DNA from: Haloferula sp. BvORR071
Lineage (GTDB): Bacteria; Verrucomicrobiota; Verrucomicrobiia; Verrucomicrobiales; Akkermansiaceae
DNA: 64,000 nt
Reading direction: 5' to 3'
Assembly (NCBI RefSeq): GCF_000739615.1
Contig: NZ_BATP01000047.1
Location: forward strand, 62,001 to 126,000
In this document: positions 1 through 64,000 of the stretch, one piece after another
Numbering within the stretch: position 1 is the first letter of the stretch
How the letters are laid out: each line of letters opens with the position of its first letter
Made by a program: the position numbers and the translations under genes
The notes under the pieces: generated by a model
Seen by the model: only the letters and a program-made list of their open reading frames with translations
Database searches by the model: none
Told to the model about the DNA's origin: nothing

Positions 1-1
1 C

Positions 2-355
2 ATCTCGATAGCCACCTTCGGCTACTTCGGGTCCGCGCTCAGGCCTTTTCTGATTGAGCCCGGAATCAAGATCGGTCCGGAGATCCCGGCGGATGCGGTC
101 ACGGCGATCCATCGAACCTGCGCCTTCCACCGTCTGGGAATCAAGAAGCCTCTGACCTTCTCCGCCTATATGGAGGCGCTGAGGAATCCGAAGAGTCACA
201 AGGTTGAGCCTGTTTCGGTGAGGATGGTCGCCGAGAACAAGATTGTGGTCCATGATCCAAACCGAGGCATGGAATCACTGCTCAAGAATTTGGAGGGGAC
301 ATGGGAGCAGGGGAGCTACGGGATGGCGGAGGGGCCTGATGGCATCTACAACTGA
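2..355 (+). CDS. C-terminal fragment of an unrecognised protein
   Basis: The reading frame is open from the first bases of the window to a TGA at 353-355, giving the last 117 residues of a protein that starts outside. I recognise no family. The fragment is mixed hydrophobic and charged, with no membrane segment and no cysteine pair. It ends in GMAEGPDGIYN. No start can be assigned, and a function would be a guess. Its coding nature is supported by the absence of stops and by typical high-GC third positions. Confidence 0.55.
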   Translation: MSIATFGYFGSALRPFLIEPGIKIGPEIPADAVTAIHRTCAFHRLGIKKPLTFSAYMEALRNPKSHKVEPVSVRMVAENKIVVHDPNRGMESLLKNLEGTWEQGSYGMAEGPDGIYN

Positions 356-483
356 TCGGTGGTTTGCAAAGGTATGCGGGGCTGCTTAGTGTTGCCACCT
401 GTTGCGCGGGACCTAGTTGTTCAAATTGAGCTCTGCTGTTCTTGTGCGGTATTCGTGGGCCATCTAGTCCAATTTCCGCCTCC

Positions 484-927
484 ATGATTCCTTGGGATAA
501 AGTGAACGACCTGCGCCACCGCGCGGACGAGTTCAAGCAGCAGGGCGATTTTGCCGCGATGCTTCCGCTGAGAGAGGAGGTGGCACGGCTGCTCGAAGAT
601 TACGGAGCGGCTGCGAAAGAGGTGGCCAACGGCTGGAACTACGTGGCGTATGTGAATCGCCAGATCGGGGACTTTCCGGCAGCGGAGCGGGCTGCGCGAA
701 AATCGCTGGCATTTTATGTGGAGCACTCGGAGGGCAGGGACGAACTGCTGGCAAGCTACCTTTGGATGCTCTGGATGACGCTCGTGGACCAAAGCCGCTT
801 TGCCGAAGCGCTGCCCTATGTGGAAGAGGGCGTCGGCTTGTTCGCCGAATTGCATGGAGAAGATGATTTTGTCATCGCCCGGCGTGCCGACTTGGCCAAG
901 ATTCGAGGGCAGCTGCGGCAGGGATAG
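484..927 (+). CDS. Small TPR-like helical protein
   Basis: This 147-residue, all-helical protein has the alternating small and large residue pattern of tetratricopeptide repeats: NGWNYVAYVNRQIGDFPAAE, then an ESLYLAYV-like block, then SRFAEALPYVEEGVGLF. Two or three degenerate repeats cover residues 10-135. TPRs mediate protein-protein contacts, and no catalytic residues are visible. I chose the ATG at 484, giving MIPWDKV, because the frame upstream of it is not helical and lacks family character; an ATG at 442 is also in frame. There is no signal peptide, so it is probably cytoplasmic. The gene converges on the helicase gene. Confidence 0.6.
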   Translation: MIPWDKVNDLRHRADEFKQQGDFAAMLPLREEVARLLEDYGAAAKEVANGWNYVAYVNRQIGDFPAAERAARKSLAFYVEHSEGRDELLASYLWMLWMTLVDQSRFAEALPYVEEGVGLFAELHGEDDFVIARRADLAKIRGQLRQG

Positions 928-1077
928 CTCTTGTTCCAATCGGGGTTTCGATATCCTTGTCGTGCTAACCGGTGGTTTGCGCTCCTGCTTCGTTCCAAGC
1001 CCCGGCTGCTTGCTGGGCTCCCTCCGGAGCTTGAAGTGTGCTGGTATCTTGGCGAGGTGGGGCTGCAAGGGACCGCT

Positions 1078-1103
1078 CGAGCGGCTTTCAAAGCCGCGCT
1101 CCC
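1078..1103. repeat. Dispersed palindrome, family A, copy 1
   Basis: The 26-base element contains GCGGCTTTCAAAGCCGC, a near-perfect hairpin, followed by GCTCCCAATTGCT. It sits just past the helicase stop, between two convergent genes, where it could also act as a transcription stop. Related copies lie at 19803, 22474, 31041, 41341 and 58712. Confidence 0.7.
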
Positions 1104-1109
1104 AATTGC

Positions 1110-3647
1110 TCAGGCGAAGCGCGAGATATCGACCAACTGCAGCACCGGCCGCTCCTCCGCATCGCAGCGATCAAGGTCGATGCTAAGGTGAAGCGACCAA
1201 TCGTTGTGCTCCTCAGGGTCGACCAAGATTTGCTCGTAGGTCCAGAGCCTCGGCTTCTCCTCCTCCATTCGCGAATGCTTCGTCGCGCGCGCTTCGGGAT
1301 CGAGGCGGATGCGCTCGTGGTCGGAGTAGTAGTCGTCTAACAAGGCCTCGATCCGCGCGGCGTTCCACGCTTGGCCCTCGCCGTCGGTTGGCTCGATCTG
1401 GGCGAGGATGGCGGCGGTGTTGCCTTCGGCGAAGGCCTTCACAAGGGTGAAGACTGCATTCCTCAGGGCGCGGGTGAAGGCGGGGCGGTTGCGGGTGTAG
1501 GCGACGTGCTTGCGCAGCTCGGCGGGCTTCTCGGCCTCCGGCACGTAATCAGGGTTGCGCAGCTTCTCCCACTCGTCGATCAAGCTGGAGTCCACAGTTC
1601 GCAGGAGGTCACCGAGGTATTCCTCGGCCTCGACCAGTTCCTCGGTCTTCGTCATCGGCGGGACGGTCTGCGAGAGGACCTTGTAAACCTCCGAGATGTG
1701 GCGCAGCAGGACGGCCTCGCTCCGCTCCAGGCCGTAGGTCTTCACGTAGTCTTCGAAGGATTGCCAGTGCTCGAATATCTCGCGGGCGATCGACTTCGGG
1801 CGCACCGCGGCCTCCTTCATCCACGGGCGCTCCGCGACGAAGCGATTGTAGGTGTCGTAGATGAAATCCTTGCCGGGCTTCGGCCACTCGACTTCCTCCA
1901 GGCGGGCCATCCGCTCCTCATACTCCACGCCCTCGTTCTTGAGCTGGTTGATCAGCTCGCCCTTCAGCATGTCCACTTGGCGGCGCAGGATCACCTCCGG
2001 GTTTTCGAGGATGGCCTCGACCAGCGAGATTACGTTCAGCGCATAGTCCGGGGCCTCGCGGTCGAGCAGGGGGATGGCATCGAGCAGGTAGAGCCCGAGC
2101 GCTTGGTTCATCGAGAAGTCTTCCTGGAGCTCCACATTCAGCGCGACCTTCACCGGCCCGTGGCGCTCGGCGCGGGGGATGATGCGCAGGATGTTGCCCT
2201 CCACCATGCCGCGGAAGATCTGGAAGGCGCGCTTGCGGTGCGCCTTCTTCTTCCCGGCGGTTTCATGGCTGTCGTTGATGATCTTGCGCAGGGCCGCGCA
2301 GCCATCCTCATGCTGGCGGCCCAGCACGTTCAGCAGCATCGAGTGCAGGATCTGGAAGCTGGAGACCAGCTTCTCCGGCGGCGCATCCATCAGGCGGCGG
2401 AAGCCTTTCTCATCCCAATTGACGAAGCCCTTTTCCGGCGGCTTGCGTTTTACGAAGCTCTTCTTGCCGGACTTCGCGGCCTTCTGCTCCAGCCGCACGT
2501 TCTCAATCACGTGTTCCGGCGCCTGGCAAACGACATAGCCGATATTGTCGAAGCCGCGCCGGCCGGCGCGCCCGCAGATCTGCTTGAAGTCGCGGACCGT
2601 GAGGGTCTTGGTACTGCTGCCGTCGTACTTGAAGAGCTGGGTGAAGAGGACGGTGCGGATCGGCACGTTCACGCCGACGCCCAGGGTGTCCGTCCCGCAG
2701 ATCACCTTCAGCAGGCCGCGCTGCGCCAGTTTCTCCACCAGGATGCGATACTTCGGCAGCAGACCGGCGTGGTGGATGCCGATGCCATGGCGCAGCAGCT
2801 TCGAGACCTCCTTGCCGTAAGGGCTGCGGAAGTTTGCGTCGTGCAGGACCTCGGCGATCCGCTGCTTCTCTTCCTTGGTGCAGAAGTTCGAGCTGGTCAG
2901 GTTCTGCGCCGTCTGTGCGCAGGCAAGCTGGGTGAAGTGGACCAGATAGATCGGCGCGCGGTCCTTCTCGACCAGCTCCGCGACCTTTTCCTCAAGCGGC
3001 GTCTCGCTGTAGTCGAACTCCAGTGGCACCGGCCGTTGATCCGACTTTACCAGCACGGTCGGCACGCCGGTCAGCTTGGTGATCCCTTCCTCGAAGAAGG
3101 CTGTCTCGCCCAGAGTCGCGGACATCAGGAGGAAGCGCGCCTGCGGCAGCGTAAGCAGCGGCACCTGCCAGGCGAAGCCGCGCGAGTGGTCCGAGTAGTA
3201 GTGGAACTCGTCCATGATCACGTCGTCCACCTGCGCCATCGCGCCTTCGCGCAGCGCGAGATTCGCGAGGATCTCCGCGGTGCAGCAGATCACCGGTGCG
3301 CCGGGATTCACCGTGGCATCCCCGGTGATCATACCGACCTTCTCCGGGCCGAAGACGTGGCAGAGCGAGAGGAACTTCTCATTCGCCAACGCCTTGATCG
3401 GCACCGTGTAGTAGGAGCGGCGATTCTGGCAGATCGCCTTGAACTGGAGTGCCATTGCCACCAGCGACTTCCCGGAGCCGGTGGGCGTGTTGAGGATCAC
3501 GTTGTTCCCCGCGAAGAGCTCAAGGATCGCCTGCTCCTGGTGATCGTAGGGCTCCACGTCGGTCTCGATCAGGTAGTCGAGGAAAACGCTCAGGACCTCG
3601 TCATTCGAGTTCGGGTTCGCGAGCTTGGAGGGATCAAGGTGGATCAT
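1110..3647 (-). CDS. DEAD/DEAH-box (Ski2-like) RNA helicase with DUF3516-type C-terminus
   Basis: This 845-residue superfamily 2 helicase is predicted to use ATP hydrolysis to unwind RNA or remodel RNP. Motifs are in order: Walker A TGSGKS near residue 57, DEFH (motif II) near 146, SAT (motif III) near 176, a [10 protein letters not shown] block near 318, and [10 protein letters not shown] (motif VI) near 356. About 450 residues of helical C-terminus follow, as in the DUF3516 helicases. I chose the ATG at 3647 (MIHLDPSKL) because the longer in-frame extension to 3761 is a low-complexity proline stretch. A 123-base gap separates it from the divergent nuclease gene. The exact RNA substrate is unknown. 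Confidence 0.88.
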
Positions 3648-3770
3648 CGGCGGGCGCAGGGTGGGGGGCGGCGGAGGAAAAGGGAAGCGCGGGGAAATTG
3701 CACGCTGTACGGGCACTTGGCGCTGTAAATCCACGCAATCCGATAAGGTCACAGCTCCCATCTTGCCCGC

Positions 3771-5696
3771 GTGGCCCGATTGGTGCTTTCGTCCCGCGTG
3801 TTTTTCCGCGCTGTTGCCCTAACCACCGCATGCCTTGGCTTCTTTGCCGCGGCTTCCCGTGCGGACGAGGTGGTGCGGATCCTGGCCGGGAACATTTCCA
3901 GCGGCAGCAACCAAGCCTATGAGGACCCGGGCAATCGCATCCTCCAGGGCCTGAAGCCCGACGTCGCGCTGCTCCAGGAGATGGAGGTGGGGAGCAAGTC
4001 GGCCGCCGAGTACCGCGCTTGGGTGAATGAGCAATTCGGCAGCGCTTTCTCCTACTACGTCGAGAGTGCGAAGAACATCCCGAATGGCATCGTGAGCCGC
4101 TATCCGATCCTCAATTCGGGCTCTTGGGATGATGTGGAATTGAGCGACCGCGAGTTTGCCTGGGCCAAGATCGACCTCCCCGGGGACAAGAACCTCCTGG
4201 CGGTTAGTGTGCACCTGAAGGCCTCCAGCGGCAGCGACAACGAGACCCGGCGCAACAATCAGGCGACGGCCCTGGTCAGCCTGATCAATGCCAATCTAAC
4301 CACGGGCGATTTCCTGGTCATCGGCGGCGATTGCAATACCTACAGCCGCACCGAGGCCTGCATCCAGACCCTCTCCGCAGTGGTGAAGACCACGGCGCCG
4401 TGGCCGGCGGACCAAGCCAACAACTCCAACACCAATAGCGGCCAGACCAGCCCCTACGATTGGGTGATGCCGAGCAACAACCTAGCGGCCTATGCCACGC
4501 CGCTGGTCATCGGCTCTAACACCCACGTCAACGGCCTGGTCTTCGATAGCCGCGATTACATGCCGCTGTCCGCCGTCCCTCCGGTAGTTTCCACCGACAG
4601 CGGCGCGACCGGCATGCAGCACATGGCGGTGATGCGCGCTTTCCTGATCCCAACGAATGATTCGCCGGTCATCGCACAGGGCGATGCGATCTCTGTCACC
4701 CTTTCGGCGAACAATAGCCCGACCACCTTCAGTCGCAGTCTCAACGCCACGGACGCGAATGGCAACCCGCTCACTTGGTCGATCCAGACCCAAGCGGCGC
4801 ACGGCAGCGCGAGCGTAGTGGCACCTGCCACCGGCGGCACGGTCAATCTCAGCTACACGCCGGCCACCAACTATACCGGCGGCGATTCCTTCGTAGTGCG
4901 CGTCGCCGATGGCCAAGGCGGCTCCGACACGATCACTGTCAATCTCACCATCGAGCCTGCGCCTAACACGCCGCCGGTCATCGCCGGAGCGGAGGCCCGC
5001 CAGCTCACGATCTCGCAGAATAGCTATCCCTCCGCCTTCCAGCTCAGCCTACAGGCCACCGACGGCGATGCTGATCCGCTCGCATGGTCGGTCTCCAACA
5101 CAGCCTCGCATGGCAGCGCCAGCGTCGAGGGCAACGGCAATAGCGCCGCCATCTTCTACCATCCCGCGAACGGCTACACCGGTGGCGATAGCTTCACGGT
5201 GCAAGTCGCCGATGGCCGGGGCGGCAGCGACAGCGTGATCGTGCAGGTCACCGTGGAGGCTTCCTCCGCCCTCGATGTATGGACCTACAACGCCCTCGCC
5301 CCGCTCACGCCCGAGACCGAGGCCACGGTGTGGGGCGAGAACGCGGATCCCGATCACGATGGCTACACCAACCTCGAGGAATTCGCCCACGGCCTGAACC
5401 CGGCTCTCAGCGACGGCGCGCCGAATCTCATGAGCTGCGTCTTCATCCAGGAGGGCGAGGAGAGCTACGCCGTGCTCACCTTCAAGATGCGCATGGATGG
5501 AGCCCAGCCGGCGCTTACCTATACCCTCCAGCGCTCGGATGATCTTTGGAACGATTGGGAAGAGGTGCTCATCTCGGACATCACCGCGCTGGGTGGCGAC
5601 ACGGATCTCGGTGGTGGCTTCGTCTCCCGCGAGGTCCGCGTGAATGCGCCCACGCAGGAGTTGCGTGCGTATCGCCTGGTGTTCTCGGCCCCCTGA
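3771..5696 (+). CDS. Secreted endonuclease/exonuclease/phosphatase-fold protein with cadherin-like repeats
   Basis: This 641-residue exported protein has a signal peptide at about 1-31, with cleavage after SRA. Residues 32-300 follow the EEP (DNase I-like) fold: N near ILAGNISSG, the metal-binding E in LLQEME, VHLKAS, GGDCNTY and SPYDWV. The final family motif, normally DHxP, reads QHMAVM here, so the catalytic histidine is present but its aspartate partner is not. Two cadherin/Big_9-like repeats, each ending GGDSFxVxVADGxGGSD, occupy about 305-400 and 405-502. The C-terminal 140 residues resemble the verrucomicrobial end domain with a calcium-type [12 protein letters not shown] loop. It probably degrades extracellular DNA or a phosphoester. 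Confidence 0.82.
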
Positions 5697-5701
5697 CTGA
5701 C

Positions 5702-6634
5702 TTACCAAGGGTCGTCGTTCTCCACTGTGCTGCGCTTTCTCGGCGCTGGCGGCCGCGGTGCCTGCGGTTCCGGCCGGAGCTTCTCTGGCTTCCACCGTAG
5801 CAAGACCGGAATAAGCAGCCCCGCTAGAGCCATCCCCAGCAGGCGAAATCCATTGAGGATGGCAGAAACATCCGGCGATACCGGTCGATCGGGGAGAGGC
5901 TCAATCAAGGTGTTCCAGTGTGCGCTGCGCCTAGGCTCATCGGGTGGGTCCTCGTAATGCAGCTCGGCAGATAGCTCCCTCAGCTTGGCGAGGCGTCGCG
6001 AGAAATCCTCGTCCTTCGCCAACTCGACCAGGATCGGATCTTGGTCGAGGGCGTGGAAGATCTGGCCCCAGGTGCCTTCGAAGCCAGCCTTCACCGCTTG
6101 GTGTTCCAGCAGCGACTCAAGATCCTGTATGTCCCACAGCTTCGACTGTTCCTCCTCGCTCTTCGGCCGAAATTCTGCCCTTTTCGGAGGCGGCTTCATC
6201 CCCGCCGATTCCTTCTCGCGCGCTGGAGTATCCAGAATCACCGCCACTTCCCTTGCCATCGTGAGAGCATCGAGCGGATTCGTGTAGCGGGCCGTGATGG
6301 TCACCCCGCCTTGATCCGGCTCCAGGTGGGTCGTCTTCTGGACTTCTTCCGTGGCCTTGTCGCGGGTGGTCCGCCAGCGACCCTCCAGACCCAATTTGGT
6401 TACCAGCAACTCGGCTCGGTAGCGCGTGATCTGAGCATCGTGGCTGGCGTGGACCGATCCTTCGACTCGGGCCCGCACTTGGTAGATCTTAGGCATCGCA
6501 TAAGAGACCACCATGCCCACGATGGTGCCGATTACGGCTCCGGCCAGCAGGAGCAGCGTGATGCGCATGGCCGACACGGGATGCCGCGGGACTTGGGTAG
6601 ATGGGGCAGGGGAGGAGGGATTTGCTTCGTCCAT
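5702..6634 (-). CDS. Wzz-like two-pass inner membrane protein
   Basis: The product is 310 residues. One membrane span lies near the N-terminus (ITLLLLAGAVIGTIVGMVV) and another near the C-terminus (LLGMALAGLLIPVLL), with about 215 residues between them. This topology and the post-TM1 pattern YAMPKIYQVRARVE match polysaccharide chain-length determinant (Wzz/GumC) proteins, so a role in envelope polysaccharide length control is inferred. No tyrosine kinase domain is present, and no other polysaccharide synthesis genes are adjacent. The start at 6634 (MDEANPSSP) is preferred to the in-frame ATG eight codons earlier. It ends 5 bases from the convergent nuclease gene. Confidence 0.6.
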   Translation of the reverse strand: MDEANPSSPAPSTQVPRHPVSAMRITLLLLAGAVIGTIVGMVVSYAMPKIYQVRARVEGSVHASHDAQITRYRAELLVTKLGLEGRWRTTRDKATEEVQKTTHLEPDQGGVTITARYTNPLDALTMAREVAVILDTPAREKESAGMKPPPKRAEFRPKSEEEQSKLWDIQDLESLLEHQAVKAGFEGTWGQIFHALDQDPILVELAKDEDFSRRLAKLRELSAELHYEDPPDEPRRSAHWNTLIEPLPDRPVSPDVSAILNGFRLLGMALAGLLIPVLLRWKPEKLRPEPQAPRPPAPRKRSTVENDDPW

Positions 6635-6702
6635 GAATTCCGAAGCCCATTCAATCAAAGCGGCACTTTCAAATCAATCATTGGGGCCTCCACCTGTAGA
6701 GC

Positions 6703-7368
6703 TCACTCCCGGTCCGCAACGAACAAGGTATGCGTGAATTTCTTCGCCTGTGGATATGCCTTCGCCCCGACGCATTCCACTTTCTTGAAGACGCGGCCGA
6801 GCGACTCGGCGAAGTGCTTGTCCCGGTTCGCCGACCAGTAGACGACGCGGCCTTTCGGCTGCAACGCGGCTTTCACCCGCAGCAGGCCGTTGCGGTTGTA
6901 GAGGCGGGCATTGCCCTTCTGCACCAGCGGATCGGGGCTATTGTCCACGTCCAGCAAGATCGCGTCGTAGCGCTGCTTGCCGTCTAGCAGCGCATGCACG
7001 TCGCTGCGGTGGATCTGCACCCGCGGGTCATCCAGCAGCAGGCCGTTGACGGATTGCAGGTGCTCGCGGTTCCAGTCGATGATTTCCTGGAGCAGCTCCG
7101 CGACATCGACGATCGCATTCGCCGGGCAGAGTTCCAGCACCCGCCGCAGCGTGAAGCCGAAGCCGAGGCCGCCGATGAGAACGCGTGGCTTCGTGGCGGG
7201 CATGCCGCCGCACGCGAGCTCGGCCATCGTTTGCTCGGAGGCACTGGCGGTGGTGCTCATCAGCTGCACGCCGCCGATTTTCAGGTAGTGCTGGCCATCG
7301 TGCTCCTGCAGGACCATGAGCCCGCCGTCTGGCGTGTGGCAGGAGGCGAGCGTGCGGGTGATCTTCAT
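6703..7368 (-). CDS. Spermidine synthase-like methyltransferase-fold protein
   Basis: The 221-residue protein has a Rossmann methyltransferase fold: VLIGGLGFGFTLRRVLE is the nucleotide-loop motif I, DVAELLQEIIDWNREHL follows, and DAILLDVDNSP is the motif II/active-site region seen in spermine/spermidine synthase homologues (SpeE-like). The N-terminal polyamine domain is short, so the substrate is uncertain and it may not be a genuine spermidine synthase. I chose the ATG at 7368 because the longer frame upstream is antisense to the sigma factor gene. The gene diverges from that sigma factor across 139 bases. Confidence 0.75.
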   Translation of the reverse strand: MKITRTLASCHTPDGGLMVLQEHDGQHYLKIGGVQLMSTTASASEQTMAELACGGMPATKPRVLIGGLGFGFTLRRVLELCPANAIVDVAELLQEIIDWNREHLQSVNGLLLDDPRVQIHRSDVHALLDGKQRYDAILLDVDNSPDPLVQKGNARLYNRNGLLRVKAALQPKGRVVYWSANRDKHFAESLGRVFKKVECVGAKAYPQAKKFTHTLFVADRE

Positions 7369-7456
7369 CCGCGGGCGGTATGGCGTTTCGGATGGCGGGT
7401 GTCGAATGAAAGCCGGCGGGAGATGGGGCCGGAGCTGTCTCCTGAAAAAACTTCCG

Positions 7457-7467
7457 GATTCTTGTCC
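7457..7467 (+). promoter_or_regulatory. Shared upstream motif of sigma fusion 1
   Basis: GATTCTTGTCC lies 40 bases before the start of the sigma factor gene, inside the inverted repeat CCGGATTCTTGTCCGG. A one-mismatch copy (GATTTTTGTCC) lies 35 bases before the second sigma fusion. It could be an autoregulatory promoter element; this is inference from two sites only. Confidence 0.35.
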
Positions 7468-7507
7468 GGTTCCCCCGAGGGCCTCCGAATGATATTTGTA
7501 AGACGCC

Positions 7508-9091
7508 ATGACCGACCACGATCTCATCCGCGATTTCGCCGCCACCCGCTCGGAGCAGGCGTTCCGGCGGCTGGTGGACCGCCATTGCGATCTCGTCTTC
7601 AGCGTGGCCAGCCGCGTGACGGGGAATGCCGATCTGGCGCGCGACGTGGCCCAGCAGGTCTTCAGCAAGCTTGCCGCCAAGCCTGCGGCCGTTCCCGCCA
7701 GCGTGCCGCTAGCCGCCTGGCTCCACCGCACCTCGCGCTCGCTCGCCGTCGATCTGGTCCGCAGCGAGCAGGCCCGCCAGCACCGCGAACATTCCTTTTC
7801 CCTCTCTCCCGCGATGAATCCCGAACCGACGCCCGATTGGTCCCGACTCGAACCGGTCATCGACTCCCTGATCGACGAGTTGCCCGAGCTCGAGCGCCGC
7901 GCCGTGGTCCTGCGCTTCTACGAGAAGAAGTCGCACAGCGCGATCGGCAGCCTGCTCGGCCTCTCGGAGGAGGCGACCCGCAAGCGGCTTGATCGCGCGA
8001 TGGAGAAGCTCCGCGCCCTGCTCGCCAAGCGCGGTATCGCCACCACCTCCGCCGTGCTCGCCACCATCCTGCCGGCCCATGCCGTCGCGCCTGCGCCGGT
8101 TGGCCTTTCCGCATCCCTTTCCAGTACCGCCCTGAGCACCGCCACCGCCGTGGCGGCCACTGCTACCAGTTCCACCAGTATCCTCGCCATCATCATGAGC
8201 CACAAAGCCATTTCCGCCGCCGCCGCACTCCTCCTTCTTGCCGGAGTTACCGCCGTTGCCGTTCCTGCCCTTACCAAGGATAAGAACGCTCCGTCTTCTG
8301 CCTCCGCATCCGCTCCGGTCCCGGCCAGTGCCGGGGAAGCCACTCCCGGAGCGGATGCCGGGGGCACCACCGCCCGGGCCAAGTCGAAGTCCGCCGCCAC
8401 CGCCCGCCTCAGCGAGAAGTACGGCGATTCCCGTACCAAGCTCGCCGGTCACCTGAGCAATGAGGTGATCGGTATGACGGAAGATCTCATGGTCATCATG
8501 GACTTCGCGAGCCAGTCGCAGCTCGGCGACGCGATGTTCCACGATCCTGGCGAAGCACTTGGCGCGGCGGCCGAGTCGATTACCCTCACCGACGAGCAAA
8601 AGGCCAAGATCAGCGAGCTTCAGGCTGCTTCCATGAAGCGCCAGACCGATGAGGCCCGCAAGCTGATCGCCGACTTGAAGAAGGCGCCCGAGTCGCTCGT
8701 GGAGGCCCTGCTTCTCACTGATGCCCTGAAGCGCGGGGAGATCACCAAGGCGGAGTTTGACTCAGCCCGGCAGTCCCTCGACTTCCCGAAGGATGCCCTG
8801 AACCTCGCTCTGGACGGCACCGAAAGCGAAAGCGCGGAGGATGATCCGATCTTCATCGAGGAATTGCTCCGCGTGCTCGATGACGCCCAAGGCAAGGCCT
8901 ACAAGGACGCCCTCGCCGCCAAGAAATCGACCAAGGAGGCCGAAACCGAGGCCGGGGAGAAGGGGATCATGACACTCGAGGAATTCGAGACCCAGATCAC
9001 CTCCACCCGCAAGATCATGCGCGGGGCCGCCCAGATGATGGAGGGTATGACCAACGGTAACTTCCTGGCACCTTCGGAAGGGAAGAAGTAG
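7508..9091 (+). CDS. ECF-type sigma factor fused to membrane anchor and C-terminal domain
   Basis: Residues 18-95 are sigma region 2 (FRRLVDRHCDLVFSVASRV, then AWLHRTSRSLAVDLVR), and about 120-178 are region 4 with the helix-turn-helix SHSAIGSLLGLSEEATRKRL. After an Ala/Ser/Thr-rich linker comes a single hydrophobic span near 238-258 (AAAALLLLAGVTAVAVPAL) and about 270 residues of charged, helical, probably extracytoplasmic sequence. ECF sigma factors are normally about 190 residues, so this 527-residue protein is a sigma factor tethered to the membrane. No anti-sigma gene is adjacent, suggesting that the C-terminal part does the sensing or tethering. The 672-residue protein at 15639-17657 has the same plan. 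Confidence 0.85.
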   Translation: MTDHDLIRDFAATRSEQAFRRLVDRHCDLVFSVASRVTGNADLARDVAQQVFSKLAAKPAAVPASVPLAAWLHRTSRSLAVDLVRSEQARQHREHSFSLSPAMNPEPTPDWSRLEPVIDSLIDELPELERRAVVLRFYEKKSHSAIGSLLGLSEEATRKRLDRAMEKLRALLAKRGIATTSAVLATILPAHAVAPAPVGLSASLSSTALSTATAVAATATSSTSILAIIMSHKAISAAAALLLLAGVTAVAVPALTKDKNAPSSASASAPVPASAGEATPGADAGGTTARAKSKSAATARLSEKYGDSRTKLAGHLSNEVIGMTEDLMVIMDFASQSQLGDAMFHDPGEALGAAAESITLTDEQKAKISELQAASMKRQTDEARKLIADLKKAPESLVEALLLTDALKRGEITKAEFDSARQSLDFPKDALNLALDGTESESAEDDPIFIEELLRVLDDAQGKAYKDALAAKKSTKEAETEAGEKGIMTLEEFETQITSTRKIMRGAAQMMEGMTNGNFLAPSEGKK

Positions 9092-9108
9092 CCGGAGGGG
9101 GAAGGGAC

Positions 9109-9873
9109 TCAGTCCAAGAACAAGGACGCGATCGCCGCGATCACCCAGGCGATGCTCACGCCGGTGTCCACCTTTTCGCCCCACTTCGATTCCTGTTCGG
9201 GCTCCGTGGTGCCCATCATCGGCACGCGATCCGACCCGCCACTGGGCTTGGTGTAGAACATCTTTGCCTTCGCCGCCTCGTTCTGCTGGTGCAGGTGTTT
9301 GCCACCCGCTCGCCACCACTCGGTCAGCCGCCGCAGTTCGCTGCCTTCCAGCCAGACCCCGTGAGTCCCGCAGCGGTCCAGGATCACCCCGCTCGAGCCG
9401 CCGAAATTCAGGTGGCTCATCCGTTCCTCGCACATCGGGCACTTCCGGTAGACCACTTGGTGGGTATAGCCGAAGTCCTTTGCGATCTGCTGGAGCTGCA
9501 CGGGATCGATCCACACCAGCGGATTCGTCTGCGCGTCTAGCAGCGCCTCCAGCTCGCCGGGGTTGAAGAACGCGCCGAAGCAGGTCCCGCAACGCTCGAT
9601 CCGGATCTTCGGTTCGACGTCGAATTCGATCACGGAGAGCGGGGTCTCACACTCGGGGCAGGGGAGGGCGGCATCCGTGCCGAGGTCGCGGAAGTGGATC
9701 TGCCGCAGGTTCACATCCTGCCGGACCCCGCAGAAGGGGCAGAAGGTCATCGCTCCTTCCAGGCGTCCGCTGCAGCTCTCGCACTTCACGCCCGGCTTTG
9801 TCCGCGGAATCGGCCGCCGGGTCAATTCCACTACCACGGCCCTTTTCCAAGCCGGACGAGCGGCCCGGGTCAC
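9109..9873 (-). CDS. Zinc-ribbon (TFIIB-type) protein with C-terminal membrane segment
   Basis: The 254-residue product carries four cysteine pairs: CESCSGRL with CPFC, CPEC with CGTC, and CPMC with a final DRCGTHGVWLEGSEL. The last two are zf-TFIIB-like ribbons, each followed by the typical helix that reads GELEALLD or GSELRRLTE. The tail SIAWVIAAIASLFLD is hydrophobic and may anchor it. Function is unknown for this family. The start is a GTG at 9873; several in-frame GTG codons lie within the first 15 residues, so the exact N-terminus is uncertain. The gene converges on the sigma factor gene, with 17 bases between their stops. Confidence 0.72.
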   Translation of the reverse strand: MTRAARPAWKRAVVVELTRRPIPRTKPGVKCESCSGRLEGAMTFCPFCGVRQDVNLRQIHFRDLGTDAALPCPECETPLSVIEFDVEPKIRIERCGTCFGAFFNPGELEALLDAQTNPLVWIDPVQLQQIAKDFGYTHQVVYRKCPMCEERMSHLNFGGSSGVILDRCGTHGVWLEGSELRRLTEWWRAGGKHLHQQNEAAKAKMFYTKPSGGSDRVPMMGTTEPEQESKWGEKVDTGVSIAWVIAAIASLFLD

Positions 9874-9970
9874 GCAGGTCGTTAGATTTCAGCTCCTTCC
9901 TGCCCGCGGGGCGGAAGCTTGGCAAAGCCGGGCTTGCTTTCCCCTCTCATCCCGCGAGCCTTGCAGCGTG

Positions 9971-11083
9971 ATGGCTGATTCCCGCGCACCCGCCCCGCGA
10001 CTGCGTTCGCTCGATGCCCTGCGCGGCTTCGACATGCTCTGGATCATCGGCCTGGCCGAGTTCTTCAAGCTTCTGGCTGAAGTCACGGACGTGGGTTGGC
10101 TGGATTCCTTCGCGCTCCAGAACGACCACGTGAAATGGGAGGGCCTGCGGCTGCATGACCTGATTTTGCCGCTCTTCATGTTCCTCTCCGGGATGTCCGT
10201 GCCCTATGCGCTGGGCCAGCGGCTCTCCCGCGGAATGGCGCGTGGCAGCGTCCTTGCCGGAGTCTGGCGGCGGGTCCTCATCCTCGTCCTGTTAGGTATC
10301 GTCTACAACCACGGCCTGCAGTTCGACTTCGCGCACCAGCGCTACGCCAGCGTGCTCGGCCAGATCGGTATCGGCTACGGCATTGCCGCCACGATCTACC
10401 TTTTCACCAAGACCTGGAAGGGCCGCGCGGCCTGGGCCTTGTTCATCCTGCTAGGGATCGCCGCGCTGCAGTTGCTCTTCCCGGTGCCCGGCGTTGGCGC
10501 AGGCGTGCTGACCCCGGAAGGCGTCGTGAATGGCTGGTTCGACCGCGGCTGGCTGCCAGGCCGCCTGCATGGGGTGGTCTTTGACCCCGAGGGCTGGCTC
10601 TGCACCATCTCCGCCTCCGCCCTGACCTTGGGCGGCGTGATGACCGGCGACTATGTGAAGGGCTGGGGCCGCCCCTCCCACACTGCGGCCGGCCACCTGC
10701 TGCTCGCCGGCACGGCCCTGCTCTTCGCCGGCTGGCTCTGCTGGCACTTCGGCTATCCACCGATCAAGTCGGCTTGGAATTCCACCTTCAACCTGCTCGC
10801 CGCCGGGATCAGCATCTGGACCTTCGCCGCCTTCTACCTGGCGATCGAGTTCCACCCGAACCAGAAGCTCAGCTTCCCGCTGGAGGTGATCGGCATGAAC
10901 CCGCTCACCATCTACCTGCTTGAAGGAATCGTCTCCTTCCCGGATATCTCGCACTTCTTCTTCGGCGGCATCGCCTCCTACTGCGGGAAGTGGGAGGAGG
11001 TCGTGCTGATCCTCGGCGTGCTGCTGATCGAGTGGCTGCTGCTCTATTTCCTGTGGAAGAAGCGGGCGTTCCTCAGAGTCTAG
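9971..11083 (+). CDS. DUF5009/HGSNAT-like membrane acyltransferase
   Basis: This 370-residue polytopic protein has about ten membrane spans. It begins RLRSLDALRGFDMLWIIG, the signature of the heparan-alpha-glucosaminide N-acetyltransferase-like (DUF5009/DUF1624) family; LHDLILPLFMFLSGMSVPYA and GMNPLTIYLLEG follow, also conserved there. Members are predicted to transfer acyl groups across the membrane to sugars; the actual substrate is unknown. The ATG at 9971 starts exactly before the conserved N-terminus, although the frame is open upstream to 9563. This start is supported by family length (about 370). Confidence 0.85.
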   Translation: MADSRAPAPRLRSLDALRGFDMLWIIGLAEFFKLLAEVTDVGWLDSFALQNDHVKWEGLRLHDLILPLFMFLSGMSVPYALGQRLSRGMARGSVLAGVWRRVLILVLLGIVYNHGLQFDFAHQRYASVLGQIGIGYGIAATIYLFTKTWKGRAAWALFILLGIAALQLLFPVPGVGAGVLTPEGVVNGWFDRGWLPGRLHGVVFDPEGWLCTISASALTLGGVMTGDYVKGWGRPSHTAAGHLLLAGTALLFAGWLCWHFGYPPIKSAWNSTFNLLAAGISIWTFAAFYLAIEFHPNQKLSFPLEVIGMNPLTIYLLEGIVSFPDISHFFFGGIASYCGKWEEVVLILGVLLIEWLLLYFLWKKRAFLRV

Positions 11084-11244
11084 CCGCCATTCCACGTCAA
11101 TAGTACGACAGCCGAGGGACACCCAAGGCGGACACCACTATCCACGGCCGCTTGGCAAGCCTAGTTCAGAAAAAACTGAGGCACGTCGCGGAAGTCCCGG
11201 TTTGAGAACGCTGGTCGCAGGTCTGCCGATATCCGGGGCTCCGA

Positions 11245-11871
11245 TCATTCCCGGCGCTTCCGGTGAAGCAGGAGCAGCAGTGCGCTCGCCCCCAAGGCCG
11301 CCCCGGAGGCTGGCTCGGGGACGACCGTGCCGATGGTCACATTGTCGAATGCCACATCCCCTTGGCCGCGGCCACCCGTTCCGTCCAGCACTACCCGGTG
11401 CATGCCGGGAATGGAAAGAGTGAGGGTCTCGGTGATGATCGATCCCAGATTGTCCGTGGTTCGCGTGCTCAGGGCGCTGCCAAGGAAATTACCGTTGATG
11501 TCGTAGGCATACATGCCGTTACCCGCGAGTTGCAGATCCTTGAAATCCACGCTCAGGAAATTGCAGATCCCGGGGTTTGAGGGATGGGCAGGATCGACAA
11601 AGAGGATCTCCACCAATGCCGAATCGGTCACCTGTCCGGGGCGGGTTCCGATGATAACATTGGTCGGGAAGGACTGGCCAAAGGTCGAAGCGTAGACGCC
11701 ATTTCCTTCGGAAGCGAAAACCACACCGAGGTTCTGGTATTGGCTGGTGACGGAAAATCCGTCGGCAAGCTCGTTGAAGGTGATGGTGGTGGCGGCCGTC
11801 GCGTGCGGCAGTGTGAGTAAAACGGCGAGGAACAGGAGGTGCCGGAAAATGGTGGATGTGGAGGACTTCAT
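11245..11871 (-). CDS. PEP-CTERM sorted secreted protein
   Basis: The 208-residue protein has a signal peptide (MKSSTSTIFRHLLFLAVLL, cut near ATA) and ends in a PEP-CTERM signal: VPEPASGAALGASALLLLLHRKRRE, with the Pro-Glu-Pro motif, a hydrophobic span and a basic tail. Such tails are cut by an exosortase and the protein is anchored or exported. The body is beta-rich, with ITFNELADGF at the start and DVAFDNVTIG just before the tail, typical of this paralogous family. No exosortase gene is in this window. The start at 11871 is fixed by the signal peptide. It is divergent from the phosphatase gene. Confidence 0.85.
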   Translation of the reverse strand: MKSSTSTIFRHLLFLAVLLTLPHATAATTITFNELADGFSVTSQYQNLGVVFASEGNGVYASTFGQSFPTNVIIGTRPGQVTDSALVEILFVDPAHPSNPGICNFLSVDFKDLQLAGNGMYAYDINGNFLGSALSTRTTDNLGSIITETLTLSIPGMHRVVLDGTGGRGQGDVAFDNVTIGTVVPEPASGAALGASALLLLLHRKRRE

Positions 11872-12046
11872 GCCAAAGGTCCGCAGGCTGCCACGGCAGG
11901 CATTGCCTGTCCTAGTGGAAAGCCGTGAAGAACCCTTCACACAGGCGTGGGATTCGGTTCGGCTCCTGCGGGAGCCTCCTGACCGAAAACCTGCTGGCGT
12001 ACCGAAGATCTCGGGTTCTAATGTGCCACTAGTGAAATTGCGATCC

Positions 12047-14158
12047 ATGGGACTGCGGGCGAAGTTTGCTTTGGCTTTGGCCATCGCCGCCCTGCTGCCC
12101 CTGGCGGTGGGGTTCGTGGTGCTCCAGACCTGGGGCTTCGATCATTTGCTAAAGTCGAAGGCCCGCGAGTATGAGGCCGAGGCGCGCGCCCTCTCGCGCT
12201 CCCTGGAGAGCGCCGTGGAATCGCAATCCGGCAGCTTCTGGGGCTGGGTCTCCGCGGATCCCTCGCTCCAGGACTACCTGGCGGAGGATCACACCGCCGG
12301 CCTTCCCGAGCCCAAGGAGATCGACAAGCAGTGGGAATCCAAGAAGGAGGACGACCCGCTGCTGCGCCAGATCCTGGGCAATCCCGGCGCGATGAGCCTG
12401 CTGCGCTTCACCGCCGGGCGGAAGGCCGTGGCCGAAGTCATGGTCGCCGATCCGCAGGGCCGCTTGGCCGCTGCCTCGCGCAAGACCAGTGATTACGACC
12501 AGTCGGACGAGGCTTGGTTCACCGTCGGCCGCAACCTGCCGGAGGGCAGCATGTGGGCGGATGTGCTGCACTTCGATGACAGCGCGGGCGTCTTCTCGCT
12601 GGATGTGGTGCTGCCGATCCACCGCAGCGGTGAGCTGAAAGGCGTCGCGAAGCTGGTGCTGGATGTCACTCCGCTCTTCCAGCAACTGCGGACCTCGCGG
12701 GATCGCGACGACGGCCAGTTGGAGATCCTCTTGCCCGATGGCCGCATCCTCGCCCGCTCGGGAGAGGCCGGCTACCAAGCGCTTGGGACTTCGATCGATT
12801 CGGAGTCGCTGATGACCATCCGCGTGGCCCATCATGGCTGGGCGCTGACCAAGGCGGGCAGCGGCGAAGAGCGGATGACCGGTTTTGCGGCGATCCAGTC
12901 GCGCAGCGTGGACCGCCGGAAGTTCGAGCCCGGCGGCTACGTCCTCTTCTCCTCGCCCAAGGCCACCGTGACCGCGCCCCTGCGACGGCAGATTTCCTTG
13001 ATCGGACTCGGTGCCGGTGCCGCCACCCTCTTCTGCCTGCTCTGCGGTTACGCTCTGGTCAGCCGCAAGATCCTGACGCCGATCGCGGTGCTCGGCCAGG
13101 CCGCCCGCTCGGTCGCAGCCACCGCGCGCCTCAGGAATGATCGCAATCTTGCCGATCACGAGGCCTTCGCCCTGCGCAAGACCGCCGAGGAAGACCTCCA
13201 GCGCATCCAATCGATCCACACCGGCGACGAGGTGCAAGAGCTGGCCGAGGACTTCGGCGCGATGACCGACAAGGTGATGCGCTACCACCGCGAGTTGGAG
13301 GCGGAAGTGGATTCCAAGACCTCGCTGATCCGCGAGGAACTCGAAATGGCCCGCGAGTTCCAAAACGCGCTGATGCCGACCAGCTTCCCGGAAACCCCGG
13401 CCCACCTCGCCAAGGACCCCCTGCGCCTTGGCTTCGCGCATTTCTATCAGCCTGCCTCGACCGTCGGTGGCGACTTTTTCGATCTGGTCGAGCTCGACGA
13501 GCACCGCACCGGCGTCCTCATCGCGGATGTGATGGGCCACGGCGCGCGCTCCGCCTTGGTCACGGCCATCCTCCGCGCGCTGGTTCGCAACCATGTCAGC
13601 GCCGCCGCCGATCCCGGGGCCTTCCTCGGCTTGCTCAATCGCGGTCTCTGCGAGGTCATCGAACGCAGCCACCAGACGCTCTTCGTGACCGCCTTCTTCA
13701 TGGTGATGGACACCCGGGACTGCAAGGTGAGCTGGGCCGTGGCCGGCCATCCCTCGCCGCTGCGCGCCCGCCGCAGCACCGGTAATCCGCCGCAGCTCCT
13801 CTGGAGCGGCGCCCAGCGCCAGCCTGCCTTGGGCTTGCTGGGGAATTCCGTCTATCAGACCGCCACCTCGCCGATCCGCGCCGGCGATGTCTTCCTGCTC
13901 TACACCGATGGCGTGGTGGAAGCGGAGAACCCCAGCGGCAAGGACTTCGGCATCCAGCGCCTGGTCACCACCTTCGACGAAGCGCTCGATGGTCCGCTGG
14001 CCGCCATGCCCGCCAAGATCGTCTGCGAAGTGGCCGCCTTCCAGAAACGCAAGCACCACGATGACGACGTCTGCGTGGTGGCTGTGGAAGTGATTCCCGG
14101 AGCGGTGCCGGATATCGCGGCGGATCCGGCGGCGCTGGCCGGGGCGCGGCAGGGCTGA
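12047..14158 (+). CDS. Membrane SpoIIE/RsbU-type serine phosphatase
   Basis: The 703-residue protein has a membrane span at 7-29, an extracytoplasmic Cache-like sensor to about 315, a second span near 318-340, a HAMP-like linker to about 430 and a PP2C-type phosphatase (SpoIIE) domain to the end. Metal-binding motifs are visible: VGGDFFDLVE near 473, IADVMGHGARSA, LLYTDGVVEAE near 618 and HHDDDVCVVAVE. Family members dephosphorylate anti-sigma factor antagonists in stress signalling. The ATG at 12047 is preferred because upstream sequence overlaps the divergent PEP-CTERM gene; a GTG five codons earlier is possible. No antagonist (STAS) or anti-sigma kinase gene is adjacent. Confidence 0.88.
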   Translation: MGLRAKFALALAIAALLPLAVGFVVLQTWGFDHLLKSKAREYEAEARALSRSLESAVESQSGSFWGWVSADPSLQDYLAEDHTAGLPEPKEIDKQWESKKEDDPLLRQILGNPGAMSLLRFTAGRKAVAEVMVADPQGRLAAASRKTSDYDQSDEAWFTVGRNLPEGSMWADVLHFDDSAGVFSLDVVLPIHRSGELKGVAKLVLDVTPLFQQLRTSRDRDDGQLEILLPDGRILARSGEAGYQALGTSIDSESLMTIRVAHHGWALTKAGSGEERMTGFAAIQSRSVDRRKFEPGGYVLFSSPKATVTAPLRRQISLIGLGAGAATLFCLLCGYALVSRKILTPIAVLGQAARSVAATARLRNDRNLADHEAFALRKTAEEDLQRIQSIHTGDEVQELAEDFGAMTDKVMRYHRELEAEVDSKTSLIREELEMAREFQNALMPTSFPETPAHLAKDPLRLGFAHFYQPASTVGGDFFDLVELDEHRTGVLIADVMGHGARSALVTAILRALVRNHVSAAADPGAFLGLLNRGLCEVIERSHQTLFVTAFFMVMDTRDCKVSWAVAGHPSPLRARRSTGNPPQLLWSGAQRQPALGLLGNSVYQTATSPIRAGDVFLLYTDGVVEAENPSGKDFGIQRLVTTFDEALDGPLAAMPAKIVCEVAAFQKRKHHDDDVCVVAVEVIPGAVPDIAADPAALAGARQG

Positions 14159-14262
14159 GCTATAGATCCCACACCTTCGATTCCCGCTCTCCACAGGGCC
14201 GCCGAGTCCGCTTCTTGTCCTCCGCCAAGGCGGCACTCACTTCGCCCTTCGTTTTCCGCCTC

Positions 14263-15642
14263 TCACCGTCCCACCCCATAAACCTCCGCCATCTTCTCCG
14301 CGGCGGCTCTCGCTTCCTCGCTGCCCCCGGGCCAATTCCGATAGAGTTTCACAAGCAGCTCGGCCCGATCCGCCCCCTCGGGCAAGGCAAACACGAGACG
14401 CTGCGCCTCCTCCGGGTTCGTGTAGATGGTTCGCTCTACGAGCACGCCCATCGCCACGCTGCGCGCCGGGCTCTCGGGCGTGGCGCTCAGCCAGCGGTTC
14501 GCAGCCTCGGGATCATCCCCCAGCCAACCATTGAAGACTTCTTGAATCGGTTTCCTCGCTTTGTCCGGCGGCAGCACCTTTGCCAGCCACTCCGACCATC
14601 GGCCGCGGTCTTCGTCCCGCACCCGATAGTAGCCGTCAGGGCCGAAACCATCTTCCGCGATGGTGACCAGTTCCTGGGCAGAGAAGTTCTGCGCCTCGAT
14701 CCAAGCCATGGTCGGCTCGTAACCTTCCCGAGCGGTGCCGAAGGCCAGCGCCCTCATCATATTCGTCACCGGCTTCCACCGCGCCTCTGCCGGTTCAGTG
14801 GTGGTCGCGGTCCACTCGCGCAGGAGGATCAGGGCCTCCGTGCGTTGCTCGGGAGTGCGGGTGTATCCATGCTCTTGCAGCATGCTCGTGACCATCTCTG
14901 TGCTGTCCAAGCCGTATTCGCGGGCGAGTTCCATCGCGAGTCGCGGATTGCTACGAGATGTTCCGTAGATCACCGAGCGCGTGAAGTCCGGCAGGTTCTC
15001 TACTCCGGCATCCGGGCCGGGAGAATGTTCCCGCAACCACCTCAGCGCAGCTTGTGGCTCCTGCTCCGCCCACTGGCTCATGGCGTAGCTTAGCCAAACG
15101 CGGCGCATGGGCTTGCCCAGCGTGGACATGGCATCCAGGTCCGGCTTCTCCCACAAAAGCCCGAAGGCCGCCCGCGGATCCTTCGTGAGCAGCTTCGGGA
15201 AGACGTAAGCGATCAGATCTTCCCGCTGCCGGGTATCGATCTCGCCGGATGCCAGCACTTCGATGATCAAGATCCGCAACTGCTGCCCATCGAGCCGGAC
15301 CACTTCATCCAAGCGCGAGATCATCTGCTCGCGCAGAGCCTTGTCCGGACGATTCAAGGCTGCGTCTTGCAGCGCCTCCATTTCCCGCACGTGCGCGATG
15401 AAGCTGGCCGCCACCCGCCGGCCCTCCGCCTCCGGATCCGGCCGCAGCGCGAGCTTGGCCGGCAGTGCGAGGCCCACGGCTTCTTGCCGGAAGCTGCTTT
15501 GCTCCGCCCGCTCCCGCAGTGCCGCCTGCTCCGCCTGCAGGGCTGCCAAGCGCCCCTGATCCCGCCACGCCGCGGCCAGCACCAGCGCCGATAGCACAAG
15601 CAGCGCCGCCGCAACCCTTCTGGCCGACTGCATGCGCTTCAT
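14263..15642 (-). CDS. Membrane-anchored helical protein coupled to sigma fusion 2
   Basis: This 459-residue protein has an N-terminal anchor (VAAALLVLSALVLAAAW), a short coiled coil (ALQAEQAALRERAEQ) and then a long alpha-helical periplasmic region. Recurring blocks contain DPxAA followed by a tryptophan (DPRAAFGLLWEKP, EPQAALRWLREH, DPEAANRWLSA). Its start codon overlaps the stop of the upstream sigma fusion by four bases (ATGA), so the two are translationally coupled. A similar anchor-plus-helices protein is encoded at 50802-51935. I do not recognise a named family. It may be a sensor or partner for the tethered sigma factor; that is inference from operon context only. Confidence 0.7.
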   Translation of the reverse strand: MKRMQSARRVAAALLVLSALVLAAAWRDQGRLAALQAEQAALRERAEQSSFRQEAVGLALPAKLALRPDPEAEGRRVAASFIAHVREMEALQDAALNRPDKALREQMISRLDEVVRLDGQQLRILIIEVLASGEIDTRQREDLIAYVFPKLLTKDPRAAFGLLWEKPDLDAMSTLGKPMRRVWLSYAMSQWAEQEPQAALRWLREHSPGPDAGVENLPDFTRSVIYGTSRSNPRLAMELAREYGLDSTEMVTSMLQEHGYTRTPEQRTEALILLREWTATTTEPAEARWKPVTNMMRALAFGTAREGYEPTMAWIEAQNFSAQELVTIAEDGFGPDGYYRVRDEDRGRWSEWLAKVLPPDKARKPIQEVFNGWLGDDPEAANRWLSATPESPARSVAMGVLVERTIYTNPEEAQRLVFALPEGADRAELLVKLYRNWPGGSEEARAAAEKMAEVYGVGR

Positions 15643-17657
15643 CGCGACAAGCCCTCCTGAGCTTCGCTCCGCAAGGATTCGTCCGTGACCTTCTCAAGCA
15701 TCCTCTGCGCGAGCTCGCGGCGATTACGGGAAAGGGGAGGCTGGAAGAAGGGCCGGAACACGGCGTCGCCATCTCCCGCCGCATGACGTTCCAGCGCGTA
15801 TTCAGCCAGCTCCGCATAGTTCGCCGGAGTCAGGCTATTGCTTAGTGCTGCCGCGATCACTTTCGGCCTTTCCCCTGCTGTGTGCTCTTCCGTCCAAGCC
15901 CGCAGCGTCTCGATGTCTTTCAAGCCCGCAGGTCCGCTGCCGCTCCGCTCGAAGCGTCCTGCTTCCGCTAGTCCCCGGATGCAGGCTGCGATCTCATCCG
16001 GCCGCGCCTCGATCCGCTGGAGATAGTTCTCCAACTGCGCGTAGCTCAGGGTCTGCGACTTGTCGGTGTAAACGCGTCCCAGAAAGGTCCGCGCGATCGC
16101 GGCCTGACGGGAAGAATCCCCGAAGTGCTCGCGCAGGATTCCGGCGAAGGCTGCCTGATCTTCTTCCGGCAGTTCAAGCACCTCGAAGTCCTGGCGAAGC
16201 AGCAGGGTCCGCTCGCCCTCGGGCAGCGCTGCTGCGCGTCGGCTGGCGTCTTCCGGGTGGTCCCGCAGCAGCGCGTAGAAGAGCTCGCTGGCGGATCTCC
16301 TCGCTTCATTCCGCGCCTTGGAGTCGCCCTTCTTTTTCTCCGCAAAGAGGGCATCCACCCATTCTCCGGCAGACGCAGCATCCTTCTTCACCCACTCCTC
16401 AAGGATCACCTTGTAGCGCACTTGTTCCGGCCGGTCCTTCGCCATGCTACGCTCGATAGCCGCTCGGGGATCCTTCGCCGCCAGCGAGGCGTAGAGCGCA
16501 TTGAACGCAAAGGTCATCTCGCCGACATCGTCATCGTGCATGAAGCTCGCCTTGACTACCAAGGCGTCCACCTCCGCCAGCGCTTCCAGCACTTGCTCCC
16601 GGTTCATGTCCCGGATCTGCTCCCGCAGAGCCAGGGAATCGTTGAGGTAGCGGAGTGATCCCTTCGGCGCGCCGACCTGTGCCAAGGCCGCCCCCACGGC
16701 CTTCCAGTCCACCGGCCGCTGGTCCAGCGCGGTGGGCAGCAGCGTCTTGGGCTTCGCGGCGGTACTCGCGGCGCCGCTGGCTAGCGTCATTTTCCCGGCC
16801 AGCGCCGCGTTCTCCTCTTCCAGCTTGCCGATCGCCAGCCGTTGGCTGGCGAACCACACGCCGCCGACCAGCAGCGCCACCAAGGGCACCGCGACCATCG
16901 ATGATGCCTTCATGCCCATGCTGCTTAGGAAAAGTGATGTGCCGGTGGACGAAGATGCCGCTCCCGCGCTTGCCAATGCCGTCTTCGCAAAACCCGCCGC
17001 CAGCGGCAGTGCCGCCCCGGCCTGCGCCTCCGCCCCGAAGCCAGCCGCGAGGGTCGTCCCCAGCGAGGTCACCGTGATCCCGGCGAGCGACCCGCCACGC
17101 CGCAGGATCTGGGCCCGCAGCTTTTCCGAGGCCCGGTCGATCCGCTTTTGTGCCGCCTCCCGCGAGATCCCCAGCGCGGTGCCGACCTCCCGCACGCCGA
17201 GCGCCCGGTAGAAGCGCAGCAGCAGCGCCTCGCGGTCTTTCGCGGGCAGCGCCTCCAGTGACTCATCCAGCATCGGTTGCAGCGCCTGCCAGCGGTCTCC
17301 GGCCGAGAATGCGCCCGGACCCATGGAGGCGTGGAGCAGCTGACTCCGCTTCCGCTGCTCGCGCTGCGCGGTCCGCAGGAGATTGCGGGCCTGCAGCAGG
17401 GCCGTGCGATGCACCCAGCCGCCCAGCGAGGCACAGCCCAGAAGTTCCGGCGCCTTGCGCGCCAGCAGGATAAAGGTGAGCTGGGCCGCCTCCGCCGCCA
17501 AGGAGTCATCCCCACCGCAGCTCCGCCGCGCGGTCATTAGCGCCAAACCGGAGTAGCGCCGCACCAGCGCCCGGAATGCCGCCTCCCGCTGGCCTTCCAG
17601 CCAGTTCCGCAGGAGCTCCCCATCGGACGCCCCGGAAATTTCGGAATAAATCTCCAT
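15639..17657 (-). CDS. ECF-type sigma factor fused to membrane anchor and long helical domain
   Basis: The 672-residue protein begins with sigma region 2 (FRALVRRYSGLALMTARRS, WVHRTALLQARNLLR) and region 4 (LPAKDREALLLRFYRALG, then the HTH VREVGTALGISREAAQKRI). A Ala/Gly/Ser linker leads to a membrane span (MVAVPLVALLVGGVWFA) near residues 258-275, a coiled coil (KLEEENAALAGK), and about 370 residues of helical sequence containing DPRAAIERSMAK-type blocks like those of the downstream gene. The plan matches the 527-residue sigma fusion upstream in the window. The ATG at 17657 (MEIYSEI) begins just before region 2. There is no separate anti-sigma gene. Confidence 0.85.
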   Translation of the reverse strand: MEIYSEISGASDGELLRNWLEGQREAAFRALVRRYSGLALMTARRSCGGDDSLAAEAAQLTFILLARKAPELLGCASLGGWVHRTALLQARNLLRTAQREQRKRSQLLHASMGPGAFSAGDRWQALQPMLDESLEALPAKDREALLLRFYRALGVREVGTALGISREAAQKRIDRASEKLRAQILRRGGSLAGITVTSLGTTLAAGFGAEAQAGAALPLAAGFAKTALASAGAASSSTGTSLFLSSMGMKASSMVAVPLVALLVGGVWFASQRLAIGKLEEENAALAGKMTLASGAASTAAKPKTLLPTALDQRPVDWKAVGAALAQVGAPKGSLRYLNDSLALREQIRDMNREQVLEALAEVDALVVKASFMHDDDVGEMTFAFNALYASLAAKDPRAAIERSMAKDRPEQVRYKVILEEWVKKDAASAGEWVDALFAEKKKGDSKARNEARRSASELFYALLRDHPEDASRRAAALPEGERTLLLRQDFEVLELPEEDQAAFAGILREHFGDSSRQAAIARTFLGRVYTDKSQTLSYAQLENYLQRIEARPDEIAACIRGLAEAGRFERSGSGPAGLKDIETLRAWTEEHTAGERPKVIAAALSNSLTPANYAELAEYALERHAAGDGDAVFRPFFQPPLSRNRRELAQRMLEKVTDESLRSEAQEGLSR

Positions 17658-17692
17658 CGTTCGCACCAAAGTGTCCGGATCCAGCCCGGATG

Positions 17693-17703
17693 GGACAAAA
17701 ATC
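17693..17703 (-). promoter_or_regulatory. Shared upstream motif of sigma fusion 2
   Basis: On the minus strand this reads GATTTTTGTCC, 35 bases before the start of the second sigma fusion. It differs at one base from the motif found 40 bases before the first sigma fusion. A regulatory role is inference. Confidence 0.33.
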
Positions 17704-17780
17704 TTCCGCGATGAGGAATCCGACGGGAACGCACCCAAGCGATGCTTGACTTGCAAGGCCTCGGGCAGCTACCCCGCCGC

Positions 17781-18977
17781 ATGGCCAAGCTCTCGATCCG
17801 CGACCTCGACGTGAACGGAAAAGAAGTCCTCATGCGTGTGGACTTCAATGTCCCGCTGGACGGCAGCACCATCACCGATGACACCCGCATCCAGGCGGCC
17901 GTGCCCTCGATCCAGCATCTGCTCAAGGGCGGCGCCAAGCTGGTCCTCGCCTCCCACCTCGGCCGTCCCAAGGGCGGACCGGAGCCGAAATTCTCCCTCG
18001 CCCCCGCCGCCGCCCGCCTCGCCGAGATCCTCGGCCAGGAAGTTAAGCTGGCTCCGGACAGCATTGGCGAGGAAACCGCGGCCCTGCGCGCCGCCCTCCA
18101 GCCCGGCCAAGTCCTTCTCCTTGAGAACACCCGCTTCTACCCCGCGGAGGAGGCCAATGAGGCCGACTACGCCAAGGCTCTGGCTGGCAAGGCTGAGATC
18201 TACGTCAACGACGCCTTCGGCACCGCCCACCGCGCCCACGCTTCCACGGAAGGCGTGACCCACTTCATCCCCAAGAGCGCCATGGGCTTCCTGATGGAGC
18301 GCGAGCTGGAATACCTGGACGGCAAGCTCCAGAACCCCGAGCGCCCCTTCCTGGTGATCATGGGCGGCTCGAAGGTCTCCGATAAGATTCAGGTGATCTC
18401 CAAGATGATGGAAAAGGCCGATGCCTTCCTGATCGGCGGCGCGATGGCCAATACCTTCCGCAAGGCTCAGGGCTACAAGACCGGCAACAGCCGCGTGGAG
18501 GCCGACAAGCTGGACCTCGCGCTTGAGATCCTCGCCACCGCCAAGGCCAAGGGCGTGGAGTTCCTGCTGCCCGCCGACACCCGCGTGACCCAGGAATTCA
18601 AGGAAGGTGCCGAAACCAAGTGCACCGGCGCCTACGAAAAGGGCGGCGAGACCCCGGATGGCTGGGAAGGCATCGACATCGGCGACATCGCGATCGAGGA
18701 ATTCGTCAAGGAAGTGGCCAAGGCCAAGACCATCATCTGGAACGGCCCGATGGGCGTGTTCGAGATCGATAGCTTCGGCAAGGGCACCAAGGCCGTGGCC
18801 GAGGCCATGGCCAAGGCCGACGCCGTGACCATCGTCGGCGGCGGCGATTCCGTGACCGCCGTGAACAAGTACGGCCTCGACGACGACATGACTTTCATCT
18901 CCACCGGCGGCGGCGCTTCGCTGGAATTGCTTGAAGGAAAGGTGCTTCCCGGCGTGGCCGCACTGACTGAGGCTTGA
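17781..18977 (+). CDS. pgk: Phosphoglycerate kinase
   Basis: This 398-residue enzyme transfers the acyl phosphate of 1,3-bisphosphoglycerate to ADP in glycolysis, in the cytoplasm. The sequence is diagnostic: MRVDFNVPLD near the start, the substrate-binding SHLGRPKG, LENTRFYPAEEAN, FGTAHRAHAST, GGSKVSDKI in the hinge region, NGPMGVFE and the nucleotide loop GGGDSVTAV near the C-terminus. Length is normal. I chose the ATG at 17781 because it begins MAKLSIRDLDV, the usual N-terminus. tpiA follows after 44 bases in the same direction, as a two-gene glycolytic operon. It diverges from the second sigma fusion. Confidence 0.98.
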   Translation: MAKLSIRDLDVNGKEVLMRVDFNVPLDGSTITDDTRIQAAVPSIQHLLKGGAKLVLASHLGRPKGGPEPKFSLAPAAARLAEILGQEVKLAPDSIGEETAALRAALQPGQVLLLENTRFYPAEEANEADYAKALAGKAEIYVNDAFGTAHRAHASTEGVTHFIPKSAMGFLMERELEYLDGKLQNPERPFLVIMGGSKVSDKIQVISKMMEKADAFLIGGAMANTFRKAQGYKTGNSRVEADKLDLALEILATAKAKGVEFLLPADTRVTQEFKEGAETKCTGAYEKGGETPDGWEGIDIGDIAIEEFVKEVAKAKTIIWNGPMGVFEIDSFGKGTKAVAEAMAKADAVTIVGGGDSVTAVNKYGLDDDMTFISTGGGASLELLEGKVLPGVAALTEA

Positions 18978-19021
18978 CTTGGCCCGAATCCCGCTATTCA
19001 TCCGCACCCATCAGTCCGCAC

Positions 19022-19792
19022 ATGTTCCGCAAGCCGATCTTTGCCGCCAACTGGAAGATGAACAAGGGGCCCTCCGAAACGGAGGACTTCGCCCGCAGCT
19101 TCCTCTCCAAGGTCCAGAACCGGACCTTTCCTTGCGATATCGTGATCGCACCGCCCTTCGTGTCCCTGACCAAGGCTGCGGAAATCATGGGGAATGTCTC
19201 CAGCATCGCCCTCGCGGCGCAGAATTGCTCGCAGTTTGACTCCGGTGCCTACACCGGTGAGGTCAGCGCGATGATGCTCAAGGAGTTCTTCGTGCACTAC
19301 GTGATCCTCGGCCACAGCGAGCGTCGCGCGATCTACGGCGAGACCGATGAGGTGATCAACGCCAAGGTCCGCAAGGCCCGCGAGCTGAACATGAAGCCGA
19401 TCTTCTGCATCGGCGAGACTCTCGAAGAGCGCGAAACCGGCCGTCTGGAGAAGGTTCTCCGCACCCAGGTCAGCGCTGGCCTCCAAGGCCTCACGGAGCG
19501 CGACCTGCTCGACACCGTGATCGCCTACGAGCCCGTCTGGGCCATCGGCACCGGCGTCACCGCCAGCGCCGCCCAAGCGCAGGAAGCCCACGCTTTCGTC
19601 CGCTCCCTCGTCGCCGAGCAATTCGGCAATGACAGCGCCGCGAAGATCCGCATCCAATACGGTGGCTCGGTCAAGCCGAGCAACGCCGCCGAGCTGATGG
19701 CCTGCCCGGACATCGACGGTGCCCTCATTGGTGGTGCCTCGCTGGAGCCGCAGAGCTTCCTGGATATCATCCAGAACGGGGCTCCGGGTTGA
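19022..19792 (+). CDS. tpiA: Triosephosphate isomerase
   Basis: This 256-residue TIM barrel interconverts glyceraldehyde 3-phosphate and dihydroxyacetone phosphate. The active-site lysine is in AANWKMNKG (near residue 13), the electrophilic histidine in LGHSERR (near 97), and the catalytic glutamate in AYEPVWAIGTG (near 169). The phosphate-binding QYGGSVKPSNA and IGGASLEPQSF motifs are present. Length is normal for the family. It lies 44 bases behind pgk and is probably co-transcribed with it. The family-A hairpin just past its stop may end transcription. Confidence 0.98.
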   Translation: MFRKPIFAANWKMNKGPSETEDFARSFLSKVQNRTFPCDIVIAPPFVSLTKAAEIMGNVSSIALAAQNCSQFDSGAYTGEVSAMMLKEFFVHYVILGHSERRAIYGETDEVINAKVRKARELNMKPIFCIGETLEERETGRLEKVLRTQVSAGLQGLTERDLLDTVIAYEPVWAIGTGVTASAAQAQEAHAFVRSLVAEQFGNDSAAKIRIQYGGSVKPSNAAELMACPDIDGALIGGASLEPQSFLDIIQNGAPG

Positions 19793-19802
19793 TTTGGATT
19801 AG

Positions 19803-19830
19803 GAGAGCGGCTTTGCAAGCCGCTCTTCTC
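19803..19830. repeat. Dispersed palindrome, family A, copy 2 (possible bidirectional terminator)
   Basis: GAGCGGCTTTGCAAGCCGCTC forms a perfect 9-bp stem with a 3-base loop. It occupies the 40-base gap between convergent tpiA and the YiiX-like gene and could terminate both. A short TCTTCTC tail follows rather than a full T run. Confidence 0.75.
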
Positions 19831-19832
19831 GT

Positions 19833-20461
19833 CTAGCTCTTCTGAATCAGCACCTCCCGCAGCAGCGGCGAATCTGCCAGATCCCCTGGTGAGACCACCG
19901 GCTCCTCCTGCGGCAGCTTGTCCTCGGAGCCGTAGCGCTCCTTGATCATGGCCTTCACTTCCTCGGATTCGAGGGCGTAGTCGCGGAAGTGACGGGTGGG
20001 GCAGAGCTCCACGCCAGCCTTCTTGTAGACCTTCCAGACCAGCTCGGAGCAGTAGAGGGTCTCATCGTCCCAGCGGAACTGCTTGTCGTAGTTCAGGCCG
20101 ACTTGCTTGGCGCCCCACTCCCGGCCGGCGGCCATCGCTTCCGGACTGAGCTCCTGCTTCAGGCGGCGGACTTGGAAGGTTCCGGGCAGGCTGCGCTTCC
20201 GGAACTCGGCCAGCGGCGTGACCTTCACCGGCTGGGAGCCTCCAGCACCTTCCACTCGCCATTCTGCTCGAAGACCACCCCGCAATGCGTGAAGCGCGAG
20301 CCGGTCGCCTTGCGGACCGCCTCGGCTTGCTCGCCATTGCTGCTCTGGAAGACCACATCGCCGGTCTTCAAGGCGTAGTCGCCTTCTTCAATGGCATGGG
20401 CGAAAGGCGAGCTGAAGGCACAGGCTGCGGCCAATAGCGAAAAAGCGAAGCGACGGGGCAT
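19833..20461 (-). pseudogene. YiiX/YebB-like permuted NlpC/P60 peptidase, split by an apparent frameshift
   Basis: Two adjacent minus-strand frames together make one typical YiiX-like protein. The first (20461 to 20225) carries the signal peptide MPRRFAFSLLAAACAF, then GDVVFQSSNG, ATGSRFTHCGVVFEQNG and KVLEA. The second (overlapping, ending at 19833) continues SQPVKVTPLAEF, RRLKQEL, and LYCSELVWKVYKKAG, which holds the catalytic cysteine. The family's usual order is EA-QPVK-TPL, so the frames must be joined near 20237-20242. Adding one C to the CCC there restores an uninterrupted EAPQPVKVTPL. It could be a real mutation, a sequencing error in a C run, or a programmed shift. If intact, it would cleave cell-wall or lipid-linked amide bonds outside the membrane. 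Confidence 0.72.
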
Positions 20462-20547
20462 GATCGTGCTAGTTTACATCATTGCCGCCGCAGGCCAAAC
20501 GGGAAGTCACGGCGCTTCCGGACTTGGCTGGATTGTTAAAATGTGTT

Positions 20548-20553
20548 AAAGGA
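20548..20553 (+). promoter_or_regulatory. Ribosome binding site deciding the MauE/DoxX start
   Basis: AAAGGA lies six bases before the GTG at 20560. It favours that GTG over the ATG at 20482, from which a 26-residue N-terminal extension without membrane character would be translated. Confidence 0.5.
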
Positions 20554-20559
20554 ACGACC

Positions 20560-21048
20560 GTGCCACCCAGAAAATCACCCGATCCCGCCGCCTATGTGGC
20601 GTTGGCTCTGCGCGTCGTGCTGGGCGGGTGGTTCGTGTATAGCGGCTACAAGAAGATCTTCGTGGCCGGGTTGAGTGAGTACACCCGTGCGGTGGCGAAC
20701 TACAAGCTGGTCCACCCGCCGCTGGATGCAGTGGTGGCCTACACTGTCCCTTGGGTGGAGATCATTTCCGGGGCCCTCTTGGTGATCGGCTTGTGGAAAC
20801 GCGGCGCACTCTGGGTCATGGCGGGCCTGGTGGCGGTCTTTGCCTTCGGCGTCGGCCACGCGTGGCATGAGAACCTCAATATCGCCTGCGGCTGCGACGG
20901 GAATTCGACCGGCCCAGCCATGAACTACTCCCTCAAGTTCCTGGAATTTGGCGCCTACTGGTTGGCCATCTTCTTCATCTGGATCCTCAGCCGGAAGGGG
21001 AATGACTATGTCTTCGGCGGTACCCGGCTGAAACTGCCCGGACAATGA
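20560..21048 (+). CDS. MauE/DoxX-family four-helix membrane protein
   Basis: The 162-residue protein has four membrane spans (YVALALRVVLGGWFVYSGYKK, VEIISGALLVIGLW, ALWVMAGLVAVFAFGVG, FGAYWLAIFFIWIL) and the MauE/DoxX pattern RVVLGGWFVYSGYKKI. The CGCDG motif between spans 3 and 4 supplies the cysteine pair common in MauE-like proteins. Family members are linked to thiol redox chemistry or methylamine dehydrogenase maturation, but the role here is not determined. The GTG start at 20560 has a good AAAGGA site. It diverges from the YiiX-like gene. Confidence 0.75.
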   Translation: MPPRKSPDPAAYVALALRVVLGGWFVYSGYKKIFVAGLSEYTRAVANYKLVHPPLDAVVAYTVPWVEIISGALLVIGLWKRGALWVMAGLVAVFAFGVGHAWHENLNIACGCDGNSTGPAMNYSLKFLEFGAYWLAIFFIWILSRKGNDYVFGGTRLKLPGQ

Positions 21049-21169
21049 CGAATGCCGAATTCGTCATTCGGAAATTCTGAATCCGTCATTTCCACGCCAC
21101 CCCCACGAACGGGGGGCTGGCACTTTCGTTCCTTGAGCAACCGGAGCCTGTCTTACAGGTTATCCCTCC

Positions 21170-22474
21170 ATGCGCTGCCTGCCCCTCCTGCTGTCCTTCC
21201 TGATGGTCGCCGTCGCCCCGGCGCAAACCGCGGCGGTGCGGAAGGTGGTGCTCACGGGCAACAAGTCCGTCCACGAGAAGGCGGAGATGCTTGGCAAGAG
21301 CGCCTACAATTTCGATTCGCCGGATGCCTGGCTCTTCGTGGATGACCTGCCGCCAGCGAAGCTGATCTCCACCTACATGGACCGGCTGCTGGTGAACTAC
21401 GAGCCGGCGGTGCTGAACGCGAACGTCCGCGTGGCACAGTATGAGTCCGGCTGCGTGGTGATCCCACAGGGACCGAAGTTCCCGGCGATGACCGTGTATG
21501 ATGGCAAGTCGCTCAGCGGGCCATCGATGTCGCTGGAGTGCCACGTGAAGTACAACGACAGCAAGCTGGGCTCGATGAAGGGTGCGATCACATCCTTCAA
21601 GCTCAAGCATGGCTACATGGCTACGCTCGCGGAAAACGAGAACGGCAGCGGCTTCAGCAAGAACTACGTCGCGCAGGACCAGGACCTCGAGGTGAAGGAT
21701 CTGGGCAAGGAGCTGGATGGCAAGGTCCGCTTCGTCCGCATCTTCCCCTGGCACTGGACCAGCAAGAAGGGCATCGCCGGTGACATCCATCAGAAGCTGA
21801 ATGTCGGCTGGTACTACAATTGGAACCTCAACCAGAACTCCACCGCGGAGCTGGAGTATGTGCCGATCAAGCAGAAGAAGGACTGGCCGGGCCTCGATCA
21901 GGATTGGAAGGCGCGCGGCTCGACCCATCTGCTCGGCTTCAATGAACCGGACCGCCCGGACCAGGCGAAGATGACCACGGATGAAGCGATCGCCGCGTGG
22001 CCGCAGTTGCTGGCCACCGGCCTGCGGCTTGGCTCGCCCGCAGTGTCGGATGGCGGCTTGGGCTGGCTCTACGACTTCATGAAGAAGGCGGATGCGGCGA
22101 AGCTGCGCGTGGACTTCGTGGCGGTGCACTACTACCGCGCCGTCGCGGATCCAGGCGATGGCAAGGCAGCCGCGGCGCAGTTCTACAACTTCATCAAGGA
22201 GATCCACGAACGCACCGGCCGCCCGATCTGGATTACCGAGTGGAACAACGGCGCGAACTGGACCGGCGGCAAGGATCCGACCGAGAAGGACCAGGCGAAG
22301 GCCGTGGACGAGATGATCAAGATGCTCGACAAGACGCCCTTCGTGGAGCGTTACGCCCTCTACAACTGGGTCGAGGACGGCCGCATGGTGCAACGCAAGG
22401 ACGGCTCGCTGACACCCGCGGGCGAGATCTACCGGGACAAGGTTTCGCCCCTGGCTTACAAGCAGGAGAAGTAG
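21170..22474 (+). CDS. Secreted GH128-like glycoside hydrolase
   Basis: The 434-residue protein has a signal peptide (MRCLPLLLSFLMVAVAPAQ). A beta-rich N-terminal part to about residue 175 includes a crystallin-like stretch (MTVYDGKSLSGPSMSLE). A catalytic-core barrel follows, of the Glyco_hydro_cc/Asl1-like type. The acid/base is expected in LLGFNEPDRPDQ and the nucleophile in IWITEWNNG, with the conserved VGWYYNWN and VDFVAVHYY strands. Family enzymes cleave beta-1,3-glucans, so a laminarinase-like function is inferred. It stands alone, with the family-A hairpin directly after its stop. Confidence 0.8.
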   Translation: MRCLPLLLSFLMVAVAPAQTAAVRKVVLTGNKSVHEKAEMLGKSAYNFDSPDAWLFVDDLPPAKLISTYMDRLLVNYEPAVLNANVRVAQYESGCVVIPQGPKFPAMTVYDGKSLSGPSMSLECHVKYNDSKLGSMKGAITSFKLKHGYMATLAENENGSGFSKNYVAQDQDLEVKDLGKELDGKVRFVRIFPWHWTSKKGIAGDIHQKLNVGWYYNWNLNQNSTAELEYVPIKQKKDWPGLDQDWKARGSTHLLGFNEPDRPDQAKMTTDEAIAAWPQLLATGLRLGSPAVSDGGLGWLYDFMKKADAAKLRVDFVAVHYYRAVADPGDGKAAAAQFYNFIKEIHERTGRPIWITEWNNGANWTGGKDPTEKDQAKAVDEMIKMLDKTPFVERYALYNWVEDGRMVQRKDGSLTPAGEIYRDKVSPLAYKQEK

Positions 22475-22497
22475 GGAGAGCGGCGTTGCAAGCCGCT
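22474..22497. repeat. Dispersed palindrome, family A, copy 3
   Basis: GAGCGGCGTTGCAAGCCGCT, with the same flank GGGA as other copies, begins at the stop codon of the GH128-like gene. The stem has one mismatch relative to copy 2. Confidence 0.6.
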
Positions 22498-22906
22498 GCG
22501 GCGGTCCTGGGCATTTAGGTCCAAGAAGGGACCGGGATGGATAGGATGAATGGGATAAGAATGAGGTGCCGGGTCATCCCAAGGTTACCAACAACGGACG
22601 GCCCCACTGGGAGCGCCGCGCTTTAGCCGGCTTGGATGGTCGAGCGAACTCATCATCAAAGCCTGCCTAATCTCCCCTTCAAAAGAGTGGTAACGTAAGA
22701 GACGGGACGGGCGGATAGCGCTGCCGCGGAGGATGAGTAAGCCAGATAGAGCGGGCCGTCGGGTACCGCTCGGCCGGCTAAAGACCGGCGCACCCAGTGG
22801 GCCGTCCTGTTTGTTGGACACGAGACGATGATGCTGCGGTCAGAACCAAACCTTGCCCGGAATCCGCGGCTCTATTCTATTGAAACGTGAATCGACGGTG
22901 CCGCCC
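22475..22906. other. 432-base gene-free region with REP-like pair
   Basis: I see no supportable coding sequence here. It holds family-A copy 3, then a GGATGGATAGGATGAATGGG-type purine-rich stretch (22536-22560), then the inverted REP-like pair at 22588-22817, and about 90 bases of leader before the GH31 gene. Confidence 0.6.
22588..22817. repeat. Orphan inverted REP-like pair (BIME-like), related to the RAYT-associated repeat
   Basis: Two imperfect inverted arms of about 43 bases (22588-22630 and 22774-22817) bound a 143-base centre. Each arm has GGACGGCCCACTGGG-type sequence followed by the core CTTTAGCCGG. The same core GCGCTTTAGCCGG occurs in the repeats around the RAYT gene at 43184-44104. 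The arms differ from each other at several positions, so this is an old pair. There is no transposase gene inside. Confidence 0.65.
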
Positions 22907-25225
22907 ATGAGACTTTCCTTATTCTTCATTCAAAGCCTCGCCGTCGTCTTCGCGCTCACGCACGATGCGAAGGCTGCGGTGCTCACCACCGCTGGCCAGC
23001 CTGCTGAACTCGATGTTCGTGTTGCCGGTGCCCGCGCGCTGCGCATCACGCTCAAGCCGCTGAGCTACACGAAGGATTTTCCCGAAGGTCCCTTGTTGCC
23101 GGAGCGTGCCTATCCGGAGCCAGTGCTGCGCTTGAAAGAGATCACGGCACCGGTGCAGGCATCTGCCGGAGATCTGAAGATCGAGGTGAGCAGCGAGCCT
23201 CTCACCCTCCGCGTCCGCCGCCCCCAAGGCGATCTCATCCAGGAACTCGTCTTCGATCCCGATGGCAATGTCCGCTTCCATCTCGATGACCAGCCGGTGC
23301 TCGGCCTCGGCGAGGGCGGACCGCTGCCGCCGAAGGACCGCGATTGGAAAAAGGAACCCGTTGAGTTCGACCGCCGCGGCCGTTTGGAAACGATGGAGCC
23401 GCGTTGGCAGTCCGATGCCTATGGTTCGCGCAATCCGGTGCCGCTGCTGGTGGGCACCGGTGGCTGGGGGCTCTTCTTCAGCTCGCCTTGGGGCCGCATC
23501 GATCTGAGCAAGCCGGAGCAGGGGAGCTTCCTGCCAATCGCGAAGCAGGACCCGGCGAAAATGCGCCAGAACTTCGGTGACCAAGGCAAGCAGCTCGGCA
23601 AGGGCATCCCGCCGATGGACAGCATGGTGCCGGGTCTGGTCGATCTCTTCGTCTTCGATGCCAAGGAGCCCGCGGCCTTCATGAAGGATGTCGCGGAGAT
23701 CAGCGGGCCCGCGGTCATGCCGCCGAAGTGGGCGCTGGGCTACATGCAGTCCCACCGCACCCTGGAGGACGACAAGCAGATGCTCGGCATCGTCGATAGC
23801 TTCCGCGAGAAGAAGATCCCGCTCGATGCGGTCATCTACCTCGGCACCGGCTTCACGCCGCGCGGCTGGAACAAACCGCAGCCCTCCTTCGAGTTCAATC
23901 CGGAGGTCATGAAGCGTGATCCCGCCGAGTTCATCGCCGATGTCCATGCCCGCCATGCGAAAGTGGTGCTGCACATGGTGCCTTGGGATCGCAACAAGCT
24001 GCCGACCTTGCAGGGCAATATCCCGCCGCAGGAAGGCGAGGCCCGCGGGCCATCCCATTTGTTAGACTACTGGCAGCAGCACGAGCCCCTGGTGAAGATG
24101 GGCGTGGATGCCTGGTGGCCGGATGAAGGCGATTGGTTCGACCTCCACGAGCGCGTGAAGCGCCACCAGCTCTACTACCAAGGGCCGCTCTCGACCACGC
24201 CGGACCAGCGGCCTTGGAGCCTGCACCGCAATGGCTACCTTGGCATCGCGCGCTGGGGCGGCTGGGTCTGGTCGGGCGATACCCAATCGACCTGGAAGAC
24301 GCTGGAAGCGCAGATCGCGGTCGGACTCAATCATTCGCTCAGCCTCTCGCCCTACTGGGGCTCGGATATCGCCGGCTTCCTCTCGACGACGGAACTGACC
24401 GGCGAACTCTACGCGCGCTGGTTCCAGTTCGCGGCCTTCTGTCCTTCCTTCCGCGCGCACGGCCGCACTTGGTGGACGCGTTTGCCCTGGGGCTGGGGCC
24501 TCGATCATCACGGCCCGATCGAGGACAAGACCCCGCCGGAACTCTCCGCGCTGAACAACCCGGCGATCGAGCCGATCGCCAAGCGCTATGCCGAGCTGCG
24601 CTACCAATTGCTCTCTTACAACTACACGCTGGCTTGGGAAGCGCGGGACAAGGGCCTGCCCTTCATGCGGGCCTTGTGGCTGCATTATCCGGAGGACCAG
24701 AAGGCCCGCGGGATCGGCAATGAATACCTGTGGGGGAGGGACCTCTTAGTCGCGCCGGTCTTCGAAAAGGGCGCCACCGCACGGGAGGTCTATCTGCCCG
24801 CCGGGACTTGGTATGATTGGTGGACCGGCGAGCGCCGCGAAGGTGGGGCGACGATCACGCGTCAGGTGGATCTCGCCACCATGCCGATTTTCGTTCGTGC
24901 GGGAGCAATCGTGCCGGTGGATCCGATCCGCCAATACACCGCGGAGAAAGTGGATGAGCCGCTGACCCTGCGGATCTACGAGGGCGCGGATGGCAGCGCG
25001 CGGATCTACGAGGATGATGGGGATAGCTTGGGCTATCTCAAGGGCGATGCGGCGCTTGCCGGGATCCGCTGGGACGACAAGGCGCGGAAGCTTACGATCC
25101 AGCCGGAGGATGCTGGGCGGTATGGGCGGAAGGTGGGGGAGAAGACGATTCGGTGCGAGTTGGTGCCTTCGGGGGAGGGGAAGAGCGTGAGCTACTCTGG
25201 GGAGTTGGTGGAGGTGGGGTTCTAG
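22907..25225 (+). CDS. Secreted GH31 alpha-glucosidase
   Basis: This 772-residue glycoside hydrolase family 31 enzyme carries a signal peptide (MRLSLFFIQSLAVVFALTHDAKA). The N-terminal beta-sandwich includes FHLDDQPVLGLGEGGPLPP; the barrel begins at about residue 270. The nucleophile region reads VDAWWPDEGDW (near 400) and the acid/base region SGDTQSTW (near 456), with SPYWGSDIAGF and FAAFCPSFRAHG in the substrate site. The C-terminal part includes LAPVFEKGATAREVYLPAGTWYD and an all-beta domain. It should remove terminal alpha-linked glucose or a related sugar from oligosaccharides outside the cytoplasm. The ATG at 22907 is fixed by the signal peptide. Confidence 0.92.
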   Translation: MRLSLFFIQSLAVVFALTHDAKAAVLTTAGQPAELDVRVAGARALRITLKPLSYTKDFPEGPLLPERAYPEPVLRLKEITAPVQASAGDLKIEVSSEPLTLRVRRPQGDLIQELVFDPDGNVRFHLDDQPVLGLGEGGPLPPKDRDWKKEPVEFDRRGRLETMEPRWQSDAYGSRNPVPLLVGTGGWGLFFSSPWGRIDLSKPEQGSFLPIAKQDPAKMRQNFGDQGKQLGKGIPPMDSMVPGLVDLFVFDAKEPAAFMKDVAEISGPAVMPPKWALGYMQSHRTLEDDKQMLGIVDSFREKKIPLDAVIYLGTGFTPRGWNKPQPSFEFNPEVMKRDPAEFIADVHARHAKVVLHMVPWDRNKLPTLQGNIPPQEGEARGPSHLLDYWQQHEPLVKMGVDAWWPDEGDWFDLHERVKRHQLYYQGPLSTTPDQRPWSLHRNGYLGIARWGGWVWSGDTQSTWKTLEAQIAVGLNHSLSLSPYWGSDIAGFLSTTELTGELYARWFQFAAFCPSFRAHGRTWWTRLPWGWGLDHHGPIEDKTPPELSALNNPAIEPIAKRYAELRYQLLSYNYTLAWEARDKGLPFMRALWLHYPEDQKARGIGNEYLWGRDLLVAPVFEKGATAREVYLPAGTWYDWWTGERREGGATITRQVDLATMPIFVRAGAIVPVDPIRQYTAEKVDEPLTLRIYEGADGSARIYEDDGDSLGYLKGDAALAGIRWDDKARKLTIQPEDAGRYGRKVGEKTIRCELVPSGEGKSVSYSGELVEVGF

Positions 25226-25274
25226 CCACGGGTTGAGTCATCCGATTGCGACAGTCGCGATCCAAAAGGAATCC

Positions 25275-25604
25275 ATGAATCTGACCCCAATTTCGCTACC
25301 CTTTGCATCTCCGCCTTGGGCCTTGGCCGAACTCCACATTGAGCGCCAGGAATTGCGTGCCATGCTGGGGGAACCACATTTCGTCGAGACGGATTGGATG
25401 CGCACTTATGGTGGCGAGGAGGACCAGTGGGCGTTTGTGCTTCCATCCAGGCAATGGATTGGCGTGGTCCTGCGGGTGCCCTACGGGAGAGCGGTCCTTT
25501 ACGGCGATCCTGCGGAATTGGTCCCGGTTCTATCGGCTCTTGAGCTGCGGGAGGGTGATCCGCGGCTGGGGCCCTACGCGGATCCTTTCATTGAGGGGCT
25601 TTGA
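25275..25604 (+). CDS. Small conserved-looking hypothetical protein
   Basis: This 109-residue acidic protein has an AAAAGGA ribosome site six bases before the ATG at 25275, which supports that start. It has no signal peptide and no membrane span. It resembles small single-domain proteins of the immunity/SMI1 size class (GEEDQWAFVLPSRQWIGVVLRVPYGRAVLYGDP in two parts), but I cannot assign a family. It is downstream of the GH31 gene with 49 bases between. Confidence 0.55.
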   Translation: MNLTPISLPFASPPWALAELHIERQELRAMLGEPHFVETDWMRTYGGEEDQWAFVLPSRQWIGVVLRVPYGRAVLYGDPAELVPVLSALELREGDPRLGPYADPFIEGL

Positions 25605-25631
25605 CCCAAGTGAAGTCAGCGGAATTCCACT

Positions 25632-25662
25632 CTGTTAGGTCGGGCCTTTCGCCCTGAAAAGG
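25632..25662 (+). repeat. Dispersed repeat, family B, short copy
   Basis: CTGTTAGGTCGGGCCTTTCG continues as GCCCTGAAAAGG. The same GGTCGGGCCTTTGGCCCTGA sequence recurs at 28354-28378 and, mutated, at 26064-26090. It can fold through GGGC/GCCC. Confidence 0.6.
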
Positions 25663-25689
25663 TCGGTGGTGCCTGCCGCAGTCATCGTC

Positions 25690-25983
25690 TCAGCCGCTTT
25701 GGAGGACACTTTTCGTAGTCCAGCAATCGGAGCAGACAAAGACGTAGATCATGCCCACATCAGCAAGAGAGAATCGATCGCCAATCGAATCCAGCTGTCC
25801 ATAGAACTGCATTGGCTTACCGCAATCGCATTGCGGAGTATTATCTCCCTGAAGCCAATCAGGAAAGCCTCCAACTTTGTGCCGCGTCCCCACCACTGGA
25901 GACGCCCATCGGAAACCGATCGCGTCTTTGGCCGAATCCGTCTGAGGAGAGGGAACGAGCGGAATTTCGGGTATCTGCTCCAT
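25690..25983 (-). CDS. Small zinc-finger-like hypothetical protein
   Basis: The 97-residue protein starts at the ATG at 25983 (MEQIPEIPLVPSP). Its C-terminal half has CDCGKPMQFYGQLDS and then IYVFVCSDCWTTKS, two cysteine pairs in the spacing of a small zinc ribbon, as in DUF1963-type proteins. A longer frame upstream reads through the family-B repeat and is not real coding. It lies between two family-B repeats. The function is unknown. Confidence 0.55.
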   Translation of the reverse strand: MEQIPEIPLVPSPQTDSAKDAIGFRWASPVVGTRHKVGGFPDWLQGDNTPQCDCGKPMQFYGQLDSIGDRFSLADVGMIYVFVCSDCWTTKSVLQSG

Positions 25984-25992
25984 CGTTATTCC

Positions 25993-26099
25993 ATTCTGTT
26001 GGATCGGGCCTTCAGCCCTCGATTTATGGCGATGCTTTTCCTGGGCCGTTGGCCCAGGCTGGTATAGGTCCAGCCTTTGGCCCTGAAGAGGGAGATGCG
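25993..26099 (+). repeat. Composite dispersed repeat, family B, long copy 1
   Basis: The 107-base element reads GGATCGGGCCTTCAGCCCTC, then a TGGCGATGCTTTTCCTGGGC block with a GGGCC-GTT-GGCCC hairpin, then TATAGGTCCAGCCTTTGGCC and CTGAAGAGG. A second copy in the same direction lies at 28201-28390, where the last part is separated by about 94 extra bases. Confidence 0.7.
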
Positions 26100-26248
26100 T
26101 GGGTAGTGGCCTTGAGCATTTTATAAAAATCTGTAGCCCGGTTGAGGACCTCACAGTGCGGCACAGGTAAGAGTGATCAGCGGTTCTTTCACGGTGATAT
26201 CTTTCAGTGAGTGAATTGGGTTGTCGCTTGATTTCGATGCCTTCGCGC

Positions 26249-27475
26249 TCATCGCTTCTGGATCAGCGCTTCCGCAAAGGCCCGGCCCATTAGCGCGAAG
26301 GTCTTCCCGCAGCCGAGGTAGTGGTAGCCGGCGTTGGACGCGCCGCGCTTCCACAACGCGGCTTCGGCGGGGGTGATGATCTCGGCTTCGTATTTCTTCA
26401 GGTAGTCGCGCTTTTGCTCCTCGGTCATCATGCCGTCGGCGTTGGCGTGGTCTTTGTGCTTTGAGTTCAGGAAATGTTCCATCTGGGCTACCTTCGCGCG
26501 TTTCTTGTCGATCGCGTCGAGTTCATCCGACCAAAACGGCGCGGTCTCCACGGCGAAGACGTTGCCTGCGAATTCCGGCAGCGCCGCAGGAGCAGCCATC
26601 GCTTTGCGAAACTCGATGGTGTCCTTGTCTGCGTGCACACCGCCGACGCCCAGGACCCCGATGACGAAGGGCATCTTCGGAGCGCCCACATCACGCCGCA
26701 CGTCGCGGATGAAATGCGCGAGCCACTCGCTATAGAGGTCGAAGCGGCCGGGCATGCCGTGATCCGGATACACGTGGCCGTCCACCATGTCGTTGAAACC
26801 TTGCAGCCAGACGAAGCCCGCCATCTCGTAGCCTTGCGCTGGGTTGTAGCCCGGCACGACGCGCGCGGGGTCGGCGAGCACCCTTTTCACATGCTCGATC
26901 ATCAGCCCGTAGAAGCGTCCCGTGTCCTTCTTCTTCTCGGCGAGCCACACATCCATGTCCTTCGGGACGCCGTGCCCCGGCGGGCCGTAGTAGAGCTTCT
27001 TTTGGTAATCATTGAGCTGATACGGTCCCGCGCTCGGCGGACGAAAATCCGTGTGCAGACTCTTCCCGCCCCATGCCGTCTTGATGATGAGCACCGGCTC
27101 CTCGAGCGCCGCATCCATCGTGAGGCCGAACGTGAACTCCGGCCCGATTTTCCCGCCGTCCTGCGTCGGATGATCGCCTCTCGCGCCATATCCCGCCGTC
27201 AACTTGCCAATGCCTTCGCCGTTGGCACTCCCATCGTAGGGGCCGGTGAAATACGAAATCCACGCACGCTCGCAGACGCTTGGTTTCCCATCCGCCCCAC
27301 GCATCATTTTCAAGAGCGGCGCGGTCGCCGGGTCATCGCCGATATAGTCGAAGGTCTCGACCTTCGCGTGCCCCTCCATGTTCGACTGCCCGGCGAGGAT
27401 GAAGACCTTCAGCGGCTTCGCGTGGAGTGGTCCCGCGAGGAGGAGGGTGATAAGCGACAAGCTCGTGATTTTCAT
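26249..27475 (-). CDS. Secreted SGNH/sialate O-acetylesterase-like hydrolase
   Basis: The 408-residue protein has a signal peptide (MKITSLSLITLLLAGPLHA) and the catalytic serine motif FILAGQSNMEGH near residues 26-37, as in CE6/DUF303 acetyl esterases. Conserved KTAWGGKSL, VWLQGFNDM and the C-terminal histidine in NAGYHYLGCGK complete the expected catalytic triad region. Family enzymes remove O-acetyl groups from sugars such as sialic acid or xylan, so it probably prepares extracellular glycans. The tspO gene lies upstream on the same strand (60 bases). The pair is bracketed by family-B repeats. Confidence 0.86.
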   Translation of the reverse strand: MKITSLSLITLLLAGPLHAKPLKVFILAGQSNMEGHAKVETFDYIGDDPATAPLLKMMRGADGKPSVCERAWISYFTGPYDGSANGEGIGKLTAGYGARGDHPTQDGGKIGPEFTFGLTMDAALEEPVLIIKTAWGGKSLHTDFRPPSAGPYQLNDYQKKLYYGPPGHGVPKDMDVWLAEKKKDTGRFYGLMIEHVKRVLADPARVVPGYNPAQGYEMAGFVWLQGFNDMVDGHVYPDHGMPGRFDLYSEWLAHFIRDVRRDVGAPKMPFVIGVLGVGGVHADKDTIEFRKAMAAPAALPEFAGNVFAVETAPFWSDELDAIDKKRAKVAQMEHFLNSKHKDHANADGMMTEEQKRDYLKKYEAEIITPAEAALWKRGASNAGYHYLGCGKTFALMGRAFAEALIQKR

Positions 27476-27535
27476 TGTGAAGGGAGGTGATGAGGTCGTG
27501 GGAGATGGCGATGCATGACCAAGTCGTCCGATGGA

Positions 27536-28027
27536 TTACGGGTTCATCCGCCACAAGGTGAAGTTCAGCACCGAAGCAAAGCTGACCCACGCGAGGTAGG
27601 GCACCAGCAACCAGCCTGCACCGCGATGCACTCGTCGGAAGACCGTGATCGTTACGATGATAGCCAACCACAGCAGCACGATGTCCGCGAACGCGAGATC
27701 GGGCCGATGCAAGCCGAAGAATAGGGGCGTCCATGCGGCATTGAGCGCGAGTTGGACGAGGAACCAGGTCAGCGGCACCCGTTGCAAAGCGAAGCCACCG
27801 CGCCGCCAAACCAGCCAGGCCGCTACCGCCATTGTGATGTAGAGCGCGGTCCACACCGGGCCGAACAGCCACGCCGGCGGATTCCACGAAGGCTTCTGCA
27901 GCGATGCATACCAGGTGTCGGGCATCGCAAACGCACCCAGCGCGGGAGCGACAAAACACAGTGCGATCCATCCGGCGAGGCCGAGGATGGGAAAACGCGG
28001 ATTCATCGGGAGACGCAGGGTGCTCAT
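27536..28027 (-). CDS. tspO: TspO/MBR tryptophan-rich sensory membrane protein
   Basis: The 163-residue protein has five membrane spans and the conserved TspO signature: TWYASLQKPSWNPPAWLFGPVWTALY is typical in order and Trp content (motifs WYASLQKPSWNPP and FGPVWTALY), followed by LNAAWTPLFFGLHRPDLA. TspO proteins bind tetrapyrroles and are linked to porphyrin transport and stress responses. The start at 28027 is used; a second ATG seven codons on (MNPRFPIL) is equally possible. It precedes the SGNH esterase gene on the same strand. Confidence 0.93.
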   Translation of the reverse strand: MSTLRLPMNPRFPILGLAGWIALCFVAPALGAFAMPDTWYASLQKPSWNPPAWLFGPVWTALYITMAVAAWLVWRRGGFALQRVPLTWFLVQLALNAAWTPLFFGLHRPDLAFADIVLLWLAIIVTITVFRRVHRGAGWLLVPYLAWVSFASVLNFTLWRMNP

Positions 28028-28424
28028 GGTTTGTAGATGACGAACTTGTCCGGCTCGCTCTTTCGCTGGCGGTATTCGATGAGCTACAAAAGGTCGGTGC
28101 CCTTCTGTGCGGAGGCGTTGCTGAACGCAGACTGCGCGGATCTCTCCGCCGCGGCCATGAAATAGCCGAAAGCAAGCTCCGTCTCGCGATGCCGTCCGCG
28201 GTTGGATCGGGCCTTCAGCCCTCGACCTGTGGCGATACTTTTCCTGGGCCGTTTGCCCAGAGAGGATCGAGCCAGCGACCTTGTGAGGGAGTGAGAGGCG
28301 GTCGTCCGTGTGGATCGGGGCATCGACGGTTGTGCCGTTGATTAGACCCGCCGCTATAGGTCGGGCCTTTGGCCCTGAAGAGGAAGAGGCGCGGCCAGGT
28401 GGGGGAAGTCACCGACGGAAGAAG
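28028..28424. other. Gene-free region upstream of tspO and tRNA-Arg
   Basis: I see no convincing gene in these 397 bases. They hold the second long family-B repeat (28201-28390). Minus-strand frames across 28084-28323 give compositionally biased peptides with no family. The tRNA-Arg gene begins directly after. Confidence 0.5.
28201..28390 (+). repeat. Composite dispersed repeat, family B, long copy 2
   Basis: Bases 28201-28260 match 25999-26058 closely (GTTGGATCGGGCCTTCAGCC, TGGCGATACTTTTCCTGGGC). After about 94 unrelated bases, 28354-28390 repeats TATAGGTCGGGCCTTTGGCC and CTGAAGAGG. The two copies are in direct orientation on either side of the SGNH-tspO pair. Confidence 0.65.
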
Positions 28425-28498
28425 CACACCCGACTGGACTCGAACCAGTGACCACCCGCTTAGAAGGCGGGAGCTCTATCCAACTGAGCTACGGGTGC
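28425..28498 (-). tRNA. tRNA-Arg (anticodon UCU)
   Basis: Read on the minus strand, the gene begins GCACCCGTAGCTCAGTTGGA. The anticodon stem-loop is CCCGC-CTTCTAA-GCGGG, giving anticodon TCT. The T arm is ACTGG-TTCGAGT-CCAGT, and the acceptor ends CGGGTGT with discriminator G. The first acceptor pair is G-U. CCA is not encoded. Confidence 0.93.
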
Positions 28499-28566
28499 TT
28501 TGATTGCTTTTTGATGGGCCGCGGGGCGTTCTAGCCCCTCCGGCGGCGAAGGTCAAACCGGGATGG

Positions 28567-28594
28567 GTAGAAAGCGCGGGGCGCTTTGCACTGG
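28567..28594 (+). repeat. Hairpin leader repeat, copy 1
   Basis: The 28-base element holds AAAGCGCGGGGCGCTTT, a 7-bp perfect stem with a GGG loop, then GCACTGG. It lies 33 bases before the first of two duplicated membrane genes. The second gene has a nearly identical copy. Confidence 0.65.
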
Positions 28595-28626
28595 TTGAGC
28601 GGCGGCGCATCTGGTGCGATACCGGG

Positions 28627-29082
28627 ATGGAAAACCTGCCGCCGCCCAATCCCTATCAGGCCCAGGAGGATGCCAGTCACCTCAAGTTACTGGCGATCTT
28701 CTACTTTATCTTCGCCGGTCTGGGAGTCTTGGGCACGCTCGGGTTCTTGGTCTTCTTTATCGCCGGAGCCCAGTTCATGGGGGACGCGGGGATGCAGGGT
28801 AGCCTGGATGCCCAGGGTGCCGGCGTCCCTCCGGAAGTCGGTTGGCTGTTCGGCGGCTTCGGCGTGGTGATGCTGCTGTTTTCGGCGGTCGTGGTGTTGC
28901 TGGACTTCCTCTGCGGCCGCTGGTTGCTGGAGCGGAAGAACCGGACCTTCTGCATCGTGGTCGCCGCGCTCTCCTGCCTGAGCTTCCCCTTGGGCACGGC
29001 GCTCGGGGTCTTCACCATCATCGTGCTCTGCCGGCCGAGCGTGATCGCGCTGTTTGATCGCTCCCTCTCCCCAAGGCGTTAG
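28627..29082 (+). CDS. Small three-span membrane protein, tandem paralogue 1
   Basis: The 151-residue protein starts MENLPPPNPYQAQEDASHLK and has three membrane spans (IFYFIFAGLGVLGTLGFLVFF, GFGVVMLLFSAVVVLLDFL, VVAALSCLSFPLGTALGVFTI). Its end, GVFTIIVLCRPSVIALF, is identical in the neighbouring paralogue. The ATG at 28627 is chosen because it matches the paralogue alignment. The arrangement is common in this group for uncharacterised proteins with NPYxAP-type N-termini; function unknown. tRNA-Arg lies divergently upstream. Confidence 0.72.
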   Translation: MENLPPPNPYQAQEDASHLKLLAIFYFIFAGLGVLGTLGFLVFFIAGAQFMGDAGMQGSLDAQGAGVPPEVGWLFGGFGVVMLLFSAVVVLLDFLCGRWLLERKNRTFCIVVAALSCLSFPLGTALGVFTIIVLCRPSVIALFDRSLSPRR

Positions 29083-29083
29083 A

Positions 29084-29111
29084 GTGGAAAGCGCGGGCCG
29101 CTTTGCACTGG
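29084..29111 (+). repeat. Hairpin leader repeat, copy 2
   Basis: GTGGAAAGCGCGGGCCGCTT continues TGCACTGG, two mismatches in 28 bases to copy 1. It lies 33 bases before the second paralogue, so the leader and gene were duplicated together. Confidence 0.65.
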
Positions 29112-29143
29112 CGGAGCCCGTGAAGTTTTGGTGCGCTGACCTC

Positions 29144-29548
29144 GTGCACGATCCCCAGGCAGCCGAGGCCTACCGGGCTCAAACGGACGCGAACCATTTG
29201 CGGATCCTGTCGCTGTCCTATTTCATCGCGGGTGGCCTTTACGCATTCGGCGCCTTGCCCTTGATCAAATGTGTGGTGTCAGAGTGGACTGGCCGACTTC
29301 ACGCCTCAGGCGCTGCCACGCTGTTTTGGGTGCTGTGCATTCTGGGTGTGGTGCTGTTGCCGGTTGTCTGCGGAATATGCCTCAACAAGCGGAAGTGCCG
29401 GGGCTTTTGCATCGTGGTCGCCGCGCTCTCCTGCCTGAAATTCCCCTTCGGTACGGCGCTCGGGGTCTTCACCATCATCGTGCTTTGCCGGCCGAGCGTG
29501 ATTGCGCTGTTTGAAGGGCGAGCTCCCGGCGGCTACTTGAAGCGGTAA
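29144..29548 (+). CDS. Small membrane protein, tandem paralogue 2
   Basis: The 134-residue protein aligns along its length with the preceding gene: AYRAQTDANHLRIL corresponds to PYQAQEDASHLKLL, and the last third (CIVVAALSCLKFPFGTALGV, then FTIIVLCRPSVIALF) is nearly identical. It is shorter in the first loop. The start is taken as the GTG at 29144 by alignment; an ATG further upstream (29054) would read through the repeated leader. It has three membrane spans. Function is unknown. Confidence 0.65.
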   Translation: MHDPQAAEAYRAQTDANHLRILSLSYFIAGGLYAFGALPLIKCVVSEWTGRLHASGAATLFWVLCILGVVLLPVVCGICLNKRKCRGFCIVVAALSCLKFPFGTALGVFTIIVLCRPSVIALFEGRAPGGYLKR

Positions 29549-29561
29549 GGCCCGCACTTTT

Positions 29562-30263
29562 TCAATCGCCTACCGAGATCACCGGCCACGGCACGATTCC
29601 GAATGCGGGCAGGAGATTGAGCCCTGATGTCGCGTGGTTCTCCTCAAGTTCCACTTTAAGGGCTTCTGATACGACCAAATCTGTGGTTGGCAGTGCGAAG
29701 AAATCCATGTCGGCAAATTCGCGTTTGAGGACAAGCTCGCGAATATTCAGCGAGGTTTTGGCTCGCGCGGAAGCAAACTCCGCCTCGTCCTGGAAGACGA
29801 GTGTCGGGTTTCCGGATAGGGCCAGCCCCTCATAAAAGGCGGACGCTGGAAACTGGATCATCCCGAGAGGCATCGGCAGGATGTAGAAGAGATGATAGGG
29901 CCATGAGCCTTCTCCCTTCCTCACTTCCGCCGGAAAGCTGGTCGCGCCCGCTACCTTGAAGCCGTCAAGGACCCGCTGCACCTTTGGCGAAATCAGGAAG
30001 GGACAAAACATGAGGTGAGGCCCGAATTGGAGGAAGTCGGTGAGTTTGGACTTCTTCCACATCTCCACGCCCTGAACCTGATAGTTGCCACCCGGAATCG
30101 AATCGCGGACTTCCCAATAGTGGTTGGAGCCGAGATCCGCCATCAGGCGGTCGTATTCCAAAGGGTCGCGAAAGCCCGCCCGTTTGATGTTGGCCTGCTT
30201 GATGCCGCTGTTGTTACCCAAGACTTTGGGATCAGAACTGCGGCGGGCGATGTAGTAGCGCAT
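29562..30263 (-). CDS. Hypothetical protein, DUF1629/Imm43-like
   Basis: This soluble 233-residue protein begins MRYYIARRSSDPKVLGNNSG and includes PHLMFCPFLISPKVQRVLDGFKVAGATSFPAEV. Its pattern of a conserved FLISPKV-helix followed by a beta segment resembles the DUF1629 (immunity 43) family, but I cannot confirm this. No toxin gene is adjacent. It lies 46 bases downstream of the L,D-transpeptidase gene on the same strand and may share its transcript. Confidence 0.5.
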   Translation of the reverse strand: MRYYIARRSSDPKVLGNNSGIKQANIKRAGFRDPLEYDRLMADLGSNHYWEVRDSIPGGNYQVQGVEMWKKSKLTDFLQFGPHLMFCPFLISPKVQRVLDGFKVAGATSFPAEVRKGEGSWPYHLFYILPMPLGMIQFPASAFYEGLALSGNPTLVFQDEAEFASARAKTSLNIRELVLKREFADMDFFALPTTDLVVSEALKVELEENHATSGLNLLPAFGIVPWPVISVGD

Positions 30264-30309
30264 GAACGGTCGTCGAGGAGGAGCAGCTCTGAAATCGCAG
30301 GGAGACGAC

Positions 30310-31092
30310 TTACTTGAATCGGTAACGCCCCAACTCCACCGTGACCTCCGGTGGGACCTGGTTCTTCTCGAAGGAGTCGTAGCCTTCCTTGAGCTCCTGC
30401 CAGAAGGAATACCAGTGGTTCGCGTGCTCCTTGTCGAGGCGCTCCGCGCTCATGCGGAAGGGGAAGATGTGCACGCGGAAGTACTGCTGCCCGCCCGTGA
30501 GCGCGGCATCGCAGAGCGTGTAGATCTCCTCGATCTTCGCATCGGTCATCGCCAGGCAACCGATCGAGACCTCATTGCCGTGGATCATGATGAAGGTGCC
30601 GGTGCGCTCGTGGAAACGGTCGTATTCGTTCGGGTAGCCGATGTTGAAGGCGAGGTGGAAGGTGCTGTCCGGCTTCATGCCCGCGCGCGGGACGAAGTAG
30701 AAACCCTCCGGCACCTGGCCATCGCCCTCCGCGAGCTTCGGGCCGAGCACGCCGGATTTCCGCGCGACCGGCCAAGTACGGAACAAATCGTACTTCCCGG
30801 TCTCGCGCTTGAGCACCCAGAGCTCAAGCTGGTTCTCCTCCTTGAAGGCGCGCAGGAAAACCGGGTCACCGAGGTGTAGGCCCTTCTCCTTCAGCGCTTG
30901 TTCCAGCTCAGGCTTCACCCGGGCTGCAGCCGCGGCGGCGCGTTCCGGTCCGGGCAGGGTGCCACTATCACAGGTCTCGACCACGAAGGGATCCTGCGCC
31001 ACTTCCTGCCCCGGCGTGCAAGGCGAAAGGAGTGCAATCGGCAGCGCGGCTTTCAAAGCGGCTCTCCCTATTGCTGTCAGCAAGCGGCGCAT
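30310..31092 (-). CDS. YafK-type L,D-transpeptidase/carboxypeptidase (YkuD domain)
   Basis: The 260-residue exported protein contains the L,D-transpeptidase signature MIHGNEVSIGCLAMTD, with the catalytic cysteine at residue 179 and histidine at 171. Surrounding motifs (DPVFLRAFKEENQLELWV, KTWPVARKSGVLGPK-like WPVARKSGVLGPKLAEGDGQ) match the ErfK/YafK group that crosslinks peptidoglycan or attaches proteins to it. The N-terminal signal peptide MRRLLTAIGRAALKAALPIA has a lipobox-like LLSPC. Its second half is encoded by a family-A palindrome. It overlaps the upstream VanW fusion gene by 16 bases. Confidence 0.86.
   Translation of the reverse strand: MRRLLTAIGRAALKAALPIALLSPCTPGQEVAQDPFVVETCDSGTLPGPERAAAAAARVKPELEQALKEKGLHLGDPVFLRAFKEENQLELWVLKRETGKYDLFRTWPVARKSGVLGPKLAEGDGQVPEGFYFVPRAGMKPDSTFHLAFNIGYPNEYDRFHERTGTFIMIHGNEVSIGCLAMTDAKIEEIYTLCDAALTGGQQYFRVHIFPFRMSAERLDKEHANHWYSFWQELKEGYDSFEKNQVPPEVTVELGRYRFK
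31041..31075. repeat. Dispersed palindrome, family A, copy 4, inside a coding sequence
   Basis: The plus strand reads GCAGCGCGGCTTTCAAAGCG then GCTCTCCCTATTGCT. It matches copy 1 through CTCCC(A/T)ATTGCT. On the minus strand it encodes residues 6-17 (TAIGRAALKAAL) of the L,D-transpeptidase signal peptide, in frame and without a stop. Confidence 0.72.
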
Positions 31093-32849
31093 GTGACCTC
31101 GGCGGCGGGTTGCAGGACCGCCGCGAGAACTGTCCGCAAGGCAGCGGCATCCGGCGAGGACAAAAGGTGAAGCTGTGGATGCTCCGGCAGTCCGCAGGCC
31201 TCCGTGGCGACTACCGGGACTCCGCTTGCCAGCGCCAGCAATGCCAGCCGTGGCTGGTGCTCGATCCAGGCCGGCAGCACCACCACGCTCGCCGCCGCGA
31301 GGTCCGCCGCGCTTCCTTGCGAAGTCTCCATGCCCGCGAAGGGATCCGCCGCGCCCTCATTCGCACGGCCCAGGATCCGCAGCTCGGCATCGATGCCTTC
31401 CTTGAAAGCCGCGGCCAGCTCGAAGGCGCCCTTGCGCCCGAGCCGTGAGGCCGGGAAGAAGATCATCGGCTTGTCCGCCGGCTTGCGCTCCTGCAGTTGC
31501 GGCATCTCCCAATCGATCAACCAAGCCCGCGTGCCGAAGTGCTTGGCAATCGCACGGTGCGGCGTGACCAGGCGCGCCGCAGCGGCGAGTGCCTCGCGCT
31601 CGGCCCGCAGCAATTCCGGATCGGCGCGGAAGTCGCCCAGTGTGGTCGATTCCGGGTGTGCCTGCTTCGCCTGATCCAGCCGGCGCTGCAGTTCTTCCAT
31701 CGGCCAGCGGTTCACCAGCACATCAAAACTGCGGCCACCCAGTCCACCGGTCTTCCACAAATGCGGCAGCAAGTTCTGTGAAACCACCACGTGGCGGCAC
31801 TGCGGATCGAGCATCTCCGCGTAGCGCTGCGCCAGTGCGGCCTCTCCGTCTAACAAGGCAAGCTGCCGCACCGCACCCTGCCCCGGCAAGCGCCGCTGGC
31901 GGAAGGAACGCAGCAGCGTCGTCAGCGTCGCATGCCGCGTGCTCACCCCCGGCGGCGGCGACCACTTGTAGTTCGGCTTGTTCCAGCGGCGGCCATCGAG
32001 CGGCGTGAACCAGCGGTCACCCTCGCGCGAGTGCCCGCGGCACCAGCGGTCAAACTCCGGCCAGACGCCGTCTAACAAAAATGCCGAGTGCCCCAGTGCC
32101 GCCGCATGCGCCGAAGTCGCCGCCGGATGGCGGAAGCACTCGATCATCCCGCAAGTCAGGCAATCCCCGGAGGGTGCCTCACGCGGCACGGCAGGGGCGG
32201 GGACCGCGGCCTTCACCACGCCCGCCCGTGCAGCCCGCACGCGGATGATCAATTCTGAAGCGCTCAGCTCAGCCTCGATCCGCCACGGCGCATCGCTGCG
32301 GAAGCGCAGGTCCACATAGTTCCAGAAAACCGTGGCATCCAGATTCTGCTCCGCGCTCGATCCCGGCACGACCCGCGAGTGCGCATGCCGCTCCACCACC
32401 TCCAAGCCCGCCGCCAGCGCCGCCTGATAGAGCAGGCCGCTCAATTGGCAGAGCCCGCCGCCAAGCGCCGGCACTAGGCAACCCTCGCGCAGCTCGCGGC
32501 CATGGGTGAAGCCCCTCGCACGGGTCGTCCGCCCCAGCTGCCGCCAGAAGCTGAAGACCTGCCCGGCCGGCACCTCGACCCCGTGGAATTCCCGCAGCGC
32601 CCGCCGCAGGTTCTCCACCTTGCCCGCCGTCAGCGGAAACTCCGCCGGCGTCAGCGCCCGCCACAGCGGCCCCCGCTTCTCCGCCACCACCGGCAGATCG
32701 ATCAGCGCGGTGGCCGGTCCGTGATGAGGCGGCCGCGAAGAAAGCTCCAGCAAGCCCCGCCTGACCTGCAAAGCGCGGGTCTTCAGGTGGAACACGAATG
32801 CTTGGAGCCGGGTGGGAGAATCCCGTTCGGGGGCAGAGTGGCTTTGCAT
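31077..32849 (-). CDS. VanW-family protein fused to a glycosyltransferase-like domain
   Basis: The 590-residue protein has a VanW domain at about 60-215: NLRRALREFHGVEVPAGQVFSF as N..A...F.G....PG..FSF, then GGGLCQLSGLLYQAALAAGLEVVERHAHS and NLDATVFWNYVDLRF. A cysteine cluster (GDCLTCGMIECFRH) follows near 225. Residues about 330-590 look like a GT4-type glycosyltransferase C-terminal half (HRAIAKHFGTRAWLIDWEM, FFPASRLGRKGAFELAAAF, VVVLPAWIEHQPRLALLALASGVPVVATEACGLPE). VanW alone has unknown function in glycopeptide resistance clusters. The L,D-transpeptidase gene overlaps its end, suggesting a joint cell-wall role. No signal peptide is visible. Confidence 0.75.
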   Translation of the reverse strand: MQSHSAPERDSPTRLQAFVFHLKTRALQVRRGLLELSSRPPHHGPATALIDLPVVAEKRGPLWRALTPAEFPLTAGKVENLRRALREFHGVEVPAGQVFSFWRQLGRTTRARGFTHGRELREGCLVPALGGGLCQLSGLLYQAALAAGLEVVERHAHSRVVPGSSAEQNLDATVFWNYVDLRFRSDAPWRIEAELSASELIIRVRAARAGVVKAAVPAPAVPREAPSGDCLTCGMIECFRHPAATSAHAAALGHSAFLLDGVWPEFDRWCRGHSREGDRWFTPLDGRRWNKPNYKWSPPPGVSTRHATLTTLLRSFRQRRLPGQGAVRQLALLDGEAALAQRYAEMLDPQCRHVVVSQNLLPHLWKTGGLGGRSFDVLVNRWPMEELQRRLDQAKQAHPESTTLGDFRADPELLRAEREALAAAARLVTPHRAIAKHFGTRAWLIDWEMPQLQERKPADKPMIFFPASRLGRKGAFELAAAFKEGIDAELRILGRANEGAADPFAGMETSQGSAADLAAASVVVLPAWIEHQPRLALLALASGVPVVATEACGLPEHPQLHLLSSPDAAALRTVLAAVLQPAAEVTCAAC

Positions 32850-32991
32850 GAGATGCCCGGAGGCACGGGAATGTTCTACGCAGCTTATTCCTGAAATGCT
32901 ACAAAACCAGCATGAAAATTCTGTGAACTGCGGAGGCTCTTCTAGTTAGGGTTTCTTGACATCCGGAATCCGGAGCACTCAGGGTTTTCTG

Positions 32992-33987
32992 ATGATCCCC
33001 CGCCTCCTCTTGGCCAGCCTCATCCTCGTCACAACCGCCGCCGCGGACTTTGAAAAATGGACCAACAAGGACGGCAAGGAAGCCGAACTAGAGCTGATCA
33101 CGGCCGAGGAAAAAGATGGGGCAAAGACAGGCGAATTTGTCACCCGGGCAGGTAAGACGGTTTCCCTGAAGGAGCTGGATCTGGCCCCTGAGAGTGCAGC
33201 CAAGCTCAAGGCCCGCACTGTGGCGAAGATCCGCTACGACTACGGTTCGGGTTCCCGTCCGGGCGAGAACGATCCTTTTGCTGCGGATGGGCAGGAAGCA
33301 CCCACGGGTGCCACCTTCGGGTTTTTGGCCGTAGGCGAGAACCTCGCGGGGATCAGAACGGCGGGGGAGACCGTTGCCAGCTTCAAGGTCGATGGCGGAG
33401 CGGAGTGGAAGTCCGCGAAGCGGAAGTTAGAGGCCGACCCGGCACCGGCGACGCCAAAGAGCGCCGGTGGCTTGCGGGAGGTGAAGTTCCGCTTGTTCAT
33501 CGAAGGCGATCATTCCGCCGACGAACTGAAGAGCTCCCAATTGAAAGGGACAGTCCAGGCTGTCTTCGGGTCCGGCTTGAAAACCGCCGATGCCAAGTTG
33601 CAGCTCAAAGGCACCAAGGGCGGCGACATCAAGAGCGGGAAATCGGCAATCGGACCCTTCGAAGTTCAGGTGGATCAGATGAATCCCTTCGGCGACAAGG
33701 AGCAGTTGAGTGTGCGCATCCGCGATCCCAAGCTTGGTGCCGCAAAAGAAGAAGTGGTGGCGAGTCCGTTCGGCGATCGCCGCTCGGTCGCGCCCATTCC
33801 CCTGCAAGTCGCGAAGATCGACGTGATTGCCAGCGGCAAGAAGATCGAGAACGTGAACCCTGCATTCCTGGTCGAAGGTTCCGCGGCAGGCGGTGAGGTC
33901 ACGGTGGTGATCCAATATTGGTCGAAGCTCCACGAGAAGACGATGAGCTTTGAGAAGTCGCCCGGGCAGTTTGAGCAGGTCCAGTGA
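32992..33987 (+). CDS. Secreted hypothetical protein with SLA1-like start
   Basis: This 331-residue exported protein has the signal peptide MIPRLLLASLILVTTAAA, then DFEKWTNKDGKEAELELI, which resembles the SLA1 homology (SHD1-like) segments frequent in verrucomicrobial secreted proteins. The remainder is beta-rich: FRLFIEGDHSADELKSSQ and VTVVIQYWSK are its longest recognisable strands. The start at 32992 is fixed by the signal peptide. I cannot name an enzymatic function. Confidence 0.65.
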   Translation: MIPRLLLASLILVTTAAADFEKWTNKDGKEAELELITAEEKDGAKTGEFVTRAGKTVSLKELDLAPESAAKLKARTVAKIRYDYGSGSRPGENDPFAADGQEAPTGATFGFLAVGENLAGIRTAGETVASFKVDGGAEWKSAKRKLEADPAPATPKSAGGLREVKFRLFIEGDHSADELKSSQLKGTVQAVFGSGLKTADAKLQLKGTKGGDIKSGKSAIGPFEVQVDQMNPFGDKEQLSVRIRDPKLGAAKEEVVASPFGDRRSVAPIPLQVAKIDVIASGKKIENVNPAFLVEGSAAGGEVTVVIQYWSKLHEKTMSFEKSPGQFEQVQ

Positions 33988-34037
33988 TTCGTCGTGATCT
34001 ACTCGACGCCACCGCTTCAGGCCCCTAGACCATCCGC

Positions 34038-34895
34038 ATGGCAGCCATCGGCATCATCGGCGGGAGTGGTCTTTATGAAATCGACGGCTTCGAGCAGGCG
34101 GGAAATCACTCGGTGGAGACGCCCTTTGGTCCACCTTCGGATCTGATTGTCGAGGGCACTCTGGCCGGGCGGCAGGTCTTCTTCCTGCCCCGCCATGGCC
34201 GTGGCCACCGCTTGTTGCCGACCGAGATCAACCACCGCGCGAACCTCTGGGCCCTGCGCTCCCTGGGGGTGCGCTATTTGATTTGCGTGACCGCCGTCGG
34301 CAGCCTGAGGGAGGAATATCACCCCGAGCACATCGTCCTGCCGGACCAGTTCTTCGACCGCACCAGCCGCCGCGAGCAGCACACCTTCTTCGGCTCGGGG
34401 ATCGTCGGCCACGTGGCCTTCGCGGACCCGATCAGCGAGGGCATGCGCCGCATCTTGCTGGAGGCCGCGGAAGGGGAGGGGGCCAAGGTTCACTTCGGCG
34501 GCACTTATGTGAACATGGATGGTCCCGCCTTCTCCACCCGCGCGGAGAGCGAGACCAACCGCAAGCTCGGCTTCGACGTGATCGGCATGACCAATCTCCC
34601 CGAGGCCAAGCTGGCTCGCGAGGCGGAGATCGCCCTCGCCACTCTGGCGATGGTCACCGACTACGATTGCTGGAAGATCGAGGAGGAGCCGGTCACCGCG
34701 GAGGCGGTGATGGGCCACCTGAGCGCGAATGTCGCCATGGCCAAGCGCATTATCGCCAGCGCCATCCCCGCGATCCCGCTCGAGCCTACCTGGCCCGAGC
34801 ACCGCTCGCTCGACGGCGCCATCATGACTCCGCCCTCCCTCTGGCCCCCCGAGACCAAGGAGAAGCTGCGCCCGGTTCTCTCGCGCTTCTTGTGA
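34038..34895 (+). CDS. mtnP: S-methyl-5'-thioadenosine phosphorylase
   Basis: The 285-residue enzyme cleaves methylthioadenosine with phosphate to adenine and methylthioribose 1-phosphate, in methionine salvage. Family motifs are clear: GIIGGSGLYEIDGFEQ at the start, FLPRHGRGHRLLPTEINHRANLW (phosphate and nucleoside site), YVNMDGPAFSTRAES, and IGMTNLPEAKLAREAEI with DYDCWK. The GMTNLPEA form distinguishes the methylthioadenosine enzyme from purine nucleoside phosphorylases. Length is normal. It stands alone; no mtnA or other salvage genes are adjacent. Confidence 0.93.
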   Translation: MAAIGIIGGSGLYEIDGFEQAGNHSVETPFGPPSDLIVEGTLAGRQVFFLPRHGRGHRLLPTEINHRANLWALRSLGVRYLICVTAVGSLREEYHPEHIVLPDQFFDRTSRREQHTFFGSGIVGHVAFADPISEGMRRILLEAAEGEGAKVHFGGTYVNMDGPAFSTRAESETNRKLGFDVIGMTNLPEAKLAREAEIALATLAMVTDYDCWKIEEEPVTAEAVMGHLSANVAMAKRIIASAIPAIPLEPTWPEHRSLDGAIMTPPSLWPPETKEKLRPVLSRFL

Positions 34896-35146
34896 CTGGG
34901 ATGGACCGCGGACCGCAGGGGCGGAGAACTCCGGATCTTCCCCTCCGCGATATCCGTGCTATCGCGGTAAATCCTCTCGTCCCGTGCATCACGATCCAGC
35001 TCCCAGAGGCTTGGGTTTCAAGGTGCCGCCAAGCCCGATCCTTCAGTCTTTCTTTGTGGTCAAGCTGTTGGAAATGCAGGCGTGACATCCCGCCCCCTCA
35101 GGCTAATCTTCCGCCGGTTTTCCCGCCCCAAGTCGCCAATTTCCCC

Positions 35147-36127
35147 ATGAAAAATCCGCTCGATACGCTGGGCTACAAGCTCCTCTCTTCTTCCGTCAAC
35201 GAAGCCCCAGACGCATCGCTGTTCCCGACTCTTTCCCGCCGCGGATTCATGGCCATGAGCACGGTGCTGGGGAGCAGCTGCTCGATGATTTCCTCGGCCA
35301 AGCCGGAAGCGGGCAATACCGCCCCGACCGCGAAGGTCGATCCGGCCTCGGCCCCGGCCAAGACCGGTCCGAATACCAGCTACCGCACTCCGAAGGTGCA
35401 GGGTCCGGTGCCGCGCAATCCCTCGAACAACCTGCCGGCTTCCGGCGGCTCCGGGATCACCTATTCCCGCGTGGCGGTGACCCAGCCGTACATTGCGATG
35501 ACCTTCGACGATGGTCCGCATCCCTCGAATACCCCGCGCCTGCTGGACATGCTCCGCGAGCGCAACATCAAGGCGACCTTCTACGTGATCGGCCAGAACG
35601 TGGACCTCTATCCGAACGTGCTGCGTCGCACCGTTTCGGAAGGCCACGAGATCGGCAACCACAGCTTCTCCCACCCGATCCTCAGCAAGATGAGCGATTC
35701 CGCGGTGCGCGAGCAACTCACCAAGACCCGCGACGCCGTGGCCCGCGCCACCGGCATCCAGCCGCGGACCATGCGCCCGCCTTACGGTGCCCTGCTCCAG
35801 CGACAGCGCGAGTGGATCCACGCGGAGCTTGGCTACCCCACCATCCTCTGGTCTGTGGACCCGCTGGATTGGAAGCGCCCGGGTCCGGCTGCGGTTACCT
35901 CCCGAATCCTCGCAGGGACCACTCCGGGGGCGATCGTCCTCGCCCACGACTTGCACGGCGGCACCGTGGACGCCATGCCAGCCACGCTCGATGGCCTACT
36001 GCGCAAGGGCTATCAATTCGTCACGGTTTCGCAGTTGCTCGCCATGTCCACCGCTCCGGCAGCCCCGGCTGCGGGGGGGGCTTCGGCTGCGGCGCCGGAG
36101 CCAGAGCCGACCACGGCGGGTCAGTGA
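35147..36127 (+). CDS. Polysaccharide deacetylase with Tat/lipoprotein signal
   Basis: The 326-residue protein begins with a twin-arginine-like signal (LSRRGFMAMSTVLGSSCSM) ending in a lipobox-like GSSC, so it is probably an exported lipoprotein. The NodB homology domain has TFDDGPHPSNTP (near 119), NHSFSHP (metal histidines, near 171), MRPPYGALL and LAHDLHGGT. Family 4 esterases remove N-acetyl groups from peptidoglycan, chitin or xylan O-acetyls. The ATG at 35147 is used; a much longer frame upstream is not coding. The dynamin-like GTPase gene follows after 25 bases. Confidence 0.9.
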   Translation: MKNPLDTLGYKLLSSSVNEAPDASLFPTLSRRGFMAMSTVLGSSCSMISSAKPEAGNTAPTAKVDPASAPAKTGPNTSYRTPKVQGPVPRNPSNNLPASGGSGITYSRVAVTQPYIAMTFDDGPHPSNTPRLLDMLRERNIKATFYVIGQNVDLYPNVLRRTVSEGHEIGNHSFSHPILSKMSDSAVREQLTKTRDAVARATGIQPRTMRPPYGALLQRQREWIHAELGYPTILWSVDPLDWKRPGPAAVTSRILAGTTPGAIVLAHDLHGGTVDAMPATLDGLLRKGYQFVTVSQLLAMSTAPAAPAAGGASAAAPEPEPTTAGQ

Positions 36128-36152
36128 ATCGCGGACTGGCCCAGGATTCGTG

Positions 36153-37856
36153 ATGCCCGGCGAACGCTACTTCGCGGTGCGGGACCGCTTGTCGGAACTG
36201 CTCGGATGGATCGGTGATCTGTCCCGGGAAGTTGCGCTGGAGGATGAGCCGGACCGCCCGGCTCCCGTACTGGCGCGGCCGATCCTGATCGCCGCCATCG
36301 GCGAGGTGAATGCCGGCAAGTCCTCCGTGCTGAATGCTCTCGCCGGCACCGAGATCTGCCCCACCAGCTCCCTGCCGCTGACTGCGGAGGTCCGGCTCTA
36401 CCGCCATGGTGGCGTGGAGAGCGATAATCCGGTGCAGGAGCAACTGGTGGAACTCCGCCGGCCACTGGACTACCTCCGGAATTTCGACCTGCTCGATACC
36501 CCTGGCACGAATAGCAAGCTGAACGGCCACGCTGCGATCTCCGAGCCCTTCCTGGAGCATGCGGACCTGATCCTGGTGGTCTTCACCGCGGAGAATCCTT
36601 GGACCGCCGCGACTTGGGATGCTGTCTCGCGGCTCTCGCCGCAGGCCTTGGAGCGGACCGCTCTGGTGGTCCAGCGCATTGATCTCAAGCAGCCGCAGGA
36701 TATCCCGATCATCCTCGGGCACATGCGGGATCTCTCGTTGAAGCGGCTTGGCAAGGAGATCCCGATCTTCCCGGTCGCCGCCCGTCACGCGCTGGAGGCC
36801 AAGCGGGCCGAGCCCTTCAACTCGGACCAGTGGCGGAGCAGCCGCTTTTCCGACTTCGAGAACTACATTTCCGAGCGCATCTGCGAGTCGATGGACCGTC
36901 GCCAGGTGCTGCACGATGGCTGGCACCACGCCGCCCGTACCCTGCGGCGGCTGGAAAATCACTTCGACGGCCAGCGCCGCGGAATGGCGGACGATTCCTA
37001 CTTTCTCGGCAACATCGAGCGCGAGATGGACGCCTTGCGCGACAGTTCGCTGCTGGCCGCGCCGGAGGCCATGGGTGCGGCGCTGGAGCGCTACCGCAGC
37101 GAGGTTGACCGGGTGCTCCGCAATCTCCGCTCGCGGCTCGGGTGGTGGCGGTCGCTGGCCCGCCTCTTCAGCGGGGATGGCACCGCCGCAGAGGTGGAGA
37201 CCGCCTTTGCCGCCCGGATGCAAGAAGTCGCCATCGGTTTCGGCCGGGATGACGCCGCGCGCCTGGTGGATGCCTGCAATCAGCAATGGGAAAGCGTGCG
37301 CCCGCAGATCCGCGAGCGCATGGGCATTGAGCCCGGCCCCTGTGCGATTGCCGGCGAAGCCCGCGAGGGAATTGTCACCCGCTTTGTCGCCCGCTTGGAA
37401 AAGGCCGTGCCGCAGGCGCTTGCCAGCCTGCGGGTGCGCGGCGTGCTGGATCCGCTGGTCCGGCGCCGGAATTCCTCGCTCAAGGGCTTCACTGCGATCG
37501 GCCTGCTCTTGGTCATTGGCGCGGGGGCTTGCGGTACCTTCGGCTCGCAGCACATCGCCCTAAGCCTCCTGATTGCCGCGGTGGCGGTCTTTTTCCTCGC
37601 GGCGGTCATTGCCTGGGTCACCGGGTCCCGCATCACCGCGAACTACAAGGAGCGCCTGCTCGCCGGTGCCCCGACCTTTGCGGATGGCTTGAAAGCCCAC
37701 CACGGCGAGGCGATCCGCTTCCTCTTCCGCGACTACTCCGGCAGCCTGCTGGAAGTACGCCGCCGCCTTGCCTCCGAGCGGGCCCTGCTCCAGCCGCGGT
37801 TAGAGCGCTCGAATTCGCTCTACATCGCGCTGAAGTCGGTGGAGCTGGATCTTTGA
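36153..37856 (+). CDS. Dynamin-family large GTPase, membrane-anchored
   Basis: The 567-residue protein has G1 IGEVNAGKSSVLNAL (near 50), a likely G2 threonine in SSLPLT, G3 DLLDTPGTNS, and G4-like QRIDLKQ, then a long helical stalk region. A hairpin-like hydrophobic pair (AIGLLLVIGAGACGTFGSQ and LIAAVAVFFLAAVIAW, residues 450-490) suggests membrane insertion near the C-terminus. Bacterial dynamin-like proteins remodel membranes. The start at 36153 is just before the conserved helix. It is 25 bases downstream of the deacetylase gene, same strand. Confidence 0.84.
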   Translation: MPGERYFAVRDRLSELLGWIGDLSREVALEDEPDRPAPVLARPILIAAIGEVNAGKSSVLNALAGTEICPTSSLPLTAEVRLYRHGGVESDNPVQEQLVELRRPLDYLRNFDLLDTPGTNSKLNGHAAISEPFLEHADLILVVFTAENPWTAATWDAVSRLSPQALERTALVVQRIDLKQPQDIPIILGHMRDLSLKRLGKEIPIFPVAARHALEAKRAEPFNSDQWRSSRFSDFENYISERICESMDRRQVLHDGWHHAARTLRRLENHFDGQRRGMADDSYFLGNIEREMDALRDSSLLAAPEAMGAALERYRSEVDRVLRNLRSRLGWWRSLARLFSGDGTAAEVETAFAARMQEVAIGFGRDDAARLVDACNQQWESVRPQIRERMGIEPGPCAIAGEAREGIVTRFVARLEKAVPQALASLRVRGVLDPLVRRRNSSLKGFTAIGLLLVIGAGACGTFGSQHIALSLLIAAVAVFFLAAVIAWVTGSRITANYKERLLAGAPTFADGLKAHHGEAIRFLFRDYSGSLLEVRRRLASERALLQPRLERSNSLYIALKSVELDL

Positions 37857-37946
37857 TCGGGTGCTCCAGAATCAGGCCACCCGGATCCACAGCAGGGAGT
37901 GTCCGTTTTTGCGACCTTCCTGGCCACTCTTCCGATCAACAAGAAA

Positions 37947-37969
37947 CCCGGAGGCGTTGCGCCTCCGGG
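37947..37969. terminator. Hairpin between convergent genes
   Basis: CCCGGAGGCG-TTG-CGCCTCCGGG is a perfect 10-bp stem. No T run follows on either strand. It lies between the convergent GTPase and EF-hand genes and may end one or both transcripts. Confidence 0.6.
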
Positions 37970-38040
37970 CTACATGAGTCAGGGAATTCCGGGGATAAAT
38001 CCGTTATTCGATTGGTCCGCCTGACGAAGGGGCTGGCTGA

Positions 38041-38559
38041 TTATTCGCCTGCCTTCTTCTCTTCCGGCTTCGGCTGGTTTTCGCCGCCGCGACCACCGCG
38101 ACGACCACCGCCTTGGCCGCCTTCGCCGCCACGGCCGCCCGGGCCCATTCCACCGCGGAGCGCCATGCGCTCTTCCGGCGTGGCAGCCTTCGCTTCTTCA
38201 GGGCTGACTTTACCGTCCTTGTCGGTGTCGTACTTTTCGATCAGCGCCTTGCGCTTGGCCTGGCGGGCTTCGCGGAGGGCCTTGGTTTCCTCGTCGTTGA
38301 GCTTGCCGTCCTTGTCCTTGTCGAACTCTTCGAGATCCTTCTTCTCCTGCTCCGCGCGGCGGGCCTGCATGGCTTCGCGCATGGCCTTGGTCTCGTCGTC
38401 GCTCAGCTTGCCGTCGCCGTCCTTGTCATACTCCTTGATGATTTCGGGCGGGAGCTGGCGGTTGCCCGGGCCGCGGCGTTGGCCACCCTCTTCCTGGGCG
38501 TGGACGCCGAGGGTGCCGGCAGCGAGGGCGAGGGCGATCCATGTGATTTTGGTCTTCAT
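38041..38559 (-). CDS. Secreted EF-hand calcium-binding protein
   Basis: This 172-residue exported protein has a signal peptide (MKTKITWIALALAAGTLGVHA). Three EF-hand loops are present: DKDGDGKLSDDE, DKDKDGKLNDEE and DTDKDGKVSPEE, each with full acidic coordinating positions and the Gly at position 6. A charged Gly/Arg tail follows. It should bind calcium in the periplasm or outside. The start at 38559 matches the signal peptide. It diverges from the cdsA gene. Confidence 0.88.
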   Translation of the reverse strand: MKTKITWIALALAAGTLGVHAQEEGGQRRGPGNRQLPPEIIKEYDKDGDGKLSDDETKAMREAMQARRAEQEKKDLEEFDKDKDGKLNDEETKALREARQAKRKALIEKYDTDKDGKVSPEEAKAATPEERMALRGGMGPGGRGGEGGQGGGRRGGRGGENQPKPEEKKAGE

Positions 38560-38719
38560 CGGTCTATCGGTTCTATGGGTTGGTTCAGTTTGATCTGCGA
38601 TCTTTCCAAGGGCGGGTGGCCGATCCGCCGTTGATGGCAGGGGAACCCGGTTTTTTCGCCAAGGTTGCGCGGTGGATTGAATTTGCCTCCTGCCCCCCGG
38701 CGGGCTTGGATGCGCCCGG

Positions 38720-39697
38720 ATGTCGCAAGCCGCGCCGGATAATTCAAAACGAACGACTTTCCTGCGCCGCAGCGCCAGCACGCTGGGCCTCTGGGCCGTG
38801 GTCGCCATCGCCCTCGCCAGCCGCCAGGCATGGGCCTATGTCGGGCTGGTCGGAGTGCTCACGCTGATTTCCACCCTGGAGTATTTCCAGATGCTCAAGG
38901 CGGGTGGGGTGAAGTGCTTCCCTCGCTACGGCATGCTACTGGCAGTGGCGTATTCGGGGGCGCTCTACTGGATTCTCCTGAATACCGGCGGCCTTGCCGC
39001 TGCGCCGTTCAGCGGAGAGGGCATCGATCTGTCCCATTGCATGCTGCCGAAATTCCTCGCCCTGCGTGAGTGGATCGATGGCATCGCTATCTTCGCCGCC
39101 CTTGCCGGCACCTTCATCCTGCAACTCCGTCACCCGATCCGCGGCTCGGAACCCTTGCAGGCGGTAGCCAGCAATGTCCTCGGCTTCGTCTACATCGCCT
39201 TTCTCTTCAACTTCGCCGCGCGCATTGTCTTCCTCGTTCCTGGCCCTGGCCAGGTTCCCGGCGCGATGGTCCTGCTGTGGATGATCGCAGTGACCAAGTT
39301 CAGCGACATGGGCGCCTACATCGTCGGCTCCATGATCGGGAAGCACAAGATGATCCCTCATGTGAGCCCGGGGAAAACCTGGCAGGGCTTCGGTGGCGCG
39401 ATCTTCTTTGCCCTGCTCGCGGGCTGCGGGCTCTACGGGTTCTTTCAGGACGACATGCCGCATTTTGCGGCGGGGCTGCATGTGCTGGGTGGCTGGGTGA
39501 ATGTCCTTGTTCTCAGCATCGTGCTCTGCCTGCTGGCCGTTGTGGGTGACCTCGCGGAGAGTGTGGTGAAACGCAGCCTGAATGTGAAGGACTCCGGCCA
39601 CATGCTGCCGGGCATCGGCGGCGCGCTCGACCTGATCGATAGCCTCTGCTTCACCGCTCCCGTCTTGTATTTCTATCTCAAATGGATGTCGCTCTGA
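38720..39697 (+). CDS. cdsA: Phosphatidate cytidylyltransferase
   Basis: This 325-residue polytopic enzyme makes CDP-diacylglycerol from phosphatidate and CTP, the branch point of phospholipid synthesis. It carries the conserved CDP-lipid synthase region: KFSDMGAYIVGSMIGKHKM followed by IPHVSPGKTWQGFGGAI, then GDLAESVVKRSLNVKDSG and HMLPGIGGALDLIDSL. Length fits the family. It overlaps dxr by 16 bases, the usual cdsA-dxr arrangement of many bacteria. A uppS gene is not adjacent. Confidence 0.94.
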   Translation: MSQAAPDNSKRTTFLRRSASTLGLWAVVAIALASRQAWAYVGLVGVLTLISTLEYFQMLKAGGVKCFPRYGMLLAVAYSGALYWILLNTGGLAAAPFSGEGIDLSHCMLPKFLALREWIDGIAIFAALAGTFILQLRHPIRGSEPLQAVASNVLGFVYIAFLFNFAARIVFLVPGPGQVPGAMVLLWMIAVTKFSDMGAYIVGSMIGKHKMIPHVSPGKTWQGFGGAIFFALLAGCGLYGFFQDDMPHFAAGLHVLGGWVNVLVLSIVLCLLAVVGDLAESVVKRSLNVKDSGHMLPGIGGALDLIDSLCFTAPVLYFYLKWMSL

Positions 39698-40875
39698 ACG
39701 CCGCCGGAAGGCGCAAGAAGGTGGTGCTGTTAGGCTCGACGGGATCGATCGGCTGCTCGACCCTGGAAGTGGCGCGACTGCTGCCGGAGCGCATTGAGCT
39801 GATCGGCCTCGCCGCGAATGGCAGCGTGGATGCCCTCGCCAAGCAGGTTCGCGAGACCGGCGTGAAGCATGCCGCGCTCTACGATATCTCGAAGCTCGAT
39901 CAACTGCGCGCCGCCGTCCCTTCCGACGTGAAGATCTACGCCGGGCCTGAGGGCCTCGCGGAACTCGCGACGCTCGAAGACGCGGAGATGGTGCTGGTCT
40001 CCATTATCGGGACCGCAGGTCTGTGGCCGGCATTGGCAGCGATCGAAGCAGGCAAGGATTTGGCCGTTGCCTCAAAGGAGATTCTCGTGATGGCGGGTGA
40101 AGTCGTCACCGCCGCCGCCGCGCGCAAGGGCGTGAAACTCATCCCGGTGGACAGCGAGCACAACGCGATCTTCCAGTGCCTCGACGGCCACCGCGGCGGT
40201 GAGAAGGAAGTCTCGCGGCTGATTCTAACGGCTTCCGGCGGACCCTTCCGTTGCCTGCCTGCGGAGAAGCTGCCGGAGGTCACCCTCGCCCAGGCCCTCA
40301 AGCATCCCACCTGGGAGATGGGTCGCAAGATCACCATCGATTCCGCCACGCTCTTCAACAAGGGCCTGGAGATGATCGAGGCCAAGTGGCTCTTCGGCAT
40401 CGGTATGGAGCGCATCGATGTGGTGGTGCATCCGCAGAGCATCGTTCACTCGATGGTCGAGTTCATTGACGGCTCGGTGCTCGCGCAACTGAGCACGACC
40501 GACATGTGCTTCCCGATCCAGTATGCGCTCACTTGGCCCGAGCGCCTGGCCGGTGGGCTGAAGCCACTGGACTTCGTCAAGCTGGCCAAGCTCGACTTCG
40601 AGGAACCGCGCCATGCCGACTTCCCCGCACTCAAGCTGGCCCGCGACGCGGGTCTTACCGGGGGCACCCTGCCTGCCGTTTTCAATGCCGCGAACGAAAT
40701 TGCCGTGGATGCCTTCATCGCCGGAGCAATCCGCTTCCCGGATATCTGGAGAGTGGTCGCTGAGACCATGCACGCGCACGAGGTGATGCCGGCTTCGTCG
40801 CTGGAAAGCACGATCATGGCGGATGCGTGGGCGCGCCGCGAGGCGAGCGGTCGTCTAGGGGCGGTGGCGAAGTGA
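39682..40875 (+). CDS. dxr: 1-deoxy-D-xylulose 5-phosphate reductoisomerase
   Basis: This 397-residue enzyme catalyses the second step of the methylerythritol phosphate isoprenoid pathway using NADPH. Motifs: nucleotide-binding LLGSTGSIGCSTLEV, VASKEILVMAGEVV, the metal/substrate region PVDSEHNAIFQCL, SGGPFR, KHPTWEMGRKITIDSATL followed by FNKGLEMIEA, and the C-terminal GGTLPAVFNAANEIAVDAF. It begins inside the end of cdsA and is probably translationally coupled to it. Length and residues are normal. Confidence 0.97.
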   Translation: MDVALNAAGRRKKVVLLGSTGSIGCSTLEVARLLPERIELIGLAANGSVDALAKQVRETGVKHAALYDISKLDQLRAAVPSDVKIYAGPEGLAELATLEDAEMVLVSIIGTAGLWPALAAIEAGKDLAVASKEILVMAGEVVTAAAARKGVKLIPVDSEHNAIFQCLDGHRGGEKEVSRLILTASGGPFRCLPAEKLPEVTLAQALKHPTWEMGRKITIDSATLFNKGLEMIEAKWLFGIGMERIDVVVHPQSIVHSMVEFIDGSVLAQLSTTDMCFPIQYALTWPERLAGGLKPLDFVKLAKLDFEEPRHADFPALKLARDAGLTGGTLPAVFNAANEIAVDAFIAGAIRFPDIWRVVAETMHAHEVMPASSLESTIMADAWARREASGRLGAVAK

Positions 40876-40903
40876 GCGTGGTCTTGTGGATGGTTTCAAC
40901 GGC

Positions 40904-40930
40904 TTCCTATGTCCCTAGGGGACATAGGAA
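40904..40930. terminator. Perfect 12-bp palindrome after dxr
   Basis: TTCCTATGTCCC-TAG-GGGACATAGGAA lies 28 bases past the dxr stop. It can form a hairpin and could stop transcription, although no T run follows. It does not match the dispersed repeat families. Confidence 0.5.
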
Positions 40931-40955
40931 GAATGGCGCTAACTTAAGGCCGGTT

Positions 40956-41207
40956 TCATCTGAAACGCACCCAAGGTTTGAACTTGAGATTTCTAGATCG
41001 AACAATCATCCAAATTAGAATTGGAGGACTTAGGAATCCGATCGAAAGAAACCACCACGTTCCAAAAATCGTGGCAAGATAGGCGTAGTCCATCTTCCCG
41101 CCCTCATATATTTCTGTCGGGGAATGCTGCCAAGCAACCCAGACCATCCCACCGCTAAAGAGCAGTGATAGGCAAAATGCCACAATGATGACCAACATTG
41201 GCTTCAT
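40956..41207 (-). CDS. Small two-span membrane protein
   Basis: The 83-residue product has two hydrophobic spans (MLVIIVAFCLSLLFSGGMVW and YLATIFGTWWFLSIGFL) separated by a short polar loop with HSPTEIYEGG. The region is noticeably lower in GC than its neighbours, which may mean transfer. The start at 41207 gives MKPMLVII. I know no family; it could be a short hypothetical or an inner-membrane accessory protein. Confidence 0.5.
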   Translation of the reverse strand: MKPMLVIIVAFCLSLLFSGGMVWVAWQHSPTEIYEGGKMDYAYLATIFGTWWFLSIGFLSPPILIWMIVRSRNLKFKPWVRFR

Positions 41208-41340
41208 TTCTTCGCCAGCATTGCAAGTTTCCGGGCGGATTGGCAGCAGTTCCCTGCAAAATCAATCCGACGCCCCACTCGGCTAGCCTTCCAAGGATGC
41301 CAGAGAACACCTGTCCCTGAGGGCACATTCCCAAGTTCTT

Positions 41341-41364
41341 GCGGCTTGCAAAGCCGCGCTCCCA
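41341..41364. repeat. Dispersed palindrome, family A, copy 5
   Basis: GCGGCTTGCAAAGCCGCGCT followed by CCCA, 18 bases before the ABC exporter start. A leader hairpin there could affect translation. Confidence 0.68.
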
Positions 41365-41381
41365 CGTCTCCCATCCCCGCC

Positions 41382-43166
41382 ATGCCGAAGGCGAAGGCGG
41401 GCGCGGAGAAGAAGAGAAGTGACATCAAGGGTGGACTCGCGTGGGTGCTTTCCTATGTGCGGCCCTATCGGGGGATTTTCATTCCCTCGGTCATCGCGCT
41501 CTTTTTGACCGCCGGGCTCTCGTTGGCCTTTCCTTGGTTCCTGAAAGATCTCGTCGGCGACCCGGCGGATGCGTGGAGGAAGGGCGTGGACGCGGTGGCC
41601 ACCCGCAAGAAGGCCGACGAGAAGATCCTCTGGCTGATGGGGATCCTCGCGGTCCAAGCCTTCGTCGCCTACCTGCGGGTGCGCGGTTTCTCGCGGGCCG
41701 GGGAGTCCGCGCTGAATGACCTGCGTCGCGATCTCTTCGGGCACTTGCTCAAGTTGCCGGTGCCCTTCTTCCAGGACCAGCGCTCGGGCTCGATCAGCAA
41801 TCGCGTCTCCGCCGACCTTGTGACGGTCCGTGAGACCTTTCTGAACACCTTGCCGCAGGCCGCGCGCCACAGCGTGATTCTCACTGGCAGCGTCATCGCC
41901 GTCTTCTGTTTGTCCTGGAAGCTCTCGCTGGTGATGCTGGCGTGCGTGCCCCTTGTGGTGCTGGCGGTGGCGATCTCCGGGCGCAAGGTCCGCAAATTCT
42001 CGCGCGATGCCCAGGACTCACTCGCTGAGGCCGGGATGGTCATGGAGGAGAGCGTGCAGGGCATTGCTGATGTGAAAGCCTTCTCGAACGAGGGCTTCGA
42101 GAAGACCCGTTACGATCGGGCGCTCGACCGCTTCTTGGGCGTGGCGCTGCGTGGCGCCGCGGCACGCGCGGCCTTCTTGTCCTTCATCATCTTCGTGATG
42201 TTTGGCACCATCGGTTGCGTGGTCTGGTATGGCTCGCACATGCTGGCCAGCCACGCGATTGACCAGACCAACTTCCTTGGCTTCATCATCTTCAGCGTCT
42301 TCGTCGGCGCTTCGCTGGGCTCTATGCCTGAGGTCGTCTCGCAGCTCCAGGCGATGTCCGGTGCGACCGAGCGCCTGCGCGAGATCATGGCGGAGAAGCC
42401 GGAAAGCAGCGGCAGCCGCGAGATCGCCAGGCTCGAAGGCGCGCTGGCCTTCGACAATGTAAGCTTCCGCTATCCCTCGCGGCCGGAGGCTCCGGTGCTG
42501 CACGAGCTGTCCTTCACCGCGGAGCCGGGCAAGCGCGTTGCACTGGTCGGTCCCTCGGGTGCGGGCAAGTCCACGGTCTTCTCGCTGATCCTCGGCTTCA
42601 ACCGCCCGGAAAGCGGCCAAGTGCTTTTCGATGGCCACGATGCCGCGGACTTCGAATTGGCGGCGCTGCGCAAGCAGATCGCGGTGGTGCCGCAGGAGGT
42701 CCTGCTCTTCGGCGGCTCGATCCGCGAGAATATCGAATACGGCCGCCCCGGTGCCAGCTCTGCGGAGATCGAAGCCGCTGCCAAACAGGCGAACGCTCAC
42801 GAATTCATCTCCAAGCTACCCGAGGGCTACGACACCACCGTCGGCCCGCGCGGGGTGAAGCTTTCCGGCGGTCAGCGGCAACGCATCGCCATCGCCCGCG
42901 CGATCCTGGCGGACCCGCGGATCCTTCTTTTGGACGAGGCAACGAGCGCCTTGGACACCGAGAGCGAGCGCCTCGTGAATGAAGCTCTCGAGCGCCTGAT
43001 GGCAGGCCGCACCAGCCTCGTCATCGCGCACCGGCTGTCCACCGTTCGCCATGCGGACACCATTCTCGTGATGAATCACGGCAAGCTCGTCGAGAGCGGC
43101 ACGCATGCCGAGCTGATCGAGAAGCAGGGGACCTATCACCTGCTGGCGGAGACGCAGCTCTTGTGA
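41382..43166 (+). CDS. MsbA-type ABC exporter, fused permease and ATPase
   Basis: The 594-residue half-transporter has six membrane spans in the first 325 residues and an ATPase domain in the rest. Walker A LVGPSGAGKSTVFSL (near 388), Q-loop region AVVPQEVLLFGG, signature VKLSGGQRQRIAIARA, Walker B ILLLDEATSALD and the H-loop VIAHRLSTVRHAD are all present. Related proteins flip lipid A or export lipids or drugs. A basic N-terminus (MPKAKAGAEKKRSD) precedes the first span. The ATG at 41382 is used. It is monocistronic, with the REP-bounded RAYT element directly downstream. Confidence 0.92.
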   Translation: MPKAKAGAEKKRSDIKGGLAWVLSYVRPYRGIFIPSVIALFLTAGLSLAFPWFLKDLVGDPADAWRKGVDAVATRKKADEKILWLMGILAVQAFVAYLRVRGFSRAGESALNDLRRDLFGHLLKLPVPFFQDQRSGSISNRVSADLVTVRETFLNTLPQAARHSVILTGSVIAVFCLSWKLSLVMLACVPLVVLAVAISGRKVRKFSRDAQDSLAEAGMVMEESVQGIADVKAFSNEGFEKTRYDRALDRFLGVALRGAAARAAFLSFIIFVMFGTIGCVVWYGSHMLASHAIDQTNFLGFIIFSVFVGASLGSMPEVVSQLQAMSGATERLREIMAEKPESSGSREIARLEGALAFDNVSFRYPSRPEAPVLHELSFTAEPGKRVALVGPSGAGKSTVFSLILGFNRPESGQVLFDGHDAADFELAALRKQIAVVPQEVLLFGGSIRENIEYGRPGASSAEIEAAAKQANAHEFISKLPEGYDTTVGPRGVKLSGGQRQRIAIARAILADPRILLLDEATSALDTESERLVNEALERLMAGRTSLVIAHRLSTVRHADTILVMNHGKLVESGTHAELIEKQGTYHLLAETQLL

Positions 43167-43183
43167 CGGGAGCGGCTGCTTTC

Positions 43184-43220
43184 CAAGGGCACGTAGTCCC
43201 GCGCTTTAGCCGGACGAAGT
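43184..43220 (+). repeat. REP-like palindrome, left copy
   Basis: CAAGGGCACGTAGTCCCGCG continues CTTTAGCCGGACGAAGT. It is the left end of the RAYT element. The core CCGCGCTTTAGCCGG can fold, with a TTTA-type loop. Confidence 0.8.
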
Positions 43221-43290
43221 AAGTGAAGAGCTGTCTTTACCCCGGGCCCCCGGGTGAATGCTCCCCCCAGAGGATCTTCAGGCGCGCCGG

Positions 43291-43881
43291 TCAGTCATCC
43301 CAGCCTCTCCCGTAATCCAGCACGGGATACTGCTTCCAGATCCTGACCGCCGATTCCCGGTCCTCCGACTCGAGAAAATCCAGGGCGCTCGAGAATGGCC
43401 AATCCAGCCAGGATTCCACATAGTCATGCTTCACCGGATTGTGATGGATGTAGTTGATCGTCGCCCAGAAGTGATCGCTGTTCTGCATCGCGCGATCTGA
43501 GGCGGAATGCCACACCTGTCGTCCGCGGGTATCTTCCTCGCCATTCCATTGAAAGGAAGTCTTGCCGTGAAGTTCGCCGAGCAGCTTCACCGTGGCGCGG
43601 ATATCTGCGCTGGGAACGAGGACATGATAGTGGTTCGGCAGCACGCACCAAGCGACGGGTTGGACGGGCAAATGCTCCACAAGCATGCGCGAGAAGGTCT
43701 CCAAACGATCCTCCGAATAACCGATATGATCACGGTGCTCATAGCAGGCAGCCGAGATGTGAGAGTGGATGTTGCCTTGGTCGAAATGAGGCGGACGATG
43801 CCAAGGACGCTTCAATAGCTTCCGGCGCGCAAGCCAAGCCTCCCGCTGGGCGGGGCTGAGCTTGCGCCACTGGTAGGACAT
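43291..43881 (-). CDS. REP-associated tyrosine transposase (RAYT, Y1/IS200-like)
   Basis: The 196-residue protein matches the TnpA_REP/RAYT family of the Y1 transposase superfamily, single-strand DNA nucleases that act on REP hairpins. Family marks are RPWHRPPHF near the start, the HUH pair in WCVLPNHYHVLV (His-x-His), WHSASDRAMQNSDHFW, and the tyrosine motif NYIHHNPVKHDYVESWLDWPFSSALDF. The catalytic tyrosine is expected in NYIHHNPV. The start at 43881 (MSYQWRKLSPAQREAW) is chosen because upstream codons read into the repeat region. It is flanked on both sides by the repeat it presumably recognises. No other transposase is nearby. Confidence 0.9.
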   Translation of the reverse strand: MSYQWRKLSPAQREAWLARRKLLKRPWHRPPHFDQGNIHSHISAACYEHRDHIGYSEDRLETFSRMLVEHLPVQPVAWCVLPNHYHVLVPSADIRATVKLLGELHGKTSFQWNGEEDTRGRQVWHSASDRAMQNSDHFWATINYIHHNPVKHDYVESWLDWPFSSALDFLESEDRESAVRIWKQYPVLDYGRGWDD

Positions 43882-43940
43882 GATCGTGCTATAACCTATA
43901 GGATCCCAGAGGTGCAAGGGTGTAGCAGGCGTCGAGGGTC

Positions 43941-43977
43941 GCTTCGTCCGCCTGAAGGCCGGGACTACGTGCCCTTG
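43941..43977 (-). repeat. REP-like palindrome, middle variant copy
   Basis: Read on the minus strand it begins CAAGGGCACGTAGTCCCGGC and continues CTTCAGGCGGACGAAGC. Its ends match the left copy, but both halves of the central stem are changed together (GGC/GCC in place of GCGC/GGC), which preserves pairing. Confidence 0.75.
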
Positions 43978-44067
43978 GATTGCGGCCCGATTAGAGGTCC
44001 GGGGAGCTGGCTACCCCGGTGTGGTGCATTCACCCGGGGGCACTTGGTGAGGCCCGCTCTTCTGGTT

Positions 44068-44104
44068 GCTTCGTCCGGCTAAAGCGCGGGACTACATACC
44101 CTTG
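44068..44104 (-). repeat. REP-like palindrome, right copy
   Basis: Read on the minus strand it begins CAAGGGTATGTAGTCCCGCG and continues CTTTAGCCGGACGAAGC. It differs from the left copy at three of 37 positions and has the opposite orientation. Confidence 0.8.
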
Positions 44105-44207
44105 TCTCGCGGGCCCATTGGAAATCCGGGGCCAAGCTGTAATCGTCACCGCCCGCGCGCGTTGCATTCTTGCACCTCATCCTCCGCCTACTACCCTTCC
44201 CAGCACC

Positions 44208-45203
44208 ATGAAGACTTGGCATTACCACAGCTCCTCCGGTTCCACCGCCACCACTTCCGATGAAAACCTGCCTGAACTCGTCGGCGCGGGAACCATCACC
44301 GCCGCGACCTTCATGTGGACCCAAGGCATGGCTGGCTGGGAGCCGGCGGCCAAGGTGTTGCCAGAGCTGTTCCAAGGCCAAGGCGCGCCGCCTCCGCCCT
44401 TGCCACCCGGCGGCGCTGCTCTTGGCGGCAAGCGCTCGCACCAGATCGATTACGAGATCATCGGAGAGTCGATCCAGATGGTAGAAATCGAGCTCGATCC
44501 CGGCGAGACCGTGATCGCCGAAGGTGGTGCCATGAACTACATGGACGATGGCATTTCCTTCGAGACCAAGATGGGCGATGGCTCGACGCCGGACACCGGC
44601 CTGATGGGCAAGCTCATGGCCGTGGGCAAGCGCGCGCTGACCGGTGAGTCGATCTTCATGACCCACTTCACCAACCGCGGCGGCGGCAAGAAGCGTGTCA
44701 CCTTTGCCGCGCCCTACCCGGGTACCGTGGTGCCGGTGGACCTCAGCCAGTACGGCGGCGAGCTGCTCTGCCAGAAGGATGCCTTCCTCTGTGCCGCGCT
44801 CGGCACCCAGCTCGGCATCGCCTTCAACAAGAAGCTCGGCGCCGGCCTCTTCGGCGGGGAGGGCTTCATCCTCCAGCGCCTCAATGGCGATGGCATGGCC
44901 TTCGTGCATGCCGGCGGGACCGTGGTGCGCAAGGAGCTGAAGGGCGAAAAGATCTTCGTCGATACCGGCTGCCTGGTCGCCTTCACCAAGGGCATCAACT
45001 ACGACATCCAGCGTGCGGGGAATTTGAAGTCGATGGTCTTCGGCGGTGAAGGTCTCTTCCTCGCCACCCTGCAGGGCCACGGCTCGGTGTGGCTCCAGAG
45101 CATGCCCTTCTCGCGCCTCGCCCAGCGCATCACCGGCATGTATGCCAGTGGTAAGGATTCCGGGTCGGTGATCGGCGGCCTCGGCAATCTCTTCGGGGAT
45201 TGA
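44208..45203 (+). CDS. AIM24/TIGR00266-family protein with N-terminal GYF_2 domain
   Basis: The 331-residue protein begins [20 protein letters not shown] and [19 protein letters not shown], a GYF_2 domain (residues 1-60) that binds proline-rich peptides. A Pro-rich linker leads to the AIM24/YdjI-type domain from about residue 75: [35 protein letters not shown], then [24 protein letters not shown] and [24 protein letters not shown]. The AIM24 fold is found in mitochondrial and bacterial proteins of unknown role. The ATG at 44208 is just before the GYF_2 start. Confidence 0.86.
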
Positions 45204-45282
45204 GCTAAGTACGGCTAATCTAGTAAATTATTCAGCCGGGGTTGGCCACCGTGCCATCCCCGGCTTCTTTTGCCTCGCCGAA

Positions 45283-45672
45283 TCAATTTGGCAAGAGTTC
45301 ACGCAAGCTCGCGCGTCGCCCGCCTTCCAGCAGCACCACCGCCTCTGCATTCCGCGGATCAATCTGCATCAGGAATTCCCGGCAGCGGCCGCAGGGCGCG
45401 AGGATGCAATCCCCCGCCACCGCCACGATCATCTCGATCTGCGTCTCCTGCGCTTTGATCATTTTCGCGGCGGCGGCGTGCTCCGCGCAGAAGCCCATGC
45501 CGCAGCTCACGTGGATGCACACGCCGGTGTAGATGTTTCCCGTGGCCGTGCGGATCGCCGCAGCCACCGTCGCGGCATCGTGATCCGCCCGACCGAGAGT
45601 CAAGGGCCTCACCAGTGGCCACGCGGCGGCGATGAGTTCCCGTTCTGAGTCAGGACGGCTGAGGTCATTCAT
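45283..45672 (-). CDS. cdd: Cytidine deaminase
   Basis: The 129-residue enzyme converts cytidine (or deoxycytidine) to uridine in pyrimidine salvage. Zinc motifs are visible: CAEHAAAAKM, supplying the zinc cysteine and the catalytic Glu, and APCGRCREFLMQI, supplying the other two cysteines. GNIYTGVCIH is a recognisable substrate strand. Length fits the small tetrameric type. The start at 45672 (MNDLSRPDSEREL) is chosen because the codons above it overlap the upstream gene. It follows the small membrane gene at 45677 closely. Confidence 0.9.
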   Translation of the reverse strand: MNDLSRPDSERELIAAAWPLVRPLTLGRADHDAATVAAAIRTATGNIYTGVCIHVSCGMGFCAEHAAAAKMIKAQETQIEMIVAVAGDCILAPCGRCREFLMQIDPRNAEAVVLLEGGRRASLRELLPN

Positions 45673-45676
45673 CTTC

Positions 45677-46018
45677 TCACAGCTTGTCGTTGGCGTACTC
45701 CGGCTTGAAGGTAAGCACCAAGCCCGCAATCAGCAGCATGATCCCGCGGCTGCTGAAGTTCCCGCCATACATCCAGAAGATGATCCAGAGGCCACCCAGG
45801 ATCGCTGCCACTCCCACCACCCGGTAGATCAGGGTGCCGGGCGACTTGCGCATGATCTCACGCGCGGAACCCGCCTGGGCCATGATGACCTCCAGGTCGT
45901 AGTCCTGCAGCAGGCCGGCCATGCCCTGCTTCTCCAGCTCCTTCTTGATCTTCGTTTTGTTGAGGCCCTTGGCGGCCAGATCCTTGGCCAGGTCTTTTGC
46001 GTCTTCGCGGATGAACAT
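45677..46018 (-). CDS. Small membrane protein with N-terminal charged helix
   Basis: The 113-residue protein begins with a soluble helical region (EDAKDLAKDLAAKGLNKTKIK, then ELEKQG) and has two membrane spans in the second half (VVGVAAILGGLWIIFWMY and IMLLIAGLVLTF). It is encoded four bases before cdd in the same direction. It has no named family that I recognise. Its place in a run of four minus-strand genes suggests co-transcription rather than functional linkage with cdd. Confidence 0.62.
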   Translation of the reverse strand: MFIREDAKDLAKDLAAKGLNKTKIKKELEKQGMAGLLQDYDLEVIMAQAGSAREIMRKSPGTLIYRVVGVAAILGGLWIIFWMYGGNFSSRGIMLLIAGLVLTFKPEYANDKL

Positions 46019-46040
46019 GGTGAATTAGTTATCCTGAAGA

Positions 46041-46385
46041 TCATCTTTTGGCGAGCGCTCCTCCCGCGCGCCCCAGCAGCAAGGGGAAGACGAAGGCGAA
46101 GACCGCCGCGCCCGCGAGCATGCTCCACCATGCGATCCACAAGCCGCCCTCCGACCAGCCGGCCTTGATCACATCGGGCTCGGACATGGATCGGAGCGTG
46201 TCGATCTTGTTTACATACTCGATGCTGCCATGGACCCACTCGCCGGGTGTGAAGAAGCCGAAACCGACATCGTCGGTGCAGAAGTAGATCCGCCCGGGGA
46301 AGATGAATTCCCATGCGATCGCCATGACGGTGACTCCGGCGATCATGAACCCGCAGGCCAAGACGATCCGAGTGATGGCGTTCAT
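46041..46385 (-). CDS. Small two-span membrane protein
   Basis: The 114-residue protein begins MNAITRIVLACGFMIAGVTV and has a second span near the C-terminus (MLAGAAVFAFVFPLLLG). The intervening loop contains YFCTDDVGFGFFTPGEWVHG. Its start overlaps the stop of the upstream gene by four bases (ATGA), so they are translationally coupled. Function unknown. Confidence 0.62.
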   Translation of the reverse strand: MNAITRIVLACGFMIAGVTVMAIAWEFIFPGRIYFCTDDVGFGFFTPGEWVHGSIEYVNKIDTLRSMSEPDVIKAGWSEGGLWIAWWSMLAGAAVFAFVFPLLLGRAGGALAKR

Positions 46386-46768
46386 TGGAGGAATATCATC
46401 ATCAGTGCCGGCACGGAGGCAAGCAAGGTCGGCACTGCGACCACCAGCGGTCTCCGTCCGATCGCCGGAATGGTCCCGAAGCCGACCAGCAGCGGCAAGC
46501 AGGGTAGGGCCGGAGTGAGCCACTCGAGCGTGCCGCCCGGCTGCAGGGGCGAGCCCTTCCCGGAGTAGCTGGCGCCGCTGTACCAGGCCACGAACAGCTC
46601 CGCCCCGAGCAAATAAGCCACAATCACCCCGAAGCCGAAAGCCACCACAATGAAGGGCAGCAGGAAGCGGTGCGACTTCGCCGCTTCCTTGCCAGCGGTG
46701 GCGATGCGGTAAATGGCGGCGATCAGCAGCGCGGCGCAGGCGGCGAGTTGGAGGTAGAAAGGGATCAT
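46382..46768 (-). CDS. Small polytopic membrane protein
   Basis: The 128-residue protein, starting MIPFYLQLAACAALLIAAIY, has four predicted spans (YLQLAACAALLIAA, FLLPFIVVAFGFGVIVAYL, LPCLPLLVGFGTI, VAVPTLLASVPALMM). The start at 46768 is set by the first span. It is first in a run of four minus-strand genes and diverges from the HU-like gene. Function unknown. Confidence 0.6.
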   Translation of the reverse strand: MIPFYLQLAACAALLIAAIYRIATAGKEAAKSHRFLLPFIVVAFGFGVIVAYLLGAELFVAWYSGASYSGKGSPLQPGGTLEWLTPALPCLPLLVGFGTIPAIGRRPLVVAVPTLLASVPALMMIFLQ

Positions 46769-46909
46769 TGTGGAAGCACCCGACAAGCGCTGGCCGGACA
46801 CTCTCTCAATCGCACCGAGGGCCTCGCCAGCCTCAAAAAACAGTGCTTTTCAGCAGTCGGGACTCTGATACGAGCTTTCACGTACTTCGCGGAACTAGCT
46901 CCCGGGGGC

Positions 46910-46937
46910 TTGACATTCAAGAACTCTGTAATTTACT
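46910..46937 (+). promoter_or_regulatory. Possible promoter of the HU-like gene
   Basis: TTGACA at 46910-46915 and TTTACT at 46932-46937 are 16 bases apart, close to a sigma-70 form. The start codon of the HU-like gene lies 11 bases past the second element. Confidence 0.4.
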
Positions 46938-46947
46938 CGGCGTCGCC

Positions 46948-47277
46948 ATGGCTAAAAAGCAAGCTCCCATCAAAGACAAGTACTCGAAGACCCAGATCCT
47001 CGACCAGATCGCCGCTGAGACTGGCCTCACCCGCAAGCAAGCAGGTGCAGCCCTCGAGAGCCTCACCGGCATCATCGGCGGCCATCTTCACAGCAAGGGC
47101 GCGGGCGAATTCGTCCTCCCCGGCCTGCTGAAGATCTCGACCATCAAGAAGCCCGCCGTGAAGGCTCGCAAGGGCATCAATCCCTTCACCAAGGAAGAAG
47201 TCATGTTCAAGGCCAAGCCCGCCTCTGTCGCGGTGAAGGTCCGCCCGCTCAAGGCGCTCAAGGACATGGTGGTCTAA
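46948..47277 (+). CDS. HU/IHF-family DNA-binding protein
   Basis: The 109-residue basic protein has the HU fold: helices KYSKTQILDQIAAETGLTRKQ and AGAALESLTGIIGGHL, then the beta-arm region GEFVLPGLLKISTIKKPAVK and KGINPFTKEEVMFKAKPASV ending KVRPLKALKDMV. The RKGINPFTKEE segment replaces the usual RxxRNPxTGE. HU-like proteins bend and compact DNA. It has an N-terminal basic extension (MAKKQAPIKDK). It is expressed alone, with a likely promoter and a strong terminator. Confidence 0.9.
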   Translation: MAKKQAPIKDKYSKTQILDQIAAETGLTRKQAGAALESLTGIIGGHLHSKGAGEFVLPGLLKISTIKKPAVKARKGINPFTKEEVMFKAKPASVAVKVRPLKALKDMVV

Positions 47278-47302
47278 TCCCAAGTCCATTCCAACTTGAA
47301 AT

Positions 47303-47335
47303 GCCCGAGGTTGCTTCGCCAGCCTCGGGCTTTTT
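47303..47335 (+). terminator. Rho-independent terminator after the HU-like gene
   Basis: GCCCGAGG/CCTCGGGC form an 8-bp GC-rich stem around a 12-base loop, followed by TTTTT at 47331-47335. Confidence 0.82.
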
Positions 47336-47437
47336 GTTGCCCGCGCAGGAGCGGCCTAGCCTAGGTATTTGTAGCCCGCGTTGCGCTTGGCGAGCATGCC
47401 TCACCGCCGCCGCGAGGTGAATCCGGAAGCTCACCGG

Positions 47438-48439
47438 CTAGAATCCAAACCGCGCCTTCACCGCCTCGCGCTTGAGCCGTAGCTCGCGCCATTCGTTCAC
47501 CAGACGGCTGGCCTCGATTACGCCACATCCGGCCGGCAGTCGCAGGTTGCAGCCCTCCCACCAGAGTCCGCGGATCGCGACGATGGCGTGGAACTCACCT
47601 TCCATGATCGCCCCGAAGGGCGCGCCGAAGTCCTCCGGCGTGCCCACGCGGCGGCGCCAGTCGATGAGCTGTTCCATCGTCTCCGGCGTGCGGGGCAGGG
47701 GACCCAGCGCAGGCGTGGGATGCAGGCGTCGGATCAGCGAGGTGGGGCTTTCATCACCGGCCAGCTCCACCTCGATCGGCGTGTGGAAGTGGACGATCGA
47801 GCCGAGCTCCATGATCACCCGCGGCCCGCGGCGCACCCGGCCGATGTCGCCCAATTTCGAGACCAGGGCCTGCGCGACATACTCGTGCTCGCGGATCTCC
47901 TTCTCGTCCACCACCATCACCTCGCGCTCCTCCGCGCGGGCGGTACCGGCGAGTGCCATCGTGCGCAAGGTATCACCGGCGAGGGAGAAAAGCGTCTCCG
48001 GCGAAGCACCGGCAAAGCCCGATTCGCCATCGGAGAAACCATAGCCGAAGAGTGGGGCGGCACTGGCAGCGGCCGTCTCCAGCAGCGCGTGGCCCGGCAG
48101 TGCTTCCAGGGTGCCACGCTCCACCACCACCGGCACCGTCTTCTCGAAAGCCCCAGCCCGGATCGCCGCGCTGATTTCCTGGAAAACTCCGGCGAAGGCC
48201 GAGGCATCGGGTGCTTCCCATTCGCAGGGGATGAGCTCCTCCACTGTGACTTGCGGCTCGGGGCGCTGGCCGATTTCCCAGCGCTCCGGAATCCACCAGG
48301 GCTCCGCTGCCGTGAGGCCGAAGTCATTCCGGTAAAAGGCCACTCCGGAGGCTGGTACGACGTCTGTCGTACGAAAGGGCCCGTAGCCCGTCAGCCGCCT
48401 GCCATCCGGCAGGTCGAGGAATGCGATCGAGTCCATCAT
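47438..48439 (-). CDS. menF: Chorismate-binding enzyme, isochorismate synthase-like
   Basis: The 333-residue protein has the chorismate-utilising domain: LFGYGFSDGESGFAGASPETLFSL, ALAGTARAEER, EKEIREHEYVAQAL, LHPTPALGPLP, FGAPFGAIM, VAIRGLWWEG and LRLPAGCGVIEASRLVNEW with a final LKREAVK. The GTA after LAG and LHPTPAL are typical of the MenF/EntC isochorismate synthases, so menaquinone synthesis is the likely role; para-aminobenzoate synthase is an alternative. The N-terminal part is shorter than usual. It overlaps the upstream membrane gene by four bases. No other men genes are nearby. Confidence 0.78.
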   Translation of the reverse strand: MMDSIAFLDLPDGRRLTGYGPFRTTDVVPASGVAFYRNDFGLTAAEPWWIPERWEIGQRPEPQVTVEELIPCEWEAPDASAFAGVFQEISAAIRAGAFEKTVPVVVERGTLEALPGHALLETAAASAAPLFGYGFSDGESGFAGASPETLFSLAGDTLRTMALAGTARAEEREVMVVDEKEIREHEYVAQALVSKLGDIGRVRRGPRVIMELGSIVHFHTPIEVELAGDESPTSLIRRLHPTPALGPLPRTPETMEQLIDWRRRVGTPEDFGAPFGAIMEGEFHAIVAIRGLWWEGCNLRLPAGCGVIEASRLVNEWRELRLKREAVKARFGF

Positions 48440-48873
48440 GCCCTTGTCCCTCCTTGCCGGATCCGGGTTAGTTCTTCCGACATCGCTCCAGTCACCTGCT
48501 CCAGTTCCACCAGCCGCGCCCGTGTCCGGGTCATGCTCTGGCCGTGGATCGCGAAGCCGATTCCGAAGAGCAAAATTCCGAGGGTGGTCAGCGCGGCGCC
48601 GGTGCCCGCCATCATGACACCGCTCGGGCTCGGGCCGAGGTAGGTGTAGGACGGCACTTTCGACGGATCAGGCCTTGGGGTGTGTTCGATCAAGTAGCTT
48701 CCGTAAGCCCAGGCCAGCGGGCCGACAGTGAGCAGGCTCACGCCGCTTATCATGGTCCACCAGGCACCGCTGCGCCGGCCCCGGCCGATGCAGGTCACGC
48801 CAAGCCATAGGGCACTTACGATCAGGGTGCCGGTGAGCCAGGCGCTCAAGGTGAACCACATTGGAAGGACCAT
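48436..48873 (-). CDS. Small membrane protein upstream of the chorismate enzyme, paralogue of 49017
   Basis: The 145-residue protein has three spans (WFTLSAWLTGTLIVSALWL, GVSLLTVGPLAWAYGS, GTGAALTTLGILLFGIGFAIH) and a C-terminal coiled region (RARLVELEQVTGAMSEEL). It resembles the gene at 49017-49403 in layout and end sequence (FxxHGxxM.R...R..ELE....AM.EEL.R.R). It overlaps the chorismate enzyme gene by four bases. Function unknown. Confidence 0.62.
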   Translation of the reverse strand: MVLPMWFTLSAWLTGTLIVSALWLGVTCIGRGRRSGAWWTMISGVSLLTVGPLAWAYGSYLIEHTPRPDPSKVPSYTYLGPSPSGVMMAGTGAALTTLGILLFGIGFAIHGQSMTRTRARLVELEQVTGAMSEELTRIRQGGTRA

Positions 48874-49016
48874 GCCCGATCAAAACCCGTGGAGTGCCGT
48901 GCCGTCAACCGCCGACGGGAAGCGGAGCGCTTCCTGGCGCGCTTCGTGCCGCCTAATGGCCGGAAGGGTTTTCAAGTACGGAGTATCTAGTAGCATTCGG
49001 ACCCTGAATGGGGAAC

Positions 49017-49403
49017 TCAAGCCCCCCTGAAGCGGTTCAGCTCCTCTCCCATCGCCGCGGCCAGGTTCTCAAGCTCCTTTGCGCGCTGCTGGGCACGGGC
49101 CATCTCCATGCCATGCAGGACGAAGCCCGCAGCGAAGAGAAGCATGCCGACGGGGACCGCGAGCACCCCACCGATGATGAGGGTGTCCAAGGGTTCCAGC
49201 GGCGTCGACGGACCTCCAGGGCCGATCCGGCCGAACCAGTTGAAATAGACCGCCGCCGCCAGGATCGGTCCGAGCGTGAAGGCGCCAATGCCGCTCGCCA
49301 TCAACCACCACGAGCCACGGCGGGAACTCCCTCGCAGCCCCATCAAGCCGATCCAGAAGCCGATGTTCGGCCCGATCAACAAGAGGAGGGCGATGAAGGA
49401 CAT
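49017..49403 (-). CDS. Small membrane protein, paralogue of 48436
   Basis: The 128-residue protein, starting MSFIALLLLIGPNIGFWIGL, has three spans and the end FVLHGMEMARAQQRAKELEN then LAAAMGEELNRF, which parallels the end of the 48436 protein. The start at 49403 is the ATG nearest the first span; a start 13 codons earlier (49442) is possible. The two genes lie in the same orientation, 143 bases apart. Function unknown. Confidence 0.6.
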   Translation of the reverse strand: MSFIALLLLIGPNIGFWIGLMGLRGSSRRGSWWLMASGIGAFTLGPILAAAVYFNWFGRIGPGGPSTPLEPLDTLIIGGVLAVPVGMLLFAAGFVLHGMEMARAQQRAKELENLAAAMGEELNRFRGA

Positions 49404-49635
49404 GCGCGCATGCAAAGATGTCCCGGACCACCAGTCAACCACCTGCGAAGGCTGGCGGGGCTGCTATGACGAAAGCGACGCCGGGCGTCTTGATACCAAG
49501 CAACCTATGACAATTTGCAGGTGACGCTTTTGACATTTTGGCTCGACTTCCGTTCGGTGCTAATTTGTAATGGCAAACAGGTTTCCCAAGAAAACCTCCT
49601 CAAACCCAAACCCTCCCTCCCTTTAAAAACCTCTG

Positions 49636-49932
49636 ATGACGACCTGGCAGCAGCCCGTGTCCGTTGGTGTACTGTGTATCCTCATCCTGTCCTCAAGCGC
49701 GTTTGGTGCGAGCGGGGCCTTGGATGGAAACGACAGGGCTGATTCCTGCGATCGCTCTTGCCTGAATCACGTGCAAACGACGCCAAGCCCAAACGGCGTC
49801 GAAGATTTTCAAGCTCCCGGAGCGCGAGACGGCTCCTTCAGCACCACCGCGGTCCCGGAACCGTCGGTCGCGGTAGCCGCCTTGCTCGGGAGTATCGGTT
49901 TGCTGGCATTGGTCCGCCGGCGAAGGGGATGA
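49636..49932 (+). CDS. Very short PEP-CTERM protein
   Basis: The 98-residue protein has a signal peptide (VGVLCILILSSSAFGASG) and a full PEP-CTERM tail: AVPEPSVAVAALLGSIGLL followed by ALVRRRRG. The mature part between them is only about 45 residues, with two cysteines in DSCDRSCLNH and little predicted structure. The tail marks it for exosortase-type processing. A strong terminator follows 16 bases past the stop, so it is a self-contained unit. Confidence 0.72.
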   Translation: MTTWQQPVSVGVLCILILSSSAFGASGALDGNDRADSCDRSCLNHVQTTPSPNGVEDFQAPGARDGSFSTTAVPEPSVAVAALLGSIGLLALVRRRRG

Positions 49933-49948
49933 CGGGTTCTGTCCCCAG

Positions 49949-49985
49949 AGCCGCGCTTTCGCGAGAAAGCGCGGCTTTTCCTTTT
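49949..49985 (+). terminator. Rho-independent terminator after the short PEP-CTERM gene
   Basis: AGCCGCGCTTTC-GCGA-GAAAGCGCGGCT is a perfect 12-bp stem with a 4-base loop, followed by TTTCCTTTTTC. Confidence 0.85.
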
Positions 49986-50112
49986 TCAGCGGGAGCGTTG
50001 CGAGCTTCACCGCCCTACGCGATCACGTAATATCCGGGCGGTGGCCAGCAGCCAAGATCCAGCTATCCCTCCCGGGATGCCCTAGCTGTTCACCCTAGCT
50101 CCCATTACGGGA

Positions 50113-50150
50113 AGCCCGCGACCTCTTCCCAGCAGAGGTCGCGGGCTTTT
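50113..50150 (+). terminator. Second rho-independent terminator, no obvious gene upstream
   Basis: AGCCCGCGACCTCT/AGAGGTCGCGGGCT form a perfect 14-bp stem around TCCCAGC and end in TTTT. It comes 127 bases past the previous terminator with no open reading frame between them. Confidence 0.82.
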
Positions 50151-50299
50151 CGTTTCTTCCTCAGGGCGCACGCAGCCAGATCCGCTGGATCGTGCCGTCC
50201 CTCTTCGCGGAGGTGGGAGTGCGAAGGTCGACCACTTGGAGACAGGCTTGTCGTCCTGCACTTGCCCGGCTTGGATCGGGCGATTGCGAGAGGCAGCAA

Positions 50300-50797
50300 A
50301 TGGCCGAATACCTAACCCATCTATTCGAGGAGTATCGGGAACATGCTCGGCACCTGCGGAACACCGCGTTCGACACGAGGGCCAGTCAGGATTGGGGCGT
50401 CGTCGAGGATTTCGAAGCGGTAAGCACAGTTCTCTTCGAGAGGCTGGTGCTGTACCGGTTACCAGAAGGCCACTATCAGCAGGCCAAGAATTGGAAGGAT
50501 ACGTCATACTTCCTGATTGAGCCTGCGGACGGAGGTTTTCCCGCCATGATCTCCCGCGACAAGGGCGCGAGCGGCTATTGGGACCACCCGATCAAGATGC
50601 TCCTGAAAGGGGAGGCGGTGATTGCCTTCCACGAGTATTTTGACTGGGACCAGCACGCCCGGATCGACCTCCGCTATTACTACGGCGTGATCCTCGAGTC
50701 CTCGAGGTATCCGGATCTTGCCGGTCACCACATACTGATCGAAACCGATATGGCTTGGATTGCTTCGAACCCAAGCAAGGTCGAAGAGGCTGGCTAG
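50300..50797 (+). CDS. Hypothetical soluble protein
   Basis: The 165-residue acidic protein begins MAEYLTHLFEEYREHARHLR with a purine-rich GAGAGG site eight bases before the ATG at 50300. It contains PADGGFPAMISRDKGASGYW and ARIDLRYYYGVILESSRYP, with no membrane span or metal motif. I do not recognise a family. It could be a small immunity-type or regulatory protein. It converges on the gene at 50802, with four bases between the stops. Confidence 0.55.
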   Translation: MAEYLTHLFEEYREHARHLRNTAFDTRASQDWGVVEDFEAVSTVLFERLVLYRLPEGHYQQAKNWKDTSYFLIEPADGGFPAMISRDKGASGYWDHPIKMLLKGEAVIAFHEYFDWDQHARIDLRYYYGVILESSRYPDLAGHHILIETDMAWIASNPSKVEEAG

Positions 50798-50801
50798 CCG
50801 G

Positions 50802-51935
50802 CTATTCCTTGTCCTGCTCCGCCTGCTTCACCCAGGTCTGCAAGCGTCCCTCGAGCTTGTTCATATCGGGCAGCAGCTCCGCCAACGCGGGATCCGCTTT
50901 CCAGCGGGTGACCGCAGCCAAGGCGGCTTGGTCATCCTGCACCACGGCACCATGCTCATAAGGAGCGGGTGGCTTGCCATAGAGACGGTAGCCGCTGCTC
51001 GCACTGCGCAGGGGATAGAGATTCAGGAACTCGCGTTTCTCCTGCACGGATACGGCGGGATTTTGAAGATAGTCTTCCACCATCCCCGCTTGCGCTTGTT
51101 CAGAGACTGAGGCGCGGGCGATCAGGCTGGCGCGCAGCGCGGGTTGTCCTTCCAGCATCCCCGCTTGGTGGCTCATCAGGTCCACGACAAGCTGCGGGTG
51201 CTCGGCCGCGGTTTCATGGATGGCCATCTGTCCCAGTTCGCGAGCCGGGGGCGAGGTCTTCAGCCAGGCGGCGAGAGTTTCGGTTGCGGCAGAGGTGCCG
51301 AGATTGCGGGCAAGGTCCAAGCCTTCGGCCAAGCCATCGCTGCTCTGCCATTCGGGCTTGCTGAGCATTGTCGCGAAGTGGCCTTCGAGTTCAGCATCGG
51401 AGGCGCGCCAAGGGCCTTTCAAGGTGAGCGGCTTCAGCGCCACCGCGTATTCCTCCGCGGAGCCGGTCGTCGCCAGCACCTCGCGCGCGATCGCACAGGC
51501 CAGGTCGGGATCGGCCATGCACATCGTATCCAGCAGGAACACACGCATCGTAGGCCAACCCTTCAAGGAGCTGCCGCCGACTTGAAAGGGAATGCCCGTC
51601 TTCGCGTCCGCGCCACCGCGCAGCAGGTGGCCGCACATCTCTGCGACCAGATGCAAATCATCTTCCTGCATCCAGCGGCGCTTCAGGGCGATGAGCTGGC
51701 GGCGGGTATCTTCCGGGCTAGCGCCGTTCTCGCAGGCGGACAGGATCGTCTGCCACTCTTCTTGTATGCGTGCGCGGGCCGAGCGCGGGGCCGCCGTTTC
51801 GGCAGCCCGCGGCGCGATGGCCGCTGCTTGCGGCGCGGGAGCAGGGCTGCCCAGCCGCAAGAACAGGGCGCCCGAGACCGCCACGGCTGTAAAAGCCGCG
51901 ACCAGCCAAGGGCGCCACCTGACACGATCCTTCAA
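50802..51935 (-). CDS. Membrane-anchored helical protein
   Basis: The 377-residue protein has an N-terminal anchor (WLVAAFTAVAVSGALFLRL), an Ala/Pro-rich linker, and a helical extracytoplasmic region with residues resembling the protein at 14263-15642 in layout (SADPDLACAIAREVL, SLIARASVSEQAQAGMVEDY). It starts inside the end of the protease gene (four-base overlap, ATGA), so the two are coupled. It may be a partner or regulator of the protease. No enzymatic motif is visible. Confidence 0.62.
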   Translation of the reverse strand: MKDRVRWRPWLVAAFTAVAVSGALFLRLGSPAPAPQAAAIAPRAAETAAPRSARARIQEEWQTILSACENGASPEDTRRQLIALKRRWMQEDDLHLVAEMCGHLLRGGADAKTGIPFQVGGSSLKGWPTMRVFLLDTMCMADPDLACAIAREVLATTGSAEEYAVALKPLTLKGPWRASDAELEGHFATMLSKPEWQSSDGLAEGLDLARNLGTSAATETLAAWLKTSPPARELGQMAIHETAAEHPQLVVDLMSHQAGMLEGQPALRASLIARASVSEQAQAGMVEDYLQNPAVSVQEKREFLNLYPLRSASSGYRLYGKPPAPYEHGAVVQDDQAALAAVTRWKADPALAELLPDMNKLEGRLQTWVKQAEQDKE

Positions 51936-53185
51936 GGCTGTTCGCCTCCTCTGTCGATGGAGTCGTCGGTGCTGATTTCAAGCTCGAGGCGAGTGACCGT
52001 GCAGATGTCGCCTGTCAGGCGGTCTTGCACCAGCAGCGCCCAAGTGCCGTTCGGCATCGCTTGAACGTCACCCCAATCGTCGTCGTCGAACTCCACGCGG
52101 AAATTGTCGAGGACCAGATTGTCATCCCATGCACCTTCACCGTCGTGGACCATCGCGATGTGACCGGTCGGAGACATCACAGCCACCATCAGGTCGCCCA
52201 CGTGCTCCGTGGTGATGGTGAGGTCGAGGGTCACCACGGAGACCGTGGTGTTCGGCTCGAAGCGCTGGACCTTGAAGGGAATCTTCGTCCACTTGTGCAC
52301 GCCGTCCGGAATCTTCTTCGGCTTGGCCAGCACGTAGCGCCCCACATTGGTGGTCACGCTCCGGGTGGAGTTGTTGATCGACTTGCGGACATCGCCGACC
52401 AGCGGTGAGGTGGCCTTTAGGAGGCTCTTGATCGATGGCGTGAAGCCGTAGATGCCGGCTTCCGAAGGACGACCGGAGATGAGGAGGCCGGCGGCTTCCC
52501 AATCGCCTTCATCTTCTCCCAGCCAGACCGGCCCGCCGCTATTACCGGGGCCCGTGGAGAGGTGGGTGGCATGGAGATACCTTTCGGCATCTTCCTTGAA
52601 GACGGTGATCTCCTCGGCCGTGGAGTACATCTGGCCGGTAGTCTCAAGCTGTTCGTAGTCCAGGAAAGCGGGGAAGCCCGTGATCCGCGAGGGGTTCGCG
52701 TGCTTCTTCAGCTTCTTGTAGCCATTGAATTCGATGCTCGCCGGTTCGCCGTTGATGAAGGGCTTCAGGCCCCAAGCGAGGGCAATGTCGTTGGAAAACG
52801 CGGGATAAGAATCCTGCCCGCCCGCCAGCGCGTGACCTGAATAGCTGCTCCAGCGGAAGAATCCGCGCGATGGCTCGGATACAATTTCCGGCGGCAAGGG
52901 TGTCGAATTGCCGCCTCCATGCCAGAACGGCGGCGACGACCAACCGAACATCTCGGTCTCGAACAGGACATGGGCTGCGGTGAAGAAAACTTTCGGATGT
53001 CCGGCGACAACCCCACTACCCTGGCCAAAGTCGGATTCGACCATGCCATTGAAGACAAAGGGGCTACTGGACAGCTCTCCGGAAGCGACTGGGGCGGAGG
53101 AGTTGGTTTTGGGCGGCTCGGGGACACCTGCTACGGCTGGTAGCAGCAGGCACATCCAGAGGGACGGGGCGACTGGTGATTTCAC
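51932..53185 (-). CDS. Secreted trypsin-like serine protease with P/proprotein-convertase-like domain
   Basis: The 417-residue exported protein has a signal peptide (MKSPVAPSLWMCLLLPAVAG). The catalytic triad is visible: His in FFTAAHVLF (near 71), Asp in SNDIALAWGLK, and Ser in STGPGNSGGPVWLG. After residue about 290 a beta-sandwich of proprotein-convertase P-domain type follows (VSVVTLDLTITTEHVGDLMV, DFRVEFDDDDWGDVQAMPNG-like DDDDWGDVQAMPNGTWALLV). Such domains bind substrates or calcium. It should act in the periplasm or outside. It is translationally coupled to the helical protein gene downstream. Confidence 0.84.
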   Translation of the reverse strand: MKSPVAPSLWMCLLLPAVAGVPEPPKTNSSAPVASGELSSSPFVFNGMVESDFGQGSGVVAGHPKVFFTAAHVLFETEMFGWSSPPFWHGGGNSTPLPPEIVSEPSRGFFRWSSYSGHALAGGQDSYPAFSNDIALAWGLKPFINGEPASIEFNGYKKLKKHANPSRITGFPAFLDYEQLETTGQMYSTAEEITVFKEDAERYLHATHLSTGPGNSGGPVWLGEDEGDWEAAGLLISGRPSEAGIYGFTPSIKSLLKATSPLVGDVRKSINNSTRSVTTNVGRYVLAKPKKIPDGVHKWTKIPFKVQRFEPNTTVSVVTLDLTITTEHVGDLMVAVMSPTGHIAMVHDGEGAWDDNLVLDNFRVEFDDDDWGDVQAMPNGTWALLVQDRLTGDICTVTRLELEISTDDSIDRGGEQP

Positions 53186-53344
53186 TGGGTGTGATAGGTA
53201 AGGGTGATGAACAGCACAGATGTCTTAACTTTTTAGAAAAATAATGTCAAGAGGGGTTGCGGAGTGCTAAATTTGTGGTTTTGCCGGTCCACGCTGCTGC
53301 CGCCAGCGGAAATTGGGCAGGATTCAGCTGAGACAGACCGAGAT

Positions 53345-53797
53345 ATGCTGCTTGGCATCGACCTACACGACGCCGCTCCGGCCGACCTGGGCATGGTATT
53401 CGCGTTTCACGAGGCGCTGTTCCGGGAGGAGATCGAGGCGCTGTTGGGCTGGGATCACGAGGCGCAGTTGAGCAACCTCGCGGCGGAATGGGAGACTACC
53501 CGGATCCGCCTGATCCGGATGGCCGGCGAGGTCGCAGGCTACCTCCAGCAAAGGTCCGAAGCGGATCATATCTATCTCCTTTCCCTGGGGCTGCTGCCCG
53601 GCCAGCAGGGGAGGGGCGCAGGACGCGCCACCATGGAGATCCTGCAAGCGGAGGCCCTCGAACTGGGCCTGCCATTGCGCTTGTCAGTCTCGCGCGAAAA
53701 TTTGCGCGCGATCCGCTTCTATGAGCGCCTGGGCTTTCTCCCCACCATCCCGGGCACGGAGCGCCAATATCGTCTGGAGTGGTGTCCGCGGGCGTAA
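53345..53797 (+). CDS. GNAT-family N-acetyltransferase
   Basis: The 150-residue protein has the GNAT fold: an N-terminal helical part, then IYLLSLGLLPGQQGRGAGRATM with the acetyl-CoA Q/RxxGxG/A loop (QQGRGAG), and the final LSVSRENLRAIRFYERLGF, the usual beta5-alpha4 signature. Family enzymes acetylate amines of small molecules, peptides or proteins. The substrate is not predictable. The ATG at 53345 (MLLGIDLHDAAPADLG) is preferred because the fold begins there; the frame is open to 53264. Confidence 0.85.
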   Translation: MLLGIDLHDAAPADLGMVFAFHEALFREEIEALLGWDHEAQLSNLAAEWETTRIRLIRMAGEVAGYLQQRSEADHIYLLSLGLLPGQQGRGAGRATMEILQAEALELGLPLRLSVSRENLRAIRFYERLGFLPTIPGTERQYRLEWCPRA

Positions 53798-53826
53798 CGG
53801 CACCCGCACCTGTCAGCGGCAAGGAA

Positions 53827-54183
53827 TTACTCCTCGGGATCCTTTGCCGTCGGCAGCTTCGCCACCTCGTCTAGCAGGTTCACGATCTCCACCCCGCGCT
53901 CGGCCGAGCCGTCGTGGCGGAAATGCAGCACTGGCGTGGACTTCAGGACAACCCGCTTGGAGATCTTCTTCTGGATGCTCCCGTGGTCGTGGTTGAGCTT
54001 CTCCAAGACGTTCTCCACCCGGCCGCCCAGCACGCTGATCCAGACCTTCGCTTCCTTGATGTCCTGGGTGGTCTCCACCGCGCTCACGGTCACCAGCGAG
54101 CCGTTCCACTCGTAGTCCTTCTGGACCACAGTGCCGATCTCGCGCTTGAGGAGTTCGTTGACCCTGTCGATTCGTTGGCTCAT
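53827..54183 (-). CDS. rbfA: 30S ribosome-binding factor A
   Basis: This 118-residue protein helps late maturation of the 30S subunit, binding near the 16S 5' end. Typical residues include SQRIDRVNELLKREIGTVVQ at the start, VTVSAVETTQDIKEAKVWIS and ISKRVVLKSTPVLHFRHDGS with a final EIVNLLDEVAK. It is the third gene of the nusA-infB-rbfA translation cluster, 123 bases behind infB. The start at 54183 (MSQRIDRV) matches the family. Confidence 0.93.
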   Translation of the reverse strand: MSQRIDRVNELLKREIGTVVQKDYEWNGSLVTVSAVETTQDIKEAKVWISVLGGRVENVLEKLNHDHGSIQKKISKRVVLKSTPVLHFRHDGSAERGVEIVNLLDEVAKLPTAKDPEE

Positions 54184-54256
54184 CGCGGTGCTGGGTAAGG
54201 GGTGCGTGGTAATAAGGACCAAGTGCCTGAAAAGGCAAATCCCGGCGAGCTATCCG

Positions 54257-54279
54257 GCGCCAAGGAAAGTCCTTGGCGC
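54257..54279. repeat. Perfect hairpin between infB and rbfA
   Basis: GCGCCAAGGA-AAG-TCCTTGGCGC is a perfect 10-bp stem 27 bases downstream of infB. It has no T run. It may modulate transcription into rbfA or be an RNase processing site. Confidence 0.5.
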
Positions 54280-54306
54280 TGGGGGCAACTCACCGGGAGC
54301 TTAAGG

Positions 54307-56463
54307 TTACAAGGTCTGTGGGATCTTCTCGAGGGTGTAGCACTCGATGATATCGCCTTCCTGGTATTCGTTGAATTCCCCGAGGCGGATACCGCATTCC
54401 ATGCCCGACTTGACCTCTTCCACTTCGTCCTGGAAGCGGCGCAGGGTGGACATCTTGCCGTCGAAGACCGGCACGCCGCCGCGGATGACGCGGGCGTGGG
54501 CCTTGCGGTGGACCTTGCCGTCCTTGACGTAGGAGCCGGCAGCGCGGCCCTTCGACTTGGAAAGCTTGAAGACCATCCGCACTTCGGCGTGGCCGATGAT
54601 ATTCTCGCGGGTGAGCGGCTCGAGCATGCCGAGCATCGCCTCGCGGACCTGATCGATCAGTTCGTAAACGATCGAGTAGAGCTTCACCTGCACACCCTCG
54701 GCCTTGACCGCCTTCACGGCGTTGGCCTCCACCTTGGTGTTGAAGCCGAGCACCGTGGCATCCGCGGAGCTGGCCATCTGGATGTCGCCTTCCGTGATCG
54801 GGCCGGCTCCGGCGATGATCACCTGGCTGGTGATCTTGTCGGACTTGATGTCGGCGATCGCGTTCTTGATCGCTTCCACCGAGCCCTGCACGTCGCACTT
54901 GAGCACGAGTTTGAGGACGGCCTTGCCGGTGCCGTGGATGACATTCGAGAAGATGTCCTCCATGCGGCTCTTCTGGGTCATCTTCAGGCGCGAGTTGCGC
55001 AGCTCGAGCTGGCGCTCGTCGGCCAGCTTCTGGGCCGCGCGGACAGAGTCCATCTCGACCAGGCTGTCGCCCACGTTCGGCATTTCGTCGAAGCCGATAA
55101 CTTCCACCGGTGTGCCCGGCTTGGCGTCCTTCACGGATTCGCCGCGGTCATTGATCAGCGACTTCACCTTGCCCGCGAAAGGACCACAGATGAAGGGAGT
55201 GCCGACCTTGAGTGTGCCGGTCTCGACGATGACGGAAGCCGTCGCGCCGCGTCCGGGTTGCACGCGGGCCTCGATGATGGCGGCGCGGGCATTGCCCTTC
55301 GGGTTCGCCTTCAGTTCGAGCACTTCCGCTTGCAGGGCCAGCAATTCGAGCAAATCAGGGACGCCGGCACCGGTGAGGGCGGAGATCTCCGCGAACTCGG
55401 TGTCGCCGCCGAAGTCGGTGGTCTGCAGGCCTTTCTCGGCGAGCTGGGACTTCACCCGTTGCACGTTGGCAGCAGGCAGGTCGATCTTGTTGATCGCCAC
55501 CACGATGGTCTTCTTGGCCTTCTTGGCGTGCTCAATGGCCTCCAAGGTCTGTGGCATGATGCCGTCATTCGCGGCCACCACGAGCACCACGATGTCCGTG
55601 ATGTCGGCGCCGCGGGCGCGCATGTCGGAGAAGATCGCGTGACCCGGGGTATCGATGAAAGTGATCGGCTTGCCCTCGTGCTCCACCTTGTAAGCGGCCA
55701 CATGCTGGGTGATGCCGCCGGCCTCGCCCTTCACGATCGTGGAGTTGCGGATGTAGTCGAGCAGCGAGGTCTTGCCGTGGTCGACGTGGCCCATGATCGT
55801 GACGATCGGCGGGCGCAATTGCAGCACGTCTTCCGGCTCGTCCTGGATCTTTTCCGGCTCGACGACGACTTCCTCGACCTTGTGCACGCCGCCGCCCTTC
55901 TCGCGCTTCTCGCGCTCGAAGACGAAACCGTGCATCTCGCAGACCCTGGCCGCGATTTCCGGCTCGATCGCCTGGTGCGGCGCCACGAAAACCTGCAGCT
56001 TGATCAGGTCCGCCAGCAGTCGGAAGGGCTTCAGACCCATCCGCGTCGCCAGCTCGGCCACGATGATCGGTGGCTTGATGCTGATCACATTGCCGGCATC
56101 GACTTCCTCGACTTCTACCGGAGCAGGGGAAATGGTTTCCGCTGCGGGCGGAGGAGCGACTGGCACCACCGGCTTGGCGGGCTCTTCCTCCTCCAGCAGC
56201 TTGGAAATCGTTGGCAACACGGCCTTGCCGGATTGCTCGGTCTTGCGGATTCCGGAGCGCTTCTTCTTCCCGTCCTCGCTGAAGAGATCCAGAGCATTCG
56301 CCTTGTCCGCATCGAGCTTGCTCGGTGGCGGGGGAGCGGCTTCGGACGCCTGGGCGGCGCGCTGCCGGTCCCGGCGCGAGGGAGCCTTGGTTGGCTCGAT
56401 CAGATCGAGAACCTTCGGCTTTTTGGGAGGCGTAGAATCGCTGCTGCTGCTGTCTTTGGCCAT
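54307..56463 (-). CDS. infB: Translation initiation factor IF-2
   Basis: The 718-residue GTPase delivers initiator tRNA to the ribosome. The G domain has IMGHVDHGKTSLLDYI (near 224), FIDTPGHAIF and NKIDLPAAN; the C-terminal domains include KCDVQGSVEAIKNAI and GVPVFDGKMSTLRRFQDEV. The N-terminal region is a lysine/proline-rich variable segment (APSRRDRQRAA) as usual. I prefer the ATG at 56463 (MAKDSSSS); the frame is open to a TTG at 56541 that overlaps nusA. It follows nusA by 74 bases. Confidence 0.96.
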   Translation of the reverse strand: MAKDSSSSDSTPPKKPKVLDLIEPTKAPSRRDRQRAAQASEAAPPPPSKLDADKANALDLFSEDGKKKRSGIRKTEQSGKAVLPTISKLLEEEEPAKPVVPVAPPPAAETISPAPVEVEEVDAGNVISIKPPIIVAELATRMGLKPFRLLADLIKLQVFVAPHQAIEPEIAARVCEMHGFVFEREKREKGGGVHKVEEVVVEPEKIQDEPEDVLQLRPPIVTIMGHVDHGKTSLLDYIRNSTIVKGEAGGITQHVAAYKVEHEGKPITFIDTPGHAIFSDMRARGADITDIVVLVVAANDGIMPQTLEAIEHAKKAKKTIVVAINKIDLPAANVQRVKSQLAEKGLQTTDFGGDTEFAEISALTGAGVPDLLELLALQAEVLELKANPKGNARAAIIEARVQPGRGATASVIVETGTLKVGTPFICGPFAGKVKSLINDRGESVKDAKPGTPVEVIGFDEMPNVGDSLVEMDSVRAAQKLADERQLELRNSRLKMTQKSRMEDIFSNVIHGTGKAVLKLVLKCDVQGSVEAIKNAIADIKSDKITSQVIIAGAGPITEGDIQMASSADATVLGFNTKVEANAVKAVKAEGVQVKLYSIVYELIDQVREAMLGMLEPLTRENIIGHAEVRMVFKLSKSKGRAAGSYVKDGKVHRKAHARVIRGGVPVFDGKMSTLRRFQDEVEEVKSGMECGIRLGEFNEYQEGDIIECYTLEKIPQTL

Positions 56464-56537
56464 CAGGCGGTAAATGTCGTCGGTCGTTTCGGAGCCGCGG
56501 ATTGGATCGGCTCCGGGGAGGTAAGGTCGTAGATATG

Positions 56538-57803
56538 TCAAGCGGACGCGGCATTCGCCTTCGCCCGGGCGATGATATCGAGCGCCCGTTCCTCGGGAAC
56601 GCCCAATTCATCCATGATGTAGTCGGCGTCCATGTCAGCCACCATGTCAGGGCTGGTGCCACCGGCGCGGAAGAGCTTGTCGGCCAGATCGTCGTCCAGA
56701 CCGAGGAGTGCCCCGACCGAGTGCGCGGCACCGGCGATCTTCTTCTCGAACTGCTCCAGCTTACTCTCATCCTTGCGGACTTGCACATCCCAGCCCATCA
56801 GGCGGGAGGAGAGGCGGGCATTCTGGCCGCGGCGGCCGATTGCCTTGCTCAAATCTTCCTCATCCACGGTCACGTGCAACACGCGGTTTTCCGTATCCAC
56901 ATTGATGGTGCGGAGCACGGCGGGCTTCAGCGCCTCGCGGACGAATTCCTCCGGATTGTCGCTCCAGCGGATGATGTCGACCTTCTCGTTGTTGAGCTCG
57001 CGGACGATGTTCTTCACGCGTGCCCCGCGCAGACCCACGCAGGCGCCCACTGGGTCCACCTTGTCGTCGGTGCTCCACACGGCCACCTTGGTGCGGTAGC
57101 CGGCTTCACGGGCGATCCCACGGATCTCCACGGTGCGGTCGGAAATTTCGTTCACCTCGGCCTCGAACAAGCGGCGCACGAAGTTCGGGTGGCTGCGGGA
57201 GAGGATGATCTCCGGGCCGCGGCCTTCGTTCTCCACCGCCACCACGTAGGCGCGGATGCGGTCACCGATGTTGTATTCCTCGGTCTGCACGCGCTCGCGG
57301 GATGGCATCACACCCTCGAACTTGCCGAGGTCGATCAACACATCACTGCGGTCGAAGCGGCGGACAGTGCCGGAGACGATGTCCCCCGCGCGGTCCTTGA
57401 ACTCCTCGTAAATCATCTCCTTCTCCGCCTGGCGGAGGCGCTGCATCATCGTCTGCTTCGCGGTCTGGACGGCGATGCGGCCGAAGTCCTTCGGCGTGAC
57501 GTTGAATTCCATCGTGTCCCCCGGCTGCACGCCCGGGTCCTTCTTGGAAGCAGTGGCGATCGGAACCTGGTTGAACTTGTCCGTCTGCTCGCCCTCACCC
57601 ACCACGGTCAGGACCGCGAAGATGCGGGTTTCACCCTTCTTGGTGTTCACGTCGGCGCGCAGGGTCTCGATGGCGTCAGCCCCGGGAACCATCTTGCGGT
57701 AGGCGGAAATGAAGGCGTACTCGAGCGCGGCTACGACCTTGTCACGGTCGATGCCTTTTTCCTTCTCGTAGTAGTCGATGAGAGCGACGATGTCGTTGGT
57801 CAT
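56538..57803 (-). CDS. nusA: Transcription termination/antitermination factor NusA
   Basis: The 421-residue protein binds RNA polymerase and controls pausing. It has the N-terminal domain (MTNDIVALIDYYEKEKGIDR, DKVVAALEYAFISAYRK), an S1 domain (VSGTVRRFDRSDVLIDLGKF near 145), and two KH domains (DRIRAYVVAVENEGRGPEII, GACVGLRGARVKNIVRELNN, ending GRRGQNARLSSRLMGW). One C-terminal helix-hairpin-helix segment follows (DDDLADKLFRAGGTSPDMVA); E. coli NusA carries more acidic repeats. No rimP gene precedes it. The ATG at 57803 fits the family start. Confidence 0.96.
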   Translation of the reverse strand: MTNDIVALIDYYEKEKGIDRDKVVAALEYAFISAYRKMVPGADAIETLRADVNTKKGETRIFAVLTVVGEGEQTDKFNQVPIATASKKDPGVQPGDTMEFNVTPKDFGRIAVQTAKQTMMQRLRQAEKEMIYEEFKDRAGDIVSGTVRRFDRSDVLIDLGKFEGVMPSRERVQTEEYNIGDRIRAYVVAVENEGRGPEIILSRSHPNFVRRLFEAEVNEISDRTVEIRGIAREAGYRTKVAVWSTDDKVDPVGACVGLRGARVKNIVRELNNEKVDIIRWSDNPEEFVREALKPAVLRTINVDTENRVLHVTVDEEDLSKAIGRRGQNARLSSRLMGWDVQVRKDESKLEQFEKKIAGAAHSVGALLGLDDDLADKLFRAGGTSPDMVADMDADYIMDELGVPEERALDIIARAKANAASA

Positions 57804-58027
57804 GGCGGGCAGTGCGGCGCTTGGCGCTCCGTATGTCCAGAGACGCAAAAGAGCGGGCTTTTCGACCCACTCCTTCGTGTCGGAAGATCTGAGGCCGGGG
57901 GGAATACGGCGGAATACCTTGAGTTGCAAGTCGAATCTCCCGCCCGCAGCGGCACCCCGGCTGCCGCCCCGTGGGACGGCGTTTTAGTGCCGAAATTGCC
58001 CCCGGGACCCGCGCGGCGCGGCGGGAT

Positions 58028-58690
58028 TCAGCCGCAGAACCCCCGCCAGCGCAGGGCCCGGAATTCCCCGGTGGTTTGCCAAGTCGACAGCCCGAAGGGA
58101 GCGCAGGAATCGATCGGCCCCGGCCGCAGGGACAGCTTTCTGCCCTTGGTGTCCAGATCCACGACCTGCACCCCGTCGATCCATGCCTGGATCCTCTCGT
58201 CGCCGCAGCTCAGCCGCAGTTTATACCAGCGGCCCTTCTCGAAGCTCATCGGCCGCGCCGTCTCGTTCTCGGAGGCGTCCCGCTCGTCGACCGAGGAGAT
58301 CCCGACCAGTCCGCCACCCCAGCCGCCGACCACCCAGGTGACGCACTCGCCACTGCGCCGCGCTGGGAAGGTCAGTCCGCAGAAAAAGTCGGTGCCGTCT
58401 ACCCGGCGCGCTTCCAACTCGATTTCAAACGCTCCTTCCGGGGCGGGGCCCGCCCACTTCAAGCCACTGAGGCCTTCCCCGAACTGGAGATGCAGGATCC
58501 CCGGCTCGGGCTCGCTAAGCGGGCCGCCCATGACTTGCCGCCATTGGGTGGCGTCGGTGAGGGGATGCCAGTACTCTGCGGTGGATTTTATTGGAGGGCC
58601 TGCGGCCGCGCGGGCGGGTGGTGCCGCATTTTTGCGGCAGGAGACCGAGGAGGCAGCCAAGCCGAGCGTGATCCAGTGACGGCGGGTCAT
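58028..58690 (-). CDS. DUF1080-like (3-keto-disaccharide hydrolase) lipoprotein
   Basis: The 220-residue protein starts MTRRHWITLGLAASSVSC, a lipobox-type signal ending in Cys, so it should be a membrane-anchored lipoprotein. The mature part matches the LamG-like fold of DUF1080: WRQVMGGPLSEPEPGILHLQFGEG, then FEIELEARRVDGTDFFCGLTF, RWYKLRLSCGDERIQAWIDG and VQVVDLDTKGRKLSL. DUF1080 members include 3-keto-glycoside hydrolases. The family-A repeat lies just upstream of its start, and nusA follows on the same strand. Confidence 0.75.
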   Translation of the reverse strand: MTRRHWITLGLAASSVSCRKNAAPPARAAAGPPIKSTAEYWHPLTDATQWRQVMGGPLSEPEPGILHLQFGEGLSGLKWAGPAPEGAFEIELEARRVDGTDFFCGLTFPARRSGECVTWVVGGWGGGLVGISSVDERDASENETARPMSFEKGRWYKLRLSCGDERIQAWIDGVQVVDLDTKGRKLSLRPGPIDSCAPFGLSTWQTTGEFRALRWRGFCG

Positions 58691-58711
58691 TGCGCGAAAT
58701 ATGAATTGGGC

Positions 58712-58730
58712 GCGCGGCTTTGGAAGCCGC
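58712..58730. repeat. Dispersed palindrome, family A, copy 6
   Basis: GCGCGGCTTTGGAAGCCGC, the shortest copy, lies 21 bases above the DUF1080-like gene start. Confidence 0.55.
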
Positions 58731-58856
58731 AAGAATGATCCGCAAACGCCGACTGCACGGGCGGCTTCCCATCCGGAGGCTCTTCACGCGGAATTCACCC
58801 GATCCTCGCCATACCCTCTCCACTCCCGTTCATGACCTCAGTGGACCACACTCCTC

Positions 58857-59396
58857 ATGAAGACGCTCCTTGTCGTATTCGCATGCCTCCTCGCCTCACC
58901 CTTGGCGCGTGCCGAGGACCTGAAGGAAGAAACCCGCTTCATCGGTCTCCTCCATAATCTCCAATACATCGAGACCCCTGAGGACCTGCGGAAGCTCATT
59001 CCTGATTGCCCGCCACCGAAGCCCGATGTGGGTGAGGAGAACTCGGAGATCATCGTCAAAGCCAAGCTCTTCGGTTGCGATTCCCAAGCGGAGTTCAATT
59101 TCTCCAAAGGAGTCCTAGTCTCCCACGGCTTCAGCATCGGAACGCTATCCTATCAGGAAGGGCATCGCATCTTCCTCAAGGCCGCCGAGATCCTGAACTC
59201 GCAAGTGAAGGACTTGAAGACTTCGGTCACGATGCCCATCGACAAGGACTACATGGATTGTCCGTCTGCTCCGCCGAACGTGATCACCGTCTACATCGAT
59301 GGCGAAGACCGGAACGCTTCCTTCCAACTCCGCCTGGAGATGAACGACAAGGGCCTGACCCTTGCGGCGGGAGCCCAACGTGTGAGTCATCCTTGA
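58857..59396 (+). CDS. Secreted hypothetical protein
   Basis: The 179-residue exported protein has a signal peptide (MKTLLVVFACLLASPLARA). The mature region contains two cysteine pairs at separate places (LIPDCPPPKPDV, KLFGCDSQAEF, YMDCPSAPP) and ends in beta strands (NVITVYIDGEDRNASFQLRL). No enzymatic motif or named domain is visible. It diverges from the DUF1080-like gene by 166 bases and precedes the HAD hydrolase. Confidence 0.6.
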   Translation: MKTLLVVFACLLASPLARAEDLKEETRFIGLLHNLQYIETPEDLRKLIPDCPPPKPDVGEENSEIIVKAKLFGCDSQAEFNFSKGVLVSHGFSIGTLSYQEGHRIFLKAAEILNSQVKDLKTSVTMPIDKDYMDCPSAPPNVITVYIDGEDRNASFQLRLEMNDKGLTLAAGAQRVSHP

Positions 59397-59433
59397 ATTG
59401 CTCCGCACTGCCGGAACCCTCCATGCTCCGCCC

Positions 59434-60102
59434 GTGATCCGAGCTCTCCTCTTCGATGCCGCCGGGACCCTGATTGAGCCTGCCGAGCCGGTCGCCGAGG
59501 TCTATTCCCGGGCTGCGGCAGCCCTCGGAAATCCGGTCGATCCCGCAGCCATCAAGCCCGCCTTCATCCGCGCTTTCACCAGCCTCGGCGACCCGGCTTG
59601 GCGCGCTCATCCTGATGGAGATACGGCGGAGCGGGCGTGGTGGCAGGATGTAGTCGGGTCGACCTTCGGGTATGCAAGCGGCTCCGCTGCCGCCCTAGCA
59701 CTCTTCGAGGTCCTCTTCGCGCACTATGCGGATCCCGCAGCCTGGCGGGTCTTCCCCGAGGTCCCGGAGGTTCTGGCTGCTGCCAGGGACGCCGGCTTCC
59801 TGCTGGCGGTGGTCTCGAACTTCGATCGTCGCCTCCACGGGATCCTCGCCGGTCACGGTCTGGAGTTCCATGCCGTGATCACCTCCGCCGATGCCGCTTG
59901 CCGGAAGCCCCGGGCTGAAATCTTCGAAACGGCTCTGTCTGCGCTCAAGGTCGCCCCCTCCGAGGCACTGCACGCGGGCGATTCCATCGCCGCCGACGTC
60001 GAGGGCGCCCGCGCCGCCGGGATTGCGGCTTTCCACCTCGACCGCCCGCGCAATGACCTGCGGGACTTCCTCAATACTGCCCTGCAAGAACGGGTAAAAT
60101 GA
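59434..60102 (+). CDS. HAD-superfamily hydrolase
   Basis: The 222-residue protein has HAD motif I LLFDAAGTLIEP (nucleophile Asp near residue 7; the usual second acid is Ala, as in the HDHD3-like subgroup), motif II VVSNFDRR, motif III lysine in RKPRAEIFETAL, and motif IV HAGDSIAADVEGARAAG. Family members are phosphatases acting on small phosphate esters. I chose the GTG at 59434, two codons before motif I; a TTG at 59398 is in frame. It lies 37 bases past the upstream gene and 79 bases ahead of tRNA-Lys. Confidence 0.86.
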   Translation: MIRALLFDAAGTLIEPAEPVAEVYSRAAAALGNPVDPAAIKPAFIRAFTSLGDPAWRAHPDGDTAERAWWQDVVGSTFGYASGSAAALALFEVLFAHYADPAAWRVFPEVPEVLAAARDAGFLLAVVSNFDRRLHGILAGHGLEFHAVITSADAACRKPRAEIFETALSALKVAPSEALHAGDSIAADVEGARAAGIAAFHLDRPRNDLRDFLNTALQERVK

Positions 60103-60181
60103 ACTTGCCAAACCCTGACCCCGCCACTACCCATCCCCGCCCCGGCGGCCACCAAGGTTCGCCGGAACGGAAGACATCAAA

Positions 60182-60254
60182 GCGAGGATAGCTCAGTCGG
60201 TAGAGCAGTTGGCTTTTAACCAATTGGTCCTGGGTTCGAATCCCAGTCCTCGTA
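60182..60254 (+). tRNA. tRNA-Lys (anticodon UUU)
   Basis: It begins GCGAGGATAGCTCAGTCGGT, has the anticodon stem-loop GTTGG-CTTTTAA-CCAAT (anticodon TTT), and the T arm CTGGG-TTCGAAT-CCCAG. The acceptor ends TCCTCGT with discriminator A. The first acceptor pair is G-U, and CCA is not encoded. Confidence 0.95.
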
Positions 60255-60266
60255 CTTCCTTCGCCA

Positions 60267-61361
60267 TCACGGCGTGATCGCCACGCGGCGGCCCGGGCTC
60301 GAGGTCGCGGTCTCGAAGGCCTGAGTGATCTCAGCGAGGGGAAAGCTGCTGCCGCCGAGTGAGTGGAAGGGGAAGCGGCTGCCAGCCTTGGCCAGGAAGT
60401 CGACGGCGCTGACCAGATCCTGCGGGGCGTAGTTGTGCAGCCCGCGGATCGTGAGCATCCGGCGGACGAGTTCATTCGGATCGATCGCGACGCTCCCACC
60501 CGGAGTGGTGGTCCCGGCGATGACTGCGATGCCGCCGGTGCGGGTGGCGGCGAGCGCTGCGGATACAGCGGCGGAGGAGCCGGAGAATTCCATGGTGAGA
60601 TCGGCGCCGCGGCCATTTGTCAGGTCTCGCAAGTCGGAGAGCAGGTCGGCAGGTTCGCAGAAGAGATCCGACCCGAAGCTGCGTGAGGCGTCGGCGCGAG
60701 TGGGATCAAGGTCGCAGGTGATGACCTCCGCGGCACCGAGTTCACGCGCCATGGCGACCGCGGTGAGGCCGAGCACGCCGCAGCCGAGGATGCTCACGCT
60801 GGCACCTTCGATCGGTCCGGCGAGGCGGAAGGCCGCGGCGACGGTGGCGACGGCGCAGTTTGCGGGTGCGGCCAGGGAGTCGCTGAGCTCGTCGGGCAGT
60901 TTCACGATGCCGGTGCCGCGGGTCAGCAGGCAGCACTCGGCGAAGCCACCGCTGAACTCACGGCCGGCGGCGATGGCGCTGTGGCCGTACTTGAAGAGCT
61001 GCTCGCATTTCTGTGGCAGGGCGCGGCGGCAGAAGAAGCACTCGCCGCAGGAGGCCGCGAGGGTCCAGGTGATGCGGTCGCCTTCGCGCAGTGGCTCGCC
61101 GCGCAGATCGAATCGCAAGGTGTTAGGCCCGAAGGCGACGATGCGGCCGACGATCTCATGACCGAGGATGCAGGGCACCGGTTCCTGACGACGGCCATGC
61201 CAAGTGTGCAGATCGCTGCCGCAGATGGTGCTGCAGGTGATGTCCACCAAGACCTCACCGGGGCCGGGAGCCGGCACGGGGAAAGTCTCGAGTTGGAAGG
61301 GATGGCCGTGGCCTGAAAAGACAGCCGCCAAGGCGCGGCCGCCGCTGCGTTCGGTATTCAT
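60267..61361 (-). CDS. Zinc-dependent alcohol dehydrogenase (MDR), phosphonate-type candidate
   Basis: The 364-residue protein is a medium-chain zinc dehydrogenase: catalytic zinc in STICGSDLHTWHG and LGHEIVGRIV, a structural zinc in CGECFFCRRALPQKC, and the nucleotide loop SILGCGVLGLTAVAMARELGA. Its layout recalls the dehydrogenases placed with phosphonate catabolism (HpnZ-like), but the substrate is unproven. It overlaps the MFS gene upstream by four bases and is encoded just past tRNA-Lys on the opposite strand. Confidence 0.82.
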   Translation of the reverse strand: MNTERSGGRALAAVFSGHGHPFQLETFPVPAPGPGEVLVDITCSTICGSDLHTWHGRRQEPVPCILGHEIVGRIVAFGPNTLRFDLRGEPLREGDRITWTLAASCGECFFCRRALPQKCEQLFKYGHSAIAAGREFSGGFAECCLLTRGTGIVKLPDELSDSLAAPANCAVATVAAAFRLAGPIEGASVSILGCGVLGLTAVAMARELGAAEVITCDLDPTRADASRSFGSDLFCEPADLLSDLRDLTNGRGADLTMEFSGSSAAVSAALAATRTGGIAVIAGTTTPGGSVAIDPNELVRRMLTIRGLHNYAPQDLVSAVDFLAKAGSRFPFHSLGGSSFPLAEITQAFETATSSPGRRVAITP

Positions 61362-62605
61362 GCAGTTTTGCGGATAAAGGACATCATGGTGGCACCCAGG
61401 ACGCAGGCGACCGCCACCACGCGGAAGACCATGTGGGTCGAGTGCTGGCTCTCGATCAGGTGGCCGATCAACGGTTCACCAAGGCCGGCGAAGAGATAGG
61501 CGAAGAAATTCATCATCCCCGTGCCGGTGCCCGCCAGGCGCTTGCCGAGGAGGTCAGGGCACAGCGCCCAGAAGGCCGACTGCGGGCCATACACGAAGAA
61601 TCCTGTTAGAAAGAGCAGCGGCAGCGCCAGCATCGAGCTGCGGTCGAGCATGACCATTCCACCCGCGCAGAAGGCCGCGATGGCGAGGAAGATCACCACC
61701 GGTGTGGCGCGCTTTCCGTCGAAGACGCGATCCGAGATCCAGCCGGCGGAGACCGCACCAATCGCCATGCCGACTGGTAGGGCGACCGCCACCCACTTCT
61801 GCGGCGAGTTCTTCCAGTCGTCGCCCAGGAAATGCACTGGCACCCACACCAGCAGTCCGTAGCGGGCGAGATTCTGGAAGCCAATGGCCACGCAGCCGAA
61901 GAGGAAGGGCACGCAGGTGAAGCCGACCTTGTAGCGTTCCCACCAGGTGAGATCGCGCTCGGGATGGATATTCTCCCCGGCGCTGTCCGCTTCATCCAGC
62001 AGGTCTTCGTAGCCCGCTTGTGAGGGCCGCTCGCGGACCACCAGCCAGAAGACGAAACAGCCTAACAGCATCAGCACCACCGGTCCGCGGAAGATCCAGC
62101 GCCAGCCGAAGTCCACGATCGTCGCGGCCATCACGTAGGTCACCACCGATGACATCCCGGCGGCGAAGACATACCAGCCATAGACGCGGCCGCGGTGTTG
62201 CTTGTCCCACCAGTTCGAGAGGATGCGGCTGCCCGGCGCCCAGCCCATCGATTGCACGAAGCCATTGCCCGCCCATGGCACCATCACTCCGGCCAGGCCA
62301 CCGGCGAAGCTGGTGATCCAGTTCATGATGAAGGACAGCATCCCGCCGAGCGACATCAGCGTCCGGCCGCCGAAGCGGTCGGCGAGCTGGCCGTTGATCG
62401 CTTGGCCGATCGCATAGGACCAGAGCAGGGCGCTGCTGCACCAGCCCAGCTGGGCCTTCGTGAGGTGTAATTCCTCCGCCATGCCGGGGATGGCGAAGCC
62501 GAAATTCTGGCGGCCCGTGTAGTAGAAGAGGTAGCAGAACATCACCGACAGGAGGGTCTTCACCCGCGCGGTCGCGAAGCTGCTAGTGGGTTGGCTTTCA
62601 GTCAT
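61358..62605 (-). CDS. MFS organophosphate:phosphate antiporter-like transporter
   Basis: The 415-residue protein has about 12 spans and the OPA-type features: FCYLFYYTGRQNFGFAIPGM, LGWCSSALLWSYAIGQAING, QLADRFGGRTLMSLGG, and QSMGWAPGSRILSNWWDKQH, close to the GlpT/UhpT pattern. It should import an organic phosphate, phosphonate or similar anion in exchange for phosphate. Its last codons overlap the dehydrogenase start, so they form one operon. The start at 62605 begins MTESQPTSS. It diverges from the cytochrome gene by 131 bases. Confidence 0.85.
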   Translation of the reverse strand: MTESQPTSSFATARVKTLLSVMFCYLFYYTGRQNFGFAIPGMAEELHLTKAQLGWCSSALLWSYAIGQAINGQLADRFGGRTLMSLGGMLSFIMNWITSFAGGLAGVMVPWAGNGFVQSMGWAPGSRILSNWWDKQHRGRVYGWYVFAAGMSSVVTYVMAATIVDFGWRWIFRGPVVLMLLGCFVFWLVVRERPSQAGYEDLLDEADSAGENIHPERDLTWWERYKVGFTCVPFLFGCVAIGFQNLARYGLLVWVPVHFLGDDWKNSPQKWVAVALPVGMAIGAVSAGWISDRVFDGKRATPVVIFLAIAAFCAGGMVMLDRSSMLALPLLFLTGFFVYGPQSAFWALCPDLLGKRLAGTGTGMMNFFAYLFAGLGEPLIGHLIESQHSTHMVFRVVAVACVLGATMMSFIRKTA

Positions 62606-62736
62606 GGTCGGAGGACCGGCGGACTGCCGGAAGGACTAGCTCCGCAGGAAACGCCGACCAAGCCAAAAGTTTCCCTGAAACGATTTTGTTGCTTTATGAG
62701 AAACTTCGGGTATTTCCGCTTTTGTAAGTCGCCGCC

Positions 62737-64000
62737 ATGCCTGTGTTCCCACTCGTTTCCCGGCTCTTGGCCACCGCGCTCTGCGTGGCTGGGGCGGCCG
62801 TGGCTGCGGAGGATGCGATGCAGCAAGCGGCTTTGGCTGCGGTGGGGCGTGATCTGTTTCTCGACAAGAGCTTGTCGAATCCGCCGGGTGTAGGCTGCGC
62901 GAGTTGCCATGTGCCGGAGGCGGCTTTCGCGGATCCGCGGCCGGTGTCGCCGGGTGCAGTCGCAGGCAGCATGGGGCGCCGGAATGCACCGAGCCTGATG
63001 TATGCCGCCCTGATCCCGAACATCGACCAGGAGGACATGCTCCGTGAGGACGGCACCCAGGAGTGGGTCTGGCAAGGTGGCCTCTTCCAGGATGGCAGTG
63101 CCCGCACCCTGCACGAGCAGGTCCAGCGGCCCTTCTTCGAGCATGCGGAGATGAATGTCGGCAGCGAGGCCGAGTTGGCGGCGAAGCTGCGGAAGTCGGC
63201 CTATGCCGAAAGGCTGAAGTTCGGGATGAAGGATCAGGAGTGGGCGGACGATGCAAAGTTGGCCCAGCGTTCCTACCGTGCTTTGGTCGAGTTTCTGAAG
63301 GAGCCGATGTTCCGGCCCTTCGATGCCCGGATCGATGAGTATCTCGCCGGGGATGAGAAGGTTCTAACCGATCAAGAAAAGCGCGGTCTGGTGGTCTTCA
63401 AGGAACGCGGCAAGTGTGCGGACTGCCACTTCCTGCAAGCGACTTCCTGGCCGAAGCTGCTGCTGAGTGATTTCGGCTACGACAATCTCGGAGCGCCCTC
63501 ACGGGGCGAGAAAGATCCAGGCTTGGGTGGGCACACGCTGGTGGAAGGGGAGATCGGTCAATTCCGCGCGCCGAGCCTGCGCAATGTCGCACTCACCGCG
63601 CCCTACTTCCACAATGGCTCGATCGCCACGCTGCGCGAAGTGATGGAGTTCTACAATCGCCGCGACCTGGATCCGGAGCGCTGGGGCAAGACCGATTTCC
63701 CGGAGACGGTGAATCACAGCGACCTCGGCAATCTGGGGCTCAGCGATGCGGAGATCAGCGACCTGACCGCGCTGATGGATGCCTTCACCGATCGCAGCCT
63801 CTTGCAGATGCGGGAGCGCGGTGAGAGCTTCCCCGCAGCAGTGCCGGGCACGCCGGACTCGTGGAAGATGCGAGCTTATTTTCCCGATTGGAACTATGCC
63901 GCGCCGATGATGCCGCCGCATGAGCCCTACCGAGGGAAGTGGTTGAGGATGGGGGAGCGGGGAGATGAAGGTGGGCGGAGTGGAGTGAAGAACGATCCCC
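62737..64000 (+). CDS. Di-haem cytochrome c peroxidase family protein (3' end outside)
   Basis: The frame is open from the ATG at 62737 to the window end with no stop, more than 421 residues. It has a signal peptide (MPVFPLVSRLLATALCVAGA) and two haem-binding motifs, CASCH near residue 52 and CADCH near 228, the pattern of bacterial cytochrome c peroxidases/MauG. Other family segments are GRDLFLDKSLS, MGRRNAPSLMYAAL, LRNVALTAPYFHNGSIATL and LGLSDAEISDLTALMDAF. It would reduce peroxide or oxidise a protein residue in the periplasm. The haem ligand Met/His in the C-terminal part should be checked once the rest is available. Confidence 0.9.
   Translation, partial: MPVFPLVSRLLATALCVAGAAVAAEDAMQQAALAAVGRDLFLDKSLSNPPGVGCASCHVPEAAFADPRPVSPGAVAGSMGRRNAPSLMYAALIPNIDQEDMLREDGTQEWVWQGGLFQDGSARTLHEQVQRPFFEHAEMNVGSEAELAAKLRKSAYAERLKFGMKDQEWADDAKLAQRSYRALVEFLKEPMFRPFDARIDEYLAGDEKVLTDQEKRGLVVFKERGKCADCHFLQATSWPKLLLSDFGYDNLGAPSRGEKDPGLGGHTLVEGEIGQFRAPSLRNVALTAPYFHNGSIATLREVMEFYNRRDLDPERWGKTDFPETVNHSDLGNLGLSDAEISDLTALMDAFTDRSLLQMRERGESFPAAVPGTPDSWKMRAYFPDWNYAAPMMPPHEPYRGKWLRMGERGDEGGRSGVKNDP

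Follow-up and report, generated by a model that had tools for sequence, protein, structure and literature searches.

The RAYT gene that lies between an ABC exporter and an AIM24-domain protein in Haloferula sp. BvORR071, within the 64,000-nucleotide stretch of DNA that was analysed as a whole (the window), forms with the inverted REP copies around it an ordinary bacterial REPtron, a term in use for such units (PMC3733652, PMC6006769, PMC8266576). We consider it probable, at roughly 60%, that the RAYT is a domesticated one and that the locus goes back to an old insertion, followed by an inversion in place and by repeated loss. In the usual picture a RAYT keeps its place as REPs spread. A REPtron present at a single site in either orientation, together with relatives that are RAYT-less there, offers a small natural system in which to ask about recombination between flanking REPs and about any part played in it by the RAYT.

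Organization of the locus

The RAYT is encoded by a minus-strand open reading frame (43291-43881; 196 aa from the ATG) between inverted, GTAG-tagged REPs. The outer inverted pair (43184-43222 and 44066-44104) is 39 nt long and has three mismatches (36 of 39 positions agree, 92%); its arms lie 843 nt apart, and the similarity runs on beyond the REPs into arms of about 81 nt that are 83% identical. The gene and the outer inverted ends had been recognized correctly in the initial annotation, which put the repeat at 37 rather than 39 bases and overlooked a third REP (43942-43980) that is situated between the 5' end of the RAYT and the outer right REP and is oriented like the latter. The features are as follows:

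41346..43166, plus strand: ABC exporter, left neighbour, collinear in the related genome G003
43184..43222, plus strand: left REP, outer end of the inverted repeat, with GTAG tag, bulged stem, TTTA loop and GAAG (54.5 bits with model R1)
43223..43264, plus strand: left-arm tail (GAAGAG ... CCCGGGTGAATGC) within the 81-nt arm (83%), of a sequence type seen in half of some genomic REPIN doublets
43291..43881, minus strand: RAYT (TnpA_REP-like Y1 HUH transposase), 196 aa, with NHYH at residues 83-86 and Tyr144 in NYIHHNPVKH
43942..43980, minus strand: inner right REP by the 5' end of the RAYT, where the core unit probably ends on the right (60.2 bits with R1)
43981..44010, plus strand: stretch following the inner REP, similar in shuffle comparison to the host flank that follows the outer one (probable local tandem duplication)
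44023..44065, minus strand: outer right-arm tail, inverted counterpart of 43223-43264 by arm comparison
44066..44104, minus strand: outer right REP, with a stem variant common to the left REP and found nowhere else in the genome (59.3 bits with R1)
44105..44150, plus strand: right-hand host flank, with homology to the flank of G003 and to the intergenic sequence of G007, which is RAYT-less
44208..45203, plus strand: AIM24-domain protein, right neighbour, collinear in G003

The two right-hand REPs are part of a 68-nt direct repeat (78% identity, spacing 127). About 30 nt behind the inner right REP resemble those behind the outer one, a likeness equalled by 1 of 1000 shuffles; in the outer copy this sequence is host flank, matching the RAYT-less G007 (0 of 1000), G003 (3 of 1000) and G009 (14 of 1000). 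No match was obtained between the sequence behind the outer right REP and the flank of G010 (251 of 1000), nor between the inner copy alone and the flanks of G003, G007, G009 and G010 (735, 596, 354 and 77 of 1000 shuffles as good, respectively). Since both right-hand REPs are followed by similar sequence, which is host flank behind the outer one, we read the right end as a probable local tandem duplication that leaves 43184-43980 as the core unit, an interpretation rather than a proof.

Matches to a 27-base REP consensus with at most three mismatches occur three times in the window, all at the RAYT locus, against a maximum of 0 in 100 dinucleotide shuffles, and chance is excluded as their origin. 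All three REPs have the GTAG tag, and the altered stem retains complementarity; folded as single strands they score no better than shuffles (z 0.44, -0.75 and 0.19; -1.37 for the genome consensus).

The RAYT protein

The protein matches the NCBIfam model REP_Tyr_transpos (NF047646) with 66.3 bits (E 2.7e-18), which is under the curated cut-off of 80, an annotation rule and no biological definition, and Pfam Y1_Tnp with 19.5 bits, under the cut-off of 23. Its best sequence match in the PDB is 4er8, a TnpA_REP bound to a REP hairpin (E 0.0011), with the region of Tyr144 aligned, and the fold predicted by AlphaFold2 (mean pLDDT 85.2) likewise has 4er8 as its top Foldseek match (E 1.4e-8, TM 0.56/0.65). 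In alignments of 11 and 40 sequences His84, His86 and Tyr144 are invariant, and Asn83 and Tyr85 invariant or nearly so. The hallmark NP(L/V)(R/K)xG adjoining the tyrosine, described for RAYTs in PMC2817692 together with a conserved threonine near the N-terminus, reads NPVKHD in the window protein and NPVKHG in the alignment consensus.

Six further RAYT homologues exist in the same genome, 27-34% identical to the window RAYT, and no near copy of it was found elsewhere in that genome (next best 34%). A 1024-base stretch compared with the genome gave a single full-length match, the locus itself, among the 40 of 64 candidates scored; the other 39 were partial, three of them inside the unit. The idea that the unit is a movable cassette finds no support in these searches. 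Relative to the RAYT of G003 the dN/dS ratio is low (0.08), a rough value with dS near saturation.

A dispersed REP family

The REP is dispersed genome-wide, as had been anticipated in the initial annotation, with at least 35 covariance-model matches in the 7.8-Mb genome (150 candidates were scored per genome, hence all such counts are lower bounds); a pattern search yielded 8 matches versus 0 for the reversed-pattern control. The 28 copies gathered from fetched genomic loci have a consensus of about CAAGGGTATGTAGTCCCGCCTTCAGGCGGACGAAGC, with GTAG tag and bulged stem. Inverted doublets with their GTAG ends outward are among the genomic REPs (e.g., C20:126015/126107, C14:13311/13402 and C40:187471/187559), compact ones being about 120-127 nt long, and this polarity is both that of the REPIN form and that of the window unit. 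The left and the outer right REP have an identical 27-base core, of which these are the only two exact copies in the genome; the sole further match within three mismatches (at three) is without the variant. No REP of this family was found near the six other RAYT loci of the genome (0/6; 1.5 kb fetched to either side). Taken together with the at least 35 genomic matches, this distribution suggests that the REP is likely the substrate of the window RAYT, which had been proposed from the locus alone.

G003 contains at least 28 REP model matches, and REPs of the same type are found in G007 (at least 17) and G009 (at least 24), yet these two genomes are without a RAYT of this subfamily (L195, L196, L204, L205, L211, L212, L217, L218). 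There were no matches in G010, the sister of G003, among the 150 candidates scored with the covariance model.

REPs around related RAYTs

A unit as compact as this had been taken for unusual, on the view that RAYTs normally lie beside scattered REPs, and the analysis does not bear this out. In our survey of the subfamily a GKAG-tagged (GTAG or GGAG) hairpin was present on both sides in 52 of 78 loci, on one side in 11 and on neither in 15, a count that accepts either hairpin orientation without requiring an inverted one, while 17 of 1728 control windows, placed at fixed steps from the gene and unmatched for intergenic DNA, had a tagged hairpin. The loci stem from a scan of genome contigs (80 of 350 relatives retained) and from relatives found separately, 90 loci being reduced to 78 by the removal of six repeated contigs (among them L118, of which the count includes no other copy) and of six with less than 200 nt of flank. 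The detector allows a bulge and demands a TTYA loop that was picked after inspecting relatives, so that the figure of 52/78 partly reflects this choice. It also undercounts, as in G003 (L046), where it reports a hairpin on a single side although R1 detects a REP on each; an earlier detector without bulges missed most REPs and was dropped. Stems vary among species, and tag and loop persist around the RAYTs of relatives. Inverted flanking REPs are a described RAYT arrangement (PMC2817692), and a paper from 2013 presents REPs as inverted repeats that flank rayt genes on both sides (PMC3686654); unrelated terminal repeats or no REPs are reported for some RAYT-like genes (PMC3733652, PMC6006769).

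Several other loci of the survey deserve mention. A RAYT of the window subfamily lies downstream of alaS in the same orientation at 11 distinct loci (L123, L130, L133, L138, L143, L144 (=L050), L149, L151, L154, L176 and L185; alaS identified by Pfam in L133 only), and L167 and L181 also have alaS on that side of the RAYT, but on the other strand. RAYT matches with an internal stop codon (L143:4001-4594 and L178:4001-4591) are possibly decaying copies or frame slips. RAYT relatives of about 50-54% identity were also encountered in MAGs labelled as KSB1, Acidobacteria and Planctomycetota groups (L115, L125, L129, L166 and L190), which suggests wide transfer or binning errors.

The ABC-AIM24 site in related genomes

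A full-length AIM24 orthologue is present in 15 of 18 genomes of the genus, and the ABC exporter adjoins it within the fetched stretch in nine (both counts including the own genome); in the other six no ABC exporter was seen in the fetched stretch, some of these lying at contig ends. Of the nine sites, two (own and G003) contain a RAYT and seven are RAYT-less, which bears out the earlier proposal to look for an empty site between the two genes. The RAYT-less gap of G012 holds 948 nt of other sequence. In four of the seven RAYT-less relatives (G001, G009, G010 and G012; L085, L080, L078 and L081) other inverted repeats lie in the gap, which would fit a preferred insertion site. A candidate REP scar close to the predicted position in the gap of G010 (16 of 18 bases) was matched by 1 of 300 shuffles, but by 37 of 300 with a consensus query, and came out of 14 tests; it is not relied on, and model R1 found no REP in that gap up to E 10.

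At the same site in G003 the RAYT is 72% identical at the amino acid level and encoded on the opposite strand, with one REP on each side, and the flanks are collinear (85% for the ABC exporter, 87% for AIM24, with a DNA identity of the flanks of 80-81%). Both RAYTs are sisters with 99/99 support in a tree of 45 RAYTs. RAYT, upstream region and 5' REP form a single homologous block on the other strand in G003 (68.6% over 697 nt), and the left arms and host flanks are homologous as well. In a gyrA+rpoB tree, G003 groups with the RAYT-less G010 (98/99) and the window species with others (98/97).

The pS of the RAYT pair is 0.735 versus 0.48 and 0.46 for the flanking genes. It is also higher than in most syntenic genes with comparable protein identity, as taken from a contig-wide list that includes antisense shadow frames and of which only plausible genes were read. 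Because its pS exceeds that of the flanks, the window and G003 RAYTs may not be simple orthologues. It is possible that a weaker codon bias (GC3 0.66-0.71 vs. 0.83-0.86) and fast evolution of the RAYT are behind the high value, RAYTs being described as fast-evolving (PMC2817692).

Among nine non-identical pairs that are syntenic on both flanks, the window and G003 are the one flipped pair, and of the eight unflipped ones L047-L059 has non-orthologous RAYTs and four (among L133, L138, L149, L151 and L154) share the alaS site and are non-independent; L113, L144, L164, L167 and L170 are repeated contigs and were left out of the count. In L047 (G017) and L059 (G006), of about 1.3-2.3 kb, one gap with the same neighbours holds RAYTs of two subfamilies with different flanking repeats. 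Since these RAYTs are only 31% identical, separate arrivals at one gap do happen.

A proposed history of insertion, inversion and loss

By analogy with the E. coli and Stenotrophomonas enzymes, on which the model of REP binding and nicking is based (PMC8266576), the HUH/Tyr enzyme would bind the GTAG-tagged REP hairpin as single-stranded DNA and nick beside it, and the RAYT would help to copy REPs and REPINs elsewhere, its gene staying put. We propose that an ancestor of this section of the genus acquired the REPtron between the ABC and AIM24 genes, that recombination between the inverted REP arms may then have flipped it in place in one lineage, with conversion of the arms, and that it would have been lost in several other lineages. 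The identical outer REP cores, unique in the genome, are as expected of recombination between inverted repeats. Ling and Cordaux describe homogenised repeats as a signature of repeat-mediated inversion of insertion sequences (PMC3004938), and according to PMC8450116 recombination takes place among REPs. Likewise, REPs that persist in G007 and G009 without the RAYT subfamily are as expected after loss, although they could belong to another RAYT. As G003 groups with the RAYT-less G010 and the window species elsewhere, a single insertion needs several losses, and the lack of REP matches in G010, the single flipped pair among nine and the weak folding of the window REPs also speak against it; the alike outer arms could moreover stem from local duplication without inversion. 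That the RAYT itself flips its gene at the REPs, so that inversion in the gap would be RAYT-promoted and reversible, seems to us improbable. Were it so, orientation and read-through from the neighbours would differ between lineages. We found no inversion of a RAYT or REPtron in the literature searched, which took in few subscription journals and in part excerpts of papers.

The two orientations could instead result from two independent insertions, or REP-mediated replacements, of related REPtrons into the same permissive gap in the window lineage and in that of G003. The separation of the two species in the species tree, a RAYT pS well over that of the flanks and of most syntenic genes of like protein identity with synonymous sites near saturation, the reuse of another gap of the genus by unrelated RAYTs (G017 and G006) and the other inverted repeats in the gap of four of the seven RAYT-less relatives would all fit such a history. 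It has to be set against the fact that each of the two RAYTs has the other as its nearest relative (99/99), that the upstream sequence is alike as far as the 5' REP and that left arms and host flanks are homologous; REPtrons are also described as not seeming to transpose as a unit (PMC6006769). We regard two insertions as a possible but rather doubtful account.

A gene between inverted repeats at a site that is RAYT-less in seven of nine genomes might also suggest a recently arrived, active autonomous insertion element, either IS200/IS605-like or a cassette bounded by terminal inverted repeats, and a very recent insertion had indeed been considered in the initial annotation. This is very unlikely given the single full-length DNA match (40 of 64 candidates were scored), the lack of any other protein above 34% identity, the long arms with only 83% identity, the occupied site in G003 and the near-saturated synonymous sites, and the window protein fits the RAYT model much better than the IS200 model (66.3 vs. 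13.8 bits). Least credible, and hardly to be expected at all, is that the gene is an ordinary one, unconnected with any transposase, and that the inverted repeats around it only terminate transcription or stabilise mRNA: a REP does lie just past the stop codon of the ABC exporter, and RNA roles have been proposed for REPs (PMC3733652), but the repeat belongs to a dispersed GTAG family that stands by the window RAYT and is absent beside the six others (fetched 1.5 kb), and the RAYTs of relatives have the same arrangement with different stem sequences.

Comparison with known systems

GTAG REPs have already been reported in Verrucomicrobia, namely in Opitutus terrae (PMC3733652), which belongs to another genus. 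With the REPtrons and RAYTs of E. coli, Pseudomonas and Stenotrophomonas, as these are presented in PMC2817692, PMC8266576 and PMC3390384, the locus shares a Y1 HUH gene between inverted GTAG REPs, dispersed REPs with inverted doublets, and a RAYT less conserved than its neighbours. Unlike those, the window RAYT belongs to a verrucomicrobial subfamily with a CTTYAG-type loop, and a unit that faces opposite ways at the same locus in two species is not described in the available text of the three papers. Inverted REP doublets, here about 120-127 nt when compact, also characterize REPINs (PMC3116915), but our lower bound is in the tens of REPs and not in the hundreds, a family of Pseudomonas being given as 612 members (PMC2817692). 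The proposed history has its closest parallel in ISWpi1 of Wolbachia (PMC3004938), where an element is likewise reported as inverted in place with unchanged flanks and homogenised repeats; there, however, it is an insertion sequence in closely related strains, whereas here it would be a RAYT in diverged species, with several losses along the way.
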